A stretch of DNA of 64,000 nt from Marinomonas vulgaris (GTDB lineage Bacteria; Pseudomonadota; Gammaproteobacteria; Pseudomonadales; Marinomonadaceae), in the NCBI RefSeq assembly GCF_018145875.1, contig NZ_JAGSSV010000002.1:1-64000 (forward strand). The letters are read 5' to 3'. This document shows, piece by piece, positions 1-64,000 of this stretch. The notes beneath the pieces are model-generated. The model did no database searches, had not been told where the DNA came from, and saw only the letters and a list, made by a program, of their open reading frames with translations. Made by a program: the position numbers and the translations under genes. Position 1 is the first letter of the stretch. Each line of letters opens with the position of its first letter.

Positions 1-77
1 AGTGAGTTGATGTGACATGGTCAGGCTCGAAGGTTAAAAATGAATTGTCTCATGCGCGGGACTTATTCGCATCTTCC
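1..77 (-). mobile_element. Right end of an IS5-family element (partial, cut by window edge)
   Basis: These bases match 35563-35639, the tnp-proximal end of the complete IS in this window, with one difference (g at 56, a at 35618). Bases 18 to 1 on the minus strand encode the first six transposase residues (MSHQLT), so the rest of the element lies left of the window. The match stops exactly after ATCTTCC, the outer end of the terminal inverted repeat, so the IS boundary is at 77. Its orientation is the same as that of the complete copy. Confidence 0.9.
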
Positions 78-187
78 TTAGATGTTTTGTATTTAAGGCG
101 AAAGCTTTAGGTGAGACAAAAACCATTCGCATCTTTTGGTTCTAATGATAATGCATTTGTTAGAACTTGATTATTGTGGGTATGAAT

Positions 188-1810
188 ATGTTGAGATCAA
201 TAAACATTGGGAAGCGAGCCGCTTTTGTATTTTCGATTACAGTCGCTGTGAATCTCTTTTTAGGTGTTTTTGGATATGTTCAAATCAAAGGATTGTTCAA
301 TGAAACGGTTGAAATAACAGATACTAGGGTTGAATCGATTGTTGAGTCTAATGATTTACTGATATCGTTTTTAAAAATAAAATCCGATCTATTAATACTA
401 TTGAATGAAAATTCACTATTAAAAAATCAAAAAGTGATTCAATCTATTGAAGATGGTTCAAAGAAAATAGTAGAAATCTATCGTAAAATGGATCAGCTTA
501 AACTGTCTTCTTCGATGAAAGAGACGTTAGCGTCATCCAATTACTATTTTAATGAATACATGGACAGTGTCGAAAAAATAAAATCTCTGATAGACACTGG
601 AAATTTGTCTGAAGCTATCTTGTTTCGAGTAAATACGTCTAAAAAGCTGTCTGATCAGTTTCAGGTTTCAATAGAAAAAGTAAAAGATCAGCAATATGTT
701 TATGCTCTAGAAAGCAAAGAAAAAGCCGCAACGATTTATCAGCAAAGTATTACTTCAATAATGACGGTTGTGTCATTGTCTTTGCTACTGAGTATTGTTG
801 TTGGTTGGTTTTTTACCAAAAGTATTACACGTCCTATTTATCAGGTAGTGGCTTTCGCAAAGCGCATGTCAAAAGGCGATTTAACCACTAATATAGACAA
901 CAGTGGTTCAGATGAAGCCTCTCAGATGATAGATTCATTGTTAACAATGCAAGGGAATCTTAATCGTATTCTTACTGAGATCAGCAGTTCATCGGATCAG
1001 CTTGCCGCTACTTCGGAAGAGCTCAGTGTCATTACTGCTGAGTCAACCATTAATATTGAACACCAGAATCAGCAATTAAACATGGCTTTTACCGCAGTGA
1101 CGGAAATGAGCTCGTCGATTGAATTGGTGGCGATTAATGCACAAAGTGCGTCTAATAATTCTGATATAGCGAACCAAGAATCGAAGCTCGGTCATGCGAA
1201 AGTTGAGCAAACATTGGCAACCATTAAAGAGCTTGTTAATGACATTCAATTGAGCTCGAACGGTGTTAATTCTTTAGTCTTGAAAGTGAAAGATATTTCA
1301 ACCGTATTGGATGTGATTAGAGACATTGCTGACCAAACAAATTTACTGGCTTTGAATGCTGCTATCGAAGCTGCTCGAGCAGGAGAAACTGGCAGAGGCT
1401 TTGCGGTAGTAGCGGATGAGGTTAGGACTTTAGCGCATCGTACTCAAGAATCGACGAAGAAAATTGAAATCATGATCGGTGCCATTCAAGAGGAGACCGA
1501 TAAAACGGTCAAAGCGATTACCGATTCTGAGGAGCAAGCCAGTGACACGCTTTCTGTTGCTAATGAAGCGGGTAATGCCATTCAATTGATTAACTCAGCA
1601 ATCACGCAGATTTATCAACAAAATCTCAGCATTGCATCAGCGGCAGAACAGCAGTCTCATGTTGCAAAAGAAGTAGATACTAACTTAGCAACCGTGAAAG
1701 ATTTGGCCATTCAGTCTAATGAGGGCGCTAAACAGACCCGCGACTCAAGCCGTGATTTAGCAAGGCTGGCTGAAAACTTAAACAGCGTGGTGTTACAGTT
1801 TAAGTTATAA
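188..1810 (+). CDS. Methyl-accepting chemotaxis protein, 4HB-type sensor
   Basis: Transmembrane chemoreceptor of 540 residues that would signal to CheA/CheW. An N-terminal membrane segment is followed by about 160 helical residues in the periplasm (four-helix-bundle type), a second membrane segment ([19 protein letters not shown]), a HAMP domain and a cytoplasmic signalling coiled coil. The conserved hairpin tip is clear ([19 protein letters not shown], then [12 protein letters not shown]). A TTG at 167 and an ATG at 182 are in frame, but the ATG at 188 has GTGGG about 7 nt upstream and gives a typical receptor N-terminus ([12 protein letters not shown]). Ligand unknown. The gene begins about 110 bp after the IS end at 77 and is followed by its own terminator. 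Confidence 0.9.
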
Positions 1811-1847
1811 AATCAGGCGTTGGTGTTAAAAGTACTGGCCTAATAGT

Positions 1848-1890
1848 AAAAAGCCATAACGTTTATAGAGATAAGTGTTATGGCTTTTTT
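1848..1890 (+). terminator. Rho-independent terminator after the chemoreceptor
   Basis: A perfect stem of AAAAGCCATAAC (1849-1860) with GTTATGGCTTTT (from 1877) ends in a run of six T. The A-run on the other side means it could also serve the minus-strand gene ending at 1969. Confidence 0.85.
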
Positions 1891-1968
1891 AGTTCAGTAG
1901 CGGTCGAGAATAAGTCAATTATTAAAGCAAGTATTGCAATTTATGACCTGTGATTATGGGTATGGCGG

Positions 1969-3579
1969 TCAAGCGTTTTGTTGGTTCATGCTCAATGCCA
2001 TGGCTTCAGCGATTTTGATACCGTCGATGGCCGCAGACATGATGCCGCCAGCGTAGCCAGCGCCTTCGCCTGCTGGGTAGAGGCCCTTGGTGTTGATGCT
2101 TTCGTAGCTGTCGCGATCACGGGTGATGTTGATCGGTGCAGAGGTGCGAGTTTCAACGCCTGTTAGTAAGGCATCATCGAAGGCAAAGCCTTTAATTTTG
2201 CGGTTAAACGCGGGAATGGCTTCGCGGATCGCTTCGATACAAAAATCCGGTAGGGCATCGGCTAAGTTGGTGAGCTTGATGCCTGGTTTGAATGAAGGTT
2301 CGACCGTACCCAGTTGCGCTGGGGTTTCGTTGCGTAAGAAAGCACCAACGGTTTGCGCTGGGGCATCGTAATTGCTGCCACCCATCACGTACGCCAAGCT
2401 TTCTAATTCTCGCTGAAACTCAATACCGGCCAATGGTCCACCAGGGTAATCCGACGGATCAATGCCAACCACGATGGCGCTGTTGGCGTTACGCTCGTTA
2501 CGGGAATATTGACTCATGCCATTGGTCACCACGCGATGCTCTTCTGATGTCGCTGCGACTACTGTGCCACCAGGGCACATGCAGAAACTGTAAACAGAAC
2601 GACCATTTTTACAATGATGAACCAGCTTGTAATCGGCGGCGCCTAATATTTCATTGCCTGCATTGGGGCCAAAACGGGCTTTGTCGATGGCCGATTGTTC
2701 ATGTTCGATACGAAAGCCTACGGAAAAAGGCTTGGCTTCAATATGAACGCCTTTTTTATGGATCATTTCAAACGTATCACGGGCACTGTGACCGATGGCA
2801 ATGGCGATGTGTTTGGAATGCAATTGTTCACCGTCTGCCAAAGTGACGCCGGTGATTTGCCCATCTTCTATGTGCAGATCATCCACACGACAGCTAAAGC
2901 GAATTTCTCCGCCCAGTTCGATGATTTGTGCGCGCATTCTTTCCACCATGGCAACCAGTTTAAAAGTGCCTATATGGGGTTTGCTGACGTACATAATTTC
3001 ATCTGGTGCACCGGCCGCGACAAATTCGTTGAGCACTTTACGACTGTACTGTTTGGGGTCTTTGACTTGACTGTAGAGTTTGCCGTCAGAAAACGTCCCT
3101 GCACCACCTTCGCCAAATTGCACGTTGGACTCGGTATTGAGTATTTTTTTACGCCAAAAACCAAAGGTGTCCTTGGTACGTTCGCGCACTTCTTTACCGC
3201 GCTCTAATACAATCGGTTTATAGCCCATTTGCGCCAACACCAAAGCCGCCAATAAGCCGCAAGGGCCAAAACCGATGACAATAGGGCGTTCGGTTAGTGT
3301 TGCGGGCGCCTGCGCTACTGGGTGATAGTTTAAATCCGGTGTAACTTTAATTTGCTGGTGATCTGCAAATTTTGCCAGTAAAGCGTTGTCACAAGTCGTG
3401 GTGACATCCAGCGTGTAAATCAAATTGATATTAGTTTTTTTGCGGGCATCGTAACCACGGCGGAACACATTGAAGTGAACTAATTGCTCGGACGAAATAG
3501 TGAGCAAGGATAAAATAGCCTGTTCGATGGCATCGGCATTGTGGTCAAGAGGAAGTTGGATGTTGGAAAGTCGTATCAT
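1969..3579 (-). CDS. NAD(P)/FAD-dependent oxidoreductase, COG2509 family
   Basis: Predicted cytoplasmic flavoprotein of 536 residues resembling the 'uncharacterized FAD-dependent dehydrogenase' family (COG2509). After an N-terminal domain of about 95 residues comes a Rossmann FAD motif (PIVIGFGPCGLLAALVLAQMG). Near the C-terminus is a family signature (LYPAGEGAGYAGGIMSAAIDG) that contacts the flavin. The upstream TTG at 3588 is in frame, but the ATG at 3579 gives the N-terminus usual for the family (MIRLSNIQLPLDH). No substrate is established for this family and the neighbours do not suggest one. It stands alone, divergent from the phosphatase gene. Confidence 0.82.
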   Translation of the reverse strand: MIRLSNIQLPLDHNADAIEQAILSLLTISSEQLVHFNVFRRGYDARKKTNINLIYTLDVTTTCDNALLAKFADHQQIKVTPDLNYHPVAQAPATLTERPIVIGFGPCGLLAALVLAQMGYKPIVLERGKEVRERTKDTFGFWRKKILNTESNVQFGEGGAGTFSDGKLYSQVKDPKQYSRKVLNEFVAAGAPDEIMYVSKPHIGTFKLVAMVERMRAQIIELGGEIRFSCRVDDLHIEDGQITGVTLADGEQLHSKHIAIAIGHSARDTFEMIHKKGVHIEAKPFSVGFRIEHEQSAIDKARFGPNAGNEILGAADYKLVHHCKNGRSVYSFCMCPGGTVVAATSEEHRVVTNGMSQYSRNERNANSAIVVGIDPSDYPGGPLAGIEFQRELESLAYVMGGSNYDAPAQTVGAFLRNETPAQLGTVEPSFKPGIKLTNLADALPDFCIEAIREAIPAFNRKIKGFAFDDALLTGVETRTSAPINITRDRDSYESINTKGLYPAGEGAGYAGGIMSAAIDGIKIAEAMALSMNQQNA

Positions 3580-3758
3580 AGGAATCAATAAGTCGAATGC
3601 TGGGTTAATGGCGATGGGCTGGATAATACGATATTTTCGGTCAAAAAGCTGTTTTCAAATGCCAGCTTGCTGGATTTTCTCTTAGCGTGTATTTTTTGCC
3701 GCTGATCTGCTTTTTATTCAAATACAGTATTTTGATTATTATCAATAAGGGGTTCTGC

Positions 3759-4586
3759 ATGTTTTCGATTGGGTTTCGTACCTTGGTGCTTTCATCAGCG
3801 TTGCTTGCGGGCAGCGTGTCTTTTTCTGCGCACGCTAATCAGGCGGAATATTCGACTCAAGAGTTGAATGAACAGCTGGTAATGGCAACCGTATGGATGC
3901 AAGCGTCGGCGGAATACAAAGCTTTGTCTTATCAGGCGTTTAACCTGGCCAAGTTACAGTTTGATGCGTTTTCCCGTCAGTATAAAGGGAACAAGCCCTT
4001 AGCTGTGATCGTTGACGCCGACGAAACTGTGATTGATAACAGTGCTTATCAAGCGTGGTTGATCGGTAAAGATTTTGGTTATTCGAGCAAAACTTGGGGA
4101 GAGTGGATGGACGCGGCGGAAGCCAAAGCTATGCCGGGAGCGAGCGAGTTTTTGGCGTACGTTGCCAGTCAAGGCGGTGAGGTTTTTTACATCACTAATC
4201 GAAAAGCATCGGGCTTAGAAGGCACGCGTAAAAACCTACACAACTTAGGTTTTCCAAACGTCGACGATGCGCACCTATTACTGAACACTTCGACCAGCAA
4301 TAAAGAGCCGCGTCGTCAGCAGGTAGCCGAGAACTATGACATTGCCTTGCTGATGGGCGATAACCTGAACGATTTCTCGAATGATTTTCGTACCAAAGGG
4401 TCAGCAGAAAGCGATGCAGCCGTGGAGAAAAACAAAGCACTGTTTGGAACACAATTTATTATGTTACCAAACCCTGGCTATGGCGACTGGGAAGGCAAGC
4501 TGTATAACGGAAATTGGGGGGCATCGGCGGCAGAGAAAAATCAAATGCGCAAAGATTCACTGAATGTGTGGCGGCCTGCCAAATAA
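3759..4586 (+). CDS. Secreted HAD-family acid phosphatase / 5'-nucleotidase, e(P4)-like
   Basis: Predicted periplasmic phosphatase of 275 residues. Residues 1-26 form a signal peptide with a type I cleavage site (AHA). The HAD nucleophile motif DADET is at residues 86-90, followed by VIDN. A later ITNRK motif and the GDNLNDF motif complete the e(P4)/class C acid phosphatase pattern. ATG 3759 is preceded by AAGGGG; the longer frame from 3687 would put 24 unlikely residues before the signal peptide. Unlike Haemophilus e(P4) there is no lipobox cysteine, so it is probably soluble. A likely role is releasing phosphate or nucleosides from external nucleotides. Monocistronic. Confidence 0.87.
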   Translation: MFSIGFRTLVLSSALLAGSVSFSAHANQAEYSTQELNEQLVMATVWMQASAEYKALSYQAFNLAKLQFDAFSRQYKGNKPLAVIVDADETVIDNSAYQAWLIGKDFGYSSKTWGEWMDAAEAKAMPGASEFLAYVASQGGEVFYITNRKASGLEGTRKNLHNLGFPNVDDAHLLLNTSTSNKEPRRQQVAENYDIALLMGDNLNDFSNDFRTKGSAESDAAVEKNKALFGTQFIMLPNPGYGDWEGKLYNGNWGASAAEKNQMRKDSLNVWRPAK

Positions 4587-4601
4587 GTCGTTTTTAAGGT
4601 G

Positions 4602-4643
4602 ACATCTACACGACGCGATTAGTATGACGCGTCGTGTAGATGT
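4602..4643. terminator. Perfect 16-bp hairpin between convergent genes
   Basis: ACATCTACACGACGCG (4602-4617) pairs without mismatch with 4628-4643 around a 10-nt loop. It lies between the phosphatase and argC stop codons, so transcription termination is the likely role. Neither 3' arm is followed directly by a T-run, which is unusual for a stem this stable. Confidence 0.6.
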
Positions 4644-4655
4644 AAAAACGCACGG

Positions 4656-5594
4656 TTAACGCAAGTTGACGGCGATGTCTTCAGCAAAGCCCAACATGAT
4701 GTTGAGGTTTTGCACGGCAGCACCAGAGGCACCTTTTCCTAAGTTGTCTAATTTTGCCACCAAGATGCCGGATTGATTGCCCGGTTCGCTTAGCACGGAA
4801 AGTTCGACTTGGTTGGTGTTTTCTAGATCGTGCGGCGTTAAGAAAGGCGCGGCGTTGTCGGCTACCAGGTTCAAATCGTTCACGGTAACGAAGGTATCGT
4901 TGGCGTAAATTTCTACCAGTTTGGCGTGTAATTGCGCCATGGTGGTGTCGCCTTTCAAATGTATTGGCAAAAAGGTCAACATACCTTGACGGAAGTTACC
5001 CACGCTTGGCACAAAAATAGGCGTTTTGCTTAAGCCTGCCCATACCTTCATTTCTGGCAAATGTTTGTGGTTAAAAGACAAACCATACGCCCCAAAAATT
5101 GGCGCCTTGTTGTCGCTTTCGTAGCGGTCAATTAACGCGTTACCGCCACCGCTGTAACCAGACACAGCATTGATCGAATAGTCGCCATTGGCGGGTAAGA
5201 GGCCTGCTTCGACCAAGGGCTTGAGCAACAAAACCACCCCTGTTGGATAACAGCCTGGGTTGGATACGAACTGTGCGTCTTTGATTTTATCCCGCTGCGT
5301 TACATCCAGTTCCGGCAAACCGTATACCCAGCCATTCGCAACGCGGTGAACCGAGCTCGCGTCTAGTACGCGGCAGTTTTCTTCTTTGGCTAAGACAACG
5401 CTGTCTTTGGCGGCGTCGTCAGGTAAGCAAAGTACGGTGACGTCGGCTTCTTTCATCAGACGACGTTTTTCTTCCACATCGCGCTTTTTCGCTGGGTCAA
5501 TACTGATGACTTCAATGTCTGGGTGATGAATCAGGCGTTCTCTTACTTGAAGTCCTGTGGTGCCTGTTTCGCCATCAATAAATACTTTTTTCAC
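4656..5594 (-). CDS. argC: N-acetyl-gamma-glutamyl-phosphate reductase, type 2
   Basis: Third step of arginine biosynthesis: NADPH-dependent reduction of N-acetyl-glutamyl phosphate to the semialdehyde. The protein has 312 residues, the length of the short type 2 enzymes rather than the roughly 330-350 of E. coli-type ArgC. The NADP-binding start KKVFIDGETGTTGLQ and the catalytic cysteine (C115 in SNPGCYPTG) are present. The GTG at 5594 is preceded by AAGGAA at suitable spacing. The longer frame to 5666 adds 24 residues not typical of the family. No other arg gene is adjacent. Confidence 0.9.
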   Translation of the reverse strand: MKKVFIDGETGTTGLQVRERLIHHPDIEVISIDPAKKRDVEEKRRLMKEADVTVLCLPDDAAKDSVVLAKEENCRVLDASSVHRVANGWVYGLPELDVTQRDKIKDAQFVSNPGCYPTGVVLLLKPLVEAGLLPANGDYSINAVSGYSGGGNALIDRYESDNKAPIFGAYGLSFNHKHLPEMKVWAGLSKTPIFVPSVGNFRQGMLTFLPIHLKGDTTMAQLHAKLVEIYANDTFVTVNDLNLVADNAAPFLTPHDLENTNQVELSVLSEPGNQSGILVAKLDNLGKGASGAAVQNLNIMLGFAEDIAVNLR

Positions 5595-5862
5595 AGAGGG
5601 ATTCCTTACGTAAATCAGCGGTTGTGGAGCATATTTTAAAGGTAACCAGTTTACTGCATCAGACAACAGGTGAATAGTTCGATGGGCTTTCTGCGGTCAA
5701 AAAACACGATAAAGGCAGTGAGATTTGTCACTTTTTCCTCACCATCTCTCCTTAATGTTTAAGCATTCCTCCAACTTTGCTGCGTTAATTTCGCTCACTG
5801 TAACAGATATGATATTCAGCAATAATTGACAATATTGTCTGGTTTTTTATTCAAGAGTCAGT

Positions 5863-7443
5863 ATGAACAAAGAGAGGAAGTCTTTGAAAGTATTTATGTA
5901 TTTGCCTTGTTATCACTCGCTGTTAGCTCTAAGGCTAGGGCGATTTATAATGCTATCTCTGTTGCTTGGAGCTTGGGCTCATGTTCAGGCGAAAGAGCCC
6001 AATGTTGATGCGAAGGGCTATGTTTTTTCTCATCAAACTGTGGTGGATTTAGCGAAAGAGTTGGCCAATTCTCCGATGAAACCCGTTGATAAAGCCCCGC
6101 AAGCCTTAAACGACATGGATTACTCGACTTATCGCCAGATCAATTTTCAGCAAAACCAAGCGGTTTGGGGCAACACGCCAACGCGTTTTTCTGTGCAGAT
6201 GTTTGCGCCAGGGTTTTTGTTTAAAGATTTGGTGTCTATTGATGTGGTAGAAAGCGGTCGTGCATTTCCTTTGTCGGTATCGTCTGATTCCTTTAATACG
6301 CCCACTCCTGAAATCAGCGAGTTGATTGCGCAGGTGGGCAAGTACGCAGGTCTGCGTTTACATTATCCGATGAATACTCCGGAGGTAAACGACGAGTTTG
6401 TGGTGTTTCAGGGGGCGAGCTATTTTCGTGCTGTGTCTAAAGGTCAGTCTTATGGCTTGTCTGCCCGAGGGTTGGCGGTGGACGTCGCCCAGCCGAAAGG
6501 CGAAGAGTTTCCTATGTTCACTAAGTTTTGGATTGAGCGTCCGTCTTCCAGTCAAGATGCCATCGTGGTGCATGCTTTGCTGGACAGTAAAAGTGTGACG
6601 GGTGCGTATCGTTTTGGTATTTACCCAGGAAAACCCACCCGTATGGACGTGAAAACCACCTTGTTCCCTCGAGTAGATGTTAAGCACGTCGGGATTGCCC
6701 CATTAACCTCAATGTTTATGCACAATGGCACCATGGATAAGTCGGATGTGCCAGATTACCGTCCGGCGGTTCACGATTCAGAAGGGCTGCAGATTTTAAC
6801 GGGCAAAGACGAAATGCTTTGGCGACCATTGAACAACCCTAACAATTTAGAGATCAGCGCCTTCAGTGACGCCTCGCCCAAGGGCTTTGGTTTGATCCAG
6901 CGTCATCGAATGTTTGAGGATTATCAGGATTTAGAAGCCAATTACCATACGCGCCCCTCGGCTTGGATTAAGCCCTTGAACGATTGGGGGGAAGGGCACG
7001 TTGAGTTGGTTGAAATTCCGTCAGCCGCCGAAACCAACGACAATATTGTGGCTTATTGGCAGCCGAAAGAAGGGCTGAAAAAAGGCGAAACCTATGAGTT
7101 TCAATATCTAATGACATGGTCAAACGACACGCCTGTGTCTCTGGATTTTCCACGGACGGTTCGAAGTGCTCAAGGCCATAAGTTGTTTACCACCACACCA
7201 GAAGTGGTGATTGATTTTAATAAATTACCCGATGTGAACATCAAAGAGCTGAACGTGCATGCGAGCATCAGTAATGGCGAGATCCTAGACGCTTGGATTG
7301 ATAAAAACCCGCACAACAAAGGCGTGCGAGTTTATGTGACGTTTGATCCGCAAGACGCGGATCTGTCTGAGCTAAGAGTGCAGCTCAAAAAAGACGATGT
7401 TGCCGTGGCGCCCACTTGGCTGTACCGCTGGATTAAGGAATAG
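5863..7443 (+). CDS. opgG: Glucan biosynthesis protein G (osmoregulated periplasmic glucans)
   Basis: Periplasmic protein needed for synthesis and branching of osmoregulated periplasmic glucans. It has 526 residues, close to E. coli OpgG (511). An N-terminal hydrophobic segment (MLSLLLGAWAHVQA) ends in a signal peptidase site. The mature part opens with GYVFSHQTVVDLAKELA and contains the MdoG-type stretch YRQINF. The start is uncertain: ATGs at 5863, 5896 and 5950 are in frame and none has a strong ribosome site; the longest is given. It ends 2 nt before opgH, forming the standard opgGH operon. Confidence 0.92.
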   Translation: MNKERKSLKVFMYLPCYHSLLALRLGRFIMLSLLLGAWAHVQAKEPNVDAKGYVFSHQTVVDLAKELANSPMKPVDKAPQALNDMDYSTYRQINFQQNQAVWGNTPTRFSVQMFAPGFLFKDLVSIDVVESGRAFPLSVSSDSFNTPTPEISELIAQVGKYAGLRLHYPMNTPEVNDEFVVFQGASYFRAVSKGQSYGLSARGLAVDVAQPKGEEFPMFTKFWIERPSSSQDAIVVHALLDSKSVTGAYRFGIYPGKPTRMDVKTTLFPRVDVKHVGIAPLTSMFMHNGTMDKSDVPDYRPAVHDSEGLQILTGKDEMLWRPLNNPNNLEISAFSDASPKGFGLIQRHRMFEDYQDLEANYHTRPSAWIKPLNDWGEGHVELVEIPSAAETNDNIVAYWQPKEGLKKGETYEFQYLMTWSNDTPVSLDFPRTVRSAQGHKLFTTTPEVVIDFNKLPDVNIKELNVHASISNGEILDAWIDKNPHNKGVRVYVTFDPQDADLSELRVQLKKDDVAVAPTWLYRWIKE

Positions 7444-7445
7444 GC

Positions 7446-9581
7446 ATGTTGTTAACGGATACGAAAAAAACACCCATGATCAAACGAGCCTTACCCAAAT
7501 CATCGCCTTTGGAAATGCCAAGACACAAGGTCAATGAGGTGGCTCAAGCTCGAAAGCCAAGGCTGCAATCGTTTGCACTGACGACGTTTTTGTCACGTCT
7601 GTTCGTGATGGTCTGTACCTTGGGGCTTTCTTGGTTTGGCGCGACGGAAATGTACGATGTGTTAAACACCAATGCCATTGCTGGTTTGCAGTGGGCGTTT
7701 TTGGTGTTGTTTTGCATTAACTTTACTTGGATTTCGTTTGCTTTTTCTCAAGCGACTTTAGGGCTTGTTTTTCAATTATCACCGTTCGCCGCGCGTCGAA
7801 AAGAGCAAGATGTAGACGGCGTGACGGCGATTTTATTGCCGGTTTATAACGAAGACCCTTTGCGCATTCGTGCCAATATTCAAGCCATGCAGGACGAATT
7901 GATTCAAACCGCATCGGGTAAATTCGCGTTTTTCATTCTCAGTGACACTAATAAAGCCGATGCGTGGATAGCCGAGGAACAGGCGTTTTCATTGTTGTTA
8001 AACGACGATGGTGCGTGTCCAGTTTATTATCGTCGCCGTTACAATAACGCTGAGCGTAAGGCAGGAAACATCGCTGAGTGGGTAACCAACTTTGGTGCTG
8101 ATTACGAGTGCATGATTGTGTTGGATGCAGACAGCTTGATGGGCGCTGACTGTTTGGTGTCGTTAACGCGACGTATGGCTGCAGAACCAGGTTTGGGGTT
8201 GATCCAAACCTTACCAACGATCATTCGTGCCAATACCTTGTATAGCCGAATTCAGCAATTTGCCAATCACTGTTTTGGGCCTATTTATGCGTCTGGATTG
8301 GCGGCGTGGCACGGTTATTCGTCGAATTTTTGGGGGCATAACGCCATTATTCGTACGCGTGCTTTTGCTGAGGCTTGTGGTTTGCCGATGTTAAAAGGCA
8401 AAGCGCCTTTTGGCGGTCATGTGATGAGTCACGACTTTATGGAAGCGGCTCTGTTACGTCGAGCCGGTTGGGGCGTGCGTTTTGATACGGATCTGAGTGC
8501 TTCATACGAGGAAGCGCCGCCGTCGTTGGTGGATGTGATTGTGCGCGACCGTCGTTGGTGTCAGGGCAATCTACAGCACAAAGCCTTTGTGTTTGCCGAT
8601 GGCTTTCACTTTGCCACACGCTTGCATTTGATGTCTGGCATCATGTCTTATTTGAGTGCGGTGTTTTGGTTATTGCTCATTGTGGTGGGGTTTGCCTTGG
8701 CGGTGCAGGCGTATTTTGTGCGTCCTGAATATTTTGCCAATCCTTCATTGTTTCCGACTTGGCCTGTGTTTGATTTTGAAAAAGCGCGCTCCTTGTTTGT
8801 TTTATCCATGGCCTTAGTATTGGCACCAAAGGCTTATGGCTGGTTGTCGGCGTTGGTTAATATAAAGCGTTGCAAACAATTTGGTGGGCCAATACTGCTT
8901 ACTTTAAGCACCTTGGTGGAAACCTTGTTGTCGGCTTTGTATGCGCCGATTTTAATGTTGTCTCAATTTCAAGTGGTTTACGACGTGCTTAAAGGTCGTG
9001 ACAGTGGTTGGAAACCCCAATCCCGTGATGATGGTGCAACGTCTTGGAAGGTCGCGGCAAGAGCGCATTTCAGCCATACCTTGTTGGGTGTGGGGTTAGC
9101 GGCGGGTGCCTTGTTTTTGAGTAAAGAGCTATTTTATTGGTCACTGCCAATCAGCGTGGGCTTGATGTTGTCGATTCCTTTGTCATGGATGAGTGGCGGA
9201 GCCAAGCGTGGTAATGTGATTCACCATCTTGGTTTAATGCGAGCACCAGAAGAAAAGCGTCCCCATTCGATTATCTTGTTACAGGCCGATTATGAAGCTA
9301 AGCAGAGTGATCTGGGTTTTGATCGAGAATTGTCTTCACTCGAGCGTCTGACTTCTGAGGCGAATTTCTTTTATTGGCATCTTGCACAAATGCCAGAAGA
9401 CAAAACCGACAAGGCCTTCTGTCGTGCGTGGATTTGCGCGGAATGGCAAATTCAACATAGCCACACCATGGATGACTTATTGCAACATCTTCGAGAAGAA
9501 GAGTGTGTGGCTATTTTGCAGCACCGTGCTTTGATGACACAGATGGAAAAGTACCTTCCTACACCACTTTCCGCGACCTAA
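7446..9581 (+). CDS. opgH: Glucans biosynthesis glucosyltransferase H
   Basis: Inner-membrane family 2 glycosyltransferase that polymerises UDP-glucose into the beta-1,2-glucan backbone. It has 711 residues. Membrane helices near 45-65 and 78-100 precede the catalytic domain, which has TAILLPVYNEDP, the metal-binding VLDADSLMG and the acceptor motif RRWCQGN. Several C-terminal helices follow. It is shorter than E. coli OpgH (847), mainly at the termini. The ATG follows a GGAATAGG ribosome site that overlaps the opgG stop, so translation is probably coupled. Confidence 0.93.
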   Translation: MLLTDTKKTPMIKRALPKSSPLEMPRHKVNEVAQARKPRLQSFALTTFLSRLFVMVCTLGLSWFGATEMYDVLNTNAIAGLQWAFLVLFCINFTWISFAFSQATLGLVFQLSPFAARRKEQDVDGVTAILLPVYNEDPLRIRANIQAMQDELIQTASGKFAFFILSDTNKADAWIAEEQAFSLLLNDDGACPVYYRRRYNNAERKAGNIAEWVTNFGADYECMIVLDADSLMGADCLVSLTRRMAAEPGLGLIQTLPTIIRANTLYSRIQQFANHCFGPIYASGLAAWHGYSSNFWGHNAIIRTRAFAEACGLPMLKGKAPFGGHVMSHDFMEAALLRRAGWGVRFDTDLSASYEEAPPSLVDVIVRDRRWCQGNLQHKAFVFADGFHFATRLHLMSGIMSYLSAVFWLLLIVVGFALAVQAYFVRPEYFANPSLFPTWPVFDFEKARSLFVLSMALVLAPKAYGWLSALVNIKRCKQFGGPILLTLSTLVETLLSALYAPILMLSQFQVVYDVLKGRDSGWKPQSRDDGATSWKVAARAHFSHTLLGVGLAAGALFLSKELFYWSLPISVGLMLSIPLSWMSGGAKRGNVIHHLGLMRAPEEKRPHSIILLQADYEAKQSDLGFDRELSSLERLTSEANFFYWHLAQMPEDKTDKAFCRAWICAEWQIQHSHTMDDLLQHLREEECVAILQHRALMTQMEKYLPTPLSAT

Positions 9582-9611
9582 TGGTCGTGGAAAGTCACTT
9601 ATAAAAGCCGA

Positions 9612-10139
9612 TTAAAGCTTGCAGAAAGCTTGAGCGAATTCATCAACGCTGTCCCAGTTGGTGAATTCTTGGTCTGTACTTGGGTCGGTTGGCCCCTTTG
9701 TCATCCACATAATAAAGCGGATCATATTGCGGTCGAGAAAACCGTATTTTTTGTAATTCAATCGACCCGCAAACACCCCTTGTAAACTCGGCGTCCACTC
9801 TAATTGAGTGAGGAACTTAATAATATAAGGGTTGGTGTCGGGTTGGCATTTTTCAGGTTTTCTAGCGACCAAGTTCACTGTGTAAAAAGCGCTGGGTTTA
9901 CTTTCTAATACCGTTTTATGTTGACTGATAAAGTCAGCGACGACTTTTTGATGCTTTCCATAACGAATGCTGGCACCAATAACGACTTTATCGGCCTTGT
10001 TTAGAGTGTCGGCGTTGGTTTCTTCAACTGGGACGAGTGTGGCCGTATGACCTTGCTTTTCCATGGTGGCTTTCATGGATTGTGTGATCTTGATGGTATG
10101 GCCGTCTGTCGTCGAGTAGATCAGGAGAATATTAGACAT
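9612..10139 (-). CDS. hemG: Menaquinone-dependent protoporphyrinogen IX dehydrogenase
   Basis: Flavodoxin-like FMN enzyme for the last oxidation before heme synthesis (protoporphyrinogen IX to protoporphyrin IX), passing electrons to the quinone pool. Its 175 residues match E. coli HemG (181). The FMN phosphate loop is in ILLIYSTTDGHT, and IGASIRYGKHQ and the long-chain insert GRLNYKKYGFLDRNMIRFIMW are typical of HemG rather than ordinary flavodoxins. Monocistronic. Confidence 0.9.
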   Translation of the reverse strand: MSNILLIYSTTDGHTIKITQSMKATMEKQGHTATLVPVEETNADTLNKADKVVIGASIRYGKHQKVVADFISQHKTVLESKPSAFYTVNLVARKPEKCQPDTNPYIIKFLTQLEWTPSLQGVFAGRLNYKKYGFLDRNMIRFIMWMTKGPTDPSTDQEFTNWDSVDEFAQAFCKL

Positions 10140-10271
10140 GATGATTCAGAAAAACTGCCTCTGTAATGGAAAGATAAAATAAATCAATATTTTCGATGCC
10201 TTGTTATAAACACTCCTAGAGTAAGAGTAAAGGCGAGGAGAGGGGGTTCTTGTTTATTATCAATTTAGCGA

Positions 10272-10310
10272 TATAAAAAGCGACCGATAGATGCTATCGG
10301 TCTCTTTTTG
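10272..10310 (-). terminator. Terminator after rsgA
   Basis: GACCGATAG (10282-10290) pairs with CTATCGGTC (10294-10302) around a 3-nt loop. Read on the minus strand it is followed by GCTTTTTATAT, a good U-tract just downstream of the rsgA stop. The plus strand also has a T-run, so it can act both ways. Confidence 0.85.
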
Positions 10311-10324
10311 TGAGTTTTGACTGT

Positions 10325-11317
10325 TTATTCTGCTGAGCTGTGCTTTCTGGCTCGAATGTCTGATTGAGCACTGCGATAGAATTTTTCTTGAGGTTTGGAC
10401 TTTACGATCTGTTCGTCGTCTTGGTCTTCATTGCGCAGCAATAAGAAATCGGCCACACGTTGTTCGTCCAGTGTGTTGGCGGCCACGGCGGCTTTAATGG
10501 CGCAGCCAGGTTCGCCGTCATGTCGGCAATCGCTGAAACGGCATTGTTTTTCTAGGGTGATGATGTCGGCGAAACTGGCGATGGCGCTGCTGTCAAACTC
10601 CGCCAGTTGCAATTCTCGCATGCCTTGAGTGTCGAGTAGGATAGCACCAGACGGCAAGATTTTTAGGGTGCCTGAATTGCCGATAGCACGCGGAATTTGG
10701 CCCTCTGTGGAAGTTTGTATCAAGGTATTGATCAGTGCCGATTTACCTGAACCAACCGCACCAAGTAGGGCTATGGTTTTGCCTTTTTTCAATAATGGAG
10801 ACAAGACGCGAAGGCTTTCAGGGTCGAGAGCGTTGACTGTTTCGACAATTAATACTGGATCAAGCTTTTCTACTTGGATGCGCTTTTCGACGGCATCGTT
10901 GCAAACGTCTGCTTTGGTCAGTACGACAACAGCATCGGCTTGCGCTTCGTGGGTTAATTCTAAATAGCGCTTAATAAGGCCCAGATTAAAATCTTCACCG
11001 AGTGAGCACATTAAGAACACGGTATCTATATTGGCGGCAATGTCGTTGAAAACAGAACTGGATTCTAAACAGCGAATAAAACGATGTTCAGAATCGACAA
11101 TAACCCAATCCCCCACCAGCATACTGGGCATATCAGCTTGATGCGTTAGGGTGAAAAAAAACTGTTCGCTGGCCAGCTCGTATTGTAACTCTGTATCAGA
11201 GTGTTGTTGGAGCGAGCAAATGCGCGCAATATGGTTAGACTCTAAATCATCCAATGATAACTGTTGTTGAAAGTAGGCTTGCCAGCCTAGGTCCAATAAA
11301 GTGAACGTGGAATCCAT
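10325..11317 (-). CDS. rsgA: Ribosome small subunit-dependent GTPase A (RsgA/YjeQ family)
   Basis: Circularly permuted GTPase that helps late 30S subunit maturation. The permuted order is visible: G4-like TKAD (134-137) comes before the P-loop GAVGSGKS (186-193) and G3 DTQGM (229-233). The C-terminal zinc site is C259-x4-C264-x-H266-x5-C272. At 330 residues it is near normal length. Two motifs differ from classical RsgA: G4 is usually NKxD and the P-loop usually GxSGVGKS. It could therefore be a diverged paralogue, with the main rsgA elsewhere. It stands alone; the usual neighbours orn and psd are absent. Confidence 0.83.
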   Translation of the reverse strand: MDSTFTLLDLGWQAYFQQQLSLDDLESNHIARICSLQQHSDTELQYELASEQFFFTLTHQADMPSMLVGDWVIVDSEHRFIRCLESSSVFNDIAANIDTVFLMCSLGEDFNLGLIKRYLELTHEAQADAVVVLTKADVCNDAVEKRIQVEKLDPVLIVETVNALDPESLRVLSPLLKKGKTIALLGAVGSGKSALINTLIQTSTEGQIPRAIGNSGTLKILPSGAILLDTQGMRELQLAEFDSSAIASFADIITLEKQCRFSDCRHDGEPGCAIKAAVAANTLDEQRVADFLLLRNEDQDDEQIVKSKPQEKFYRSAQSDIRARKHSSAE

Positions 11318-11515
11318 TGCTATTACCCCAAGCGAATACCGCTATCGTAAAAAAGAAGCAAATTGCCTCAAAGAAAACGACTGAGCGTAATGAGACTACG
11401 CTCTAGCCAAAAATACACCCCCTTCGAGTTGAGACTCTTGTCATGGGTGATGCTTGGCGAGATTAGCACAGTGTAAGGAACCGACAAACACAAATATGAC
11501 CTATGTAATATTGGT

Positions 11516-12331
11516 TTATTTACTCTCTATAATACGGTAGTCCAGCGAGCCGGTGATTTTGCCATTTTGTTGGGTCGAGACACTGAATTCGGCGTTATTT
11601 TTCTCTTTGTCTGGGTTGACGATGGAAATAACCTGGCCATTGACGATCAGTTGATAGGTCTCAGAAAACGCAATTTGAAGGTCTTCTGATTTTGGATTTT
11701 CAAATAGTATGTTGTCTTTTAAGCGGATGACGCGGCTTTCGCCTCGAACCCATTGGCCGACGATAGGTTGCGCCTCAAAGGAAGATTGACCATGATTGAC
11801 GATAGCTTCTGAGACAAAAATCCGAATGATATCGCCGTTAGCCCCTATGTTTTGACGATCTTCTACTCTGGCGTCGAGAACCGCCAATGCGGTGTTGGTT
11901 TTACTGATGTAGGTACGCAGCTCTTGTAGCGAATCGTCTAGACTTGTCGCGCTATCTGGTTGTGGGGTAAAGATACTGGGTACGTCGGGAGCACTGCCAG
12001 TACGTTGTTTTAATTCAACAAAATTGCTGGTAGCTCTTTGTATGTTGTCTTCTAATTGTGCTTGCTCGATAGCTAGGGTGTCGCCAGTGTCTGCCGTAAC
12101 GGGTTCAGCGGCGGAGGTGACAGGATCAGCATCTTTGTTTTGTGGTTGCTTTAGATCCTTTGCTGTTTGGTCAGGGGTTTTATCGATGGGCAAGTTGTCG
12201 ATTTGGTTGGATACCGAAGGTTGAGCAGTATTATTCAGTTCTTGGTTGTTCTTAGCGTCTTGTAAAATTGGCATGGTGCACGCACTCAAAAGTAATGAGG
12301 CAAGTATAAGGCCAGTACGAAATGTGGACAT
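11516..12331 (-). CDS. Unknown lipoprotein
   Basis: No family recognised. A signal peptide with lipobox LSAC (cysteine 18) predicts a lipid-anchored protein of 271 residues. The mature N-terminal half is low complexity, rich in Gln, Asp, Thr and Pro, with a short helical segment near 90-115, and looks like a flexible tether. The C-terminal half, from about 150 (ALAVLDARVED), is richer in beta-type sequence and probably forms a folded domain. It lies upstream of hisA on the same strand, separated by a hairpin-containing gap, so co-transcription is possible but not shown. Confidence 0.75.
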   Translation of the reverse strand: MSTFRTGLILASLLLSACTMPILQDAKNNQELNNTAQPSVSNQIDNLPIDKTPDQTAKDLKQPQNKDADPVTSAAEPVTADTGDTLAIEQAQLEDNIQRATSNFVELKQRTGSAPDVPSIFTPQPDSATSLDDSLQELRTYISKTNTALAVLDARVEDRQNIGANGDIIRIFVSEAIVNHGQSSFEAQPIVGQWVRGESRVIRLKDNILFENPKSEDLQIAFSETYQLIVNGQVISIVNPDKEKNNAEFSVSTQQNGKITGSLDYRIIESK

Positions 12332-12399
12332 GTAACAATCCTAAAGGATAGACAAAAATAGTGTTTAAGTATGCGGTATGGCAGAAAATATGTCGAGTG

Positions 12400-12430
12400 A
12401 AGAGAGGTGACGTAAGATACGACCTCTCTT
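12400..12430. terminator. Hairpin between the lipoprotein gene and hisA
   Basis: AAGAGAGGT (12400-12408) pairs with ACCTCTCTT (12422-12430). Hairpin directly downstream of the minus-strand hisA stop. There is no long U-tract, so termination is only likely. Confidence 0.5.
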
Positions 12431-12445
12431 GTTCAGGTAAATCAA

Positions 12446-13207
12446 TCAGGCTTGTGACTGATTCCACAAAATGCATTCGTCTAATGTGACCCCTTGGCCA
12501 CCGAATATGTCTAATGCGCTGCCGATAGTGAGGTCTACCTTGCCAGCGGATAATTCGTTGACACGTTTTAGGTCTGCTAATGAGCGTGCGCCACCAGCGT
12601 AGGTGACGGCCACCGGGCATCCCTGCCCAAGCAAACGGACGAGGTCTTCATCGATACCGGCTTGCAAGCCTTCCACATCAGCGGCGTGAATAAGAAACTC
12701 ATCACAGTGATTCGCCAGTTCAATGAGGTTTTCTTGATTGACTTGAGTAGAAGTGATGGTTTGCCACCGGTCAGTGGCGATATACCAGCCGTCTTTGGTG
12801 CGACGGCAGCTTAGGTCTAGCACTAATCGGTCGGTGCCGGTTTCGCGTTTTATTTTGTCTAATCTGTCCCAGGAGAACTCACCCTTTTCGAATAAGTATG
12901 AGGTGACAATAACGTGGGATGCTCCCGCTTTTAAATAATCCGCAGCATTTCTTTGATTAACACCACCACCAAACTGAAGGCCATCTGGATAGGCGCGTAG
13001 GGCGTTTAAAGCTTCTTCGTGGTTGCCTTTGCCAAGGGCGATGACATGGCCACCAAGCAAGTTATGCTCTTGATACATTCGCGCGTAATGCTCGGCATTG
13101 TATTCGCTGATAAAATTTTCTGTGGCACCTTTGTCATTTAGACTACCTCCTACAATTTGCTTTACTTTGCCTTGGTGAAGGTCGATACAAGGGCGAAAAT
13201 GGGTCAC
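12446..13207 (-). CDS. hisA: HisA-type isomerase, eukaryotic (HIS6-like) form
   Basis: Predicted ProFAR isomerase of histidine biosynthesis, a TIM barrel of 253 residues. The N-terminus FRPCIDLHQGKVKQIVGG is the fungal/plant HIS6 type, not the MIIPALDL-type start of bacterial HisA. FGGGVNQRNA and VTYAGGARSLADL are the two phosphate-binding loops of the barrel. It is not in a his operon; the divergent neighbour is arfB. The organism may carry an ordinary hisA elsewhere, so this copy could be redundant or have a different sugar-phosphate substrate. Confidence 0.82.
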   Translation of the reverse strand: MTHFRPCIDLHQGKVKQIVGGSLNDKGATENFISEYNAEHYARMYQEHNLLGGHVIALGKGNHEEALNALRAYPDGLQFGGGVNQRNAADYLKAGASHVIVTSYLFEKGEFSWDRLDKIKRETGTDRLVLDLSCRRTKDGWYIATDRWQTITSTQVNQENLIELANHCDEFLIHAADVEGLQAGIDEDLVRLLGQGCPVAVTYAGGARSLADLKRVNELSAGKVDLTIGSALDIFGGQGVTLDECILWNQSQA

Positions 13208-13344
13208 AAAAAACTCCTATCAGTGATGAAAAATGCGATTGTAACCGATAATCTACCCAGAAACGATGTGCCAAAGCAATCCTTTAATAAGCCTGTTACA
13301 ATTGCTAAATTCTTTTCCTTACAACCAACCATGTTGCTTTTATC

Positions 13345-13758
13345 ATGTTGCAAATTACTCTCGCTGTGGGGATACCAGATCACGAAATAGAATTAACGGC
13401 CATTCGAGCGCAAGGAGCAGGCGGTCAAAACGTTAATAAAGTGTCTTCTGCTATTCATCTAAGATTTAACGTGGCGGCGTCATCTTTGCCTGAATTTTAT
13501 AAGGAGCGTTTGTTGGCGTTGAATGATTCAAGGTTGACAAAAGACGGTGATATTGTGCTGAAAGCTCAACAGCACAGAACCCAAGAATTGAATAGGGAAG
13601 ACGCCTTGGCTCGACTGAAGGCGCTGATTCTTGAGGCAAGACAGGTACAAAAAGCTCGTCGCCCGACCAAACCTACTCGCTCATCGCAAAAAAAGCGCGT
13701 AGAGCAGAAAAAGCAAAAAGGTCAAATTAAAAGCCTCAGGCGCCGAAATTGGGATTAA
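13345..13758 (+). CDS. arfB: Alternative ribosome-rescue peptidyl-tRNA hydrolase ArfB
   Basis: Rescues ribosomes stalled without a stop codon by hydrolysing peptidyl-tRNA. Its 137 residues match ArfB/YaeJ (about 140). The catalytic GGQ is at 26-28 in [15 protein letters not shown]. The C-terminal tail is strongly basic ([16 protein letters not shown] onward), as expected for the part that enters the empty mRNA channel. The domains that read stop codons in true release factors are missing. The start is ATG 13345; no strong ribosome site is visible. Confidence 0.92.
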
Positions 13759-13886
13759 AATCTCGCTTCACAAGATGAGCTATTCTTGCTTTTACTGGGC
13801 ATGCCCTTTTATTAAACTTGGGCAAGAACGCTCCATTTTTCATCATATTTATCCATCATAAACATAACTCGGTAGGTTTAATCATA

Positions 13887-15164
13887 ATGAAATTAGAATC
13901 TCTTGCATTGCATCATGGCTACACATCAGAAAGTACTACTAAATCTGCGGCTGTGCCTATTTACCAAACCACGTCTTATACTTTTGACGACACTCAACAT
14001 GGTGCGGATTTGTTCGACCTAAAAGTAAAGGGGAATATCTATACTCGCATTATGAACCCAACCAATGACGTATTAGAGCAGCGTATTGCGGCCATGGAAG
14101 GCGGTATTGCGGCTTTGGCGGTAGCGTCGGGTATGTCGGCAATTACCTACGCGATTGAGTGCATTTGTGAAGTAGGTTCGAACATTGTCAGTACCAGCCA
14201 GTTGTATGGCGGTACTTATAATCTATTTGCCCATAGCTTTCCTCGTCGAGGTATTGAAACGCGCATGGTATCAGCGGATGACTTTGCTGGGTTCGAGGCG
14301 GCTATTGATGAGAATACAAAGGCAATTTTTTGTGAGTCGATCGGAAATCCAGCAGGCAATATTGTCGATATTGAAGCTTTGGCTGCCATTGCAAACAAAC
14401 ATGGCATTCCGTTGATTGTTGATAATACGGTTGCCACGCCGTTTTTGTGTCGTCCATTTGAGTTGGGTGCGCACATTGTTGTTCACTCTCTAACCAAATA
14501 CATTGGTGGTCACGGCACCACAGTGGGTGGCGCCATTGTGGATTCGGGTAAGTTTGATTGGGTGGCAAACAAAACACGTTTTCCGATGTTGAACGAGCCT
14601 GATCCGTCTTACCATGATGTGGTTTACACAGAAGCATTGGGCGAAGCGGCGTATATTGGTCGTTGTCGTGTTGTGCCGTTGCGTAATACGGGCTCGGCAC
14701 TGTCTCCTCATAGTGCGTTCTTAATCATGCAAGGTTTGGAAACATTGGGCCTACGCATGGAGCGTCATTGTTCTAATGCAGAAGCGTTAGCCGAGTTTCT
14801 GAATAATCATGAAAAAGTAAACTGGGTGAATTATGCTGCTTTGCCTGGTAACAAGTACAATGCAATGAGTAAGCGCATTACCAGCGGAAAAGCCTCTGGT
14901 GTGTTGAGCTTTGGGATACAGGGTGGTTTGGAAGCGGGTACACAATTCATCGATGCCTTACAAATGGTGCTGCGTCTCGTCAATATTGGAGATGCAAAAT
15001 CTTTGGCTTGTCACCCAGCGTCTACCACGCATCGTCAGCTTAACGATGAAGAATTAGCCAATGCTGGTGTGAGTCGTGACCTAGTGCGCATTTCGGTGGG
15101 CATTGAGAACATTGAAGACATTATTGCCGATATCAGTCAGGCTTTAGACAAAGTAACTGTTTGA
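13887..15164 (+). CDS. metY: O-acetylhomoserine sulfhydrylase / aminocarboxypropyltransferase
   Basis: PLP enzyme joining O-acetylhomoserine with sulfide (or methanethiol) to form homocysteine (or methionine). At 425 residues it has the MetY length, longer than MetB/MetC. The PLP lysine is K204 in HSLTKYIGGHG, and YQTTSYTF and NPTNDVLEQRIAAMEGG are family motifs. Translation most likely starts at ATG 13887 (MKLESLALHHGYTSE), which has a weak GGTAGG upstream; the frame open from 13818 adds residues foreign to the family. No MetJ-box repeat or SAM riboswitch was seen upstream. Followed by a strong terminator. Confidence 0.93.
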   Translation: MKLESLALHHGYTSESTTKSAAVPIYQTTSYTFDDTQHGADLFDLKVKGNIYTRIMNPTNDVLEQRIAAMEGGIAALAVASGMSAITYAIECICEVGSNIVSTSQLYGGTYNLFAHSFPRRGIETRMVSADDFAGFEAAIDENTKAIFCESIGNPAGNIVDIEALAAIANKHGIPLIVDNTVATPFLCRPFELGAHIVVHSLTKYIGGHGTTVGGAIVDSGKFDWVANKTRFPMLNEPDPSYHDVVYTEALGEAAYIGRCRVVPLRNTGSALSPHSAFLIMQGLETLGLRMERHCSNAEALAEFLNNHEKVNWVNYAALPGNKYNAMSKRITSGKASGVLSFGIQGGLEAGTQFIDALQMVLRLVNIGDAKSLACHPASTTHRQLNDEELANAGVSRDLVRISVGIENIEDIIADISQALDKVTV

Positions 15165-15208
15165 TTTAATTAGTTAAATATTCAACTTATTTAAAGCATG
15201 TTTTAAGA

Positions 15209-15242
15209 GAAAAGGAGCCTAAATATTGGCTCCTTTTTTTTG
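15209..15242 (+). terminator. Rho-independent terminator after metY
   Basis: AAAGGAGCC pairs with GGCTCCTTT around TAAATATT and ends in a run of eight T (to 15240). A textbook intrinsic terminator. Confidence 0.92.
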
Positions 15243-15320
15243 GGATATATTCCTACGGAAGGCGCTTGGGTAAGGATTATAAGAATTTATTATATACATA
15301 TTTCTTTCACTCTCTTTATC

Positions 15321-15334
15321 TTGATCTAACGCAA
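15321..15334 (+). promoter_or_regulatory. Candidate FNR/Anr site upstream of cydA
   Basis: TTGATCTAACGCAA matches the FNR/Anr consensus TTGAT-N4-ATCAA at 8 of 10 specified bases, with a perfect left half-site. It lies about 150 bp before cydA. Oxygen-responsive control of bd oxidase genes by this family is well known; binding here is inferred. Confidence 0.4.
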
Positions 15335-15484
15335 TGTTTTAAGATGCGTCTAGACTGATAATGTCTCCTTATAGTAAGCCTCAAAATCGTTTGGGGCTAC
15401 GGTGGACGTTAGATAATAAGAACACCCTGCAAGGAAGTGTCTGCAGACGTCTTTTTCTCAGCTAAATGAATGGGTTGAAATCAT

Positions 15485-17059
15485 ATGATTAACGAAGCTG
15501 TAGTGGAATTATCGCGCTTTCAGTTTGCTTTCACTGCTCTGTACCATTACTTGTTTGTCCCTTTGACATTAGGGATGGCTTTTTTACTAGCGATCATGGA
15601 ATCTGTCTATGTGATTACTGGTAAGCAAGTCTACAAAGACATGGTTAAGTTTTGGGGTAAGCTGTTTGGTATTAACTTTGCGCTTGGCGTAACAACAGGT
15701 TTGACTATGGAGTTCCAGTTCGGAACAAACTGGTCATATTACTCTCACTATGTAGGCGATATCTTTGGTGCGCCTTTGGCTATCGAAGGTTTGATGGCTT
15801 TCTTCCTTGAATCAACGCTTGTTGGTTTGTTCTTCTTTGGCTGGGACCGTTTAAGCAAGGTTAAACACTTAATGGTGACATGGGGCGTAGCAATTGGCTC
15901 TAATTTGTCAGCATTGTGGATATTGATCGCCAACGGTTGGATGCAAAATCCAGTAGGGTCAGAATTCAATTACGAAACCATGAGAATGGAATTGGTTGAT
16001 TTTGGTGCCTTGATCTTCAACCCAGTCGCTCAAGTGAAGTTTGTTCACACTGTTTCTGCCGGTTACACAACGGGTGCCATGTTCGTTCTTGTGATTTCAA
16101 GCTACTACCTATTGAAAGGTCGTGATCTTGCTTTTGCACGTCGTTCTTTTGCGATTGCATCTGCATTCGGTTTGGCTTCAGTGTTGAGCGTTATCCTTTT
16201 GGGCGATGAATCTGGTTACGAGCTTGGTGAAGTACAAAGAGTGAAATTGGCTGCGATTGAAGCAGAATGGGAAACACAAGAAGCCCCTGCGGATTTCACC
16301 TTGATCGCCTTCCCGAATCAAGAACTTGAAGAAAACGAATACGCCATTAAGATCCCTGGCCTAATGGGCTTAATTGCTACCCGTTCTCTTGATACAGAAG
16401 TTCCTGGTATCCAAGAGCTTAAAGAGCATAATCGTCAGCGTATTATCAACGGTATCTATGCAAACCAGTTACTTGAGAAGCTGCGTAATGGTTCAACTGA
16501 TCCGCTGGTAAAATCTAACTTTGAAAAGGTAAAAGACGATCTTGGTTACGGCTTGTTAGTAACAGCGTTCAACGAAGATATTAACAAAGTTACATCAGAA
16601 CAGATTGACCAAGCGGTTGAATACTCCATTCCGAAAGTGGCGCCTTTGTTCTTCGCTTTCCGTATTATGGTGGGCTGTGGTTTCTTGATGTTGGTTGTGT
16701 TTGCTGCGGCCTTTTACCAAAACGCGCGTCGTCGCATTGGTAAGAATCCTATGTTCCTTAAATTCATCGTGTTGTGCTTGCCACTTCCTTGGATTGCGAA
16801 CGAAGCAGGTTGGTTCGTGGCTGAGTTTGGTCGTCAACCATGGGCGATTGGTGAAATACTCCCGGTTCACGTGGCTGTCTCTAGCTTAACGGCTACTGAA
16901 ATTTGGATCAGCCTTGCAGGCTTTGCTGCCTTGTACACAGCCTTCTTGATTGCTGAAATGTACTTGATGATTCGCTTCGCGAAGCAAGGTCCTTCTAGTT
17001 TGCATACTGGTCGTTACGCCCTTGAACAAGAAACTGCTCAGTTGAAGCAGGAGGTATAA
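15485..17059 (+). CDS. cydA: Cytochrome bd ubiquinol oxidase subunit I
   Basis: Quinol-oxidising subunit of the high-affinity terminal oxidase, carrying hemes b558, b595 and d. It has 524 residues (E. coli 522). H21 in [11 protein letters not shown] corresponds to the E. coli H19 ligand; the region KFVHTVSAG holds the b558 histidine, and [14 protein letters not shown] is the conserved signature. The Q-loop between about 225 and 385 is long, as in the E. coli-type L subfamily. Multiple membrane helices are evident. First gene of cydABX-DC. Confidence 0.97.
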
Positions 17060-17060
17060 A

Positions 17061-18197
17061 ATGGATTACGAACTATTAAAAGTCATTTGGTGGGGCCTAA
17101 TGGGGGTCCTACTTATCGGCTTCGCTGTCACAGATGGTTTTGATATGGGTGTGGGCAGTTTGCTCAGAGTGATTGGCGGCACTGATAATGAGCGCCGTAT
17201 CATGATCAACTCAATTGCTCCTCACTGGGATGGCAACCAAGTATGGTTTATCACGGCTGGCGGCGCCTTATTTGCTGCTTGGCCTGTGGTTTATGCTACC
17301 GCTTTCTCAGGTTTTTATTTTGCGATGTTGTTGGTGTTGGCGGCGTTGTTCTTCCGTCCAATCGGCTTTGACTACCGCTCTAAATTAGAAGGTACAAAAT
17401 GGCGTAACAATTGGGATTGGGGTATTACATTTGGTTCTGCTGTGCCACCGATCATTTTTGGTGTGGCGTTCGGTAACCTTTTGCAAGGTGTACCATTTGA
17501 GTTTGACCAGTACTTACGTGCTACCTACACAGGGTCTTTCTTTGCACTACTAAACCCTTTTGCAATTTTGTGTGGTCTGGTGAGCTTGCTGATGATAATG
17601 ACCCAAGGTGGCGCTTGGCTGCAAATGAAAACAGACGCAGAATTGCTTGATAAAGCAAGCCGTGCGACAGCGATCACTGGTGCTCTAGCGGCTGTGTTGT
17701 TCATTCTTGCTGGTGTTTGGTTGGCATACGGTATTGATGGTTATGTATTAACAAGTGTTATCGATGGTAACGCTGTAACAACGCCCTTGATGAAAACAGC
17801 GGAAGTGCAAGCGGGTGCTTGGTTGGCTAACTACGACAAATACCCTCTGCTTATTTTGGCGCCTATTGTGGGTATCGCTGGTATGTTGGTAGCGGCATTG
17901 ACTGCGGTAATGAGAAAAGGTGGTTTGTCTTTCTTGTTCTCATCTTTGGGTCTTGCCGGCATTATAGTAACGGCGGGTGGTTCTATGTTCCCGTTCTTGA
18001 TGCCTTCTTCAACTTTCCCAAGCATGAGTTTGACTATGTGGGATGCAACATCAAGCTATAACACCTTAATGATCATGTTTGTTGTAGTTTGTATCTTCGT
18101 TCCAATCGTTTTGACTTATACATTATGGAACTACTTTGTGATGTACGGACGTTTAACTAAGAAACACATCGAAGAGAATAATCATTCTTTGTACTAG
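17061..18197 (+). CDS. cydB: Cytochrome bd ubiquinol oxidase subunit II
   Basis: Membrane partner of CydA, 378 residues (E. coli 379), with about eight to nine helices. The start DYELLKVIWWGLMGVLLIGFAVTDGFD and IAPHWDGNQVWFI are characteristic. ATG 17061 follows AGGAGG one base after the cydA stop, so translation is coupled. A hairpin separates it from cydX. Confidence 0.97.
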   Translation: MDYELLKVIWWGLMGVLLIGFAVTDGFDMGVGSLLRVIGGTDNERRIMINSIAPHWDGNQVWFITAGGALFAAWPVVYATAFSGFYFAMLLVLAALFFRPIGFDYRSKLEGTKWRNNWDWGITFGSAVPPIIFGVAFGNLLQGVPFEFDQYLRATYTGSFFALLNPFAILCGLVSLLMIMTQGGAWLQMKTDAELLDKASRATAITGALAAVLFILAGVWLAYGIDGYVLTSVIDGNAVTTPLMKTAEVQAGAWLANYDKYPLLILAPIVGIAGMLVAALTAVMRKGGLSFLFSSLGLAGIIVTAGGSMFPFLMPSSTFPSMSLTMWDATSSYNTLMIMFVVVCIFVPIVLTYTLWNYFVMYGRLTKKHIEENNHSLY

Positions 18198-18253
18198 TCT
18201 GTTGTTGTTTAGTTTAGTTTTTATTCGATATTGTTAGTTTGAAGATAAAAATT

Positions 18254-18280
18254 AGATAGAGCTCATAAGGGGCTCTATCT
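18254..18280 (+). other. Hairpin between cydB and cydX
   Basis: AGATAGAGC (18254-18262) pairs perfectly with GCTCTATCT (18272-18280). It is followed by TGGAGGAAGA, the cydX ribosome site, not by a T-run. It is therefore unlikely to stop transcription; it may stabilise or process the upstream mRNA, or affect cydX translation. Confidence 0.6.
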
Positions 18281-18293
18281 TGGAGGAAGAAGT

Positions 18294-18404
18294 ATGTGGT
18301 ATTTTGCTTGGATTCTAGGTGTATTGTTAGCCTGTTCATTTGGCATTGTTAATGCTTTATGGTTAGACGTAAACGGTTATGAAGGTGAAGAGGAGCAACA
18401 GTAA
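18294..18404 (+). CDS. cydX: Cytochrome bd small subunit CydX
   Basis: A 36-residue single-pass membrane protein that stabilises the CydAB heme centres. It begins MWYFAWILGVLLACSFGIVN, the standard CydX opening, and ends in an acidic tail (GYEGEEEQQ). GGAGGAAG lies 5 nt before the ATG. It sits 96 nt after cydB and 5 nt before cydD, the conserved position for this subunit. Confidence 0.95.
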   Translation: MWYFAWILGVLLACSFGIVNALWLDVNGYEGEEEQQ

Positions 18405-18409
18405 ACTCA

Positions 18410-20158
18410 ATGTCCAAAAACAAGGAAGCCAAAAAGCCATCGAAAGCAAGTCGTTTTAAAACACCAGAAGTCGTTTTTCTGGATGGTTTGTCCAATCAAC
18501 AATCATCCAAATATCGATTAGCCCAAGGCTTTGGTGTGTTGTTTGCGGTGTCTTTAGTGCTTCAGGCTTGGGCGCTTGCCAATGTGTTTTCAGACATGGC
18601 ACTACACCAGTCCTTTTCCTTGTCACTTTTGGTTATAGGTTTATTTGCTATCTTGTTACGCGCTCTGGCCAATTTTGGTCGAGAGCGTATTTGCACCAGC
18701 GCAAGCCGTGACATTCGTTACGGCTTGCGTCGTAAATTGGTGTCTCATTTGACCGAATTGGGTCCTGCTCGATTACGAATTGATGAAGATGCTGCACTCT
18801 CTACGCGTGTTTACGAGCAAGTCGATGCGTTAGACGATTTTTTCAGTCGTTATAAACCGCAAGTGTTTATGGTGACGCTTATCCCCTGCGTTATTCTCTT
18901 GTCTGTTGTCTCCATTTCTTGGATTGCTTTTTTTGTTTTCATGCTTACGGCGCCTTTGGTAATCGTATTTATGATTTTTGTCGGTCACAAAGCCGCGCAG
19001 GCAAATCGCCGGCAGTTTAGCGTGTTGGCTATGCTGTCTAACCAATTTATGGATTTGAGCCAAGGCTTGGCGGAGTTAAAGCGCTTAAGCCGAACCGATG
19101 AAGCACGTGACCGTTTGTCCTACAGTGCGGAATCGTATCAAAAGACCACCATGGGTGTGTTGGTGTTGGCCTTTTTATCTACGGCAACATTGGAGTTATT
19201 TGCTTCCCTATCGATTGCTATGATCGCGCTGTATTTGGGGCTTGGTTTGATAGAATCTCTGCCTTGGCAGCAGGGCAGCTCACCGGTCACCTTAACTCAG
19301 GCTATGTTTTTATTATTATTAGCCCCAGAATTTTATCTACCGCTTCGCCAGCTTGGTAACGATTACCACGCCAAACAAAAAGCCGAAGCGGCCGCCACGG
19401 ATTTGTTAGAAATTCTCAATACGGTTCAAAGTACAGCAAAAGCATCAGCGCCTGACTCAAACCTATCAGCAGACATCAACAAACAAGCCTTTTTAAGCCT
19501 GCGACAAGTGGGTTGGTTAGAATCAGGTCGACATCGTTTGGCACCAATATCATTAGATGTGTTTAAAGGTGAACGAGTGTGGTTAAGTGGCGAATCTGGC
19601 GTAGGTAAATCCAGTTTATTGCATCTTTTACTGGGTTTTGAAGAGGCCTATCAAGGTGAGTTTTACATCGAAGGCCGTCCGTTTTCAGAACGTAACTTAG
19701 CGGAGTGGCGAACTAAACTTGCTTGGCTACCTCAGTCACCTGAATGGGTGAACGGAAGCATTAAACGGAACTTATTATTAGGAATTGAAGCCCCAAGCGA
19801 TGATGTACTTCAAGAAGCCTTGCGAAAAAGCCAATGTGACGACTTTATTCAAGCGTTGCCAAATGGGCTTGAAACGTCTTTAACAGAACTCGGATCAGGG
19901 TTATCTGGTGGGCAAATGCAGAGACTTTCCATTGCCCGAGCGCTCCTGTCCCAGGCAGATGTTTGGTTGCTTGATGAGCCATGCTCTGGCTTAGACACTG
20001 AAACCGCTAATGCCGTGCTAAACACCTTGAATCAAGTATCAAAAGGCAAAACCTTGTTGATTGTCAGCCATGATACTCACCCCATATTGTGGGCTGATAA
20101 ACACTGGTCATTAAACAAGGGAGGTTTACATGAAAAAAACAACCAAACTATCGCTTAA
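18410..20158 (+). CDS. cydD: Thiol/glutathione ABC exporter half CydD
   Basis: One half of the CydDC exporter, which moves glutathione and cysteine to the periplasm and is needed to assemble bd oxidase. It has 582 residues: an ABC transmembrane domain with about six helices (residues 40-330), then a nucleotide-binding domain with Walker A GESGVGKSS, signature LSGGQMQR, Walker B DVWLLDEPCSGLD and the switch histidine in IVSHD. It begins 5 nt after cydX and overlaps cydC by 29 nt. Confidence 0.94.
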   Translation: MSKNKEAKKPSKASRFKTPEVVFLDGLSNQQSSKYRLAQGFGVLFAVSLVLQAWALANVFSDMALHQSFSLSLLVIGLFAILLRALANFGRERICTSASRDIRYGLRRKLVSHLTELGPARLRIDEDAALSTRVYEQVDALDDFFSRYKPQVFMVTLIPCVILLSVVSISWIAFFVFMLTAPLVIVFMIFVGHKAAQANRRQFSVLAMLSNQFMDLSQGLAELKRLSRTDEARDRLSYSAESYQKTTMGVLVLAFLSTATLELFASLSIAMIALYLGLGLIESLPWQQGSSPVTLTQAMFLLLLAPEFYLPLRQLGNDYHAKQKAEAAATDLLEILNTVQSTAKASAPDSNLSADINKQAFLSLRQVGWLESGRHRLAPISLDVFKGERVWLSGESGVGKSSLLHLLLGFEEAYQGEFYIEGRPFSERNLAEWRTKLAWLPQSPEWVNGSIKRNLLLGIEAPSDDVLQEALRKSQCDDFIQALPNGLETSLTELGSGLSGGQMQRLSIARALLSQADVWLLDEPCSGLDTETANAVLNTLNQVSKGKTLLIVSHDTHPILWADKHWSLNKGGLHEKNNQTIA

Positions 20159-21800
20159 GCAACTCTTATTCGCTAACCCTTGGGGTTTTGTTGTCCCGGT
20201 GGTGTTGGGTGTTGTCGCAAGTTTGTCAGGAGTGGCTCTGTTAGGCGTATCCGGTTGGTTTATTTCCGCTGCTGGTTTGGCTACGTCTGTTGGCATGGGG
20301 CTGTTTTTCAATTATTTAACGCCTGGTGCTATTGTGCGTGGTTTGTCTATTTTTCGTACGGCAGGGCGTTATGGTGAACAAGTTTCTTCTCACAATCACT
20401 TGCTTGGGTTACTGAAAACGCTGCGATTGTGGGTTTGGGATCAACGAGTAGCAAAGGATTCTGCAAACCTATACGAACAATCCCGCGGTGACCTATTACA
20501 GCGTTTGGTGAGCGATCTAGACCAAATTATTCGCTGGCCTTTAGTGGTATTTTTACCGTGGATATACGCCTTGTTAAGTTATACTGTGGTGGCATTGTTT
20601 GCCTATTTTATTTTACCAGCATTGCTTTGGCCTATGGCCGTCGCTGCTTTGTTGCATCTTGTGGTTGTGCCCTATGCTTGTGGGCGCGTGGCCAGCCATG
20701 CAGTGCATGTTGGACAGATATTAGGTGTTCACCGTCGTAGTCGCTTTGTTAGTTTGTTCTCGGCCCTGGTTACCTTGACAATACGAGGGCACTGGAAAGA
20801 TTACGCCAAGCGATTGGGCCAATTAGACCAGCGTCAGCTCCATACTGAGCTACTTGTACAAAATGCAGTGAGTACAGGGCGGCTACTGGCATATATCATC
20901 ACCATGGGCCTGATTGTTTCTAGTTTTTATCTTGTTAGCAGCATTGAGCCAGAAACAGGCAAGTGGGTTTTATTAGAGGGTGTGCAAGGAACCTGGATGG
21001 TCGGTTTCATACTTTCTTTACTTGCTGTTCACGAATTAGTATTGCCTCTTGTGCAATCTTTCGTAGCACAAGGTCAATCATACGTTGGTTTACGTCGACT
21101 CAATCAGTTGTACGAAGCGCCAAAAGATTCAGAAAAACGTTTTTCGACAAACAGTAAAAACGACATTAACCATATGTCTTTTGAGCATTGGCGAGGTTTT
21201 CATGCTTCAAGTGGTATGGGGAATGCTCCTATAGATTTGACCATTCAATCTGGTGATAAAGTTTGGCTTCGTGGCTTGAGCGGTTCTGGAAAGTCCACAT
21301 TGTTAGCGTCTATGGCCGGCGATTGTTTGGTTTCTGGGGACGCTGTTATTAACGGTGTAAAATGTGATTTGTACGATAACGCGGCGTATCAGCAGCACAT
21401 TAGCTACCTTCCACAGTTCCCTTATATTTTTCAACAGAGTATTGCTGCGAATTTACGCATGGGTCAGGCAGACGCCAGTGAAGAAGCGCTATGGTCTGTA
21501 CTTGAAGCGGTTGCCTTAGCGGACTGGGTGAGAAGTTTGCCTAATGCACTAGAAACCTTATTGAGTTCACAAGGACGAAACCTGTCAGGTGGACAACGCA
21601 AACGGCTAGCGTTGGCTCGTCTATTGTTAAGAAAAGCCCCCGTGTTATTACTCGATGAACCTTTTGATGGGCTTGATAAAGCCACCATTGAGACCATCTG
21701 TAAATCACTTCAAAATGACTACAAACCAGACATATTGGTACTGGTCAGTCACATAGACAGTCGTCTTGGCGATGATTGTCAGGTGGTTGATCTGTCATGA
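20130..21800 (+). CDS. cydC: Thiol/glutathione ABC exporter half CydC
   Basis: Second half of the CydDC heterodimer, 556 residues. The transmembrane domain opens with a helix at about 17-40. The nucleotide-binding domain has Walker A GLSGSGKST, signature LSGGQRKRL, Walker B VLLLDEPFDGLD and the H-loop LVSHID. ATG 20130 has GGGAGG 5 nt upstream, inside the cydD end, so the two halves should be made in step. Its stop overlaps the next gene start in ATGA. Confidence 0.94.
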   Translation: MKKTTKLSLKQLLFANPWGFVVPVVLGVVASLSGVALLGVSGWFISAAGLATSVGMGLFFNYLTPGAIVRGLSIFRTAGRYGEQVSSHNHLLGLLKTLRLWVWDQRVAKDSANLYEQSRGDLLQRLVSDLDQIIRWPLVVFLPWIYALLSYTVVALFAYFILPALLWPMAVAALLHLVVVPYACGRVASHAVHVGQILGVHRRSRFVSLFSALVTLTIRGHWKDYAKRLGQLDQRQLHTELLVQNAVSTGRLLAYIITMGLIVSSFYLVSSIEPETGKWVLLEGVQGTWMVGFILSLLAVHELVLPLVQSFVAQGQSYVGLRRLNQLYEAPKDSEKRFSTNSKNDINHMSFEHWRGFHASSGMGNAPIDLTIQSGDKVWLRGLSGSGKSTLLASMAGDCLVSGDAVINGVKCDLYDNAAYQQHISYLPQFPYIFQQSIAANLRMGQADASEEALWSVLEAVALADWVRSLPNALETLLSSQGRNLSGGQRKRLALARLLLRKAPVLLLDEPFDGLDKATIETICKSLQNDYKPDILVLVSHIDSRLGDDCQVVDLS

Positions 21801-22381
21801 CAAAAGAATTTTCCCCATCTTGTGAAAGAAATCAGCAACCGATTTTAGATCAGCTTTCTTTGTATTTTAAAGACGCTAAAAATGTGCTCGAAATCGGTTC
21901 TGGCACGGGGCAACATGCGGTGTATTTTTCTGAACGTTTGCCCCATTTAACCTGGAATACCAGCGATATGCTGGACTATCACGGCAGTATTTTGGCGTGG
22001 ATGGCTGAGGCTAAGTTAAGTAATCTTGTTGCGCCTTTTGAGTTTCATTTTGGTAAAAACGATTGGCCTAGTTTAGACATTGATGCTGTGTTTACGGCGA
22101 ATACAACTCATATCATGCAGCGTGAAGAGGCTAGGTTGATGATGCAGACCATCGCTAAGAACCTCGCATCAGGCGGTATATTTTGCCAATACGGGCCAAT
22201 GAATATAAACGGCGAATACACCAGTGAAGGCAATCGAGAGTTTGATCAAAACTTGCGAGAAAGAGGCTGTGGCGGTATTTGTGATGTGGCGGAATTGGAA
22301 GAATGGGCGGGGAGCATGGCTTTGGTTGAGAAAATTTCTATGCCTGCCAACAATACCTTGCTAGTGTGGAAAGTCATTTAA
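21797..22381 (+). CDS. DUF938 SAM-dependent methyltransferase
   Basis: Class I methyltransferase-like protein of 194 residues, DUF938 type. The SAM-binding loop is VLEIGSGTGQHAVYFS; ANTTHIM and CQYGPMNINGEYTS are family stretches. Substrate unknown. The start overlaps the cydC stop by 4 nt (ATGA), so it is co-translated with the cyd operon; whether it has any role in oxidase assembly is unknown. A hairpin terminator follows. Confidence 0.85.
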   Translation: MTKEFSPSCERNQQPILDQLSLYFKDAKNVLEIGSGTGQHAVYFSERLPHLTWNTSDMLDYHGSILAWMAEAKLSNLVAPFEFHFGKNDWPSLDIDAVFTANTTHIMQREEARLMMQTIAKNLASGGIFCQYGPMNINGEYTSEGNREFDQNLRERGCGGICDVAELEEWAGSMALVEKISMPANNTLLVWKVI

Positions 22382-22392
22382 TCGCCAAAAAG

Positions 22393-22423
22393 ATATGTTA
22401 AGTGCCATATGTTAAGTGCCATA
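22393..22423. repeat. Short tandem repeat, 14 bp x 2.2
   Basis: ATATGTTAAGTGCC occurs at 22393-22406 and again at 22407-22420, followed by ATA. It lies between the methyltransferase stop and its terminator. Probably a slippage duplication. Confidence 0.8.
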
Positions 22424-22435
22424 GCGATATAAACG

Positions 22436-22470
22436 AAAAAAACCAGATGCTCATCACATCTGGTCTTCTT
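22436..22470 (+). terminator. Terminator of the cyd operon
   Basis: ACCAGATG (22442-22449) pairs with CATCTGGT (22457-22464), with an A-run before and a CTTCTT tract after. Confidence 0.7.
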
Positions 22471-22580
22471 GTCATCCTAAGTGTTGACACTTAAACACAC
22501 ACACAACACTCACACTCAACACCTAGGCGAACACCTAACCATTTGGAGCTGACTTTTTTACGGCCAGCTCGGTAATGGTA

Positions 22581-23234
22581 TTAAGCTGGTAGCTTAACTG
22601 TGCGTAGGTAAGGCAAAATTGTGTTCACTTCACCGAATTTTTCTTTCGCTTGCTCGTCTGTCAAAGACAAGGCAGCGATAACATCTTGACCCAATTCCCA
22701 GTTAGCTGGCATAGCAACAGGTACACCGTAGCTTGCTTGTAGTGCGTCTAGTGCGCGCAATACTTCTGCAAAGTTACGACCAACAGACATTGGGTAAGTC
22801 ATAGACAATTGCAATTTCTTGTCTGGGCTGATGATGAAAACAACACGAACACTGGCAGAATCAGCGGCTGTGCTGCCGTCTGGTAGGTAAGCATCAGCTG
22901 GCAACATGTCTAGCGCTTTCGATACTGCTAGAGAATCATCCGCGATGATTGGGAAGCCTGCTTTGGCACCAGAGTATGACTCGATGTCCGCTTTCCATTC
23001 TTTGTGCTCTTCAACACCGTCAACAGACAAACCGATGACTTTCGTGCCGCGTTTTTCCCACTCTGCAGACAGCTGTGCAACGGCACCGAATTCTGTTGTA
23101 CAAACTGGTGTAAAGTCTTTTGGGTGACTGAACAAGATCGCCCAGCTGTCGCCGATCCAATCGTGTAATTTGAATGTGCCTAGGTCTGTTTCAAGTTCTA
23201 GGTTTGGAACGACATCATTAATACGTAAAGACAT
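22581..23234 (-). CDS. 1-Cys peroxiredoxin (Prx6 family)
   Basis: Thiol peroxidase of 217 residues reducing H2O2 and organic peroxides. The peroxidatic cysteine is C45 in DFTPVCTTEFG, the Prx6 motif. The C-terminal Prx6-type domain is present and there is no typical 2-Cys VCP resolving motif. The length fits the family. Monocistronic, placed between the bd oxidase operon and the flavoprotein unit; the shared oxidative theme is only suggestive. Confidence 0.92.
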   Translation of the reverse strand: MSLRINDVVPNLELETDLGTFKLHDWIGDSWAILFSHPKDFTPVCTTEFGAVAQLSAEWEKRGTKVIGLSVDGVEEHKEWKADIESYSGAKAGFPIIADDSLAVSKALDMLPADAYLPDGSTAADSASVRVVFIISPDKKLQLSMTYPMSVGRNFAEVLRALDALQASYGVPVAMPANWELGQDVIAALSLTDEQAKEKFGEVNTILPYLRTVKLPA

Positions 23235-23437
23235 TACTGTACTCCTTAATAAGAAACTAAAATAAGCATTAAGCTTTGCTTGCTCAATGCTTAAATATTA
23301 GATCTTACTAATTTGTTATTCAATAACATTTTGCCTATAGGTACCATTGATAGAAGCAATCAGCTGTCGAACTTTGCCAATAACGAATGGCAAGTTCGAC
23401 GCGAATCACATCATGTTGTGTAAACTGAAGGGGAGCG

Positions 23438-25303
23438 TTAGGAAAACTTCGGCCATTTGTCCCAGTATTGTTTTTCAAGGATCATTTCTCCATCGTCGCT
23501 TTGATGAATGGTGATCCAAGCGTTCCAGTTCTCGTAATCCACATCAGGGTAATCCAAGCGATAATGACTGCAGCGGCTCTCTTTGCGCATCATAGAAGCT
23601 TTCATTTTCATTTCGGCTGAGATAACCATGTTGGCGGTTTCATGAGCTAAGCGTAGATGGTGTCGATCAGAGGCAACCAACATAGGCACATGGTGATCAC
23701 GCAGCTCCTCTACATAAGCGAGGGCGGCATCCATCATGCGCTCTTTTTTTACGTAGAGCACAAAATTAGGAATCATTACGCTTTGTAACACCTGCGTGAC
23801 CCAAGCGGGCTTGTACCCTTTGGTGCGTTTCAGCGGCGCTAATATATCTGTTTTGGTCTGCGCTAAGGTATCCATGGGAATAGGCAGTAATTCTACTAAT
23901 TTGCTAGCTTTCGCGGCCGCTTCGCCAGCTAAAGCACCTTGAACAGCAGAGCCGGCCATAGAAGAACCTATTTGTGTGTAAATGCCACCGGTTTGATGGG
24001 AGCCTAGCGCGTCGCCGGATGCCCACAATCCTGGAATGGTTGATAAGCCGTTAGCATCAATGGGCACCAAACCTTCGGATTTATGAATGGACATGCCCGC
24101 GGTCGAGCCGCCGACGGACTCCCCCATCATGCCTGGTGGGCCTTGCGGTGCGGATTGTTTCTGCCCCGTTAGTTTCGCCCAAATCGCATGTAATCCCGAT
24201 GTTTGTCCCATTCCTGGAGGAGGGCCAGAAGGGCGATCGCCGCCGTTGTCACCACTGGGTGGGCCGCCAACACGTTTAAATTCTTCTGGAACCCAAGGTC
24301 CGCCGACCACCACGGCTTCTTTTTCACTCGGGCTCCCCGGCCCCATGCTGACAGGGCCGCCGTTCATGTAAGCGCTATAATTTAAATCGACGCCAAGGTC
24401 ATGGCGAATTTCTGCCCCTTCTATACTGGGTTTTTGTTCGACCTGACCATGCCAATTATCATAACTTGAACCGGAATTCGCGGCAGAAGCAGGGTGGCCA
24501 TCTGCCCATTCTTTGCCGGTTATTTTGGCACCAATGTTGTAGGCCATGATGGAGCCATCATGGGTGAGATCGCACATGGGAAAGCCATTGGGCTTAAATG
24601 CCCCAGCGCCAGTGCACAAAATCACGCTTTTAGCTGAAAAATGCACAATCTTATTTTCTGCTACGCTAAAGCCAGACGCTCCCACCACACGGCCTTGCTC
24701 CTTGTGTAAATGAGTCATCATGATGCGTTCAAAAATGGGTATCTTGCGTTCGTTCATCGGCTTAGAAAAACTATCAAAGCACAAAGGTGAGTCGAAAAAG
24801 CCCCAAGATTTGAGTTCTTGAACTCGATCATAAGAATGCTCTAGCAAGAGTTTGGTGAATACAGGGTTGTTGGTGCCAATGGCGGACGTGGCGACCTTTT
24901 TGAGATAATCATCTTCACTCATTTTAGTGTTTTTCTTATCGTAAGAGAAAACCCCTTTTCCGAATGGCGTCATACCGGAGGAGCCTAAACGACCTTTCGA
25001 CACCATGATGACCTTGGCACCGGCATCGTGGGCTTTAATTGCGGCAAACAGTCCCGCAATGCCACTGCCAATAACCAAGACATCGGTTTCAATGATGTCG
25101 CTGGTGAACTCATCGTCCTTAACGGAGGGGAGATTGACCACAGTAGGTGCACCCATAGACGAAGAGGCTTGAGCGCCTGCCGCTATGGCGGTAACGCTCA
25201 CGGCCGCAGCGCCAGCACCTAAAAAGGTACGACGAGAGACATTGATAGCGTCTTTATTGTCCGATGTTGATGGTTTAGCTTGATTTTCCTTAGACACAGC
25301 CAT
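23438..25303 (-). CDS. Tat-exported FAD-binding oxidoreductase (fumarate reductase/AprA-like)
   Basis: Predicted periplasmic flavoprotein of about 621 residues. A twin-arginine signal (SRRTFLG, 23-29, then an Ala-rich core) precedes the FAD dinucleotide motif GSGIAG (79-84). Later come VILCTGAGAF and, near the C-terminal side of the FAD domain, IPGLWASGDALG. The overall pattern is that of the succinate dehydrogenase/fumarate reductase/APS reductase flavoprotein family. Residues about 335-400 form a Gly/Pro/Met-rich insert. ATG 25303 overlaps the ferredoxin stop (TAATG); a GTG at 25297 has better ribosome spacing (GGAGG, 8 nt) and is possible. Substrate unknown. Confidence 0.8.
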   Translation of the reverse strand: MAVSKENQAKPSTSDNKDAINVSRRTFLGAGAAAVSVTAIAAGAQASSSMGAPTVVNLPSVKDDEFTSDIIETDVLVIGSGIAGLFAAIKAHDAGAKVIMVSKGRLGSSGMTPFGKGVFSYDKKNTKMSEDDYLKKVATSAIGTNNPVFTKLLLEHSYDRVQELKSWGFFDSPLCFDSFSKPMNERKIPIFERIMMTHLHKEQGRVVGASGFSVAENKIVHFSAKSVILCTGAGAFKPNGFPMCDLTHDGSIMAYNIGAKITGKEWADGHPASAANSGSSYDNWHGQVEQKPSIEGAEIRHDLGVDLNYSAYMNGGPVSMGPGSPSEKEAVVVGGPWVPEEFKRVGGPPSGDNGGDRPSGPPPGMGQTSGLHAIWAKLTGQKQSAPQGPPGMMGESVGGSTAGMSIHKSEGLVPIDANGLSTIPGLWASGDALGSHQTGGIYTQIGSSMAGSAVQGALAGEAAAKASKLVELLPIPMDTLAQTKTDILAPLKRTKGYKPAWVTQVLQSVMIPNFVLYVKKERMMDAALAYVEELRDHHVPMLVASDRHHLRLAHETANMVISAEMKMKASMMRKESRCSHYRLDYPDVDYENWNAWITIHQSDDGEMILEKQYWDKWPKFS

Positions 25304-25518
25304 TACCTCCAAGATACCACAACGGGAATGGATTTTTCGGGTGTGATACTAATGGCGTCAACAGGACAATACAGGCGACATAGGTGACATATCTGACAAT
25401 CTTCAGGGTAGGCAATGTAGGCTTTACCTTGATTAAGATCCATTTGAATCACATCTGTCGGGCACGCTTTGACACAGGTTTCGCAGCCTATGCAGCCGGC
25501 AATTTCATTAATTGGCAT
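25303..25518 (-). CDS. 2[4Fe-4S] ferredoxin
   Basis: Small electron carrier of 71 residues with two cluster motifs, C9-C12-C15-C19P and C41-C44-C47-C51P. The layout resembles AprB-like or bacterial dicluster ferredoxins. It has no signal peptide, so it either stays cytoplasmic or is exported as a passenger of the Tat flavoprotein, whose gene overlaps it by 1 nt. The flavocytochrome gene ends 23 nt before it starts. It is probably the redox bridge of the three-gene unit. Confidence 0.9.
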   Translation of the reverse strand: MPINEIAGCIGCETCVKACPTDVIQMDLNQGKAYIAYPEDCQICHLCRLYCPVDAISITPEKSIPVVVSWR

Positions 25519-25541
25519 CTTAGTTTCCTCTTACCTTGTCG

Positions 25542-26924
25542 TTAAAACGATAGGTGTTCAAAGTGAATGTGTCTATTAGCGATGCTGAGCTTTTTCAAGC
25601 TGCCTTGAACCCCTTCAACCATAGGTTGCGGCCCACACAGGTACACGCTCCAATCGGCGGTTGGATGGGGTTCTATAAGACGTGAAATAATGGTTTGATC
25701 GATGACACCTTGGTAAGCGTTTTTACCTTTGTCTAAGCTCACTAATTGCTGTTTAAAATTTGCCATGGTGGTTTCCAGTTGCAGAATATCTTCTTGGAGT
25801 ACCATTTGATCCAACTGGTTATTGCCGTAAATTAATCGAATAGGTCGAGTGTCATTTTGATCGGCTAAGCCTCGTAATAGAGATAACATAGGGCCAATGC
25901 CGGCACCGCCTGCAATCAATAAAATGGCTTTGGCTTTTGCACTGTCATGCAAGCTCATTGATCCGTAAGGGCCATCCACATACACGTTTTGTCCGATCTT
26001 AAGTGTGCCTAATTGGCTGGTGTAATCGCCTAAATTGCGAATTAAAAAAGATAGATTAGGCAAGCTTGAACGGCTAGAGGCAATAGAAAAAGGGTGCTCT
26101 TTGGCGGCGTTTTTTAAGCCACCTGGGGCCGTCGTGTTAAACCACACAAACTGGCCGGGCTCAAAGTCAAAAGCGTCGTTGTTGGTTTTGAGCGTTACTT
26201 GCCAATCACGGCTGCTCACCTGAGTGACCTCGGTTAATTCAAAAGGTTGGCGTTTTAACAAAATGGGTTTAACAAAGTAATTGAACAGCACCATCATTAC
26301 TGAAAAAGAGCACAGCCCCCACCAAATGACATTAAACCAAGGTGCGTATTGACCGTGTTGGCCAATGTTGGTGATGTGAACAGTAGCCAATACAATAATG
26401 GTGACAAAGCCCATCATATGAGTCAGACGCCAGGTTTCATAACGAATCGGCAGACGTTGTTTAAAAATGGATAACAGAATCCACACCACCATAGACACCC
26501 AAGCAATCACCCCAATTAACATATTCGATGCTGTCACTGTGGTGATCACGCTGGTTATGCCATCGCCCCAAGACATCGAAAAACGCGGCGCCAAAATCAA
26601 AATAGGATGCAAAAAGAAGATCAGTCCTAGCCACTGACCGACCTTTTTATGATGTGTCATATTCCAATCGATATTGGCGAACCAAGCTATTTTCTTCAGA
26701 CGACTTCCCAACGGAAATTGTAGGTAAAACATCATCATAGCCAAGGTATTCATCGCTGAAAGAGCAAAGGCGTAGGTGGTTTTCAACTGCATATCGAGGG
26801 CATAGGTGGCGAGAAAAGGAATCAGCATTATTGCTGTGTACCCTAACAATAGTTTTCCTCTCTCGCCTAAGTATAACGAGCGTCTTTGTTTTGGCTTTGC
26901 CACCAGCGAAGTGCGTGTTGTCAT
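25542..26924 (-). CDS. Ferric reductase-like transmembrane flavocytochrome (FNR domain)
   Basis: Predicted integral-membrane NAD(P)H oxidoreductase of 460 residues. About six membrane helices occupy residues 25-220. Two histidine pairs with about 14-residue spacing (H91/H92 with H106; H169 with H183) are placed to bind two b hemes. The cytoplasmic C-terminal half is ferredoxin-NADP reductase-like: FAD-binding HPFSIASS, nucleotide-binding GGAGIGPMLSLL and LCGPQPMVEGV. Electrons would move from NAD(P)H through FAD and heme across the membrane. First gene of the unit with the ferredoxin and Tat flavoprotein. Confidence 0.85.
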   Translation of the reverse strand: MTTRTSLVAKPKQRRSLYLGERGKLLLGYTAIMLIPFLATYALDMQLKTTYAFALSAMNTLAMMMFYLQFPLGSRLKKIAWFANIDWNMTHHKKVGQWLGLIFFLHPILILAPRFSMSWGDGITSVITTVTASNMLIGVIAWVSMVVWILLSIFKQRLPIRYETWRLTHMMGFVTIIVLATVHITNIGQHGQYAPWFNVIWWGLCSFSVMMVLFNYFVKPILLKRQPFELTEVTQVSSRDWQVTLKTNNDAFDFEPGQFVWFNTTAPGGLKNAAKEHPFSIASSRSSLPNLSFLIRNLGDYTSQLGTLKIGQNVYVDGPYGSMSLHDSAKAKAILLIAGGAGIGPMLSLLRGLADQNDTRPIRLIYGNNQLDQMVLQEDILQLETTMANFKQQLVSLDKGKNAYQGVIDQTIISRLIEPHPTADWSVYLCGPQPMVEGVQGSLKKLSIANRHIHFEHLSF

Positions 26925-27145
26925 AAACTGTCGACCTAAAGCAATTGTCTTTTAATTTCATGGCATATTAGCAACGAACTTTGAGTAAATGATGGAGGGA
27001 GTGTTGATAAACATCATGGATCAGGGTGTTGCTCCTTTTCGTTTACAAAAACCTTCTTTTTATAAGGGGTCGTGACATGGAGTATTAGCTTTTTTGCATG
27101 CTATTATGGTTTTTTAATTATTTCGCTGTATCAGTAGGACGTTTA

Positions 27146-27931
27146 ATGAAACGAATGCTCTGTGTTTTTGCCCTTATTCCTTTTTTAGTCTCTTGTGATG
27201 ACTCCACAGACAAAGTAGAAAATGTTCCTGAGTTACTGGTGTACTGCGGCATTACCATGGCTCACCCGATAAAAGACATTGCAGCCCTTGTTGAAAAAGA
27301 AAAAGGCGTCAAAATACTGATTAGCCAAGGTGGTTCTGAAGATCTTTACAAGAGTTTATCGAGTAGCCGGAAGGGAGACTTGTATTTACCTGGTTCGGCT
27401 TCTTATCGGGAACGACATTTAGACGAAGGTCTATTTGGTGATTACGTGTTGGTGGGGTACAACCAAGCTGCTTTAATCGTGCAAAAAGGTAATCCTAAAG
27501 GTATTAAGCCAAACATAGACGAGCTGTTACGAAAAGACGTGGCAGCGATTATAGGCAATGCAACCACAGGTAGCATAGGTCGTGAAACTAAGCTGATTCT
27601 TGATCGGCACGGTAACTACACCAAGGTGCTTGAAAGTTCGGTGTTTGTGACAACGGACTCACGAAATCTTAATAAAGCTCTCAGAGATGGTGAGGCTGAT
27701 GTGATTATTAATTGGCGCGCCACGGCATTTTTTGACGAGAACAGGGCCTACATGGACATTGTTGACCTTTCTATTAAAGAGGCAACGCCCAAAGCCCTTA
27801 TTTTAAACACGCTTACTTTTTCTAAATACCCTGAAATCAGCCAGTATTTTCTTGATGTTGCCAAATCGGAAAGAGGGCAGAAAATCTTTCGTGACTACGG
27901 TTTTCTAGGTGCGGCAGACATAGAGCTTTAA
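27146..27931 (+). CDS. Molybdate-type substrate-binding lipoprotein
   Basis: Predicted periplasmic binding protein of 261 residues, class II fold, ModA-like. The lipobox is LVSC with cysteine 17. LLVYCGITMAHPIKDIA and the later NATTGSIGRETKLIL resemble ModA/oxyanion-binding proteins. The ATG at 27146 gives a normal signal peptide; the open frame from 27098 would add 16 residues in front. No permease or ATPase follows. Instead it is 60 nt upstream of a hybrid kinase, suggesting a ligand-presenting sensor component rather than a transporter part. Ligand unknown. Confidence 0.8.
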   Translation: MKRMLCVFALIPFLVSCDDSTDKVENVPELLVYCGITMAHPIKDIAALVEKEKGVKILISQGGSEDLYKSLSSSRKGDLYLPGSASYRERHLDEGLFGDYVLVGYNQAALIVQKGNPKGIKPNIDELLRKDVAAIIGNATTGSIGRETKLILDRHGNYTKVLESSVFVTTDSRNLNKALRDGEADVIINWRATAFFDENRAYMDIVDLSIKEATPKALILNTLTFSKYPEISQYFLDVAKSERGQKIFRDYGFLGAADIEL

Positions 27932-27991
27932 ACGCCAACGACGAGCCCAAACAACACGTTACTTTACTCATTTAACAATGCTGGTTAATCG

Positions 27992-30900
27992 ATGAAAAAT
28001 GCACTTTTGTCTAAAAAGTTACACGAAGATATTGCCTCTACACAAGGAGTTCGTCCTTTTTGGATTTACATTCAAGCGGTTATTTACTTAGTTGGTTTTA
28101 TCGCTGTTTTTCTAATTAATATTTTATTTGATGATATTAACGAGCAGCTAAATAAAGACATTGTAAATGAGAAAACACGTTTAAGTATTGGTGAGTTAAT
28201 TGTTTTTGATTTGAAGAAAATAGAATCTTCTTTTTATCAGATTGCGACAACGTCAAACGTCAGAGGTCAGAATTACATTCGAAGGCAGTTGCAAACCAGC
28301 CTAGATGATCTAAACGAAATTTTAGAAGTACTTGAAAATGGCGGTACCATAAAGCGTGATACGCGCTTAAATATCGAAAGCCAAGAATTGATGAGACGTA
28401 ATTTTACCTATACTCGTCAGGTAGGGGATGATAAATACATTTTAGAAGTGATTGATCTGAAACCCAAACTGCTTGAAATCGAAAAAGAAAGCGATCATTT
28501 GTTGGCATTGCTCGCTGAGCGAGAAGCATTAAGAGAAGCTGGTAATGTGGATGACTATTCAGCGTCTATTGATAAGGTGAAAATCTACTTAATAACCTTG
28601 CCTCAGTTGTTTGTTCGAGCCATGGAGAACGCGAATGTACTTTTTTATCAAAGCCAAAAAGAAGTTGATAAATTAGAGAAAAATGTCGAAGAAAAACGAG
28701 CTGATTACAATACACTGCAAATCTGGTTGTCTATTTTTATTGTTGGTATTGTGTTCTTGATTAGCTTTCGAATCCTACGTCAGTTACAAACCTCTCAATA
28801 TCGCCTACAAGAATTAGCGAAAAATCTAGAATTTCAAAAGTTTGCTTTGGATCAGCACGCCATTGTATCAGCCACCGACATAGACGGCGCGATTGTGTAC
28901 GCCAATGATAAGTTTTGCGAAATAACAGGTTACAGTCGCAGTGAGTTATTGGGTAAGAATCACTCTATTTTCAAGTCTGGAGAGCATCCCGATTCTTATT
29001 ATAAAGAGTTATGGGATACGGTAGCGGCCAGTAAAGTATGGCGAGGAGAGCTCAAGAACCGTAATAAAGATGGCACTTTTAGCTGGCTTTCGGCGACGAT
29101 TGTGCCTTTGCTAGACCATGCAGGTAAGCCTTTTCAATATTTTGCTATTCGAACCGATGTGACCTCTCGCAAAGAGATGGAAGGTACGATTCAAGAGAAC
29201 AATCGTTTTCTTCAGAACTTAACAAATACTATGGGAGAAGGTGTTTACGCGGTAAACAAGGACGGTAATTGCATTTATATTAATCCTAAAGCACTGGAGC
29301 TGGTGGAATATCAAGCTGAAGACGTCTTTGGTCAAAACATGCACGATCTTATTCATCAACACGACAAAGAAGGGCAATTCGTTTTTGGTGATCATTGTCC
29401 TATCGTAAAAAGCATGCGTGAACATAAACAATATGTTTCAGAAGATGAGTGGTTCCATACAAAATCGGGCAGAGGCTTTCCTGTCTCAGTAACCGCCGTG
29501 CCCATTATAAACGATGGTAAATTTGACGGCTATGTGGCTGTATTTCAGGATATTTCTTTGCGCAAGGAAATTGAAGAAGACCTTCAAGATGCCAAAATAC
29601 AAGCAGAAGAGGCCAACCGTTCCAAAAGTCATTTCTTGGCAAACATGAGTCATGAGATCAGAACACCAATGAATGCCATCATTGGTATGTCGTATTTGGC
29701 TTTGCAGTCAAACCTCAACGATAAACAGCGTAATTATGTCGATAAAATTAACCGCTCGGCAGAATCTTTGTTAAGAATCATTAACGACATTCTGGATTTG
29801 TCCAAAGTGGAAGCCGGTAAATTGGAATTGGAAAAATCTGAGTTTTTCATCTATGAGTTGTTTACCGACTTAGCCAGCGTGACCAGTATTAAAGCGGAAG
29901 AAAAAGGTTTGGAGTTGCTGTTTGATATCGACAGTCAGATTCCAAATTGGTTGATTGGTGATCCGACACGTTTGAATCAAGTGCTATTAAACCTTTGTAA
30001 TAATGCGATTAAGTTCACCGAAAAGGGTGAAATTATCGTGTCTGTGCAGGTGGTTTCTTCTTCAGACAATGCAGTTGAGTTGAAATTTTCCATTAAGGAC
30101 ACTGGTATTGGCGTGACGGAAGAGCAAAAGCAAAGCCTGTTTATGCCATTCCAACAAGCCGATGTGTCTACGACACGTAAATTTGGTGGCACAGGGCTGG
30201 GTCTTTCAATCAGCAAGCGCTTAGTGGCCCTGATGAAAGGTAAAATCTGGATGGACAGCGAGATCCACGTAGGTAGTACTTTTCACTTCACCGCATGTTT
30301 TGATATTTGTAAGAAAAAACCGGTGTGGTCTTGTGACTTCGATGAACTTCGAAATTTATCCGGTTCACGAGTATTGGTGGTTGATGATAACGAGAATGCA
30401 CGTGAGATCTTCACCTCGATGCTGTCGAATTATAATTTAGCAGCCGATACGTTGAAAAACGGTACGGAGCTGCTCGAGCTTATCAATCACAGCGATAAAA
30501 TTAAACAGTACGATGTGGTGTTATTAGATTGGCAATTGCCAGATAAAAATGGCGTTGAACTTCTAGATGACATTGCCGCTGATAAGTATGATCAACTACC
30601 GCCAATAGTGATGATGACGGCGTACGGTAATGCTGAGCTTGATAGAGCGCTCAAAGAAGCGAACCACCAAGTATTCCAAATATTAACCAAGCCAATTACC
30701 CCGTGTGCTTTGCTAATCAGTATGCGCTTGGCGCTAGGCATGAGTATCGAAGGTTTGTCTGGATCACAAAAGAAAGGCAATGAAAGTGAGCTGGAACCCC
30801 ATCATCTTGAAGGCAAGAAAGCGTTGTTGGTAGAAGATAACGCCTTTAACCAAGAAGTCGCGTCTGAGTTGTTGTCTAGTTACGGAATAGAAGTGACCAT

Positions 30901-31810
30901 TGCCGAGAATGGTCTAGAAGCGTTGCAAAAAATAACGACCAAAGACTTCGATTGCGTGCTGATGGACTGTCAAATGCCAATCATGGATGGATACACTGCC
31001 ACGAAAAAAATACGTGAGCAGGACATCTACAAGGACTTGCCCATTATTGCCATGACCGCCAACGCCATGCACGATGAAGTGGCTCATATGATGGAATGTG
31101 GTATGAATGACCATATTCCTAAACCCATTGACGTAAAGCTTATGCTCGCAACACTTAGTAAGTGGATCATTCAAAAACCGGCTACTGTGCAGGTTTTTAC
31201 TGCGTCCACTCAGTTTGCTAATAATTTGGTACTAGACAGTCAAAAAGCCTTGTCTCGTATGGGAATAGGGCAAGAAAGCTACAATAAATTGCTGGTGAAG
31301 TTCATTGAGCATGAAGGTAATGGTATAGAGGACATCAATCAAGCGTTGGAAAATCAGGACAGTGCTACCGCAACACGGTTATTTCATACCTTAAAGGGCA
31401 TTGCGGCAACGATTGGCGCTGAACCTCTTGCCAATGTGGCGAAACGTTGTGAAGTAGCAATGGGGTCAGGATCACTAGAGTCAGCGTTAAAAGACGAGCT
31501 CGAACATGAATTAGCCATGGCGATAGAAGCCATCCAACATGAGATTTCTTCTTTTGATGAGGTTCGAAAAGAAGATAACACTACAGGTGATATTGTTACT
31601 TTGTCTGAGGAAGAGCTTGAGAGTAAGTTGGCTATATTGGAATCTTTACTTGAAGAGTTCGATAGCGACGCAGAAGATGTGTTGGAAGACATCCTTAACG
31701 CTTCTTTTGATTCGGTCACAAAAGGAAAGTTAGAAGACATTGCAAAAGCATTGGGTCAATACGATTTTGAAAAAGCACTCAGCGTATTAAAAGGAATAAA
31801 ACATGCCTAA
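27992..31810 (+). CDS. Hybrid sensor histidine kinase, PAS-PAS-HisKA-HATPase-REC-REC-HPt
   Basis: Membrane sensor kinase of 1272 residues. Membrane helices at about 24-46 and 243-263 bracket a helical periplasmic domain. Then come PAS (about 279-397), PAS (403-525), HisKA with H554 (MSHEIRTPMNAI), HATPase, REC1 with D846 (LLDWQLPD), REC2 with D992 (MDCQMPIMDG) and an HPt domain with H1132 (FHTLKGIAATIGA). All phosphorelay residues are present. The REC-HD-GYP gene overlaps its 3' end by 8 nt and is the obvious output. The preceding binding lipoprotein may present the signal. Confidence 0.93.
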   Translation: MKNALLSKKLHEDIASTQGVRPFWIYIQAVIYLVGFIAVFLINILFDDINEQLNKDIVNEKTRLSIGELIVFDLKKIESSFYQIATTSNVRGQNYIRRQLQTSLDDLNEILEVLENGGTIKRDTRLNIESQELMRRNFTYTRQVGDDKYILEVIDLKPKLLEIEKESDHLLALLAEREALREAGNVDDYSASIDKVKIYLITLPQLFVRAMENANVLFYQSQKEVDKLEKNVEEKRADYNTLQIWLSIFIVGIVFLISFRILRQLQTSQYRLQELAKNLEFQKFALDQHAIVSATDIDGAIVYANDKFCEITGYSRSELLGKNHSIFKSGEHPDSYYKELWDTVAASKVWRGELKNRNKDGTFSWLSATIVPLLDHAGKPFQYFAIRTDVTSRKEMEGTIQENNRFLQNLTNTMGEGVYAVNKDGNCIYINPKALELVEYQAEDVFGQNMHDLIHQHDKEGQFVFGDHCPIVKSMREHKQYVSEDEWFHTKSGRGFPVSVTAVPIINDGKFDGYVAVFQDISLRKEIEEDLQDAKIQAEEANRSKSHFLANMSHEIRTPMNAIIGMSYLALQSNLNDKQRNYVDKINRSAESLLRIINDILDLSKVEAGKLELEKSEFFIYELFTDLASVTSIKAEEKGLELLFDIDSQIPNWLIGDPTRLNQVLLNLCNNAIKFTEKGEIIVSVQVVSSSDNAVELKFSIKDTGIGVTEEQKQSLFMPFQQADVSTTRKFGGTGLGLSISKRLVALMKGKIWMDSEIHVGSTFHFTACFDICKKKPVWSCDFDELRNLSGSRVLVVDDNENAREIFTSMLSNYNLAADTLKNGTELLELINHSDKIKQYDVVLLDWQLPDKNGVELLDDIAADKYDQLPPIVMMTAYGNAELDRALKEANHQVFQILTKPITPCALLISMRLALGMSIEGLSGSQKKGNESELEPHHLEGKKALLVEDNAFNQEVASELLSSYGIEVTIAENGLEALQKITTKDFDCVLMDCQMPIMDGYTATKKIREQDIYKDLPIIAMTANAMHDEVAHMMECGMNDHIPKPIDVKLMLATLSKWIIQKPATVQVFTASTQFANNLVLDSQKALSRMGIGQESYNKLLVKFIEHEGNGIEDINQALENQDSATATRLFHTLKGIAATIGAEPLANVAKRCEVAMGSGSLESALKDELEHELAMAIEAIQHEISSFDEVRKEDNTTGDIVTLSEEELESKLAILESLLEEFDSDAEDVLEDILNASFDSVTKGKLEDIAKALGQYDFEKALSVLKGIKHA

Positions 31811-32864
31811 TAAAGCGGACATTACCCCAGCAAAACAAAGTGTATTAATTGTTGACGATACGCCTGAAAATATTGACGTGTTAAGAGGTGTGTTAGCCGG
31901 TGAGTATCAAATTCGTGCTGCCACTAACGGTATGACAGCGCTGAAAATCGCTGAAAGCAAACAGCCCGATATCATTTTATTAGACATAATGATGCCAGAA
32001 ATGGATGGTTATGAAGTTTGTCGACGACTGAAATCCAACCCAAAAACCGTCAAAATCCCAGTGATTTTTGTCACCGCTATGGCAGAAGCAGAGGACGAAG
32101 AATTTGGTTTGAACCTTGGCGTCGTCGATTACATCACCAAACCGATCAAGGCATCCATAACGCGCGCACGGGTGAGAAACCACCTAGCAATGCAGGATCA
32201 AAGATTGGCTTGTGAACAAGAAGTAATGAGCCGTACCAAGGAGCTGGAAGAATCAAATCGTGCGGCGATCTTTATGTTAGGTGATGCCGGTCACTATAAC
32301 GATACCGATACGGGGGTCCATATTTGGCGGATGGCGGCGTATGCGGCGGCGTTAGCGCGTAAAGCTAATTGGCATGTTGACGATGCCGCCTTGCTTGAAT
32401 TGGCTGCTCCCATGCATGACACAGGTAAAATTGGTATTTCTGATGCGGTACTCAAAGCACCCAGAAAATTGACCAAAGAAGAGTGGGAAATAATGAAAAC
32501 CCACAGCACAATCGGTTATCAAATATTGAGCAAAAGTCACTCGCCAGTGTTTACATTGGCAGCAGAGATAGCGCTAAACCATCACGAACGTTGGGATGGA
32601 ACGGGTTACCCAAATGGAATCAGCCAAACGGCCATCCCTGAATCTGCTCGTATTGTTGCCATCGCCGATGTATTCGATGCGCTTACCATGAAGCGACCTT
32701 ACAAAGAAGAATGGCCAATACAAAAAGCCATCGACACTATTATTGAAGGCTCCGGCACTCACTTTGATCCAAATCTAGTGACGGCTTTTATAGAGATAAA
32801 AGAAGAAATTATTGCTATTAAAGATAAATGGGATCGTAAAAGCGAAGATACGGATCGTCTTTAA
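31803..32864 (+). CDS. Response regulator with HD-GYP domain (predicted c-di-GMP phosphodiesterase)
   Basis: Protein of 353 residues. An N-terminal receiver has phospho-acceptor D61 (LLDIMMPEMDG) and lysine in YITKP. The HD-GYP domain carries H205-D206 in MHDTGKIG and HHERWDGTGYP from 260. These are the metal and GYP residues of active family members, so hydrolysis of c-di-GMP is likely. AAGGA precedes the ATG, which overlaps the kinase gene by 8 nt. It is most likely phosphorylated through the HPt of that kinase. Confidence 0.93.
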   Translation: MPNKADITPAKQSVLIVDDTPENIDVLRGVLAGEYQIRAATNGMTALKIAESKQPDIILLDIMMPEMDGYEVCRRLKSNPKTVKIPVIFVTAMAEAEDEEFGLNLGVVDYITKPIKASITRARVRNHLAMQDQRLACEQEVMSRTKELEESNRAAIFMLGDAGHYNDTDTGVHIWRMAAYAAALARKANWHVDDAALLELAAPMHDTGKIGISDAVLKAPRKLTKEEWEIMKTHSTIGYQILSKSHSPVFTLAAEIALNHHERWDGTGYPNGISQTAIPESARIVAIADVFDALTMKRPYKEEWPIQKAIDTIIEGSGTHFDPNLVTAFIEIKEEIIAIKDKWDRKSEDTDRL

Positions 32865-33124
32865 ATGTTAGTAAAAACTTTTATCTCGAAAAGAAATAGG
32901 TTATCAGCAGAATGATCTAGACCTAACAAGCGTCACTTTCAAGCATTTCGATCATTCTTCTCTTGTTTTCAATCATAATGTAGCCTTACGTTACCGCTTC
33001 ATATCGTTTCGTTACAAACCAATCATGCCAATTCTGCTGATTATCCTCTACCATCTAATCAAGAGGATAATTTTGTACTAATTTTCTACACATTTAATGT
33101 TGCAGATGAGGCATAAACACGCGG

Positions 33125-34486
33125 ATGAATAATAAAAGATTAGAGCAGTTTGGTGGTTGGTTATGGCTTGTTGTATTGTTGCTGGGTAGCCTGATTACTT
33201 TGTGTGTTGCTTTGTTTGCTTATTTTCAAGATGAACACAAGGTGCAGGTTTACAGCAGCACTTTGGCGGATAGAACAGAAACCCTAATTGAAGAACGTTT
33301 TCAACAGTTTGAATATGGATTACGAGCCACTCGCGGTGCCATTGTTGCGGCGGGAGTCGATGATATTACACGGCAACAATTTGAGCGTTACAGTAACAGT
33401 CGTGATATTGAAGGCGCCTTTCCCGGTGCATTGGGATTTGGTTTTATTCGCCGTGTTCCTGTAGATCAAGAAGCCAGTTTTGTGGCGCGTATTCGTAAAG
33501 ATGGTGTGCCTGATTTTACCGTTCGTGCCTTAGCGGAGCACGATCAAGATCGATTTATCATTCAGTATATTTACCCATTTGTTAAAAATAGCCAAGCTCT
33601 CGGGTTAGACGTAGGGTCTGAGGCCAACCGACGATTGGCCGCTATGTCTGCAGCGAGAGAAGACAAAACCTATCTCACTCAACCTATCACCCTGGTTCAA
33701 GCAAATAAAAAAGCTCGAAAAGGGGCTTTGATACTTTATCCAATTTACACCGATGGTAAGGTACTAAATACCAGTGAGGAACGAGAAGACGCCTTAGTAG
33801 GCTGGGCATATGCGCCTTTAGTGATCGATGATGTGCTGGCTAATCTTGGAGAACTGACGGATCAAGCAGCCATTAGCTTAACCAACACAAAAGAAGGTGA
33901 GCCGTTTTACCGAGCTCATGATAGAGAGCTGTTGGCTTTAGATGACGAGAAAAAAGTTGTTCGTTCTATTTTTATATTGGGTCAGCAATGGGAGCTTGAG
34001 CTGATTCCTACTCTTCAGTCAACGGAGCGTATACGATTTTGGGATGTCGGCTGGGTGGTGGCGATAGGCTTGTTGTTGACGCTTTTTGCTATGTTGGCGG
34101 TAAATCTTCTGCGAACCAGTCGTTCGATAAAAGAACAAGAGATAGATATCCACCAAGTGGGCATTAAGAGTGTTATGACATTCTTCACCAGTACTAGGTT
34201 CAATCGCTCCTGGCCGTATACAGTATTGATTTTACTGGTGGTACTCTTCATCGCGACCTGGCTTATTTTACAAAGTAATTTGAAGCGAGTAAGCAACGAG
34301 CTGTCAGTAATAAAAGAAACAACGATTGAAAATATCAGCCAAGAAGCCGCGCAATATCGCCGTGATACTTTATTTCTAGCCAACACATCGCCTATCTTGA
34401 GAATTGAGACTCAAGTGGACAAAAGTATGCAGTCGATTAATCGAGACCAGGTTTACAACGAGTGGAGCGAAGGAAACTACGATTAA
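33125..34486 (+). pseudogene. CHASE-domain hybrid kinase, N-terminal part, cut by IS
   Basis: First part of a kinase gene interrupted by an IS. Native codons run to 34471 (449 codons); the last five (GNYD and stop) are IS sequence. It encodes a membrane helix (10-34), a CHASE-type periplasmic sensor (about 70-230), two further helices (about 305-328 and 361-382) and the beginning of a second periplasmic domain (NTSPILRIETQVDKSMQSIN). That domain continues in the fragment after the IS. Joining 34471 to 35644 restores one open frame (tgg agc gaa | cga att gct) of 1605 codons. No kinase domain is on this fragment, so alone it cannot signal. Confidence 0.9.
34468..34471. repeat. Target site duplication, left copy
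   Basis: CGAA directly before the IS left end at 34472; the same four bases follow the right end. A 4-bp duplication is usual for IS5-group elements. Confidence 0.88.
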
Positions 34487-34559
34487 GAAGTTGCAAAACA
34501 CTCAACTTCTCTTTTCCAAATAAAAAAGCACAGGATTCCACCTGTTTTGATGCTTTTCA

Positions 34560-34600
34560 CCACTAAACAAGCTTATTTAGCCTTGTTTAGTGGATTTTTA
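34560..34600 (+). terminator. Plus-strand terminator inside the IS
   Basis: CCACTAAACAAG (34560-34571) pairs perfectly with CTTGTTTAGTGG (34582-34593), followed on the plus strand by ATTTTTAA. It would stop transcripts entering the IS from the interrupted kinase gene. A second hairpin just before it (AAAAGCA at 34524 with TGCTTTT at 34551) adds to the block. Confidence 0.7.
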
Positions 34601-34605
34601 ACGGA

Positions 34606-35580
34606 TTAACCCCTTGCCGCCCGTATCATCTGGTCAACTCTAAACACATTAGATAAGGCAAACAGCATCGCCAGTTTGTTATCATTTTTCTCTAAGCCGC
34701 GATAGACGACTTTCCTAAAACCAAACTGACGCTTTATGATCCGAAACGGGTGCTCTACTTTTGCTCGGATACTGGCTTTGAGGTATTCTGTTCGGATTGG
34801 TTGCTTGTTGATTCTCGGGTGTCTCTTGAGAAGACGCACCTTACTTGGCATTTCTGCAATCAGCCAATCCGCCTCGATGTCTTTTAATTCCTCTCGTTTT
34901 TGTGCACCTCGATAACCTGAATCCGCCGAGATAAAGCGTTCCTCACCATGAAGCAGGTTTTCTGTCTCTGTGATGTCATGTACGTTGGCGGCTGTTGTAC
35001 TTAAACTGTGCGTCAGGCCTGTTCTCGCGTCTACACCAATATGAGCTTTTAAACCGAAAAACCACTGCTTACCTTTTTGAGTCTGGTGCATTTCGGGATC
35101 GCGTGCTTTCGCTTTGTTCTTGGTTGAACTGGCCGCTTCAATAATGGTGGCGTCGACAATTGTGCCTTCTTTTAGATAAATCCCAGCGCTAGACAACCAC
35201 TTATTGACCTCTTTGAACAGCTGACGGGAGAGCTTATACTTTTCCAGTAAGTGCCTAAAATTCATGATGGTTGTGTGGTCCGGGATAGCACTGTCCAGCG
35301 ACAATCCAGCAAACAAACGCATGGACGTGATTTCATAAAGCGCGTCTTCCATAGCAGGGTCGCTCATGTTGTACCAATGCTGCATACAGTGAATGCGAAA
35401 CATGGTGGATAACGGATACGGTCTTCTTCCTTTTCCTGCTTTGGGGTAAAAAGGCTCAATAACGGCTTCAAGCTGATTCCACGGCATCAGCACATCCATT
35501 CGAGCCAAGAAAATCTCTTTACGTGTTTTACGACGTTTGTTGTTGAATTCGCTGTCGGCAAAAGTGAGTTGATGTGACAT
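34606..35580 (-). CDS. IS5-family transposase (DDE)
   Basis: Full-length transposase of 324 residues (E. coli IS5 InsH is 326). The DDE triad can be placed at TIVDATII (D), [10 protein letters not shown] (D) and the C-terminal stretch [14 protein letters not shown] (E). The N-terminal part is rich in basic residues for end binding. The frame is uninterrupted, so the element may still be active. Confidence 0.95.
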
Positions 35581-35601
35581 GGTCAGGCTCGAAGGTTAAA
35601 A

Positions 35602-38600
35602 ATGAATTGTCTCATGCACGGGACTTATTCGCATCTTCCCGAACGAATTGCTGATGTTTTTAAGGCATATATGCTGTCTGTACCCGATGTACACCAAGTT
35701 CGCTTTATCGAAGCCAGTAATGGTTGGCAAGAGCGAGTTAAGGTACAGCGCCAAGGGAATGATCTTAATGTCATTGCTCGTGCAGCTTTGCAATCAAAAG
35801 AAAACGAGCCTTATATCAATGCCACGCTTGATGTAGGTGAAGGTAAGGTGTACGAATCCGACATTAATCTGAATCGGGAGTTTGGTAAAATCGAGCAACC
35901 AGGTCGCCCTGTTTGGCGTTTTTCTACGCCGCTTTTTTATGAAGACGGCAGTCCGTTTGGTATTGTCATTGTAAATGTCAGTGCCGATCGATTACTGACA
36001 TTGTCTTCGGACAAGACTGTCGATCGAGCTAATTTGTATATCACCAATAAAGAGGGGGACTTTTTGCATCACCCCAACTCTTCTAGAACATTTACTTTTG
36101 AATATGGTTATTCAAATCGCTGGCAAGATGAGTTCCAACTTACGTCAGCTTGGATGATGTTAGAGCATTACGATTTAGATCGTTTTATTGGCCAAACGGG
36201 TGATGTGATCGTCAGCCAAGGGCAATTCTGGCTGGATGATAACAAAGAAGACAGAGCTCTTTCGGTTTATATATCAACACCATTAATAGCTTTAACTAAT
36301 ATTGTTCTCTTTCAGTCGATTGGCATATTAGCAGTACTTTTGTTATTTGGTGTCATCATTATTTCGATTCAATATCGAGTGTGGCTGTCTGAGAAAATCC
36401 GTCAGCGCGATGAATGGAATTTACAAATAGAAGCACAGCGTAGTAAAGAAACTGTGCGTTTTAAGGCGCTATTGGAGTCGGCGCCAGATGCGACCTTTGT
36501 AATAGATGATGCCGGTATTATTCAGCTGATAAACGCTCAAGCGGAACAAATGTTTGGTTATGAGCGTGTTCACTTAGAGCAAAATCCGATTCAAAAATTA
36601 ATCCCGCAATATTTTTATCATGTTAGTGGGTTAATCGATAATGCGACGGATGTTACTCATCATGCAGTATTAATTGGCACTCAAGAAGAGGTTTTTGCCT
36701 TACGTGCTGATGGCAAAGAGTTCCCAGTAGAGATGAATGTTAATACTGTCAACTTGGACGATAAAATACAAATGTCCGTGTCGATTCGAGACATTAGTGA
36801 ACGCCTCATTACTGAGGAAAAACTGCGTAAAGCACTAAGAGATGCCGAAATGGCGACAGAAGCCAAAAGTGCTTTTTTAGCCAATACGAGTCACGAAATA
36901 CGCACGCCGTTAAACGCCATCATAGGTTTGGGGTATTTGTTAGCCGAAGAGAACCTTACAACGGCACAGCTGCAATTGGTCAGCAAAATCCAAATTTCGG
37001 GCAAGTCCTTACTTGGCATTGTTAACAACGTTTTGGATTTGTCGAAGATAGAAGCTAATGAAATGGAGTTGGAAGAGCAAGCGGTTGAATTACGAGAGCT
37101 CTTTGAAGAAGTGACCAGTGTGTTTGCCATTCAAGCGGAAGGGAAAAACCTAGAGTTCGAATTGGAAATGGCACCGAACTTACCCGTTTGGGTAGTGACC
37201 GACAGCGTGCGTTTGCGTCAAATTCTGACCAACTTACTCAGTAATGCACTTAAATTTACCAGCATAGGTAAAGTGTCGGTCAGGGCGAGTGTGTTATTGG
37301 ATTCTGCTAAAACGGATAAGACAAGTGCAGAAAATGTAGTGGTTCGTTTACTGGTCAGTGATACGGGGATTGGTTTATCAAAAGAAGCACAATCGCGATT
37401 ATTTAAGCCTTTTACTCAAGCTGATTCGAGCACCACTAGACGCTTCGGTGGAACCGGTTTAGGTTTGTCTATTGTGCATCAGTTAGTCAATCTTATGTCT
37501 GGTACTATAAAAGTAGAAAGCGCCGAAAGCGTAGGCAGTCAGTTCTGCATTGACCTACCTTTTCATGTGCAAACTATGGCCGAAGTTGCGCAACATGAAA
37601 ATCAAAATCAAATGTTGTTTGTGCTCATTGCAGAAGATAACCCAACCGACGCGCGTTTATTACAACAAATGACACGAGCGCTTGGTTGGCGCTCTGAAGT
37701 AGTTAGTAATGGTGCTGAGCTGGTAAAAACTTTCTTGGCTCGAATCGACAACCATCTGCGCTCACCTGACGCTATCATTGTTGATTGGCAAATGCCGATA
37801 ATGGACGGTATGAATGCGATTCACACACTAGAAAGCCACATTGGGCGCGATAAGCTTCCTGCGGTTCTGATGGTGTCTTCCCACGACAAAGAAAGCATCA
37901 CCGGTGGCAACGAAGAAGATCTGGTGAATAATTTCTTAATGAAACCCGTCAATGCTTCTGCTTTATTTAATGCGGTGAATGATGTGGTGACATTTAACAC
38001 TGGCAACGCCAGCCGCGTTTTGCAGTCTACTAACGCTGAAGCCGTGGGAGCGAAATGGTTACCCGGTATTCGAGTCTTAGTGGTGGACGATAGCTCAAAT
38101 AACCTGATTGTTGTCAGTCATATTCTGGAACACAATGGCGCTATTGTTCAAACCTCAAACAGTGGTGAAGGAGCCTTGGCGCTATTAAAAGAATCTCCTG
38201 ATGGGTACGATGCTGTCTTAATGGATGTGCAAATGCCCGGTATTGACGGACTCGAAACCACGCGACGTATTCGTAATGTACTGGGGTTAGTGGCGCTTCC
38301 TGTGATCGCCTTAACCGCTGGAGCTCTGTTAGAAGAAAAGAATCGCGCATTGGAAGCGGGTATGGATGACTTTTTAACCAAGCCGATTGATGTTTCCAGA
38401 TTGATCAATGTGCTGCGCCGTGTTGTAGAAAATTTCCGCGGTAAAGAGATCCCCATTGAGCCTGCCGATGCACCTTTAGTGGAACAAGACGACTGGCCAT
38501 CGATTATGGGGCTCAATTCGACAAAGTCAAAAAGCATTCTTATGAGTGATAAAGACTTGTTTTTGAATACGCTGAATACCTTATTTTTAGAGCATGGCAA

Positions 38601-39114
38601 TTTATTAACGTCGCCACAAGAAGACATTGATGCAGCTGCTTTCATCGACTTACGTTTGCAGTTAGCGGCGCAAGTTCATAAGCTTAGAAGTGTGTCGGGC
38701 ATGGTGGGTGCGGAAGAAATTCAGCAGCTAGCTGCCGAGGCAGAACGTATTTTACGAACCGATGATGAGTCAGCTAAGGATGTAATGATTGCTCTGTCTT
38801 TAGCGCTGCAAGAGCTTTATCAGGCAAGTGCACAGACATTAGAAGACTTCAAGCAAGATAAGCGAAATATCAATATGTTCGCGGCAAACGAGCCTGTGCA
38901 AAGCATTGATCAGGCGATGATTGAGCGTCTGTTACTGCTTTTAGAAGAGCAGGATTTGGATGCCTTAGAAGCCGTAGAGGAACACAGCGCCGCTTTACAG
39001 CAGGCGTTAGGCGAAGATACATTCCAGACTTTTCAAGGGCTTTTAATGCGCCTGCAATACAAGGAAGCGATTGTGATGCTAGAACCTCTAATAAACTCTA
39101 TTAAAAATGCATAG
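35602..39114 (+). pseudogene. Hybrid sensor kinase, C-terminal part, detached by IS
   Basis: Second part of the interrupted gene; native codons begin at 35640. The open frame starts with an ATG supplied by the IS end (35602), preceded by GAAGG. It encodes the rest of a periplasmic sensor, a membrane helix (about 227-256 of this fragment), PAS (from about 288), HisKA with H431 (TSHEIRTPLNAI), HATPase, REC1 with D728, REC2 with D875 (MDVQMPGIDG) and an HPt with H1026 (VHKLRSVSGMVGA). The catalytic parts are complete, so it could keep ligand-independent activity if it is transcribed. Confidence 0.88.
35640..35643. repeat. Target site duplication, right copy
   Basis: CGAA immediately after the IS right end at 35639, matching 34468-34471. 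Confidence 0.88.
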
Positions 39115-40069
39115 TGGTAAAAAGATGAGAATAGACAATGAATTGGCTGATATTTTAATCATTGATGACGACACCGCCGTGATAGTAGCGCTGAATAAGG
39201 CGTTAAAAAACGTCGGCCGTATTCGTTTTGCCACGGATGCAAAACAAGCCTTCAATATGATAGAAGAATCGTACCCAGACCTGATTCTACTTGATGTGGA
39301 ATTGCCAGATGTTCGCGGATTAGAAGTCTGTACCATGTTGAAAAACAACCCGGAAACAGAAAATATACCGATTTTGTTCATCACCAGTCATACAGAAATG
39401 GGCTTTGAAGAGAAGGTGTTTGACGTGGGGGCGGCGGATTACATTGGTAAGCCTTTGCAACCAAGGGTCGTTGCAGCACGAGTACAAACGCACCTTGATT
39501 ATCATCGCGCTATTTCTTTGCTTGAGAAACTGGCGCATACCGATAGCATGACCACTCTCTATAATCGTCGAACTTTTGACGAGCAGTTAATTATAGAGTC
39601 CAAACGTGCTCGACGTGAACAAGAACCACTGACAGTGGTGATTTTAGACATTGATGAGTTTAAAAAATACAATGATCACTTTGGTCATATTGAAGGGGAT
39701 GAATGTATTAAGCAGATTGCCTTGTCTTTGATTGAGTGCGCGAAAAGACCGTCCGACTTAGCGGCTCGATATGGTGGGGAAGAGTTTGCCTTACTCTTAC
39801 CAAATACCGACAATGTAGGGGCCAAGCTTTTATTGACTGGTTTGCTGGAAAGTATTCAAGCATTGAATATTCAGCATGCTCCAGACACAGTTCACGATAG
39901 GGTGACGGTTTCCATTGGGTACAAAGTACTAGATCCTGTCACTGAAACCATGGTTAGCTCAGACGATTGGTTAATTGTTAAAGAAGCAGATAAGGCCTTG
40001 TATCAATCTAAACGCAATGGTCGTAACCGTATAACGGCTTTTACTGATCTTAACGAGGAAAACTCTTAG
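39107..40069 (+). CDS. Response regulator diguanylate cyclase (REC-GGDEF)
   Basis: Predicted c-di-GMP synthase of 320 residues. The receiver has D63 (LLDVELPD) and YIGKP. The GGDEF domain has an intact active site GGEEF (223-227) and an inhibitory RxxD motif (R214-D217) at the usual distance, so product feedback is expected. The start overlaps the kinase gene by 8 nt; an in-frame ATG at 39125 is an alternative and neither has a strong ribosome site. Its partner kinase is the IS-interrupted one, and the terminator inside the IS should reduce its transcription. Confidence 0.92.
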   Translation: MHSGKKMRIDNELADILIIDDDTAVIVALNKALKNVGRIRFATDAKQAFNMIEESYPDLILLDVELPDVRGLEVCTMLKNNPETENIPILFITSHTEMGFEEKVFDVGAADYIGKPLQPRVVAARVQTHLDYHRAISLLEKLAHTDSMTTLYNRRTFDEQLIIESKRARREQEPLTVVILDIDEFKKYNDHFGHIEGDECIKQIALSLIECAKRPSDLAARYGGEEFALLLPNTDNVGAKLLLTGLLESIQALNIQHAPDTVHDRVTVSIGYKVLDPVTETMVSSDDWLIVKEADKALYQSKRNGRNRITAFTDLNEENS

Positions 40070-40195
40070 CCGCTATTTTATTTATGCAGTTCACATTATC
40101 AAAACAGCACAGGTGATTAAAAAGCACAAGTTTGTTTCTTATGAATAAACTTGTGCTTTTTGCTATCAGTTCAACTACTCGGCTAAAGTTTATTG

Positions 40196-41362
40196 TTAGG
40201 CTAAAGGGCCGCCTAGAATGGTTGTTCGTAAGCCTGCGATGATGTTTTCACCGGTTTCTTTTTTTAGCTCATCGTACCAAGCCTCAGTTTCTGCCATATC
40301 TTTGCCGTGGGTTACATCGCAGCGTTTACGCGCTTTGAGTACCAAATCTTTGACGCGAAAGCGTCGTTCGGCTTCATACTCTTTTAGCGCAGCGGTCACC
40401 CCCGACAAGGTGTACTCGTGATGGGCAAAACACTGGCCTAATACCACGGCATCTTCTAGCGCAGAACAGCCGCCTTGGCCAATGTCGGGAGTGGTGCTGT
40501 GAGCCGCATCCCCCAACAAAGCAATTTTGTCTTTAACCAAGGTGTCAAAAGGCTCGATGTCATGGATTTCGATGCGGTTTGTTGTTTCAGGATTAATGGC
40601 TTTAATAAGCGTTTGGACTGGCGCTGCCCAGCCTGAAAAGTAATCTGTGAGGTCATCGATTAAGGTGCTTCGATCTTCTTTCAGGCCTTTTGGCAATGGC
40701 ACGTCGAAGAAGAAGTAAAAGCGACCTTCAGCGATCGGCATAATAGAAACACGCTTCCCTTCGCCCACAAACGTGGTCCATTGGTCGCCAGGGGCGATGT
40801 CCTCGTCAATATCAACCAGACCATTCCAGTTTACATAATCCGCGTAGCGGCGCTCCGTGTGATAACCAAGAACTTGAGTACGAACCGCGGAGTGGGTGCC
40901 ATCGGCGGCAATCATAAAGTCGCCGCTGGCCTGAGTGCCGTCATCAAAAAAAGCGGTTACGCCATTGTCTGTCTGCTCAACGCGTTCAATACGTTTACCA
41001 AACTGAATGAGGTCACGCCCCCACCAGTCGATCATTTGGCTTTGCAAATCGGCACGCGATACCGGGCAAGGGCGCTCACCCACAGCGTCTACTAGTGGTG
41101 CCAAGCTAAATTGCGTCATCACCGATCCTGTTATGCCATCATGGTAAGCCATGTTGTGCATAGGGCCACCAAGCGCGTCCATAATGCTGCCCATGCCAAG
41201 GTGATTCATGCATTTCACACCATTTGACCAAATAGACAACGCCGCGCCTACTGGCCGGATTTCCTTTACTGCTTCAAAAATATCACACTCAATACCTTGC
41301 TGCTTTAACGCAGCAGCTGCAGACATACCACCAATACCAGCGCCAATTATTAATGCTTTCAT
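40196..41362 (-). CDS. hpxO: FAD-dependent urate hydroxylase
   Basis: Flavin monooxygenase oxidising urate to 5-hydroxyisourate with NAD(P)H and O2, 388 residues. FAD motifs are GAGIGG (7-12), the middle ADGTHSAVR and GDAAHSTTPDIGQGG. The overall sequence fits HpxO rather than salicylate-type hydroxylases, and the neighbours (HIU hydrolase, OHCU decarboxylase, xdh) support this. ATG 41362 follows AGAGGAAATCGA; the frame from 41383 lacks such a site. A near-perfect sigma-54 promoter lies about 90 bp upstream. Confidence 0.93.
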   Translation of the reverse strand: MKALIIGAGIGGMSAAAALKQQGIECDIFEAVKEIRPVGAALSIWSNGVKCMNHLGMGSIMDALGGPMHNMAYHDGITGSVMTQFSLAPLVDAVGERPCPVSRADLQSQMIDWWGRDLIQFGKRIERVEQTDNGVTAFFDDGTQASGDFMIAADGTHSAVRTQVLGYHTERRYADYVNWNGLVDIDEDIAPGDQWTTFVGEGKRVSIMPIAEGRFYFFFDVPLPKGLKEDRSTLIDDLTDYFSGWAAPVQTLIKAINPETTNRIEIHDIEPFDTLVKDKIALLGDAAHSTTPDIGQGGCSALEDAVVLGQCFAHHEYTLSGVTAALKEYEAERRFRVKDLVLKARKRCDVTHGKDMAETEAWYDELKKETGENIIAGLRTTILGGPLA

Positions 41363-41448
41363 TCGATTTCCTCTTTTGTTCATTGCGACCAGAGTGATGT
41401 GAAAGCTCTGGTTCGCTGTTAAATTAGGACGTTAGATAGGCTAGTAAT

Positions 41449-41464
41449 CGCAATTAGCGTGCCA
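41449..41464 (-). promoter_or_regulatory. Sigma-54 promoter of hpxO
   Basis: On the minus strand: TGGCACGCTAATTGCG. GG and GC elements are exactly 10 nt apart and the -24 box is a full consensus match (TGGCACG-N4-TTGC). Transcription would start near 41438, about 75 nt before hpxO. Confidence 0.8.
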
Positions 41465-41533
41465 TGAAACAAATGAACCCATAAAATATATGATGAAACC
41501 TTTGTTTTAGAGGTGTGTAGAATTGTCGCCGTA

Positions 41534-41571
41534 TTTGCTTAGAAGCGTAAATAAGAGAGCTTCTAAGCAAA
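41534..41571 (-). terminator. 13-bp hairpin between HIU hydrolase gene and hpxO promoter
   Basis: TTTGCTTAGAAGC (41534-41546) pairs perfectly with GCTTCTAAGCAAA (41559-41571). It lies downstream of the HIU hydrolase stop and may end that transcript, though there is no U-tract. It also sits between the hpxO sigma-54 promoter and the upstream repeats. Confidence 0.5.
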
Positions 41572-41594
41572 CAGATGGATAAAGTGAGTTTTTT

Positions 41595-41626
41595 TAGTGC
41601 GTAATGAAATGTTTTGGTGCGTTTTG
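41595..41626 (-). promoter_or_regulatory. Candidate enhancer-binding site upstream of hpxO
   Basis: TTTTAGTGCGTAATGA and TTTTGGTGCGTTTTGA form a direct repeat with 20-bp phasing (TAGTGC at 41595, TGGTGC at 41615), about 130-170 bp upstream of the sigma-54 promoter, the usual distance for an activator of that promoter class. Protein unknown. Confidence 0.35.
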
Positions 41627-41642
41627 ATAGTGTACCGAGTGA

Positions 41643-42020
41643 CTAGCTGCCTCGATAAGTACTGTAAGCAAACGGGGAAACCAATAGTGGAATGTGATAG
41701 TGAGCGTCTTCGTCACTGATGCCAAAGCGAATGACCACTGTGTTTAAGAAATCTGGGGTGGAGGCCTCTTGATGTGCACTTTGCGTCGATGTCTTACTTT
41801 TAGCAAAGTATTCGTTAATCTCAAATTCCAGCTCGTATACCCCAGCGACAAAACTGTCAGCTTGCAGCAACGGCTGATCGCAGCGTCCATCATCGTTGGA
41901 CAAGGTGCTGTGAATACACTCTCTTTGACCGTCACTGTGGTGTTTGAAAAGATGAATTTGAACACCCGCTGCCGCAATGCCTTTGGTGGTGTCTAAAATA
42001 TGTGTGGTCAAATAGCCCAT
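41643..42020 (-). CDS. uraH: 5-hydroxyisourate hydrolase
   Basis: Transthyretin-like enzyme opening the 5-hydroxyisourate ring to OHCU, 125 residues. Family features are H7 in TTHILDTTKG, the middle HYHIPLLVSPFAY and the terminal YRGS tetrapeptide. ATG 42020 has AGAGG upstream; the frame open to 42134 adds 38 residues not seen in the family. It is divergent from uraD, the next enzyme of the pathway, and upstream of hpxO, the preceding one. Confidence 0.94.
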   Translation of the reverse strand: MGYLTTHILDTTKGIAAAGVQIHLFKHHSDGQRECIHSTLSNDDGRCDQPLLQADSFVAGVYELEFEINEYFAKSKTSTQSAHQEASTPDFLNTVVIRFGISDEDAHYHIPLLVSPFAYSTYRGS

Positions 42021-42049
42021 GGTTTTGCCTCTGATTTGGTTTGAGAATT

Positions 42050-42086
42050 TTGTTTCATATGTTTCAATAACTGTGCCATATGTTTC
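42050..42086. promoter_or_regulatory. Direct repeat in uraH-uraD divergent region
   Basis: CATATGTTTC occurs at 42056-42065 and 42077-42086, 21 bp apart (two helical turns). It could bind a regulator shared by both genes. No protein is assigned. Confidence 0.35.
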
Positions 42087-42187
42087 TGTATGGCATTTAT
42101 CCGCATGGATGAATAAAATGGTATGGATAAACAAAAAAACACATCCGACGCCACATCTGCCTTGCGTCTTTGACTTTGGAGCCTTTT

Positions 42188-42709
42188 ATGCACGACCCAC
42201 TAGCCATGTTCGACCACTTTAATGAAGCGGATTTTATTTCCTTGTTTGGCCGTATTTATGAACATTCTGATTGGGTTGCAGAGGCATTATGGCGTCAGAA
42301 AGCTGAGCATCCAAGTGGCTATTTTAAAGATATGGCGACCATACAAGCTGCTATGCGCAATATCGTAGAGCAAAGCACAGACGAACAAAAATTGCTTCTA
42401 CTGCGTGCCCATCCAGATTTAGCGGGTAAAGCCGCTGTGGCGGGTACACTCACCATGGAATCAACATCGGAACAAGCCGGCGCGGGGCTAGATCAGTGCT
42501 CAGAAGAGGAGCTTGCGCACTTTTTGCAACTCAATAACGATTACCATGAAAAATTTGGTTTTCCCTTTATTATGGCAGTCAAGGGCGCGACCAAAGCACA
42601 AATTCTAGCGGGATTTAAAGAAAGAACGCCCAATGACTGGCAAACAGAATTTGACCGAGCCATGAGCGAAGTACATAAGATCGCAGGTTTTCGTTTAGCG
42701 GATTTATAG
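42188..42709 (+). CDS. uraD: OHCU decarboxylase
   Basis: 2-oxo-4-hydroxy-4-carboxy-5-ureidoimidazoline decarboxylase, giving S-allantoin. All-helical, 173 residues. The catalytic histidine is H75 in LLRAHPDLAGKA, and FGFPFIMAVKG is a signature. The ATG at 42188 follows TTTGGA at good spacing; a TTG at 42170 is the only earlier option. It completes the urate-to-allantoin branch with hpxO and uraH. Confidence 0.94.
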   Translation: MHDPLAMFDHFNEADFISLFGRIYEHSDWVAEALWRQKAEHPSGYFKDMATIQAAMRNIVEQSTDEQKLLLLRAHPDLAGKAAVAGTLTMESTSEQAGAGLDQCSEEELAHFLQLNNDYHEKFGFPFIMAVKGATKAQILAGFKERTPNDWQTEFDRAMSEVHKIAGFRLADL

Positions 42710-42818
42710 CCAGTTATCGAGAGCTTATTTGGGTGAGGTGTTTATGGAGCAATGCCCCGACCCACGAATTACCGTGGGCCTGACTGCTTCTATTCCGGTA
42801 AGAATCATTATTTATCGA

Positions 42819-43610
42819 TCATTTTTTCTTAGGTAGGCTCCATGGGAAGAGCCACATTTGAATCCATTGAACGGACTTGAACAGAAGTAAACTGATAATG
42901 GATAAGAAAATTAAGCCTGCGAAAGCTTGTGGGATTTTAAAGAAAGACGTAGAGAATTGGATGAAATACCCCAAGCCTTCTTCAGCAGCCACAAACTCTG
43001 CCACGACAGCACCAATAATCGCCAACGTGATGGAAACACGCAGGCCACTGAAAATGTGTGGAATCGCGTAGGGGATACGAATTTGCCAGGTTTCACGATA
43101 ACGTGGGGCACGTAAAGATTGGCTTAACTCGATCATTTCAGGCGGTGTTTCCAACATGCCGGTTGTGGTGGAAACCACCAATGGAAAGAAAGTAATTAAA
43201 CAAGTAATCAGAACGCGAGATGGGTCGTCAGTGCCCAGCAGCACAATGATTAAAGGCGCAACCGCTACCACAGGTGTTGACTGGATCACAATCAAAGCAG
43301 GGTAGAGTATGCGATTCATCAATTCTGAACGCATCATGCCAATAGACAAAGGCAAGGCAATAGCGATTGACAAAGCAAAGCCCATCAAAGCCACTCGTAA
43401 TGTGGCCCAAAGGTGCGTCATCCAACGGGAAAATTCCACATTGAAGAAAGCCGTCACAATGGCAGAAGGGGAAGGCAAAATGTAATTAGGTACCTTGCCA
43501 ACTACGCAGATGATTTCCCATAGAATAACCAAGCCGATAAAAAACAAGGCAGGTGCAAAACGGTTTACCTGATATTTTAACCAAGACTTAAGTGGGAGTG
43601 TTTGGTTCAT
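42819..43610 (-). CDS. ABC transporter permease (SsuC/TauC/NMT1-system type)
   Basis: Inner-membrane permease of 263 residues with about six helices. The cytoplasmic coupling loop (MIELSQSLRAPRYRETWQIR) and VAEFVAAEEGLGY are typical of the nitrate/sulfonate/taurine/NMT1 permease group. It overlaps the ATPase gene by 23 nt. Position in a purine cluster suggests uptake of a purine or its breakdown product. Confidence 0.88.
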   Translation of the reverse strand: MNQTLPLKSWLKYQVNRFAPALFFIGLVILWEIICVVGKVPNYILPSPSAIVTAFFNVEFSRWMTHLWATLRVALMGFALSIAIALPLSIGMMRSELMNRILYPALIVIQSTPVVAVAPLIIVLLGTDDPSRVLITCLITFFPLVVSTTTGMLETPPEMIELSQSLRAPRYRETWQIRIPYAIPHIFSGLRVSITLAIIGAVVAEFVAAEEGLGYFIQFSTSFFKIPQAFAGLIFLSIISLLLFKSVQWIQMWLFPWSLPKKK

Positions 43611-44397
43611 AAATATATCCTCGGATTAAATCAGTTAATTCAGCAAAGCGTGCCGAGTTAATGGTCTGCTGTGAGCGTGGACGGGGTAAATCAACCTCAA
43701 TCAAATCCAGAACCGTGCCAGGGCGTTTACTCATCACCAATATTCGGTCAGATAGAAGGACAGCCTCTGAAATAGAGTGGGTTATAAATAAAACGGTTTT
43801 AGGTTGAGCTTTCCAAATATCCAGCAAGTCAAAACCAATTTGTTCACGGGTGAGCGCGTCCAATGCCGAGAAAGGCTCATCCATCAATAAAATGTCTGGA
43901 TTGAGTAGCAGGGCTCGAACGATACCAACACGTTGCTGCATACCACCAGATAATTCTTCTGGCATTTTATCGGCGAACTGAGTTAGCCCAGCCATTTCTA
44001 ATAGCTCGTTTGCTCTTTTTTCGTCAGATGCACTGTAACTGCCATATTTGTGTTTGAGTGGGAAAAGGACATTTTTTCGTACTGTTAGCCAAGGCAATAA
44101 ATTGGCTTTTTGAAACACAATGCCCACGTCGTCACGAGGTTCTGTTACGGGTCGGTTGAAAACCGATACTTCTCCATGTGAAGGAATGAGTAAGCCTGCA
44201 ACCATACGCAATAGAGTGGATTTACCACAACCAGACGGTCCCACCACAGACACAAACTCATGTCTGTGAATATCAAGATCAATATCTTGCACAGCCATTG
44301 CCGCATCTGGGCGTGGGTCATATTTGTGACCCACACCTTTCATGCTGACATAAGCTGCACCTGTTGAGCTTTCGCTCTCAAGAGGCTTGTTTTCCAT
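43588..44397 (-). CDS. ABC transporter ATP-binding protein (SsuB/TauB type)
   Basis: ATPase of 269 residues. Walker A GPSGCGKST, signature LSGGMQQRV, Walker B ILLMDEPFSALD and the switch histidine in FITHSISEA are all intact. The ATG follows CCGGAG. It lies 5 nt downstream of the binding-protein gene and overlaps the permease gene. Confidence 0.92.
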   Translation of the reverse strand: MENKPLESESSTGAAYVSMKGVGHKYDPRPDAAMAVQDIDLDIHRHEFVSVVGPSGCGKSTLLRMVAGLLIPSHGEVSVFNRPVTEPRDDVGIVFQKANLLPWLTVRKNVLFPLKHKYGSYSASDEKRANELLEMAGLTQFADKMPEELSGGMQQRVGIVRALLLNPDILLMDEPFSALDALTREQIGFDLLDIWKAQPKTVLFITHSISEAVLLSDRILVMSKRPGTVLDLIEVDLPRPRSQQTINSARFAELTDLIRGYIYEPNTPT

Positions 44398-44402
44398 CTG
44401 AA

Positions 44403-45398
44403 TTACTCCGGAATGAAGGCTGTATTGACAGAAGTTTGAGGGTCTAATGAAGTCTCAGATAGACCGTTTGCTTCAGCAACGTATTCCCATGTTTGCTGGA
44501 TACGTTCTGGGTCAAATTTGCCCATGCCATCTTTTTCTGTCACGTCGTTGTAAACCAAGTTGTAGATGCTTTTTAACTGAGCAGCAACAATATCAGCATC
44601 CACTTCTGGCACCATTTCATGAAGGTCGATACCGGCTTTTTCTGGGTATTTGTAAGAGAACTCAATTGATTTAGCGAATGCCTTTATGAAGCGTTTTGCA
44701 ACATTAGGGCGCTCTTCCAAGAATTTCTCAGAGGCTAATAGAGACGAGCTGTAAAGTGATAGACCAGAGTTTGACCACGGCATTTCGATAATTTCTTTGC
44801 CTGCACCAGCGGCTTGAGACTCAAATAAAGCCGTGTTGGTTACCCAGGCGATGATGGCGTCTGTGTTGCCGGTAATCATCATTGGGGATAAAGCGCCAGG
44901 GTCAGATTTAACTAACTGAATGTCGTCTTCGGTTAAACCGTTTTGTTTGAGAACCAATGGTAAAAAGGCATTTGATGAAGTAAAAGGTGACGTCGCCACT
45001 TTTTTACCCTTCAGATCTTTAATGGATTTAATACCACTGTTTTCAAGTGTGAAAAATGCATGAGGTGCTTGAGTAAAGTAAGGAAGGACAGCCACGACTG
45101 GAACATTGTCTTGTGCTCTTGCCGCCATGAGAGCACCAACATCTGATGTACCTATGTCAGACTGACCTGTTGCCATTTTAGTTAATGCATCGGTAGAGCC
45201 TCGTCCGCTGGCAATTTTTACCTCTAAATCTTCATCAGCAAAAAAGCCTTGTTGAATACCGACATAAACAGGGGCTTTATCACCACCAGGTAACCAATCT
45301 AATTGAAAAGTCACCTTGTCGGCGGCCATAACAGAAGCACTGGAAATGACACCGGCTAATAAAGATAAACGAAACGTGGTTTTTAGTGCTGTTTTCAT
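44403..45398 (-). CDS. ABC transporter substrate-binding protein, NMT1/THI5 type
   Basis: Periplasmic binding protein of 331 residues with a type I signal peptide (cleavage after SVMA). KVTFQLDWLPGGDKAPVYVG and the GSTDALTKMATGQSDIG stretch belong to the NMT1/THI5-like family, whose members bind pyrimidine precursors, sulfonates and related compounds. First gene of the importer operon, about 60 nt after a sigma-54 promoter. The purine genes on both sides make a purine derivative the leading candidate ligand; a thiamine precursor is the alternative. Confidence 0.88.
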   Translation of the reverse strand: MKTALKTTFRLSLLAGVISSASVMAADKVTFQLDWLPGGDKAPVYVGIQQGFFADEDLEVKIASGRGSTDALTKMATGQSDIGTSDVGALMAARAQDNVPVVAVLPYFTQAPHAFFTLENSGIKSIKDLKGKKVATSPFTSSNAFLPLVLKQNGLTEDDIQLVKSDPGALSPMMITGNTDAIIAWVTNTALFESQAAGAGKEIIEMPWSNSGLSLYSSSLLASEKFLEERPNVAKRFIKAFAKSIEFSYKYPEKAGIDLHEMVPEVDADIVAAQLKSIYNLVYNDVTEKDGMGKFDPERIQQTWEYVAEANGLSETSLDPQTSVNTAFIPE

Positions 45399-45458
45399 AA
45401 GTCTGCTCCAGGTAATAGAGGTCGGGGTAGATTCTTTTGTTTCAATTATGATCTATTT

Positions 45459-45474
45459 AGCAACAAGTGTTCCA
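45459..45474 (-). promoter_or_regulatory. Sigma-54 promoter of the importer operon
   Basis: On the minus strand: TGGAACACTTGTTGCT. GG and GC are 10 nt apart, matching TGGCAC-N5-TTGCW at all but one base. The start would be near 45448, 50 nt before the gene. Confidence 0.72.
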
Positions 45475-45591
45475 TAATTGTTTCAGAGGCTGTTATTTTT
45501 TCAACTGACTGAAATATATAGAAAAATACTTATTATTTAACGTTTTGGTGGCTGGGCAAGAAAAAGTCGTAAAAAGTAGTCTGCTCATTAA

Positions 45592-45620
45592 TGGTGCTGA
45601 TGCTTGATCGCTATTGGTGC
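45592..45620 (-). promoter_or_regulatory. Candidate enhancer-binding site upstream of the importer
   Basis: TGGTGC occurs at 45592 and 45615. The second lies in TTGGTGCGTTTT, a 12-mer also present upstream of hpxO at 41614. Position is about 120-160 bp upstream of the sigma-54 promoter. Confidence 0.35.
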
Positions 45621-45651
45621 GTTTTAGTGATTTAAGGGGGGAGAGTGGTTT

Positions 45652-46356
45652 TTACATTTTCTCAAAAGAGCGTATTTCGTCGGCTGTTAAATGTCGCCAT
45701 TGGCCTTGTTTTATATCCAGCTTAACCTGTCCAATTTGTTCTCGGTGTAAGCCGATGACGCGATTTCCCACCGCCGCAAACATGCGTTTTACCTGATGAA
45801 ATCGACCTTCTGTGATGGTGAGTCGAACGTTGGTAGGCGTGAGAATGTCTAACTGAGCGGGGCGAGTGATGGCGGCTTCCCCTTGCAGCTGAATGCCTGC
45901 TGAGAAAAGTTCGGTGATGTCGTGTCCACGTGCTTCGGTTAACGGTCTCGACAAGGTCACGCGGTATACCTTGTGACAGTCGTTGCTCGGTTGAGTCAGG
46001 TTGAATGACCAACGGCCATCGTCGGTGATCAGCACCAAGCCTGTGGTGTCTGCATCTAAACGGCCTGCAATATGCAGCTCTTCGGTTTTTTCGATTCCCT
46101 GATCACGAAAAACAGACGGATAAACTTCGTCTTTGTTTGAGCAAACAGTATTTGCTGGCTTATGCAGCATAATGTAACGAAATGGCCGTGCGACCAAGCG
46201 CCGTTCACCCCATTCGATGGTGTTGTTTTCATGAACTTGGGTGGCAGCTTCGGTGACGATAACGCCGTTGACAGAAATCTGTCCTGCCAGAATACAGGCG
46301 GCAGCGTCTAATTTACTGAGGTCTGTGCTTTTGCACACATATTTATCAAGGCGCAT
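45652..46356 (-). CDS. rsuA: 16S rRNA pseudouridine synthase RsuA
   Basis: Converts U516 of 16S rRNA to pseudouridine (E. coli numbering). It has 234 residues (E. coli 231). An N-terminal S4-like RNA-binding part (MRLDKYVCKSTDLS) precedes the catalytic motif GRLDADTTGLVL with the essential Asp. GRFHQVKRMFAAVG is the second family motif. It is a housekeeping gene inserted between the importer and xdh genes, divergent from xdhA. Confidence 0.9.
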   Translation of the reverse strand: MRLDKYVCKSTDLSKLDAAACILAGQISVNGVIVTEAATQVHENNTIEWGERRLVARPFRYIMLHKPANTVCSNKDEVYPSVFRDQGIEKTEELHIAGRLDADTTGLVLITDDGRWSFNLTQPSNDCHKVYRVTLSRPLTEARGHDITELFSAGIQLQGEAAITRPAQLDILTPTNVRLTITEGRFHQVKRMFAAVGNRVIGLHREQIGQVKLDIKQGQWRHLTADEIRSFEKM

Positions 46357-46491
46357 GGCATATGGGTCTTAGTGTAAATGATTTTATTATCCGGTTTGAC
46401 TCAGAATTAGCAACGGCGACTTAGCCGCTGGGCGTTAAGAAAACCTATTGTCATCCCCATTGATTTCCTTTCTAATAAAAGTTTGACCGAT

Positions 46492-46508
46492 TGGCCAAGT
46501 TTTTGCAT
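46492..46508 (+). promoter_or_regulatory. Sigma-54 promoter of xdhABC
   Basis: TTGGCCAAGTTTTTGCAT has GG (46493) and GC (46505) exactly 10 nt apart within a T-rich -12 element. The start would be near 46518, 42 nt before xdhA. Confidence 0.65.
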
Positions 46509-46559
46509 TTTGTTCAGGCATAGAGCAAAGGTCGATGGTATTTTTAAAAGGAGACTGCC

Positions 46560-48065
46560 TTGAAACTGTTACTGAATGATGAGCTTATCGAAGACAATAC
46601 GCTGGCTAGCGACTACACCGCTTTGCGGTATCTTCGGGAAAAGCGTGGCTTGATGGGCACGAAAGAGGGGTGTGCATCCGGTGATTGTGGCGCTTGTACG
46701 CTGCTTGTTGGTGCGTTGGAAGAGGGTGAGTTGCGTTACACCACGTTGAATTCCTGCATCACGCCGATTCAGTCCCTAGCAGGAAAGCACCTCGTTTCGG
46801 TTGAATACTTGTCTCAACAGAACGCCTTGCATCCGGCGCAACAAGCGGTTGTAGAATGCCACGGTTCCCAATGTGGTTTTTGTACCCCTGGTTTTGTATT
46901 GTCCTTAGCCAGCCTTTATGAAGAACGACAAAGCACCCAGCAATCTATTGACCGTGAGTCTGTCTGCGATGCTATTTCGGGGAATTTATGCCGCTGTACC
47001 GGTTATCGTCCTATTATTGACGCGGGTTTGTCGATGACGCAGGTCGAGCCTGATTATGTGGCACTGCTCAGTCAAAACCACAAAGTAAAGCAGACGCTTA
47101 GTGAGTTAGAGTCTTCAGCTTCTTTGGCTGATGATGGGTCTAAGTCGAGAAATTATGTTCAGCCGCAGAATCTTGCTCAACTTATTGCGGCGAAAAAAGC
47201 CTGCCCTGATGGGGTGTTGATCGCCGGAGGTACCGATTTGATGCTGGAAAATACCCAGCGTTATCATGACTTTGATGACTTAATCGATTTGTCGCAAGTG
47301 ACTGAAATGACGACGATCCAAGACGATGGCCAATATTTAACATTAGGTGCCTCTGTCACGTACGCCGATTTAGAAACCTATTGCCAAGATAAATACCCAC
47401 ACATTTCTGGATTGCTGAGCCGCATAGCGTCTCGCCAGATTCGTAACCGCGGCACGCTTGGTGGCAATGTGGCCAATGCTTCTCCCATTGCGGACATACC
47501 GCCTTTATTGTTGGCTTTTGATGCGGACATGCAATTGCTCAACGTGGATGGCACCACACGAACGGTTTCCATTAACGATTTTTATCAAGGTTACAAACAA
47601 ACTCTGTTAGCCACCGATGAATGGATAGTGTCGTTTTCTGTGTCACTTGAAAAGTTGGCTCAATGTCATCGCTTTTACAAGGTGTCGAAACGCATGGAAG
47701 ACGACATTTCCAGCGTCATGTTGGCGGCGCGTTTTGCCATCGAGGACGATAAGATTACCGAGGTTCGCTTGGCGTTTGGCGGTATGGCCGGCACGCCCAT
47801 TCGAGCAGTCAACGCCGAACAAGCACTAACCCAAGTGTCGGTTAACGACGAGCAGGCTTTGCAACGGGCGATTGAGAAAATACGTGCCGAGCTTCACCCC
47901 ATGAGCGATGTGCGCGCTTCGTCTCGTTATCGATTAGACATGGCGTGTAACCTGATTCGCAAAGCCTGGCTGGCACTGAACAACCAAGAAGCGGTGACGT
48001 TTTCGGGGCACGCGGTGTCAGACACTCTTTTAATAACGGGTAATGAGGAGACGAATCATGCGTAA
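46560..48065 (+). CDS. xdhA: Xanthine dehydrogenase small subunit (2x[2Fe-2S], FAD)
   Basis: Electron-transfer subunit of xanthine dehydrogenase, 501 residues. The plant-type [2Fe-2S] site uses C38, C43, C46 and C66; the second uses C105, C108, C144 and C146 (GSQCGFC, NLCRCTG). The FAD domain follows from about 195, with LIAGGTDLMLE and GTLGGNVANASPIADI. Translation starts at TTG 46560 with AGGAG 7 nt upstream; no suitable ATG is present. Its end overlaps xdhB by 8 nt. Confidence 0.95.
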   Translation: MKLLLNDELIEDNTLASDYTALRYLREKRGLMGTKEGCASGDCGACTLLVGALEEGELRYTTLNSCITPIQSLAGKHLVSVEYLSQQNALHPAQQAVVECHGSQCGFCTPGFVLSLASLYEERQSTQQSIDRESVCDAISGNLCRCTGYRPIIDAGLSMTQVEPDYVALLSQNHKVKQTLSELESSASLADDGSKSRNYVQPQNLAQLIAAKKACPDGVLIAGGTDLMLENTQRYHDFDDLIDLSQVTEMTTIQDDGQYLTLGASVTYADLETYCQDKYPHISGLLSRIASRQIRNRGTLGGNVANASPIADIPPLLLAFDADMQLLNVDGTTRTVSINDFYQGYKQTLLATDEWIVSFSVSLEKLAQCHRFYKVSKRMEDDISSVMLAARFAIEDDKITEVRLAFGGMAGTPIRAVNAEQALTQVSVNDEQALQRAIEKIRAELHPMSDVRASSRYRLDMACNLIRKAWLALNNQEAVTFSGHAVSDTLLITGNEETNHA

Positions 48066-50397
48066 ATTACCTCAAGATTTTACCCTAGGCGACAAGAACG
48101 CAGGCCAAAAAGGCGCCTTGCCCATTCATGAGTCAGCGATAAAGCATGTGACAGGCCAAGCGGTATACATTGACGACATGCCAGAATGGCCAAATGAATT
48201 GCATATTGCGACCGGTAAATCCACCGAAGCGCACGCGGACATTGTGTCGATCAACTTGGATAAAGTTCGCGCGTATCCGGGCGTTGTTGATGTGATTGTT
48301 CAGGCGGACATTCCTGGCGAAGTGGATGTGTCGCCTGTGCTCAGTGGCGATTTACTGCTGGCAGGAAATTTTGTTCATTATATTGGGCAGTCTATATTTG
48401 CCGTGGCGGCCACCAGTTTGCGCGCCGCTAAGCAAGCGGTTGAATTGGCCGAGATTGTTTATCAAGTACGTGAAGCGACCTTGTTGCCGCAGCAATCTTT
48501 GGCTCGTCAAGAGTTTGTGTTGCCTACTCATACGATTCAATCTGGCGATGCGCCAGCGGCGATGAAAAGCGCGCCTCGTACCATTCAATCTGAAATGTAC
48601 ATCAAGGGCCAAGAGCATTTTTACCTTGAAGGTCAAATCAGTGTGGCCGTACCTAATGAAGACGGTGGCGTTCAAGTTTTCGCTTCGTCTCAGCATCCGG
48701 CCGAAGTGCAAAAGCTGGTGGCGCGAGTGCTCGGGTTGCCCGTTGGTCAGGTGTTGGTGGAAACGCGCCGCATGGGCGGCGGCTTTGGGGGAAAAGAGTC
48801 ACAAGCGGCGGTATTGGGTTGTATGGCCGCTGTGTTGGCGGTACGTAACCGTTGCCCAGTGAAATATCGTATGCCGCGACAAGACGACATGGTGCAAACC
48901 GGTAAACGTCATGATTTTTGGAATACCTACCACGTTGGGTTTAACGAGGCGGGGGAAATTCTCGCGGCTGAATACGACATGGTCGGAAAGTGCGGCTGCA
49001 CAGCGGATTTGTCTGACGGCGTGGTGGATCGTGCCATGTTTCATGCGGACAATGCTTACTTCTTACCAAACGCTCGAATCAGTGGCTATCGCGGTAAAAC
49101 TCACACCGTTTCCAACACGGCATTCCGAGGTTTTGGCGGCCCCAAAGGAGTGATACTGGCGGAAAATGTCATCGAAGAAATTGCTTGTTCGGTGGGCAAA
49201 GACGCCCTAGATATTCGTAAGCTGAATTGCTATCAAGCGGGTAAAGATACCACGCCCTACGGGCAAAAAATCAACGACGACGTCTTGCCCACTCTTATCG
49301 AAGAATTAGAACTTAGCTCAGACTATCGTGCTCGTCGGAAGGCTATTCAGACGTTTAATGCCCAGAATCGGTTTGTGAAAAAAGGTTTGGCGTTGACGCC
49401 TGTTAAGTTCGGAATCTCCTTTACTTCTAAGCATCTAAACCAAGGCGGTGCCTTGGTACACGTTTATACAGACGGCAGTGTTCATATTAACCATGGTGGC
49501 ACGGAAATGGGTCAAGGGCTGTTTACCAAGGTGGCGCAAATTGTCGCCAAGGCGTTTGGTATTGATTATCAGCGGGTGAATGTCAGTTCAACACGCACCG
49601 ACAAGGTGCCGAATGCGTCTCCGACAGCGGCGTCTGCCGGAACGGATTTGAACGGCATGGCGGCGTTGGATGCGGTGAACACCATCAAAGACAGACTACG
49701 CGACTTTGCTATTGAGCATTATGGTATTCAACCTGACGATTTCGTTATTTCAGATGATCTGGTGCGATTGGGCGAGGAAAGTATGAGCTTTCCTGAGTTC
49801 ATCAAATTGGCATACATGAATCGCGTCTCTTTGTCGTCGACGGGCTTCTACAAAACACCAAAAATTGGCTACGATCGAAAAGCGGCGAAAGGTCGACCTT
49901 TCTTGTATTTTGCCAATGGCGCAGCGGTGTCTGAAGTCATTGTGGATACCTTTACGGGTGAGTATAAGGTCACGCAAGTCGATATTTTGCACGATGTGGG
50001 CGATTCCATAAATGCCGAACTGGACATTGGTCAAATCGAAGGCGCGTTTGTGCAGGGCATGGGTTGGCTTACTTCGGAAGAGCTAAGCTGGGACGAAAAG
50101 GGGCGAATTACCACCAACAGCCCAGCCAATTATAAAATTCCAACGTCTGCGGATGTGCCAGAAAAGTTCACCGTAAAATTGTTCGAACGTGCCAACAGCG
50201 AAGAGTCGATTTATCGCTCAAAAGCCGTAGGCGAACCGCCACTGATGCTGGGGATTTCAGTTTGGTGTGCGCTGAAAGACGCCTGTGCGTCTGTGTGCGA
50301 TCATCAGTTTTCACCGCCATTGGCAGCGCCAGCCACGCCGGAGGCAGTGTATTACGCCATGCAGGCAGCGCGTGATTATCAGGAGGCGCGTTTATGA
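48058..50397 (+). CDS. xdhB: Xanthine dehydrogenase large molybdopterin subunit
   Basis: Catalytic subunit oxidising hypoxanthine and xanthine to urate, 779 residues. Molybdenum-cofactor motifs are visible: RRMGGGFGGKE, AFRGFGGPKG, GTEMGQGLFTKVAQ and KAVGEPPLMLG, whose Glu is the catalytic base. The ATG at 48058 follows GAGGAG. Its stop overlaps the xdhC start (ATGA). Confidence 0.95.
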   Translation: MRKLPQDFTLGDKNAGQKGALPIHESAIKHVTGQAVYIDDMPEWPNELHIATGKSTEAHADIVSINLDKVRAYPGVVDVIVQADIPGEVDVSPVLSGDLLLAGNFVHYIGQSIFAVAATSLRAAKQAVELAEIVYQVREATLLPQQSLARQEFVLPTHTIQSGDAPAAMKSAPRTIQSEMYIKGQEHFYLEGQISVAVPNEDGGVQVFASSQHPAEVQKLVARVLGLPVGQVLVETRRMGGGFGGKESQAAVLGCMAAVLAVRNRCPVKYRMPRQDDMVQTGKRHDFWNTYHVGFNEAGEILAAEYDMVGKCGCTADLSDGVVDRAMFHADNAYFLPNARISGYRGKTHTVSNTAFRGFGGPKGVILAENVIEEIACSVGKDALDIRKLNCYQAGKDTTPYGQKINDDVLPTLIEELELSSDYRARRKAIQTFNAQNRFVKKGLALTPVKFGISFTSKHLNQGGALVHVYTDGSVHINHGGTEMGQGLFTKVAQIVAKAFGIDYQRVNVSSTRTDKVPNASPTAASAGTDLNGMAALDAVNTIKDRLRDFAIEHYGIQPDDFVISDDLVRLGEESMSFPEFIKLAYMNRVSLSSTGFYKTPKIGYDRKAAKGRPFLYFANGAAVSEVIVDTFTGEYKVTQVDILHDVGDSINAELDIGQIEGAFVQGMGWLTSEELSWDEKGRITTNSPANYKIPTSADVPEKFTVKLFERANSEESIYRSKAVGEPPLMLGISVWCALKDACASVCDHQFSPPLAAPATPEAVYYAMQAARDYQEARL

Positions 50398-51272
50398 TGT
50401 CTTCGATGAGTTGGATACGGGCATTAAACGACGTGGAACAATCTGGGCAAGCTTGGGTTATGGCAACGGTGATTGGCACACAGGGTTCTTCACCCCGAGA
50501 GTCGTCCAGTAAAATGATCATCACGGAATCTCATAGTTTCGACACCATAGGCGGAGGGCAATTGGAATACGCCGTATGCCAAAAAGCTCGCGCTATGTTG
50601 CAAGACAGAGCATCGACGTCCCATGTGTTTGAGCATTTTCCTTTGGCGGCAAAAAGCAATCAATGTTGTGGCGGCACTGTGAGTGTGCTGCTGGAATACT
50701 TTCCTGAACCCGCGACTAAAATTACCGTGTTCGGCATGGGGCACGTAGCGTCTACCTTGGTAAAGGTGCTCGGTAACATGCAGGCCAATATTACCTGGGT
50801 AGACAGCCGCACAGACTTGGTTGATCAACGCCAGCAAGAGGTTTTGGCTGACAATGTGAAGGTAAGAAAATATGAGTCCATGCTGGATCATATTGAACAG
50901 ATGGTCGCTAACGAAATTGCTTTGATCATGACCCATGACCATGCTTTAGATTATCAATTGGTCGAGGCGTTACTGGATCGAAAGGATTGCCGTTTTATTG
51001 GTCTTATTGGCTCGAAAACCAAGGCGCTTCGATTCAAAAAGCGCCTTGCCAGCGCTTCTTTTAGCCAAGTGGAAATAGACTCCGTGTGTTGTCCGGTTGG
51101 CTTGGAAAACGTTACAGGTAAAAAGCCTTTTGAGATCGCTATTTCCATTGCAGGGCAAGTGATTCAGATTGCTCAAACACAGCCTGAGACAGGCAGCAAG
51201 ACGCGTAAAAAAACCAGTGGTTTGACATGGAAGGACATAAACAACGTCGTTAATCATGACGTTCATGTTTAG
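50394..51272 (+). CDS. xdhC: Xanthine dehydrogenase accessory protein XdhC
   Basis: Chaperone that binds, sulfurates and inserts molybdenum cofactor into XdhB, 292 residues. GSSPRESSSKMI and IGGGQLEY in the N-terminal part and CCGGTVSVLLE are family motifs. A Rossmann-like C-terminal half follows (TVFGMGHVASTLVKVLG, MTHDHALDYQL, FIGLIGSKTK). Last gene of xdhABC, translationally coupled through ATGA. Confidence 0.94.
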   Translation: MMSSMSWIRALNDVEQSGQAWVMATVIGTQGSSPRESSSKMIITESHSFDTIGGGQLEYAVCQKARAMLQDRASTSHVFEHFPLAAKSNQCCGGTVSVLLEYFPEPATKITVFGMGHVASTLVKVLGNMQANITWVDSRTDLVDQRQQEVLADNVKVRKYESMLDHIEQMVANEIALIMTHDHALDYQLVEALLDRKDCRFIGLIGSKTKALRFKKRLASASFSQVEIDSVCCPVGLENVTGKKPFEIAISIAGQVIQIAQTQPETGSKTRKKTSGLTWKDINNVVNHDVHV

Positions 51273-51321
51273 TATTCAAGCAACTTAGTGCTGCTTAGAC
51301 ACTAAAAAACACCATAAAAAC

Positions 51322-51361
51322 GCCATTGTGATTATAAGACTGGGTCTTTGGTCACAATGGC
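51322..51361. terminator. Hairpin between xdhC and tolC
   Basis: GCCATTGTGA (51322-51331) pairs perfectly with TCACAATGGC (51352-51361) between convergent genes. An A-run lies on the left, so it suits the minus-strand tolC better than xdhC. Confidence 0.6.
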
Positions 51362-51381
51362 ATTGTTGGCAAGCAAGTGGC

Positions 51382-52698
51382 TTAGATTTTAGCAACCAAC
51401 CATTTGTCTAACTCTTTGATCTTGTCTTCGGTCAAATCACCAGTGACTTCTAACAAGCTGAGCTTTTTCAGTACGAAATTATAGCGATATTGCTCGTAGG
51501 TATTTTGTGCATCGTACAAATTCGTTTGCGCATCGAGCAGCTCGACTAGATTGCGTGTGCCGACATCATAACCTGCTTTAGTGGCCTCTAATGCGCTGGT
51601 GCGTGAACGAATGAGTTGCTGTTGCGCTTCAATTTGCGCCACGGAGGTCTGCAAATCTAGATATAAGCTACGAATGCTCAGTTCAATGGTTTGCAAAGAA
51701 CTGGCTTTTTCTTCCATCGCTGCCACAGCTTGCGCTGTCGCTTGGCGAACCGAGGCGTCAATCGCGCCACCACTGTACAAAGGAATACTTACGCCAAGTG
51801 CAATAGTTGCTGAATTTGTTAGGCCCTCTGTTGATCTACTAGGACTGTAGTCAGTATCTGCACGAGAGAGTTCACCTTCTATCGCAACTGTGGGCGTTCG
51901 ACCGTTGGCTTTTTGAATGCTGATGTTGTTTTCGGCTCGTTGCACGGCAATGGCAGAAAGGCGCAAGTCTTTGTTGTCTTTGCGGGCTTTTACTAACAAT
52001 GAATCCACTGTCATGTTTGGGTCTAAGCTAATTGGGTATTCATTAGATAACTGAGGAATGCTGGAAATCTCGCGACCAGTACGCTGGTATAAAGCTTTTT
52101 TCGCGTAAGCCACATCGGATTGAGCGCTCAATTGTGTGACTCGAACGGAGTCGTATTCGGCTTGTGCATCTTGCAGATCGGTGATGGACGCTAAGCCCAC
52201 TTCGTATTGTTTTTTCGCTCGGTCTAATTGGCTGGCGGTACTTTTTACCAGGGCATCGGTGGTTTGCAGAGTGGACTGTGCGATGAGCAGATTAAAATAT
52301 TCGGTCAGGGTCGTTAGAGCGAGATCTTCTTCTGAATTATCGAAGCTGACGCCTGCGCTGGTCGAACCAAGTTCCACATCGTCTACAGCGTAACCCAGTG
52401 CGGGTGAATAAATGGGGTAATCTAGTGACAATGCTATTTCATTAGACACTCCGTCATCATCATAAACAGAGCCGTTGGTTACAGAATACCCCAAACTGCC
52501 GCTGAAGCTAATACTTGGGTAAAGGTTTCCTTTGGTGACGGTAACACTTTCTTTTTGGGCCTGATAAGTCGCAGCGGCAGAGCGCAAACCGGGATCGTGC
52601 TGTTTAGCCAGTTTGTAAACTTCGTAGATGCTTTCGGCGGAGGCCGTGGTGCTCATTAAAGTAGCAGCAATAAGTGAGGGTATAATATGCTTTTTCAT
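51382..52698 (-). CDS. TolC family outer membrane protein
   Basis: Outer-membrane channel of type I secretion or drug efflux systems, 438 residues with a signal peptide (cleavage after TASA). The internal duplication of long coiled-coil helices is evident. SIYEVYKLAKQHDP and the C-terminal GTRNLVELLDAQTNLYDAQN are TolC hallmarks. No pump or adaptor gene is adjacent, so it is probably a shared exit channel. Confidence 0.9.
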   Translation of the reverse strand: MKKHIIPSLIAATLMSTTASAESIYEVYKLAKQHDPGLRSAAATYQAQKESVTVTKGNLYPSISFSGSLGYSVTNGSVYDDDGVSNEIALSLDYPIYSPALGYAVDDVELGSTSAGVSFDNSEEDLALTTLTEYFNLLIAQSTLQTTDALVKSTASQLDRAKKQYEVGLASITDLQDAQAEYDSVRVTQLSAQSDVAYAKKALYQRTGREISSIPQLSNEYPISLDPNMTVDSLLVKARKDNKDLRLSAIAVQRAENNISIQKANGRTPTVAIEGELSRADTDYSPSRSTEGLTNSATIALGVSIPLYSGGAIDASVRQATAQAVAAMEEKASSLQTIELSIRSLYLDLQTSVAQIEAQQQLIRSRTSALEATKAGYDVGTRNLVELLDAQTNLYDAQNTYEQYRYNFVLKKLSLLEVTGDLTEDKIKELDKWLVAKI

Positions 52699-52849
52699 AG
52701 ATCTCTGTCGGCCCGTAGTATGAAATATAGTTATAATAGTACCGCAAGAGTTTGCCTTGTGGCAGTGTCATTCTTGCTATATCTATTATGACTGTTGACC
52801 ATATCATAACGGAATGCCTTTGATTAATGCCCATTGTGGAAACTTAATG

Positions 52850-52884
52850 CAAAAGAAGGCGATGTGCTATCGCCTTCTCGCTTC
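52850..52884 (-). terminator. Terminator of the secreted unknown protein gene
   Basis: AGAAGGCGAT (52855-52864) pairs with ATCGCCTTCT (52870-52879). On the minus strand the 3' arm runs into TTTTGC. Confidence 0.75.
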
Positions 52885-52905
52885 ACTGGTTCTTTGACTG
52901 AGAGG

Positions 52906-54135
52906 TTACTTGTTAACTTCGACGGTATATGTAATGGTTTTTGTTGTGTTTGCCTCTATTTCTCCACTGAGCAAAACGCTTTTTGCACTGCTTTGACTGA
53001 CACCTTTCCCCTCTAATAATGTGATAAAACCATGGGTGTTTTGTTCAACCGAATACTGCTGCGCTTGGCCGGAATGGTTTTCTATGGTGGCGCGCCATAC
53101 TTGCGTACTCGGTAATGTTTCCGACGTGGCGCTTATTAAGGTGAGCTCTCCGGTTATATCTCGACTTTTATTCGTCACCACATTGAGCGGTGAATCGGCT
53201 CGCACGCTGTCTAACGATACATTGTTGCCGGGGATCAGTAGGTTGTCTTTTTTCCAAAAAGTACGATATTCGCCGGGTAAACCATCGGTTGGTAATGAGA
53301 ATTGCACGTTGCTGTAAAAATCCAGCGCGACTTTAGATGAGCGAGTGGAGTAGGTATTCACGGTTGCTTGATGGGTTTGCTGGTCGATGGCACTGGTGCT
53401 GGTTGGTAACGGCACTAACATGCTGGAATGGGGCGGAATCGTCAAAATTTGTATGCCTAATGGGTAGGTAATTTCGTTGTCTTGATAAGTAATTCTGGCA
53501 CTTGCATCGCTCATGGCCATGACACTGCGTTCTGCTTTATAAAGTTGCGGAGCGGCGCTGTTTGAGTAATGCAGTAAGCTTTTATTGAGAGTGATCGGGG
53601 TGTCAGAATGATTGTTGAGCAGCGCTTGTTGCGCCAAGGTCACTTGCCCTTTATCAAAAATAAAGCTGAGCTGAGGTGTCCAAGAAAGTTGATTGCTCTG
53701 ATAGCTAACAGGGTAAGCGTCTGATTGTGTTTTAACCGATTGTGGCGTTTTCTCTAGTGGTATAAGGTAAAAATCATCGATTGGTAACATCATGGATGTG
53801 TCATCCACCAATAATGAAAACGAGCGATTACCCTGTTCTATGCGAGTCAATTCGCCTTTAAACGCCAGGTCTCTGTGTTTATGTTCGACTCGTACCTTGT
53901 GATTTATTTGTTCAAACCAATGGGTGTAAAGTGTGTTTTGCGGTTGGATAATAGGAGCGAAATTATTGCTTAAGGGGACTAGGGTTGCCGGGTTCGGTAC
54001 TAGGCTAAGAGACTGATTACTTTCGACAATTTGGCTGCTATTTAAACCGATCACTGCTTCGATAGGAGCCGCTGTTGCAACGGGAAGGGTGATAAACGCA
54101 AGACCAAGACTGATGTAAAGAGGCTGTGTTTTCAT
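52906..54135 (-). CDS. Secreted protein of unknown function, possibly DUF4139-like
   Basis: Exported protein of 409 residues with a signal peptide (cleavage near PVATA-AP). The mature sequence is beta-rich with many Ser/Thr/Asn. The C-terminal region (ITGELTLISATSE, WRATIENHSGQAQQYSVEQ, then GEIEANTTKTITYTVEVNK) resembles DUF4139-type beta domains, but this is a weak match by eye. Ribosome site AAAGGA precedes ATG 54135. Monocistronic, with its own terminator. No function is proposed. Confidence 0.72.
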   Translation of the reverse strand: MKTQPLYISLGLAFITLPVATAAPIEAVIGLNSSQIVESNQSLSLVPNPATLVPLSNNFAPIIQPQNTLYTHWFEQINHKVRVEHKHRDLAFKGELTRIEQGNRSFSLLVDDTSMMLPIDDFYLIPLEKTPQSVKTQSDAYPVSYQSNQLSWTPQLSFIFDKGQVTLAQQALLNNHSDTPITLNKSLLHYSNSAAPQLYKAERSVMAMSDASARITYQDNEITYPLGIQILTIPPHSSMLVPLPTSTSAIDQQTHQATVNTYSTRSSKVALDFYSNVQFSLPTDGLPGEYRTFWKKDNLLIPGNNVSLDSVRADSPLNVVTNKSRDITGELTLISATSETLPSTQVWRATIENHSGQAQQYSVEQNTHGFITLLEGKGVSQSSAKSVLLSGEIEANTTKTITYTVEVNK

Positions 54136-54281
54136 ATCCGAATCCTTTTGTCTGTTTTTATTACCATCGTATTATGAACACCCAGAGGATGTCGTGATGA
54201 GTCTTGACACATGGTACCCTAGCCTTTTCCCATGAGCGCAACATATTCGAGTAAACAATCGAGTAAAAATAAGGGTTTGCA

Positions 54282-55073
54282 GTGGATAAAACATTACTGA
54301 TTATTGACGGTATGAACTTGATCCGTCGCCAATATGCCGCGTTAGAATCTGAGCAAGATGCGGCGCGCAGGGTGGAGCGTACTCAAAGTATTGCCGTAGA
54401 AGCTTTGTCGAAACTTGCCCAACAGTTCTACCCAGATTACGCGGTGGTGGTGTTTGATTCCAATGCAAAAACATGGCGACATCAGATATTCCCAGAGTAC
54501 AAGCTAGGACGAGTGCCCATGGACGATGCTCTGTTGGATGCATTACCGGACTTTGCTCGAGTGTTTCGTTTTAATGATTTTGCGTGTTTACGAATAGCGG
54601 GGTGGGAAGCCGACGACCTGATCGCCACCCTTGCGGTCAAAGCCGCACAAAATGACGTGAAGTCCTATGTGATTTCAACGGACAAAGGCTTTACGCAATT
54701 GCTTAGTGACGAGCGAATTCTGCTGTACGATTATTTTGCCAAATTAGGCTACGACAAAGTCTGGGTGCCGGGTAAATACGGAGTGGAACCCCATCAGCTT
54801 ACCAATTATTGGGCGTTAGTCGGTGACACTACCAATAAAATACCGGGTGTAAAAGGTATAGGGCCGAAAACGGCATTGGGCATTATTAATCAGTTCGATA
54901 CAGTGGAAGCAATTTACGACAACGTGACGCACTTTTCAGAGCGTATTCAAGGCATGTTGGCCGGTGGCTACGAGCAGTGTCTTTTATCAAGGACTCTTGT
55001 TGCCTTGAAAACCGATGTGGACATTGGTGTTCGACTGTCACAACTGCGTTACCGCAAAAGTAAAGTTTCCTAA
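54282..55073 (+). CDS. xni: Flap endonuclease Xni (ExoIX)
   Basis: 5' flap endonuclease related to the N-terminal nuclease domain of DNA polymerase I, 263 residues (E. coli 251). Metal-binding acidic motifs LLIIDGMNLIRR, VVVFDS and AGWEADDLIATLA are visible, and the helix-hairpin-helix GVKGIGPKTALGIIN follows. It starts with GTG at 54282, preceded by AAGGG. Confidence 0.92.
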   Translation: MDKTLLIIDGMNLIRRQYAALESEQDAARRVERTQSIAVEALSKLAQQFYPDYAVVVFDSNAKTWRHQIFPEYKLGRVPMDDALLDALPDFARVFRFNDFACLRIAGWEADDLIATLAVKAAQNDVKSYVISTDKGFTQLLSDERILLYDYFAKLGYDKVWVPGKYGVEPHQLTNYWALVGDTTNKIPGVKGIGPKTALGIINQFDTVEAIYDNVTHFSERIQGMLAGGYEQCLLSRTLVALKTDVDIGVRLSQLRYRKSKVS

Positions 55074-55105
55074 ATATCAAACTTCTAGAAAGAAAAGATC
55101 CTTGC

Positions 55106-55140
55106 AGCCTCTTACCCGAACGCGGTGAGAGGCTTATAAT
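55106..55140 (+). promoter_or_regulatory. xni hairpin overlapping the gltX promoter
   Basis: AGCCTCTTACC (55106-55116) pairs with GGTGAGAGGCT (55124-55134) with one G-U pair. Directly after it is a perfect -10 TATAAT (55135-55140), with TTACCC 17 bp upstream as a -35. The likely gltX promoter is therefore embedded in the hairpin after xni. Confidence 0.55.
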
Positions 55141-55175
55141 AGCGGCATTTCAGACAACGGATAAATGAGATTTTT

Positions 55176-56657
55176 ATGTCAGAGGTTAGAACACGAATTG
55201 CGCCATCACCTACCGGTGACCCTCATGTAGGCACGGCTTACATCGCCTTATTTAACATGGCATTTGCCCGTAAAATGGGTGGTAAGTTTATTTTACGTAT
55301 TGAAGACACTGACCAAACTCGCAGCACACCAGAGTCGGAAAAAATGATTCTCGACGCATTGCGCTGGTTAGGGTTGGATTGGGCAGAAGGCCCAGATGTG
55401 GGTGGCGAATACGGCCCGTATCGTCAAAGTGAACGTGGTGATATCTACGGTCAATACGCTCTAGAGCTTGTTGAAAAAGGCCACGCTTTTTATGCGTTTG
55501 AAACCACGGAAGAATTGGATCAAATGCGCATTGAGCAAAAAGAACAAGGCTTGCCACAAAAATACGATGGCCGTGCTCTGAATCTGACACCAGAAGAAGT
55601 ACAAGCTAAGCTGGACGCAGGCGTGCCTTACGTTATCCGCATGAAAATTCCGGAAGAGGGCACTTGTGTCGTTCAGGACATGCTGCGCGGCACCATCGAA
55701 ATTGATTGGGCGCAAGTGGACATGCAGGTTTTGTTAAAAGCAGATGGCATGCCGACTTACCATTTGGCCAACGTGGTAGACGATCATCTGATGAAGATCA
55801 CCCACGTTATCCGTGGTGAAGAGTGGATTAACTCAGCACCTAAGCACATCTTGTTGTACCAATACTTTGGTTGGGACATGCCGACCTTGTGCCATATGCC
55901 ATTGTTACGGAATCCTGATAAGTCCAAATTGTCCAAGCGTAAAAACCCCACCAGTATCTTGTACTACCAGCGCATGGGTTACATGGCAGAAGCGGTGATC
56001 AACTACCTTGGTCGCATGGGTTGGTCTATGCCAGACGAGCGTGAGAAGTTCTCGTTGGACGAAATGATTGAGCACTTTGATATTCAGCGCGTGTCTTTAG
56101 GTGGCCCTGTTTTTGATGTGGAAAAATTGAGCTGGCTGAACGGTATGTGGATTCGCGAGAATCTTTCTCCAGAAGCTTTCGCGCAGAAATACGTTGAATG
56201 GGCGCTTAACCCAGAATACCTGATGAAGATTCTACCTTTGGTAATCCCTCGCGTGGAAACTTTCTCAGATGTGGCGGATGTGGCTGGTTTTTTCTTAAAA
56301 GGTATGTTGCCAATTACCAAGGAAGATTTTGCAACCATCAAAATGGAAGAAGACACACTTCGTAAAGGCATGCAGTTTGCTCTGTGGCGTCTAGAAGCTT
56401 TGAATAAGTGGGAAAAAGACAATATCTTCAACGAAATGAAAACTTTGGCGCAATCGTTGGAGGTGAAGCCAAAAGACTTTTTTGCCCCTTTGTTTGTGGC
56501 CATCTCGGGCACAACAGCATCGGTGTCTGTGTTTGATTCCATGGCGATTCTAGGGTCAGACATTTCACGCGCTCGAATGCGCACAGCAGTCAATGTTTTG
56601 GGTGGACCGTCTAAAAAAGAAGCGAAGCGTTGGGAAAAAGAATACGCTGCTTTGTAA
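55176..56657 (+). CDS. gltX: Glutamyl-tRNA synthetase
   Basis: Class I synthetase charging tRNA-Glu, 493 residues. The HIGH-type motif is in [11 protein letters not shown] (from 11) and the KMSKS-type motif is [10 protein letters not shown]. The stretch [14 protein letters not shown] and the [20 protein letters not shown] region are typical of GluRS. It ends in a strong terminator. Confidence 0.97.
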
Positions 56658-56682
56658 GTGTTGAGCAGTAAGTATGCGTTAT

Positions 56683-56712
56683 AAAAAAAACCGGCTTGAA
56701 GCCGGTTTTTTT
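56683..56712. terminator. Bidirectional terminator between gltX and chemoreceptor
   Basis: AAAAAAAACCGGC pairs with GCCGGTTTTTTT around TTGAA. T-runs follow the stem on both strands, serving both convergent genes. Confidence 0.95.
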
Positions 56713-56741
56713 ATCTTACGATTTTTGCGTTTACTGATAGG

Positions 56742-58634
56742 TTAAGAACGACGTGTCGTGAATACGCTGGTTTTCTTATCCAAGTTGGTTACTTGGCTGT
56801 GAATATCTCTGGTATTGCCTTCAATATTATTAATATAGCTGCTGTCGCTCTGGAGTTGTTGAGCGATCTTGTCCATTTCTTCACTCATGTGGACAGCGGT
56901 TTTCGCCACTTCCTGAATAGAGCGTGCCATGTCGACTGAGAAAGCCGAGCTAGACTGAGCATTTTGTTCAATATCACGAATGGCCAATTCGGCTTTTTCG
57001 CTGAACTCTTCAATAGAGTGCAAGCTTTCTTGACCGTTGTGCATGGTTTCAATGGCTGTTTGTGTCGACGACTGGATGGTGCTGACGATCTCAGTGATTT
57101 TAGACGTGGCATCGACGGTTTTTTCTGCTAATGAACGCACTTCATCGGCAACAACAGAGAAACCTCGACCCGCTTCGCCGGCACGTGCCGCTTCGATAGC
57201 TGCATTCAATGCAAGCAAGTTGGTTTGATTGGCTAGGTCATTGATCATGCCAATGACATTGTCGATGTTTTTCGACAATTGACCTAATTCGTTAAGCTGA
57301 TCGCTGGTTTTATTCACCACACTGATGGTGCTAGACAAATTAGACAGCGCGCCTTTGATGGTTTCGGCACCAATTTTAGCGGACTCGTAAGTCTGCTGTG
57401 ATTGGGTACTCAAGTCGTTAGTAGTGCTAGCAATGCTGGAAATCGTAGTGGAAATTTCTTCGGTGGCAGCGGCCAATGAACTAGTTTGTTCACTGACAGA
57501 GCGGTTACTTTTCGCAATATTAGTCACCGACGTATTAAGCTCGGACACCATGCTGTTTACGCCTTGTGTGGTATCGACCACTTCGCCGATGACATTGCCA
57601 AGGCCGTCCGTCATGGCGTTGACCGAGTTACACAGAGAATCAAACTCGTCATTACGCTTGTTGTTCACGTGCATGCGAGCGGTTAAGTCGCCACTGGCTA
57701 CTTTACCAAGGTCACTGATGATTTGAGTAAGAGTTTTGTTAACACTACGACCAATGCCCATCATCATCAATCCTGCTAATAGGGCGACCACAATACTGAC
57801 AATAATGACGCTGATACTGGCTTGATTAGAACTGGATAGAGCCTGTTGACGGGCTTCCACAACAGCGAGCTCCATATATTCAACTGCTTTAGCTCGTGTT
57901 TTCATAAATTGACTTTTTGCGGTAACGAAATTTGCTTGTAGAGTAGCTAAATTTTGGTTTTCGGCATCAAATTTTTCTATTGCAGCAAAATAAGCGTTAA
58001 TGGTTTCACCAAAACGTTCTTCAAGACCAAAGTTGACAACGCGCTTGTAGAACTTCTCATAACGTTCCATGAAAGAGGCTTTGTTCTCTGGTGTCGGTTC
58101 AAAAATGAAGTTTTTTTCTGCTTCTCGAACCGGTAAAAACTCCTGCTTTACCAGACTTAAGAATGATATCTCATCGGTTACCTTTTCGCCTAAACCTGTG
58201 ATATTGCCTTTTAGGCCAGAAGAACCGTTAAAACCAACCATGCGTTTCTGATTGACTAATAAGCTTAAGCTATCGTTGTAGTGGACCAATGCTGTGGTGA
58301 TGTTGGTGATGTTCTTTTTTGCTTCAGGATCAATGAGAATGTTTTCGTCTTTCTCTAAGGTCTGCATGAATTCGTCATGGCTGATATTCAAGGACTCAAC
58401 AAAGTTTTCATAGCTGTTGTCGTCAATACTTGAAAGCGTTTCGTATTGTTCCATTAGCGCCATGCTAAGCGTAGCAAGGTCCTTATCGACAACGGTCAAA
58501 CGTTCAAACTTTGACGACGCGGTTTCTTGTACACTAAGCCCTTGAAGTGCCACAGCCGTGACAATCACGAAGCCTAAAATGGCCGCGATAAGTAAAGAGA
58601 GCAATTTGGTGCGAAAGCTAAGGTTATTCAGCAT
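56742..58634 (-). CDS. Methyl-accepting chemotaxis protein with HBM-type sensor
   Basis: Chemoreceptor of 630 residues. Membrane helices at about 12-33 and 275-297 enclose a periplasmic helical domain of roughly 240 residues, the size of HBM (helical bimodular) sensors such as McpS of Pseudomonas putida; the stretch [14 protein letters not shown] fits that family. HAMP and the signalling domain follow, with the tip [20 protein letters not shown]. Known HBM receptors sense organic acids, which would fit the nearby DctBD genes, but this is inference. Ribosome site AGGAA precedes ATG 58634. Confidence 0.9.
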
Positions 58635-58846
58635 GGTATTTCCTGCGCTTTTTTATTATTGAGTGGATCGAACAGCAATAAAGAATGAAATGCTTCTTAG
58701 ACTAATTGATGTATTCATGATCATGATGTTACTTATTAAATTATAAGTATTTACTCCGCCATTCTATTTCTACTAGCCCGCCATTTGCAATTAAATGACG
58801 GATAAAAAAGAAGAATTTTGCCAGAGAGGCCGTGACGCATTGGCTC

Positions 58847-59161
58847 TTAAAAGTCGTGAGGACTGAGCCAGATATCGATCTGACGGGTGCCAAGGTAGGT
58901 AATGGTGCCAGAATAACGAGCTACGCCGCTGGAACTGAATTCAAACGAGTAACGACGACGTATTTTGACTTCGCCTTTTTGCCAGATAGGGCGCCAACCA
59001 GAGCCTGCTACGCTGCCATCCAATAATTGTAAGTTGAGTGTTTCACAATGTTGTTTAGCTCGCAGCAATGCTTGTTCTCTGATGGAAGTATTACGCCACC
59101 ATGCATAGCCAGCACTGGCTACTAAGAGGAAGATAACGATGTCGATAAGCTGTAAATTCAT
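58847..59161 (-). CDS. DUF3301 membrane-anchored protein
   Basis: Small protein of 104 residues. One N-terminal membrane helix (MNLQLIDIVIFLLVASAGYA) is followed by a basic cytoplasmic part. AKQHCETLNLQLLDGSVA and the RRRYSFEFSSSG stretch are typical of DUF3301. The ATG at 59161 is chosen over the upstream TTG at 59170. Function unknown. Confidence 0.85.
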   Translation of the reverse strand: MNLQLIDIVIFLLVASAGYAWWRNTSIREQALLRAKQHCETLNLQLLDGSVAGSGWRPIWQKGEVKIRRRYSFEFSSSGVARYSGTITYLGTRQIDIWLSPHDF

Positions 59162-59429
59162 GCAATCCAACTGTTTGTAAAAGAAGACTAAAACGTTCTT
59201 TTACATCATAGCGAATCATTGTTAGAAAAAAAGAGTACCAGAAAAAGAAATACGTGACTGCCTCCAAGCAGGAGAGAAAACGAAGGCAGCCACGCTCTTC
59301 ACGCGGGAGAGTGCAGGTCACTTAACAACCTCATACATTAATCACTAAATTTGGATATTCGGGGCAGCGAATAGGAGGAAACCAAATTTTAGTCGTTAGT
59401 GTTAATGTTATGGCCAGTCAGGTGGTTGT

Positions 59430-59966
59430 TTAAGCGGCATCAGCAGCTCTTTCAGCGTAAAGTTGGATAACCCACTGTTCGATTCGTTCGTCAGTGAGTT
59501 CAAACTGTTGATCTTCATCGATGGCTAAGCCAACAAAGTGATCTTTATTTTCAATGCAAGCTCTTGAGGCTTCAAAGTCGTACCCTTCAGTTGACCATTG
59601 GCCAATAAAAGTCGCATTGGTGGGTAAAAGCTTTTCGTATAACCAGCCCACGGCATCGACAAAATAATCACCATAACCAAACTGGTCGCCTAACCCATAC
59701 AAGGCGATCGTGGTGTTACTCAGGGACAATTCAGCTAAGCTATCACCAACGTCTTCCCAGTCGGCTTGGATACCGCCAAAATCCCATGTTGGTATGCCTA
59801 AAATGAGCAGCGAATAGTCTTCGAGCTGTTGTAGCTCTATGTCTTTGATATTAAAAATATCAACTTTTTCACCAAGGTCTTGCCATTGTTGGGCAATTTT
59901 ATGTCCTACTTCTTCCGTATTATTGGTGTCTGTTCCATAAATCAGTGCGATGGATGCGTTCGCCAT
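59430..59966 (-). CDS. Flavodoxin
   Basis: Long-chain FMN flavodoxin of 178 residues, replacing ferredoxin as electron carrier, usually when iron is short. The phosphate loop is YGTDTNNTEEV; FMN-flanking aromatic loops are PTWDFGGIQADWED and GDQFGYGDYFVDAVG. It follows the AraC-type regulator gene by 21 nt on the same strand and probably shares its iron-regulated promoter. Confidence 0.92.
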   Translation of the reverse strand: MANASIALIYGTDTNNTEEVGHKIAQQWQDLGEKVDIFNIKDIELQQLEDYSLLILGIPTWDFGGIQADWEDVGDSLAELSLSNTTIALYGLGDQFGYGDYFVDAVGWLYEKLLPTNATFIGQWSTEGYDFEASRACIENKDHFVGLAIDEDQQFELTDERIEQWVIQLYAERAADAA

Positions 59967-59987
59967 GTTAACTGTGATTCCTATTAT

Positions 59988-60875
59988 TTAGTGAATTGGC
60001 CCATATTGATGGCTGTAAACCCCAAAATGCTCAATAAAAGCCGCTTCAAATTGCGCATCTGAAAAGCCACTCTGACTGACAATCTCTTGCTTTGAAGCGG
60101 GGTTTTGTCGAATTTGTGCTGCAGCGGATTGTATACGGCTGGGTAGGCAGTAATGTTCAATGGTTTGCCCTGTGATTAAATGAAACCCGATTGCTAATGC
60201 CTCGGCATTCAAGCCAACTTGTTGTGCTAAACGTCTTATGTTGAGGCTTGTGAAATTGGGTGTTTCCAGCAGGTTTTGTGCTTGAAACAGCTTAGATTGG
60301 CAATCCTCGCATTTTGATAAATGACTCAACATTTGCAGTTGTTCAATGATGCTGAAAATAAGTGTATATAGGTGACCAGCAAGACTTATCGCGTGTCCTG
60401 AGTGTGTCAAAATAGGTTGAATTAAGGCCGTTGTTCTTGGCGTAATGGGTAATTGAATAATACCTTTTTCATTGGACAGGCTGGCCGTCATCGCTGAAAA
60501 GTGTTGAAGAATATGATCTTCTGTTTCTCCAAGCACCGCAGCTAAAAGGGCTGGGCTAATACGAGCCTGCATGAGACTGGTGTGTTGGCCCGGTTTTAAT
60601 GTTACATCACCACTTACTGTTCGTGCTTGGTGAGTAATTTGTATTGTTTGAATGTCATCTACAGAGCGAATGTCATCTTGCGCCAACAATGAAAAATACA
60701 AGCCAGCTTGAGCGGTTTCATGAAGTGAAATCGATTGCTGGCATTGAATGGATTGGTCTAGCCATTCTAGATTGGGTAAAAGAGAGGTGTGGTGCCTGTG
60801 GCCTGACAACCAAGGTGTCAAATCTTCTTTAACGCTGCCATCTGCTTTGTATACATCGCGCATGTTTACGTGCAT
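59988..60875 (-). CDS. AraC family transcriptional regulator (PchR-like)
   Basis: Predicted DNA-binding regulator of 295 residues. The C-terminal third carries two helix-turn-helix units typical of AraC proteins (SLNIRRLAQQVGLNAEALA, then SKQEIVSQSGFSDAQFEAAF). The N-terminal part may bind a ligand, as PchR-type regulators bind siderophores. A Fur-box-like sequence lies just upstream and a flavodoxin gene just downstream, pointing to iron-starvation control. The last recognition region (HFGVYSHQYG) departs somewhat from the usual AraC signature. Confidence 0.82.
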   Translation of the reverse strand: MHVNMRDVYKADGSVKEDLTPWLSGHRHHTSLLPNLEWLDQSIQCQQSISLHETAQAGLYFSLLAQDDIRSVDDIQTIQITHQARTVSGDVTLKPGQHTSLMQARISPALLAAVLGETEDHILQHFSAMTASLSNEKGIIQLPITPRTTALIQPILTHSGHAISLAGHLYTLIFSIIEQLQMLSHLSKCEDCQSKLFQAQNLLETPNFTSLNIRRLAQQVGLNAEALAIGFHLITGQTIEHYCLPSRIQSAAAQIRQNPASKQEIVSQSGFSDAQFEAAFIEHFGVYSHQYGPIH

Positions 60876-60894
60876 CGCCTGTCACCTCAAATAT

Positions 60895-60911
60895 GATAAT
60901 GAGTCTCATTA
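60895..60911. promoter_or_regulatory. Candidate Fur box
   Basis: GATAATGAGTCTCATTA matches the Fur consensus GATAATGATAATCATTATC in both arms and is nearly palindromic. It lies 20 bp upstream of the AraC-type gene. A weaker second motif (AAGTGATTCTCA) follows at about 60935. Confidence 0.55.
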
Positions 60912-61008
60912 AAAAGTATTTAAGGTTTTAATGCAAGTGATTCTCAATAAAAAATCTAAGAATCACATTTTGACATATTTATTACAGATGGTCGTCAATA
61001 GTTCTTGG

Positions 61009-62379
61009 TTAGTCTAGGTAATCGGATCGATTGAGGCCATATTTCTGCATTTTTTGATTCAAGGTACGACGTGGCAGCTGTAGCTGTTCCAGCACTGATT
61101 GGATGTTGCCTTTTTGCTGACGCAAGCTGGCTTCGATCAAGCTGCGTTCAAACTCTTGCACTTTGACACTCAGTGGTAATGGTGAAATCGTGTCTATATC
61201 GTCTTGAGCTTGATAACCCGCGAGTATTTTAGCGACGCTGGTGTTGGGCTCCAAAGCATAGCGCAGTGCTACGTTGCGTAATTCTCGTACATTCCCAGGC
61301 CAGCCATAGAGGGTTAGCGTTTCGTGGTCGATGGGGCTAAGTTGACGAATATCACCACCGCGCTCTTTCACTGCGATACGGCAGAAGTGCTCGAACAGTA
61401 GAGGGATATCGCTGCCTCTGCAACGTAGATCAGGCAAATGTATCTGTGACACATTCAGGCGGAAAAATAAGTCTTGTCGAAAGTTCTCCAGTGTTTGTAA
61501 GTCGCTTTTGGCGGCGGCTACCACTCTTAAATCAATGTCAATGGTGTGGTTGCTGCCGATGCGTTCAAGTTGATTCTCTTGAAGCACTCGTAGCAGTTTA
61601 ATTTGCATCGCCAGTGGCATGCTTTCAATTTCATCGAGAAATAAAGTGCCTCCACTGGCGTGCTCGAGTTTGCCAATACGCTTTTTATTTGCACTGGTAA
61701 AAGCCCCTGCCTCGTGACCAAACAGCTCACTTTCAAAAAGATCCGCTGGAATGGCTGCGCAGTTAATGGCAACAAAAGGGCGATCGCTACGAGGGCTACA
61801 ATCGTGCAATGCCTTGGCTACCAGCTCTTTGCCACAACCTGTTTTGCCATAAACAATGACATGAGTATCCATACTGGCGAAGGTGCGTATTTGGTGACGA
61901 ACGCGAATGATTTGTTCGTGTTGACCAATAATGGTTTCTTCCAGACCGTGTAAATCACCAAGATATTGTGATTGATTAGCATGCTGACGCTGTACTTTTC
62001 TGAGCTGGATGGCTTTTTCAACGGTTTTTAGCAGGCGGTTGGGGTCAAATGGTTTTTCTAAAAAATCAAAAGCACCGTCCCGTAAGGCATTTACGGCGGT
62101 GTCCACGTCCCCATGACCTGTGATTAAGATAAAAGGAAATTCAGGCTCTCTTGTCAGGCAATGGGTCATCAATGACAAGCCGTCTATTGGCGTCATGCGT
62201 ATGTCGCTGACGATGATGCAGGCATTACCAATGCAGAACCGATCGATAATGTCTTGTGCGGCTTCGAATTCTCTTACTGTGTATTCAGAAAGGCGCAGCC
62301 ATTGCGCGGTGGTTGAGCGGACGATTTCGTCGTCATCGAGTAGCCAGATTTCAATAGATTGTGGATTTTTAGAGTCCAT
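61009..62379 (-). CDS. dctD: C4-dicarboxylate response regulator, sigma-54 activator (DctD-like)
   Basis: NtrC-family regulator of 456 residues. The receiver has phospho-acceptor D59 (VSDIRMTPIDG). The AAA+ domain has Walker A GKTGCGKE, the sigma-54 contact loop GAFTSA and Walker B GGTLFLDEIES. A Fis-type helix-turn-helix ends the protein (VLEQLQLPRRTLNQKMQKYGL). The intact GAFTGA-type loop shows it activates sigma-54 promoters. It begins 2 nt after dctB; the target transport genes are not in the window. Confidence 0.9.
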   Translation of the reverse strand: MDSKNPQSIEIWLLDDDEIVRSTTAQWLRLSEYTVREFEAAQDIIDRFCIGNACIIVSDIRMTPIDGLSLMTHCLTREPEFPFILITGHGDVDTAVNALRDGAFDFLEKPFDPNRLLKTVEKAIQLRKVQRQHANQSQYLGDLHGLEETIIGQHEQIIRVRHQIRTFASMDTHVIVYGKTGCGKELVAKALHDCSPRSDRPFVAINCAAIPADLFESELFGHEAGAFTSANKKRIGKLEHASGGTLFLDEIESMPLAMQIKLLRVLQENQLERIGSNHTIDIDLRVVAAAKSDLQTLENFRQDLFFRLNVSQIHLPDLRCRGSDIPLLFEHFCRIAVKERGGDIRQLSPIDHETLTLYGWPGNVRELRNVALRYALEPNTSVAKILAGYQAQDDIDTISPLPLSVKVQEFERSLIEASLRQQKGNIQSVLEQLQLPRRTLNQKMQKYGLNRSDYLD

Positions 62380-62381
62380 AT

Positions 62382-64000
62382 TTACGCCTTTAGTAATGTT
62401 AAGCGGAAAACCAGCGGCGCATTGTCGGTCTGACTGGCTTTGAGTGTTCCGTTCATGTCTTTCGCAAGGTTTGCGCTGATAGCAAGTCCTAGCCCTAAGC
62501 CTTTGCCTATGGGTTTAGTAGTGAAGAAGGGCTCAAAAATATGCTTTATTTGAGCTGGGTCGATGCCAGGACCGTTGTCCTGATAATGAATAGTAAGATA
62601 AGAGTCGTGGGGCTCAACATCAAGGTGAATACAGGTCTTGATACTGTGTTCTTTGCATGCCTGAATGGAGTTGCTGATTAAATTTGAAAAAATACGCTCC
62701 AAACGGGTGGGCTCTGCGATTACTTTATCATTGTCATTGAGTAACACGTCCCATTGAATATCATGGGCATCGTCACCTAGGCTGTCGATGGCTTTGCTAA
62801 GCGAAGATTTGATGGAGGTTGGTATCAGTTGTTCAGGGCGACGATAAGCAAGTACCTTTAATTCACTGGTGAGGCTTTGCATTCTGACCACTAGTAACTC
62901 AAGGTCAGCCAATATTTTTAAAGCTTGTTCCGCGTCTTGTCGTTTCACAAGTAACTCGGCGGTATAAGCAAGAGTTCGAATTCCCGTTAGAGGCTGGTTT
63001 AACTCGTGGGCGATGGCGGTAGACATTTGCCCAATGGCCGCGAGCTTTTCGGTGCGTAATAGTTCTTTTTGCGCCGCTTCTAAAGCGCGAGTTCTTTCTA
63101 GCACCCGTTCCTCTAAACGCGAATTGGCTTCAAGTAGGCTTAGTTCGGCTTTTTTCCGCTTACTTATATTAATCAAGGTGACCAAGTAACCTTGGGAGTC
63201 GCTCCATTCTAAAGAAGAAATAGACAATAGTGCAGGGAATAGCTGACCATTATCCTTGCGTAAAACCACTTCTTGTTCTAACAAGTTGCTAGACAGCGGG
63301 AGACTATTTGACTCATGTTGGCAAAGAGATTGTACGAATTTTAAAGTGGTGTCGTTTTCAGGGCAACTTGGCAAGAACTCTTGCAAAGAATGACCGTTCA
63401 GTTGAGTTTTTTTGCCAAAGTAACGAAGTCCCATTGGATTTACAAAAGAAATATCGCCGTATTTTGTTAGCTGTAGCAGGCCAACGTGGGTGTTTTCTAT
63501 GACGACCCTTTGACGTTGTGCACTGTTGGCGATGAGAATTTCGTTTTCAACCTTAGAGGCTATTTTTAATGCCCGTTCGCGACGATACAGCCAGAATAGA
63601 AAAATCAATGCGAAAACACCTAGGCTGATAAACGCAATATTTTGTGCTTTTTTCTGTATGTCTTTTAAGTTTGATAGGTAATGAATTTGCCATCTCAAAT
63701 CGTCGAGAGTGACGTTTTGCACTAGGTAATTTTCACCTTGCAACAAATAGGTTTGTGAACGGGTATAGTTGAAAAAAGTCACTGGCTGCAAGCTGTCCAG
63801 CCAATTGCCCACTAGATGTCTATTGAGTTTATCCGCTAAAAAAATAAGGTTATTCTGATCTGTCATGACAACCAAATCATTGGACAAATTCCAACGCTCA
63901 ATCAAGTGATTCACACTAATGCGTACCGCGATAGCACCAGTCAAACGACCCGAACTGTACACTGGCGCAAGTACAAGGTGAGCGGACTGATTATGGTCAG
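62382..64000 (-). CDS. dctB: C4-dicarboxylate sensor histidine kinase (DctB-like), 5' end missing
   Basis: Membrane sensor kinase, partial. The frame is open to the window edge, so the gene continues; the first methionine codon inside is not the start. Visible are the end of a periplasmic double-PAS sensor (HLVLAPVYSSGRLTGAIAVR), a membrane helix (IAFISLGVFALIFLFWLY), a PAS domain, a coiled coil, HisKA (STAIAHELNQPL) and HATPase with NLISNSIQACKE, DNGPGID and GLGLGLAIS. The pairing with DctD and the domain order fit DctB. Confidence 0.85.
   Translation of the reverse strand, partial: DHNQSAHLVLAPVYSSGRLTGAIAVRISVNHLIERWNLSNDLVVMTDQNNLIFLADKLNRHLVGNWLDSLQPVTFFNYTRSQTYLLQGENYLVQNVTLDDLRWQIHYLSNLKDIQKKAQNIAFISLGVFALIFLFWLYRRERALKIASKVENEILIANSAQRQRVVIENTHVGLLQLTKYGDISFVNPMGLRYFGKKTQLNGHSLQEFLPSCPENDTTLKFVQSLCQHESNSLPLSSNLLEQEVVLRKDNGQLFPALLSISSLEWSDSQGYLVTLINISKRKKAELSLLEANSRLEERVLERTRALEAAQKELLRTEKLAAIGQMSTAIAHELNQPLTGIRTLAYTAELLVKRQDAEQALKILADLELLVVRMQSLTSELKVLAYRRPEQLIPTSIKSSLSKAIDSLGDDAHDIQWDVLLNDNDKVIAEPTRLERIFSNLISNSIQACKEHSIKTCIHLDVEPHDSYLTIHYQDNGPGIDPAQIKHIFEPFFTTKPIGKGLGLGLAISANLAKDMNGTLKASQTDNAPLVFRLTLLKA

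Follow-up and report, generated by a model that had tools for sequence, protein, structure and literature searches.

In the window of Marinomonas vulgaris DNA analysed here (the first 64,000 nucleotides of contig NZ_JAGSSV010000002.1), it is very probable that an IS5-family insertion disrupted a single gene encoding a membrane-bound hybrid histidine kinase, probably in the recent past and with presumed loss of a signal-responsive kinase. The disruption is of an ordinary kind, and for annotation it means that what look like two genes are a single kinase gene, disrupted. The split locus consists of the following features.

33125-34471, + strand: 5' part of the hybrid kinase gene, 449 codons, with CHASE (aa 79-255), three hydrophobic stretches and the start of a second periplasmic region
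34468-34471, + strand: left copy of the target duplication, CGAA, read from the sequence
34472-34486, + strand: element-derived tail of the upstream ORF, 4 codons and stop
34472-35639, no strand assigned: complete IS5-family element, 1168 bp, with imperfect terminal inverted repeats
35580-34606, - strand: IS5-family transposase, 324 aa, uninterrupted, with DUF772 and DDE_Tnp_1 (Pfam)
35602-35643, + strand: element-derived head of the downstream ORF, 14 codons (element end and CGAA) supplying an in-frame ATG
35640-35643, + strand: right copy of the target duplication, CGAA, read from the sequence
35644-39114, + strand: 3' part of the hybrid kinase gene, 1156 codons and stop, from the rest of the second sensor through Hpt

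The left end of the element (GGAAACTACGATTAAG) and its right end read as the reverse complement (GGAAGATGCGAATAAG) are identical at 12 of 16 positions. These terminal inverted repeats, the 4-bp duplication CGAA/CGAA and a transposase scoring 353.3 bits against the NCBIfam IS5 family model NF033581 (cut-off 140) place the element where the initial annotation had put it, and a single DDE transposase, GGAA...CGA.TAAG ends, the 4-bp duplication and the length of 1168 bp are shared with the IS5 group of the family. Most relatives of the element have similar ends according to an end-pattern scan, in which the pattern was taken from the element's own ends and the score of 16/16 obtained here is given by construction. 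A related copy in genome G003 (C2:23881-25048, - strand) coincides in coordinates and strand with a match in Marinomonas algicola NZ_CP061942.1. Among 16 distinct long copies compared, leaving out those with fewer than 900 aligned bases or without the right end and counting repeat rows of one copy once (L001, L021, L090; L002; L003), seven are flanked by a matching 4-bp duplication and nine are not. The target CGAA fits neither YTAR nor C(A/T)A(G/A), which are a usual and not a family-defining consensus; YTAR fits five of the seven duplications compared, the remaining two (CGAA and AGAG) both being from this genome, and nine of 13 right flanks at contig ends of this genome (a survey of 40 end entries from the 56-contig draft, one of them a 1-base placeholder). 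For E. coli IS5 the consensus is given as CA/TAG/A in the available text of PMC11677980 and as Py-T-A-Pu in that of PMC5493358, as against CGAA here, and our literature search found no paper joining the IS5 family with YTAR.

As now split, the gene has an upstream ORF (33125-34486) of 453 aa and a downstream ORF (35602-39114) of 1170 aa, the latter with its ATG inside the element. The flanks without the element and one CGAA form a single frame of 449 + 1156 = 1605 codons, joined in frame at codon 449 as initially claimed, and comparison with orthologues shows nothing missing at the join. The 3' part contains the remainder of the second sensor, a hydrophobic stretch, PAS, HisKA (HEIRTP), HATPase, two REC domains and Hpt. 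CHASE, HisKA, HATPase, REC and Hpt all score above the Pfam cut-offs, as in a CHASE hybrid histidine kinase, of which the copy here is interrupted with its domains divided over two pieces. Rfam gave nothing above gathering scores at 31000-41000.

The insertional disruption of one gene is confirmed by related bacteria, which carry the gene unbroken at that point. In a search of 47 other genomes of the genus, all three orthologues covering the insertion point run through it in one open frame, with 1608 aa from its ATG in G002, 1597 aa in G017 and a frame open through the second receiver in G018. CHASE, HisKA, HATPase, REC and Hpt lie on one protein in G002 and G017 (G018 is without Hpt), and the domains found on the two pieces match those of the intact orthologues. 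The residues at the join (slash) are EWSE/RIADVFKAYM here versus EWNE/RVADIFKAYM in G002, and the first 40 columns past the join are gap-free in G002, G017 and G018, with 29, 28 and 33 identical residues, respectively. The continuity of the sensor across the join, which the initial annotation had also proposed, holds in this alignment and rests on it, since neither a Pfam nor a PDB match spans the join: the Pfam second-sensor match starts 0-3 residues ahead of the junction (orthologue domain search) and a weak PDB match to the second sensor starts 7 positions after it. No homologue split at this junction was found among the 48 genomes searched, which the family-level search also took in; a genome scan with the N half confirmed nothing, and the best 80 of 566 relatives in an alignment-based scan are distant kinases with 30-42% identity from many phyla. 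The claim that the element splits a single CHASE hybrid kinase gene is confirmed at the level of sequence.

Over aa 55-271 the CHASE domain is homologous to that of the Xanthomonas cytokinin sensor PcrK (6K62; E 1.2e-51), the only PDB sequence at E <= 0.01 for the N half, and the kinase is a putative PcrK-like cytokinin sensor; this likeness is one of CHASE homology, a further mark of such sensors being isopentenyladenine binding. The structure 6K62 is that of the PcrK CHASE domain according to the available part of PMC7804937, and the PcrK literature includes PMC7072313, likewise available in part. As with PcrK-type kinases, a regulator with motifs of the HD-GYP phosphodiesterase type is encoded nearby; unlike them, the kinase described here has a second sensor after CHASE plus fused receivers and Hpt. 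The neighbouring genes are listed below.

27992-31810, + strand: neighbouring hybrid histidine kinase, 1272 aa, syntenic in G002
31803-32864, + strand: response regulator with HD-GYP-type motifs (HDTGKIG, HHERWDGTGYP), syntenic in G002
39107-40069, + strand: REC-GGDEF response regulator, TIGR00254 156.4 bits (cut-off 37.4), GGEEF

The best NCBIfam match of the response regulator at 31803-32864, a c-di-GMP phosphodiesterase regulator family, is below cut-off, and we take this gene to be of the HD-GYP/RpfG type. Here the kinase gene and the REC-GGDEF gene, whose ATG lies inside the former, share 8 bp; the two adjoin each other in G002 and G017, the REC-GGDEF gene adjoining the kinase remnant in G044. 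The order of hybrid kinase, HD-GYP regulator, orthologue of the split kinase and REC-GGDEF regulator is shared with G002, at identities of 76, 83, 58 (N) / 72 (C) and 78%, respectively. Among papers on Marinomonas insertion sequences and histidine kinases none appeared, by title, to concern this gene.

The locus shows that the element transposed into one hybrid kinase gene and duplicated its 4-bp target. The stop it brings ends the upstream ORF after CHASE and some 60 residues of the second periplasmic region. The histidine kinase, receivers and Hpt are left in a separate ORF, for which no start is available upstream of the element end, and the signal-responsive kinase would be lost. Since the kinase gene lies between the HD-GYP-motif regulator and the overlapping REC-GGDEF gene, these adjacent regulators are probably its partners, and the likely effect is a loss of periplasmic input to c-di-GMP control. 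The strain is best treated as probably without this sensor. Should plant- or alga-type cytokinin really be a signal of the CHASE domain, marine bacteria with and without the locus would offer a natural comparison.

An alternative that we regard as unlikely is that the downstream half is still made as a sensor-less kinase, translated from the ATG in the element end or from an internal start, signalling being altered rather than abolished. Its kinase, receiver and Hpt domains are complete, and the in-frame ATG at 35602, which opens the 1170-aa ORF, has GAAGG 6 nt upstream. The anti-Shine-Dalgarno pairing of this start, -4.1 kcal/mol, equals or exceeds in strength that of 14 of the 32 ORF starts in the 64-kb window; as this start is no weaker than many ordinary ones, such a fragment could be made. 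However, among 600 random ATGs of the window 18.5% show pairing of that strength or better, and the fragment is without the hydrophobic stretches preceding its periplasmic part, so that its topology would be wrong. Promoter-like sites at 34400-35800 also stand at chance level (two found versus 2.0 expected). An IS-borne promoter and an IS-borne start as a special feature were both rejected as candidates, the latter having a strength in the ordinary range.

Outright disruption is the reading preferred here, and the insertion is probably recent because the halves show no decay, as had been noted initially: there are no stops or frameshifts in 1605 codons (4815 bp). The 95% upper bound on neutral divergence is 1.5% from nonsense changes alone, or 0.4% with indels counted as well at an assumed rate of 0.1 per substitution. 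At positions where two outgroups agree, 21 (N half) and 24 (C half) changes fall on the branch of this genome and 40 and 28 on that of G002, so the N half has evolved no faster. These figures set an upper bound on age only, and the initial term "recent" is upheld to that extent. It is quite improbable that the insertion is old, with the halves kept open by chance or residual function, although this copy differs from all others compared, with 38 differences over 1168 positions to the nearest full copies found and one over 73-77 nt to the copies at contig ends, and is therefore not part of the latest burst. An element unlike its neighbours may, on the other hand, have arrived from elsewhere.

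A reversible on/off switch, in which the element leaves precisely in part of the population and the kinase is regained there, is very unlikely. It is just as unlikely that the off-consensus insertion serves as such a switch by which part of the population uncouples from its c-di-GMP regulators a kinase that is PcrK-like and possibly senses plant or alga signals. The transposase is intact, the duplication perfect and the flanks undamaged, and the available text of PMC5493358 describes IS-mediated reversible inactivation and precise IS5 excision at E. coli fucAO-fucPIK. That locus and the Pseudomonas atlantica case in the same text resemble the present one in an IS-changed gene with a restorable site, but precise excision is described for them, whereas here it would be a prediction from the restorable sequence. 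Against a switch, nothing site-specific was found, precise IS5 excision is reported "in one case" in the part of PMC11677980 available, and no second genome among the 48 searched, in which the species is represented by one genome, carries this insertion. Any precise excision at a target duplication would automatically give back the exact frame, and the restorable frame is no special evidence for the functional reversion initially suggested, which stays hypothetical.

An assembly artefact is extremely unlikely: although near-identical, multi-copy IS ends break contigs in this 56-contig draft genome, this copy is not among them, being distinct from the others and inside a 317-kb contig, and a chimaera is not expected to yield matching CGAA copies and join two parts of one gene. 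That the halves are naturally separate genes with the element between them is scarcely credible, since, even though the sequence as it stands has one ORF for each half and G044 has only the receiver-receiver-Hpt end beside its REC-GGDEF gene, the element sits within a periplasmic region and has a target duplication, all three orthologues covering the point among the 48 genomes are continuous, and the G044 remnant starts away from the junction, at about residue 605 of the downstream half, with 3 TGA stops at its start.

Orthologues of both pieces are present in three of the 47 other genomes (one without the Hpt end) and a fourth genome has the remnant, from which the kinase gene looks dispensable in the genus.

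The hybrid histidine kinase gene at 33125-39114 is interrupted by an IS5-family element, and direct reading of the element, the CGAA copies and both frames bore out the coordinates of the initial annotation.

Features of the interrupted gene
34472-35639: IS5-family element, 1168 bp, sequence read directly
34468-34471 and 35640-35643: two copies of the CGAA target duplication, flanking the element
35580-34606, minus strand: transposase, 324 aa, without internal stop
From 33125: kinase frame 5' of the element (N piece), 449 codons
N piece, aa 79-255: CHASE domain (E 7.2e-48)
From 35644: kinase frame 3' of the element (C piece), 1156 codons
C piece: sensor match PF21623, PAS, HisKA, HATPase, two receivers and Hpt

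The element ends, GGAAACTACGATTAAG and, reversed, GGAAGATGCGAATAAG, are identical at 12 of 16 positions, and with the IS5 model NF033581 the transposase reaches 353.3 bits (cut-off 140).

The earlier reading of one gene disrupted by an IS is correct, as three orthologues run unbroken through the join, the point where the two pieces meet once the element and one CGAA are removed. The search set comprised 48 genomes of the genus, namely the window's own and 47 others; four of the 48, the own genome counted, matched at E <= 1e-80. The three strong orthologues, in genomes G002, G017 and G018, show 57%, 54% and 52% identity; their open frames span 1617, 1604 and 1384 codons, and the C piece as query found the identical three loci (73%, 62% and 59%). 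With a slash marking the join, the window reads EWSE/RIADVFKAYM, G002 EWNE/RVADIFKAYM, G017 QSDK/RLTDIFKAYM and G018 LWNE/RLADIFKAYM. The 40 columns directly 3' of the join are gap-free in all three orthologues; 5' of it, G002 shows one insertion of 6 residues and one deletion of 2. No residue is lost at the element. No homologues split into two proteins at the join were seen in the 48 genomes, and the insertion is an ordinary kind of gene disruption.

The same domains are found on a single protein in G002 and G017, and likewise in G018 except for Hpt. The PF21623 match starts at residues 453 (G002), 446 (G017) and 449 (G018), the first residue 3' of the join being, by search-match coordinates, 454, 449 and 449; dCache_1 matches in the same order reach 31.4, 30.1 and 21.0 bits, under the cut-off of 45. 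A profile of the sensor region retrieved just two weak PDB chains, 2p7j and 3lid (E 0.03), both dCache-type sensors; the alignment begins 7 positions past the join and roughly 79 residues from the start of each chain. On these match positions, the insertion point probably lies in a dCache-like sensor, close to where its N-terminal segment ends. The CHASE domain (within 33125-34471) has 6K62 as its sole PDB sequence match at E <= 0.01 (E 1.2e-51), identified in a passage of PMC7804937 as PcrK of Xanthomonas campestris; an excerpt of PMC7072313 has PcrK sensing isopentenyladenine and acting on the regulator PcrR, which has phosphodiesterase activity. The domain is thus related in sequence to that of a cytokinin sensor.

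The kinase gene is preceded by one for a response regulator bearing HD-GYP motifs, and shares its last 8 bp with a REC-GGDEF gene. The order hybrid kinase, HD-GYP, kinase orthologue, REC-GGDEF is the same in G002, and the kinase-GGDEF pair is also kept in G017, synteny that makes a phosphorelay to c-di-GMP enzymes the likely function.

Translation of the upstream part would stop after four codons of the element, and a working sensor kinase has most likely been lost through the insertion. It is possible that a sensor-less kinase fragment is made from the downstream ORF, which has a possible start, an ATG at 35602 inside the element; its ribosome-site pairing, at -4.1 kcal/mol, equals or exceeds in strength that of 14 of the 32 ORF starts in the window, with 18.5% of 600 random ATGs pairing as well or better, and promoter-like sites are no more numerous than expected by chance. 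Some of the other carriers are incomplete too. In G018 the frame stops after the second receiver; past that stop the Hpt region is represented by short matches only, one or more of them out of frame (stretch L053, 13766-14081), and no GGDEF match was found within the 19-kb stretch. In G044 the kinase gene is reduced to its receiver-receiver-Hpt end, which aligns with the C piece from residue ~605 onwards at 53% identity (L094, 7061-9701) and adjoins a REC-GGDEF gene (67%); this remnant is an output end lacking its kinase. As three of the five loci found, the window's counted, are damaged or reduced, the kinase is probably dispensable in the genus.

The initial annotation took the insertion to be recent, and neither half contains a stop or frameshift. 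With both halves taken as neutral since insertion and transitions as twice as likely, the lack of any nonsense change limits the neutral divergence of the two halves to 1.5% at most (95%), and to 0.4% if 0.1 indels per substitution are assumed as well; the corresponding limits from the N half on its own are 4.9% and 1.5%. At sites on which both outgroups agree, the window branch has acquired 21 changes in the N half and 24 in the C half, and the G002 branch 40 and 28, respectively; the counts thus give no indication of relaxed selection. Precise excision, proposed earlier as a reversion, would re-create the empty site by definition, as it would for every insertion that made a target duplication. 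For IS5, such excision is reported as demonstrated in E. coli in a passage of PMC5493358 and as shown "in one case" in one of PMC11677980.

One 73-77-nt right end recurs at thirteen contig ends of the own genome and, truncated, at a fourteenth, which points to a collapsed multi-copy IS5-family element; one of the thirteen is window 1-77, where the contig opens on such an end from a related IS. The shared end differs by one base from the kinase-gene copy, which is not one of the collapsed copies, and this speaks against a simple "recent burst". Its closest full-length relatives among the copies found, in G013 and G025, differ from it at 38 of 1168 positions and a G002 copy at 69.

Matching 4-bp duplications flank 7 of the 16 distinct long IS copies compared: TTAG twice (G013 and G025, probably one insertion since the flanking bases are the same), CTAA twice, CTAG, AGAG and CGAA. 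Among the flanks that follow the 13 contig-end right ends, nine conform to YTAR and the remaining four, TAAG, CAAA, TTTG and CTTG, to YWWR. CGAA fits neither, which is a curiosity and not evidence for a different mechanism. AGAG is a second off-consensus duplication in the own genome, around another member of the IS family (L054, G000:C24:23519-24605).

The G025 copy is identical to that of G013 over 1168 bp. In the own genome, contig C24 begins within an IS that matches the G025 copy at every position over 335 bp (L011, 1-395; L071, 1440-2668; L072), and the 60-bp flank beside it is also identical between C24 and G025, together suggesting a recently shared mobile region.
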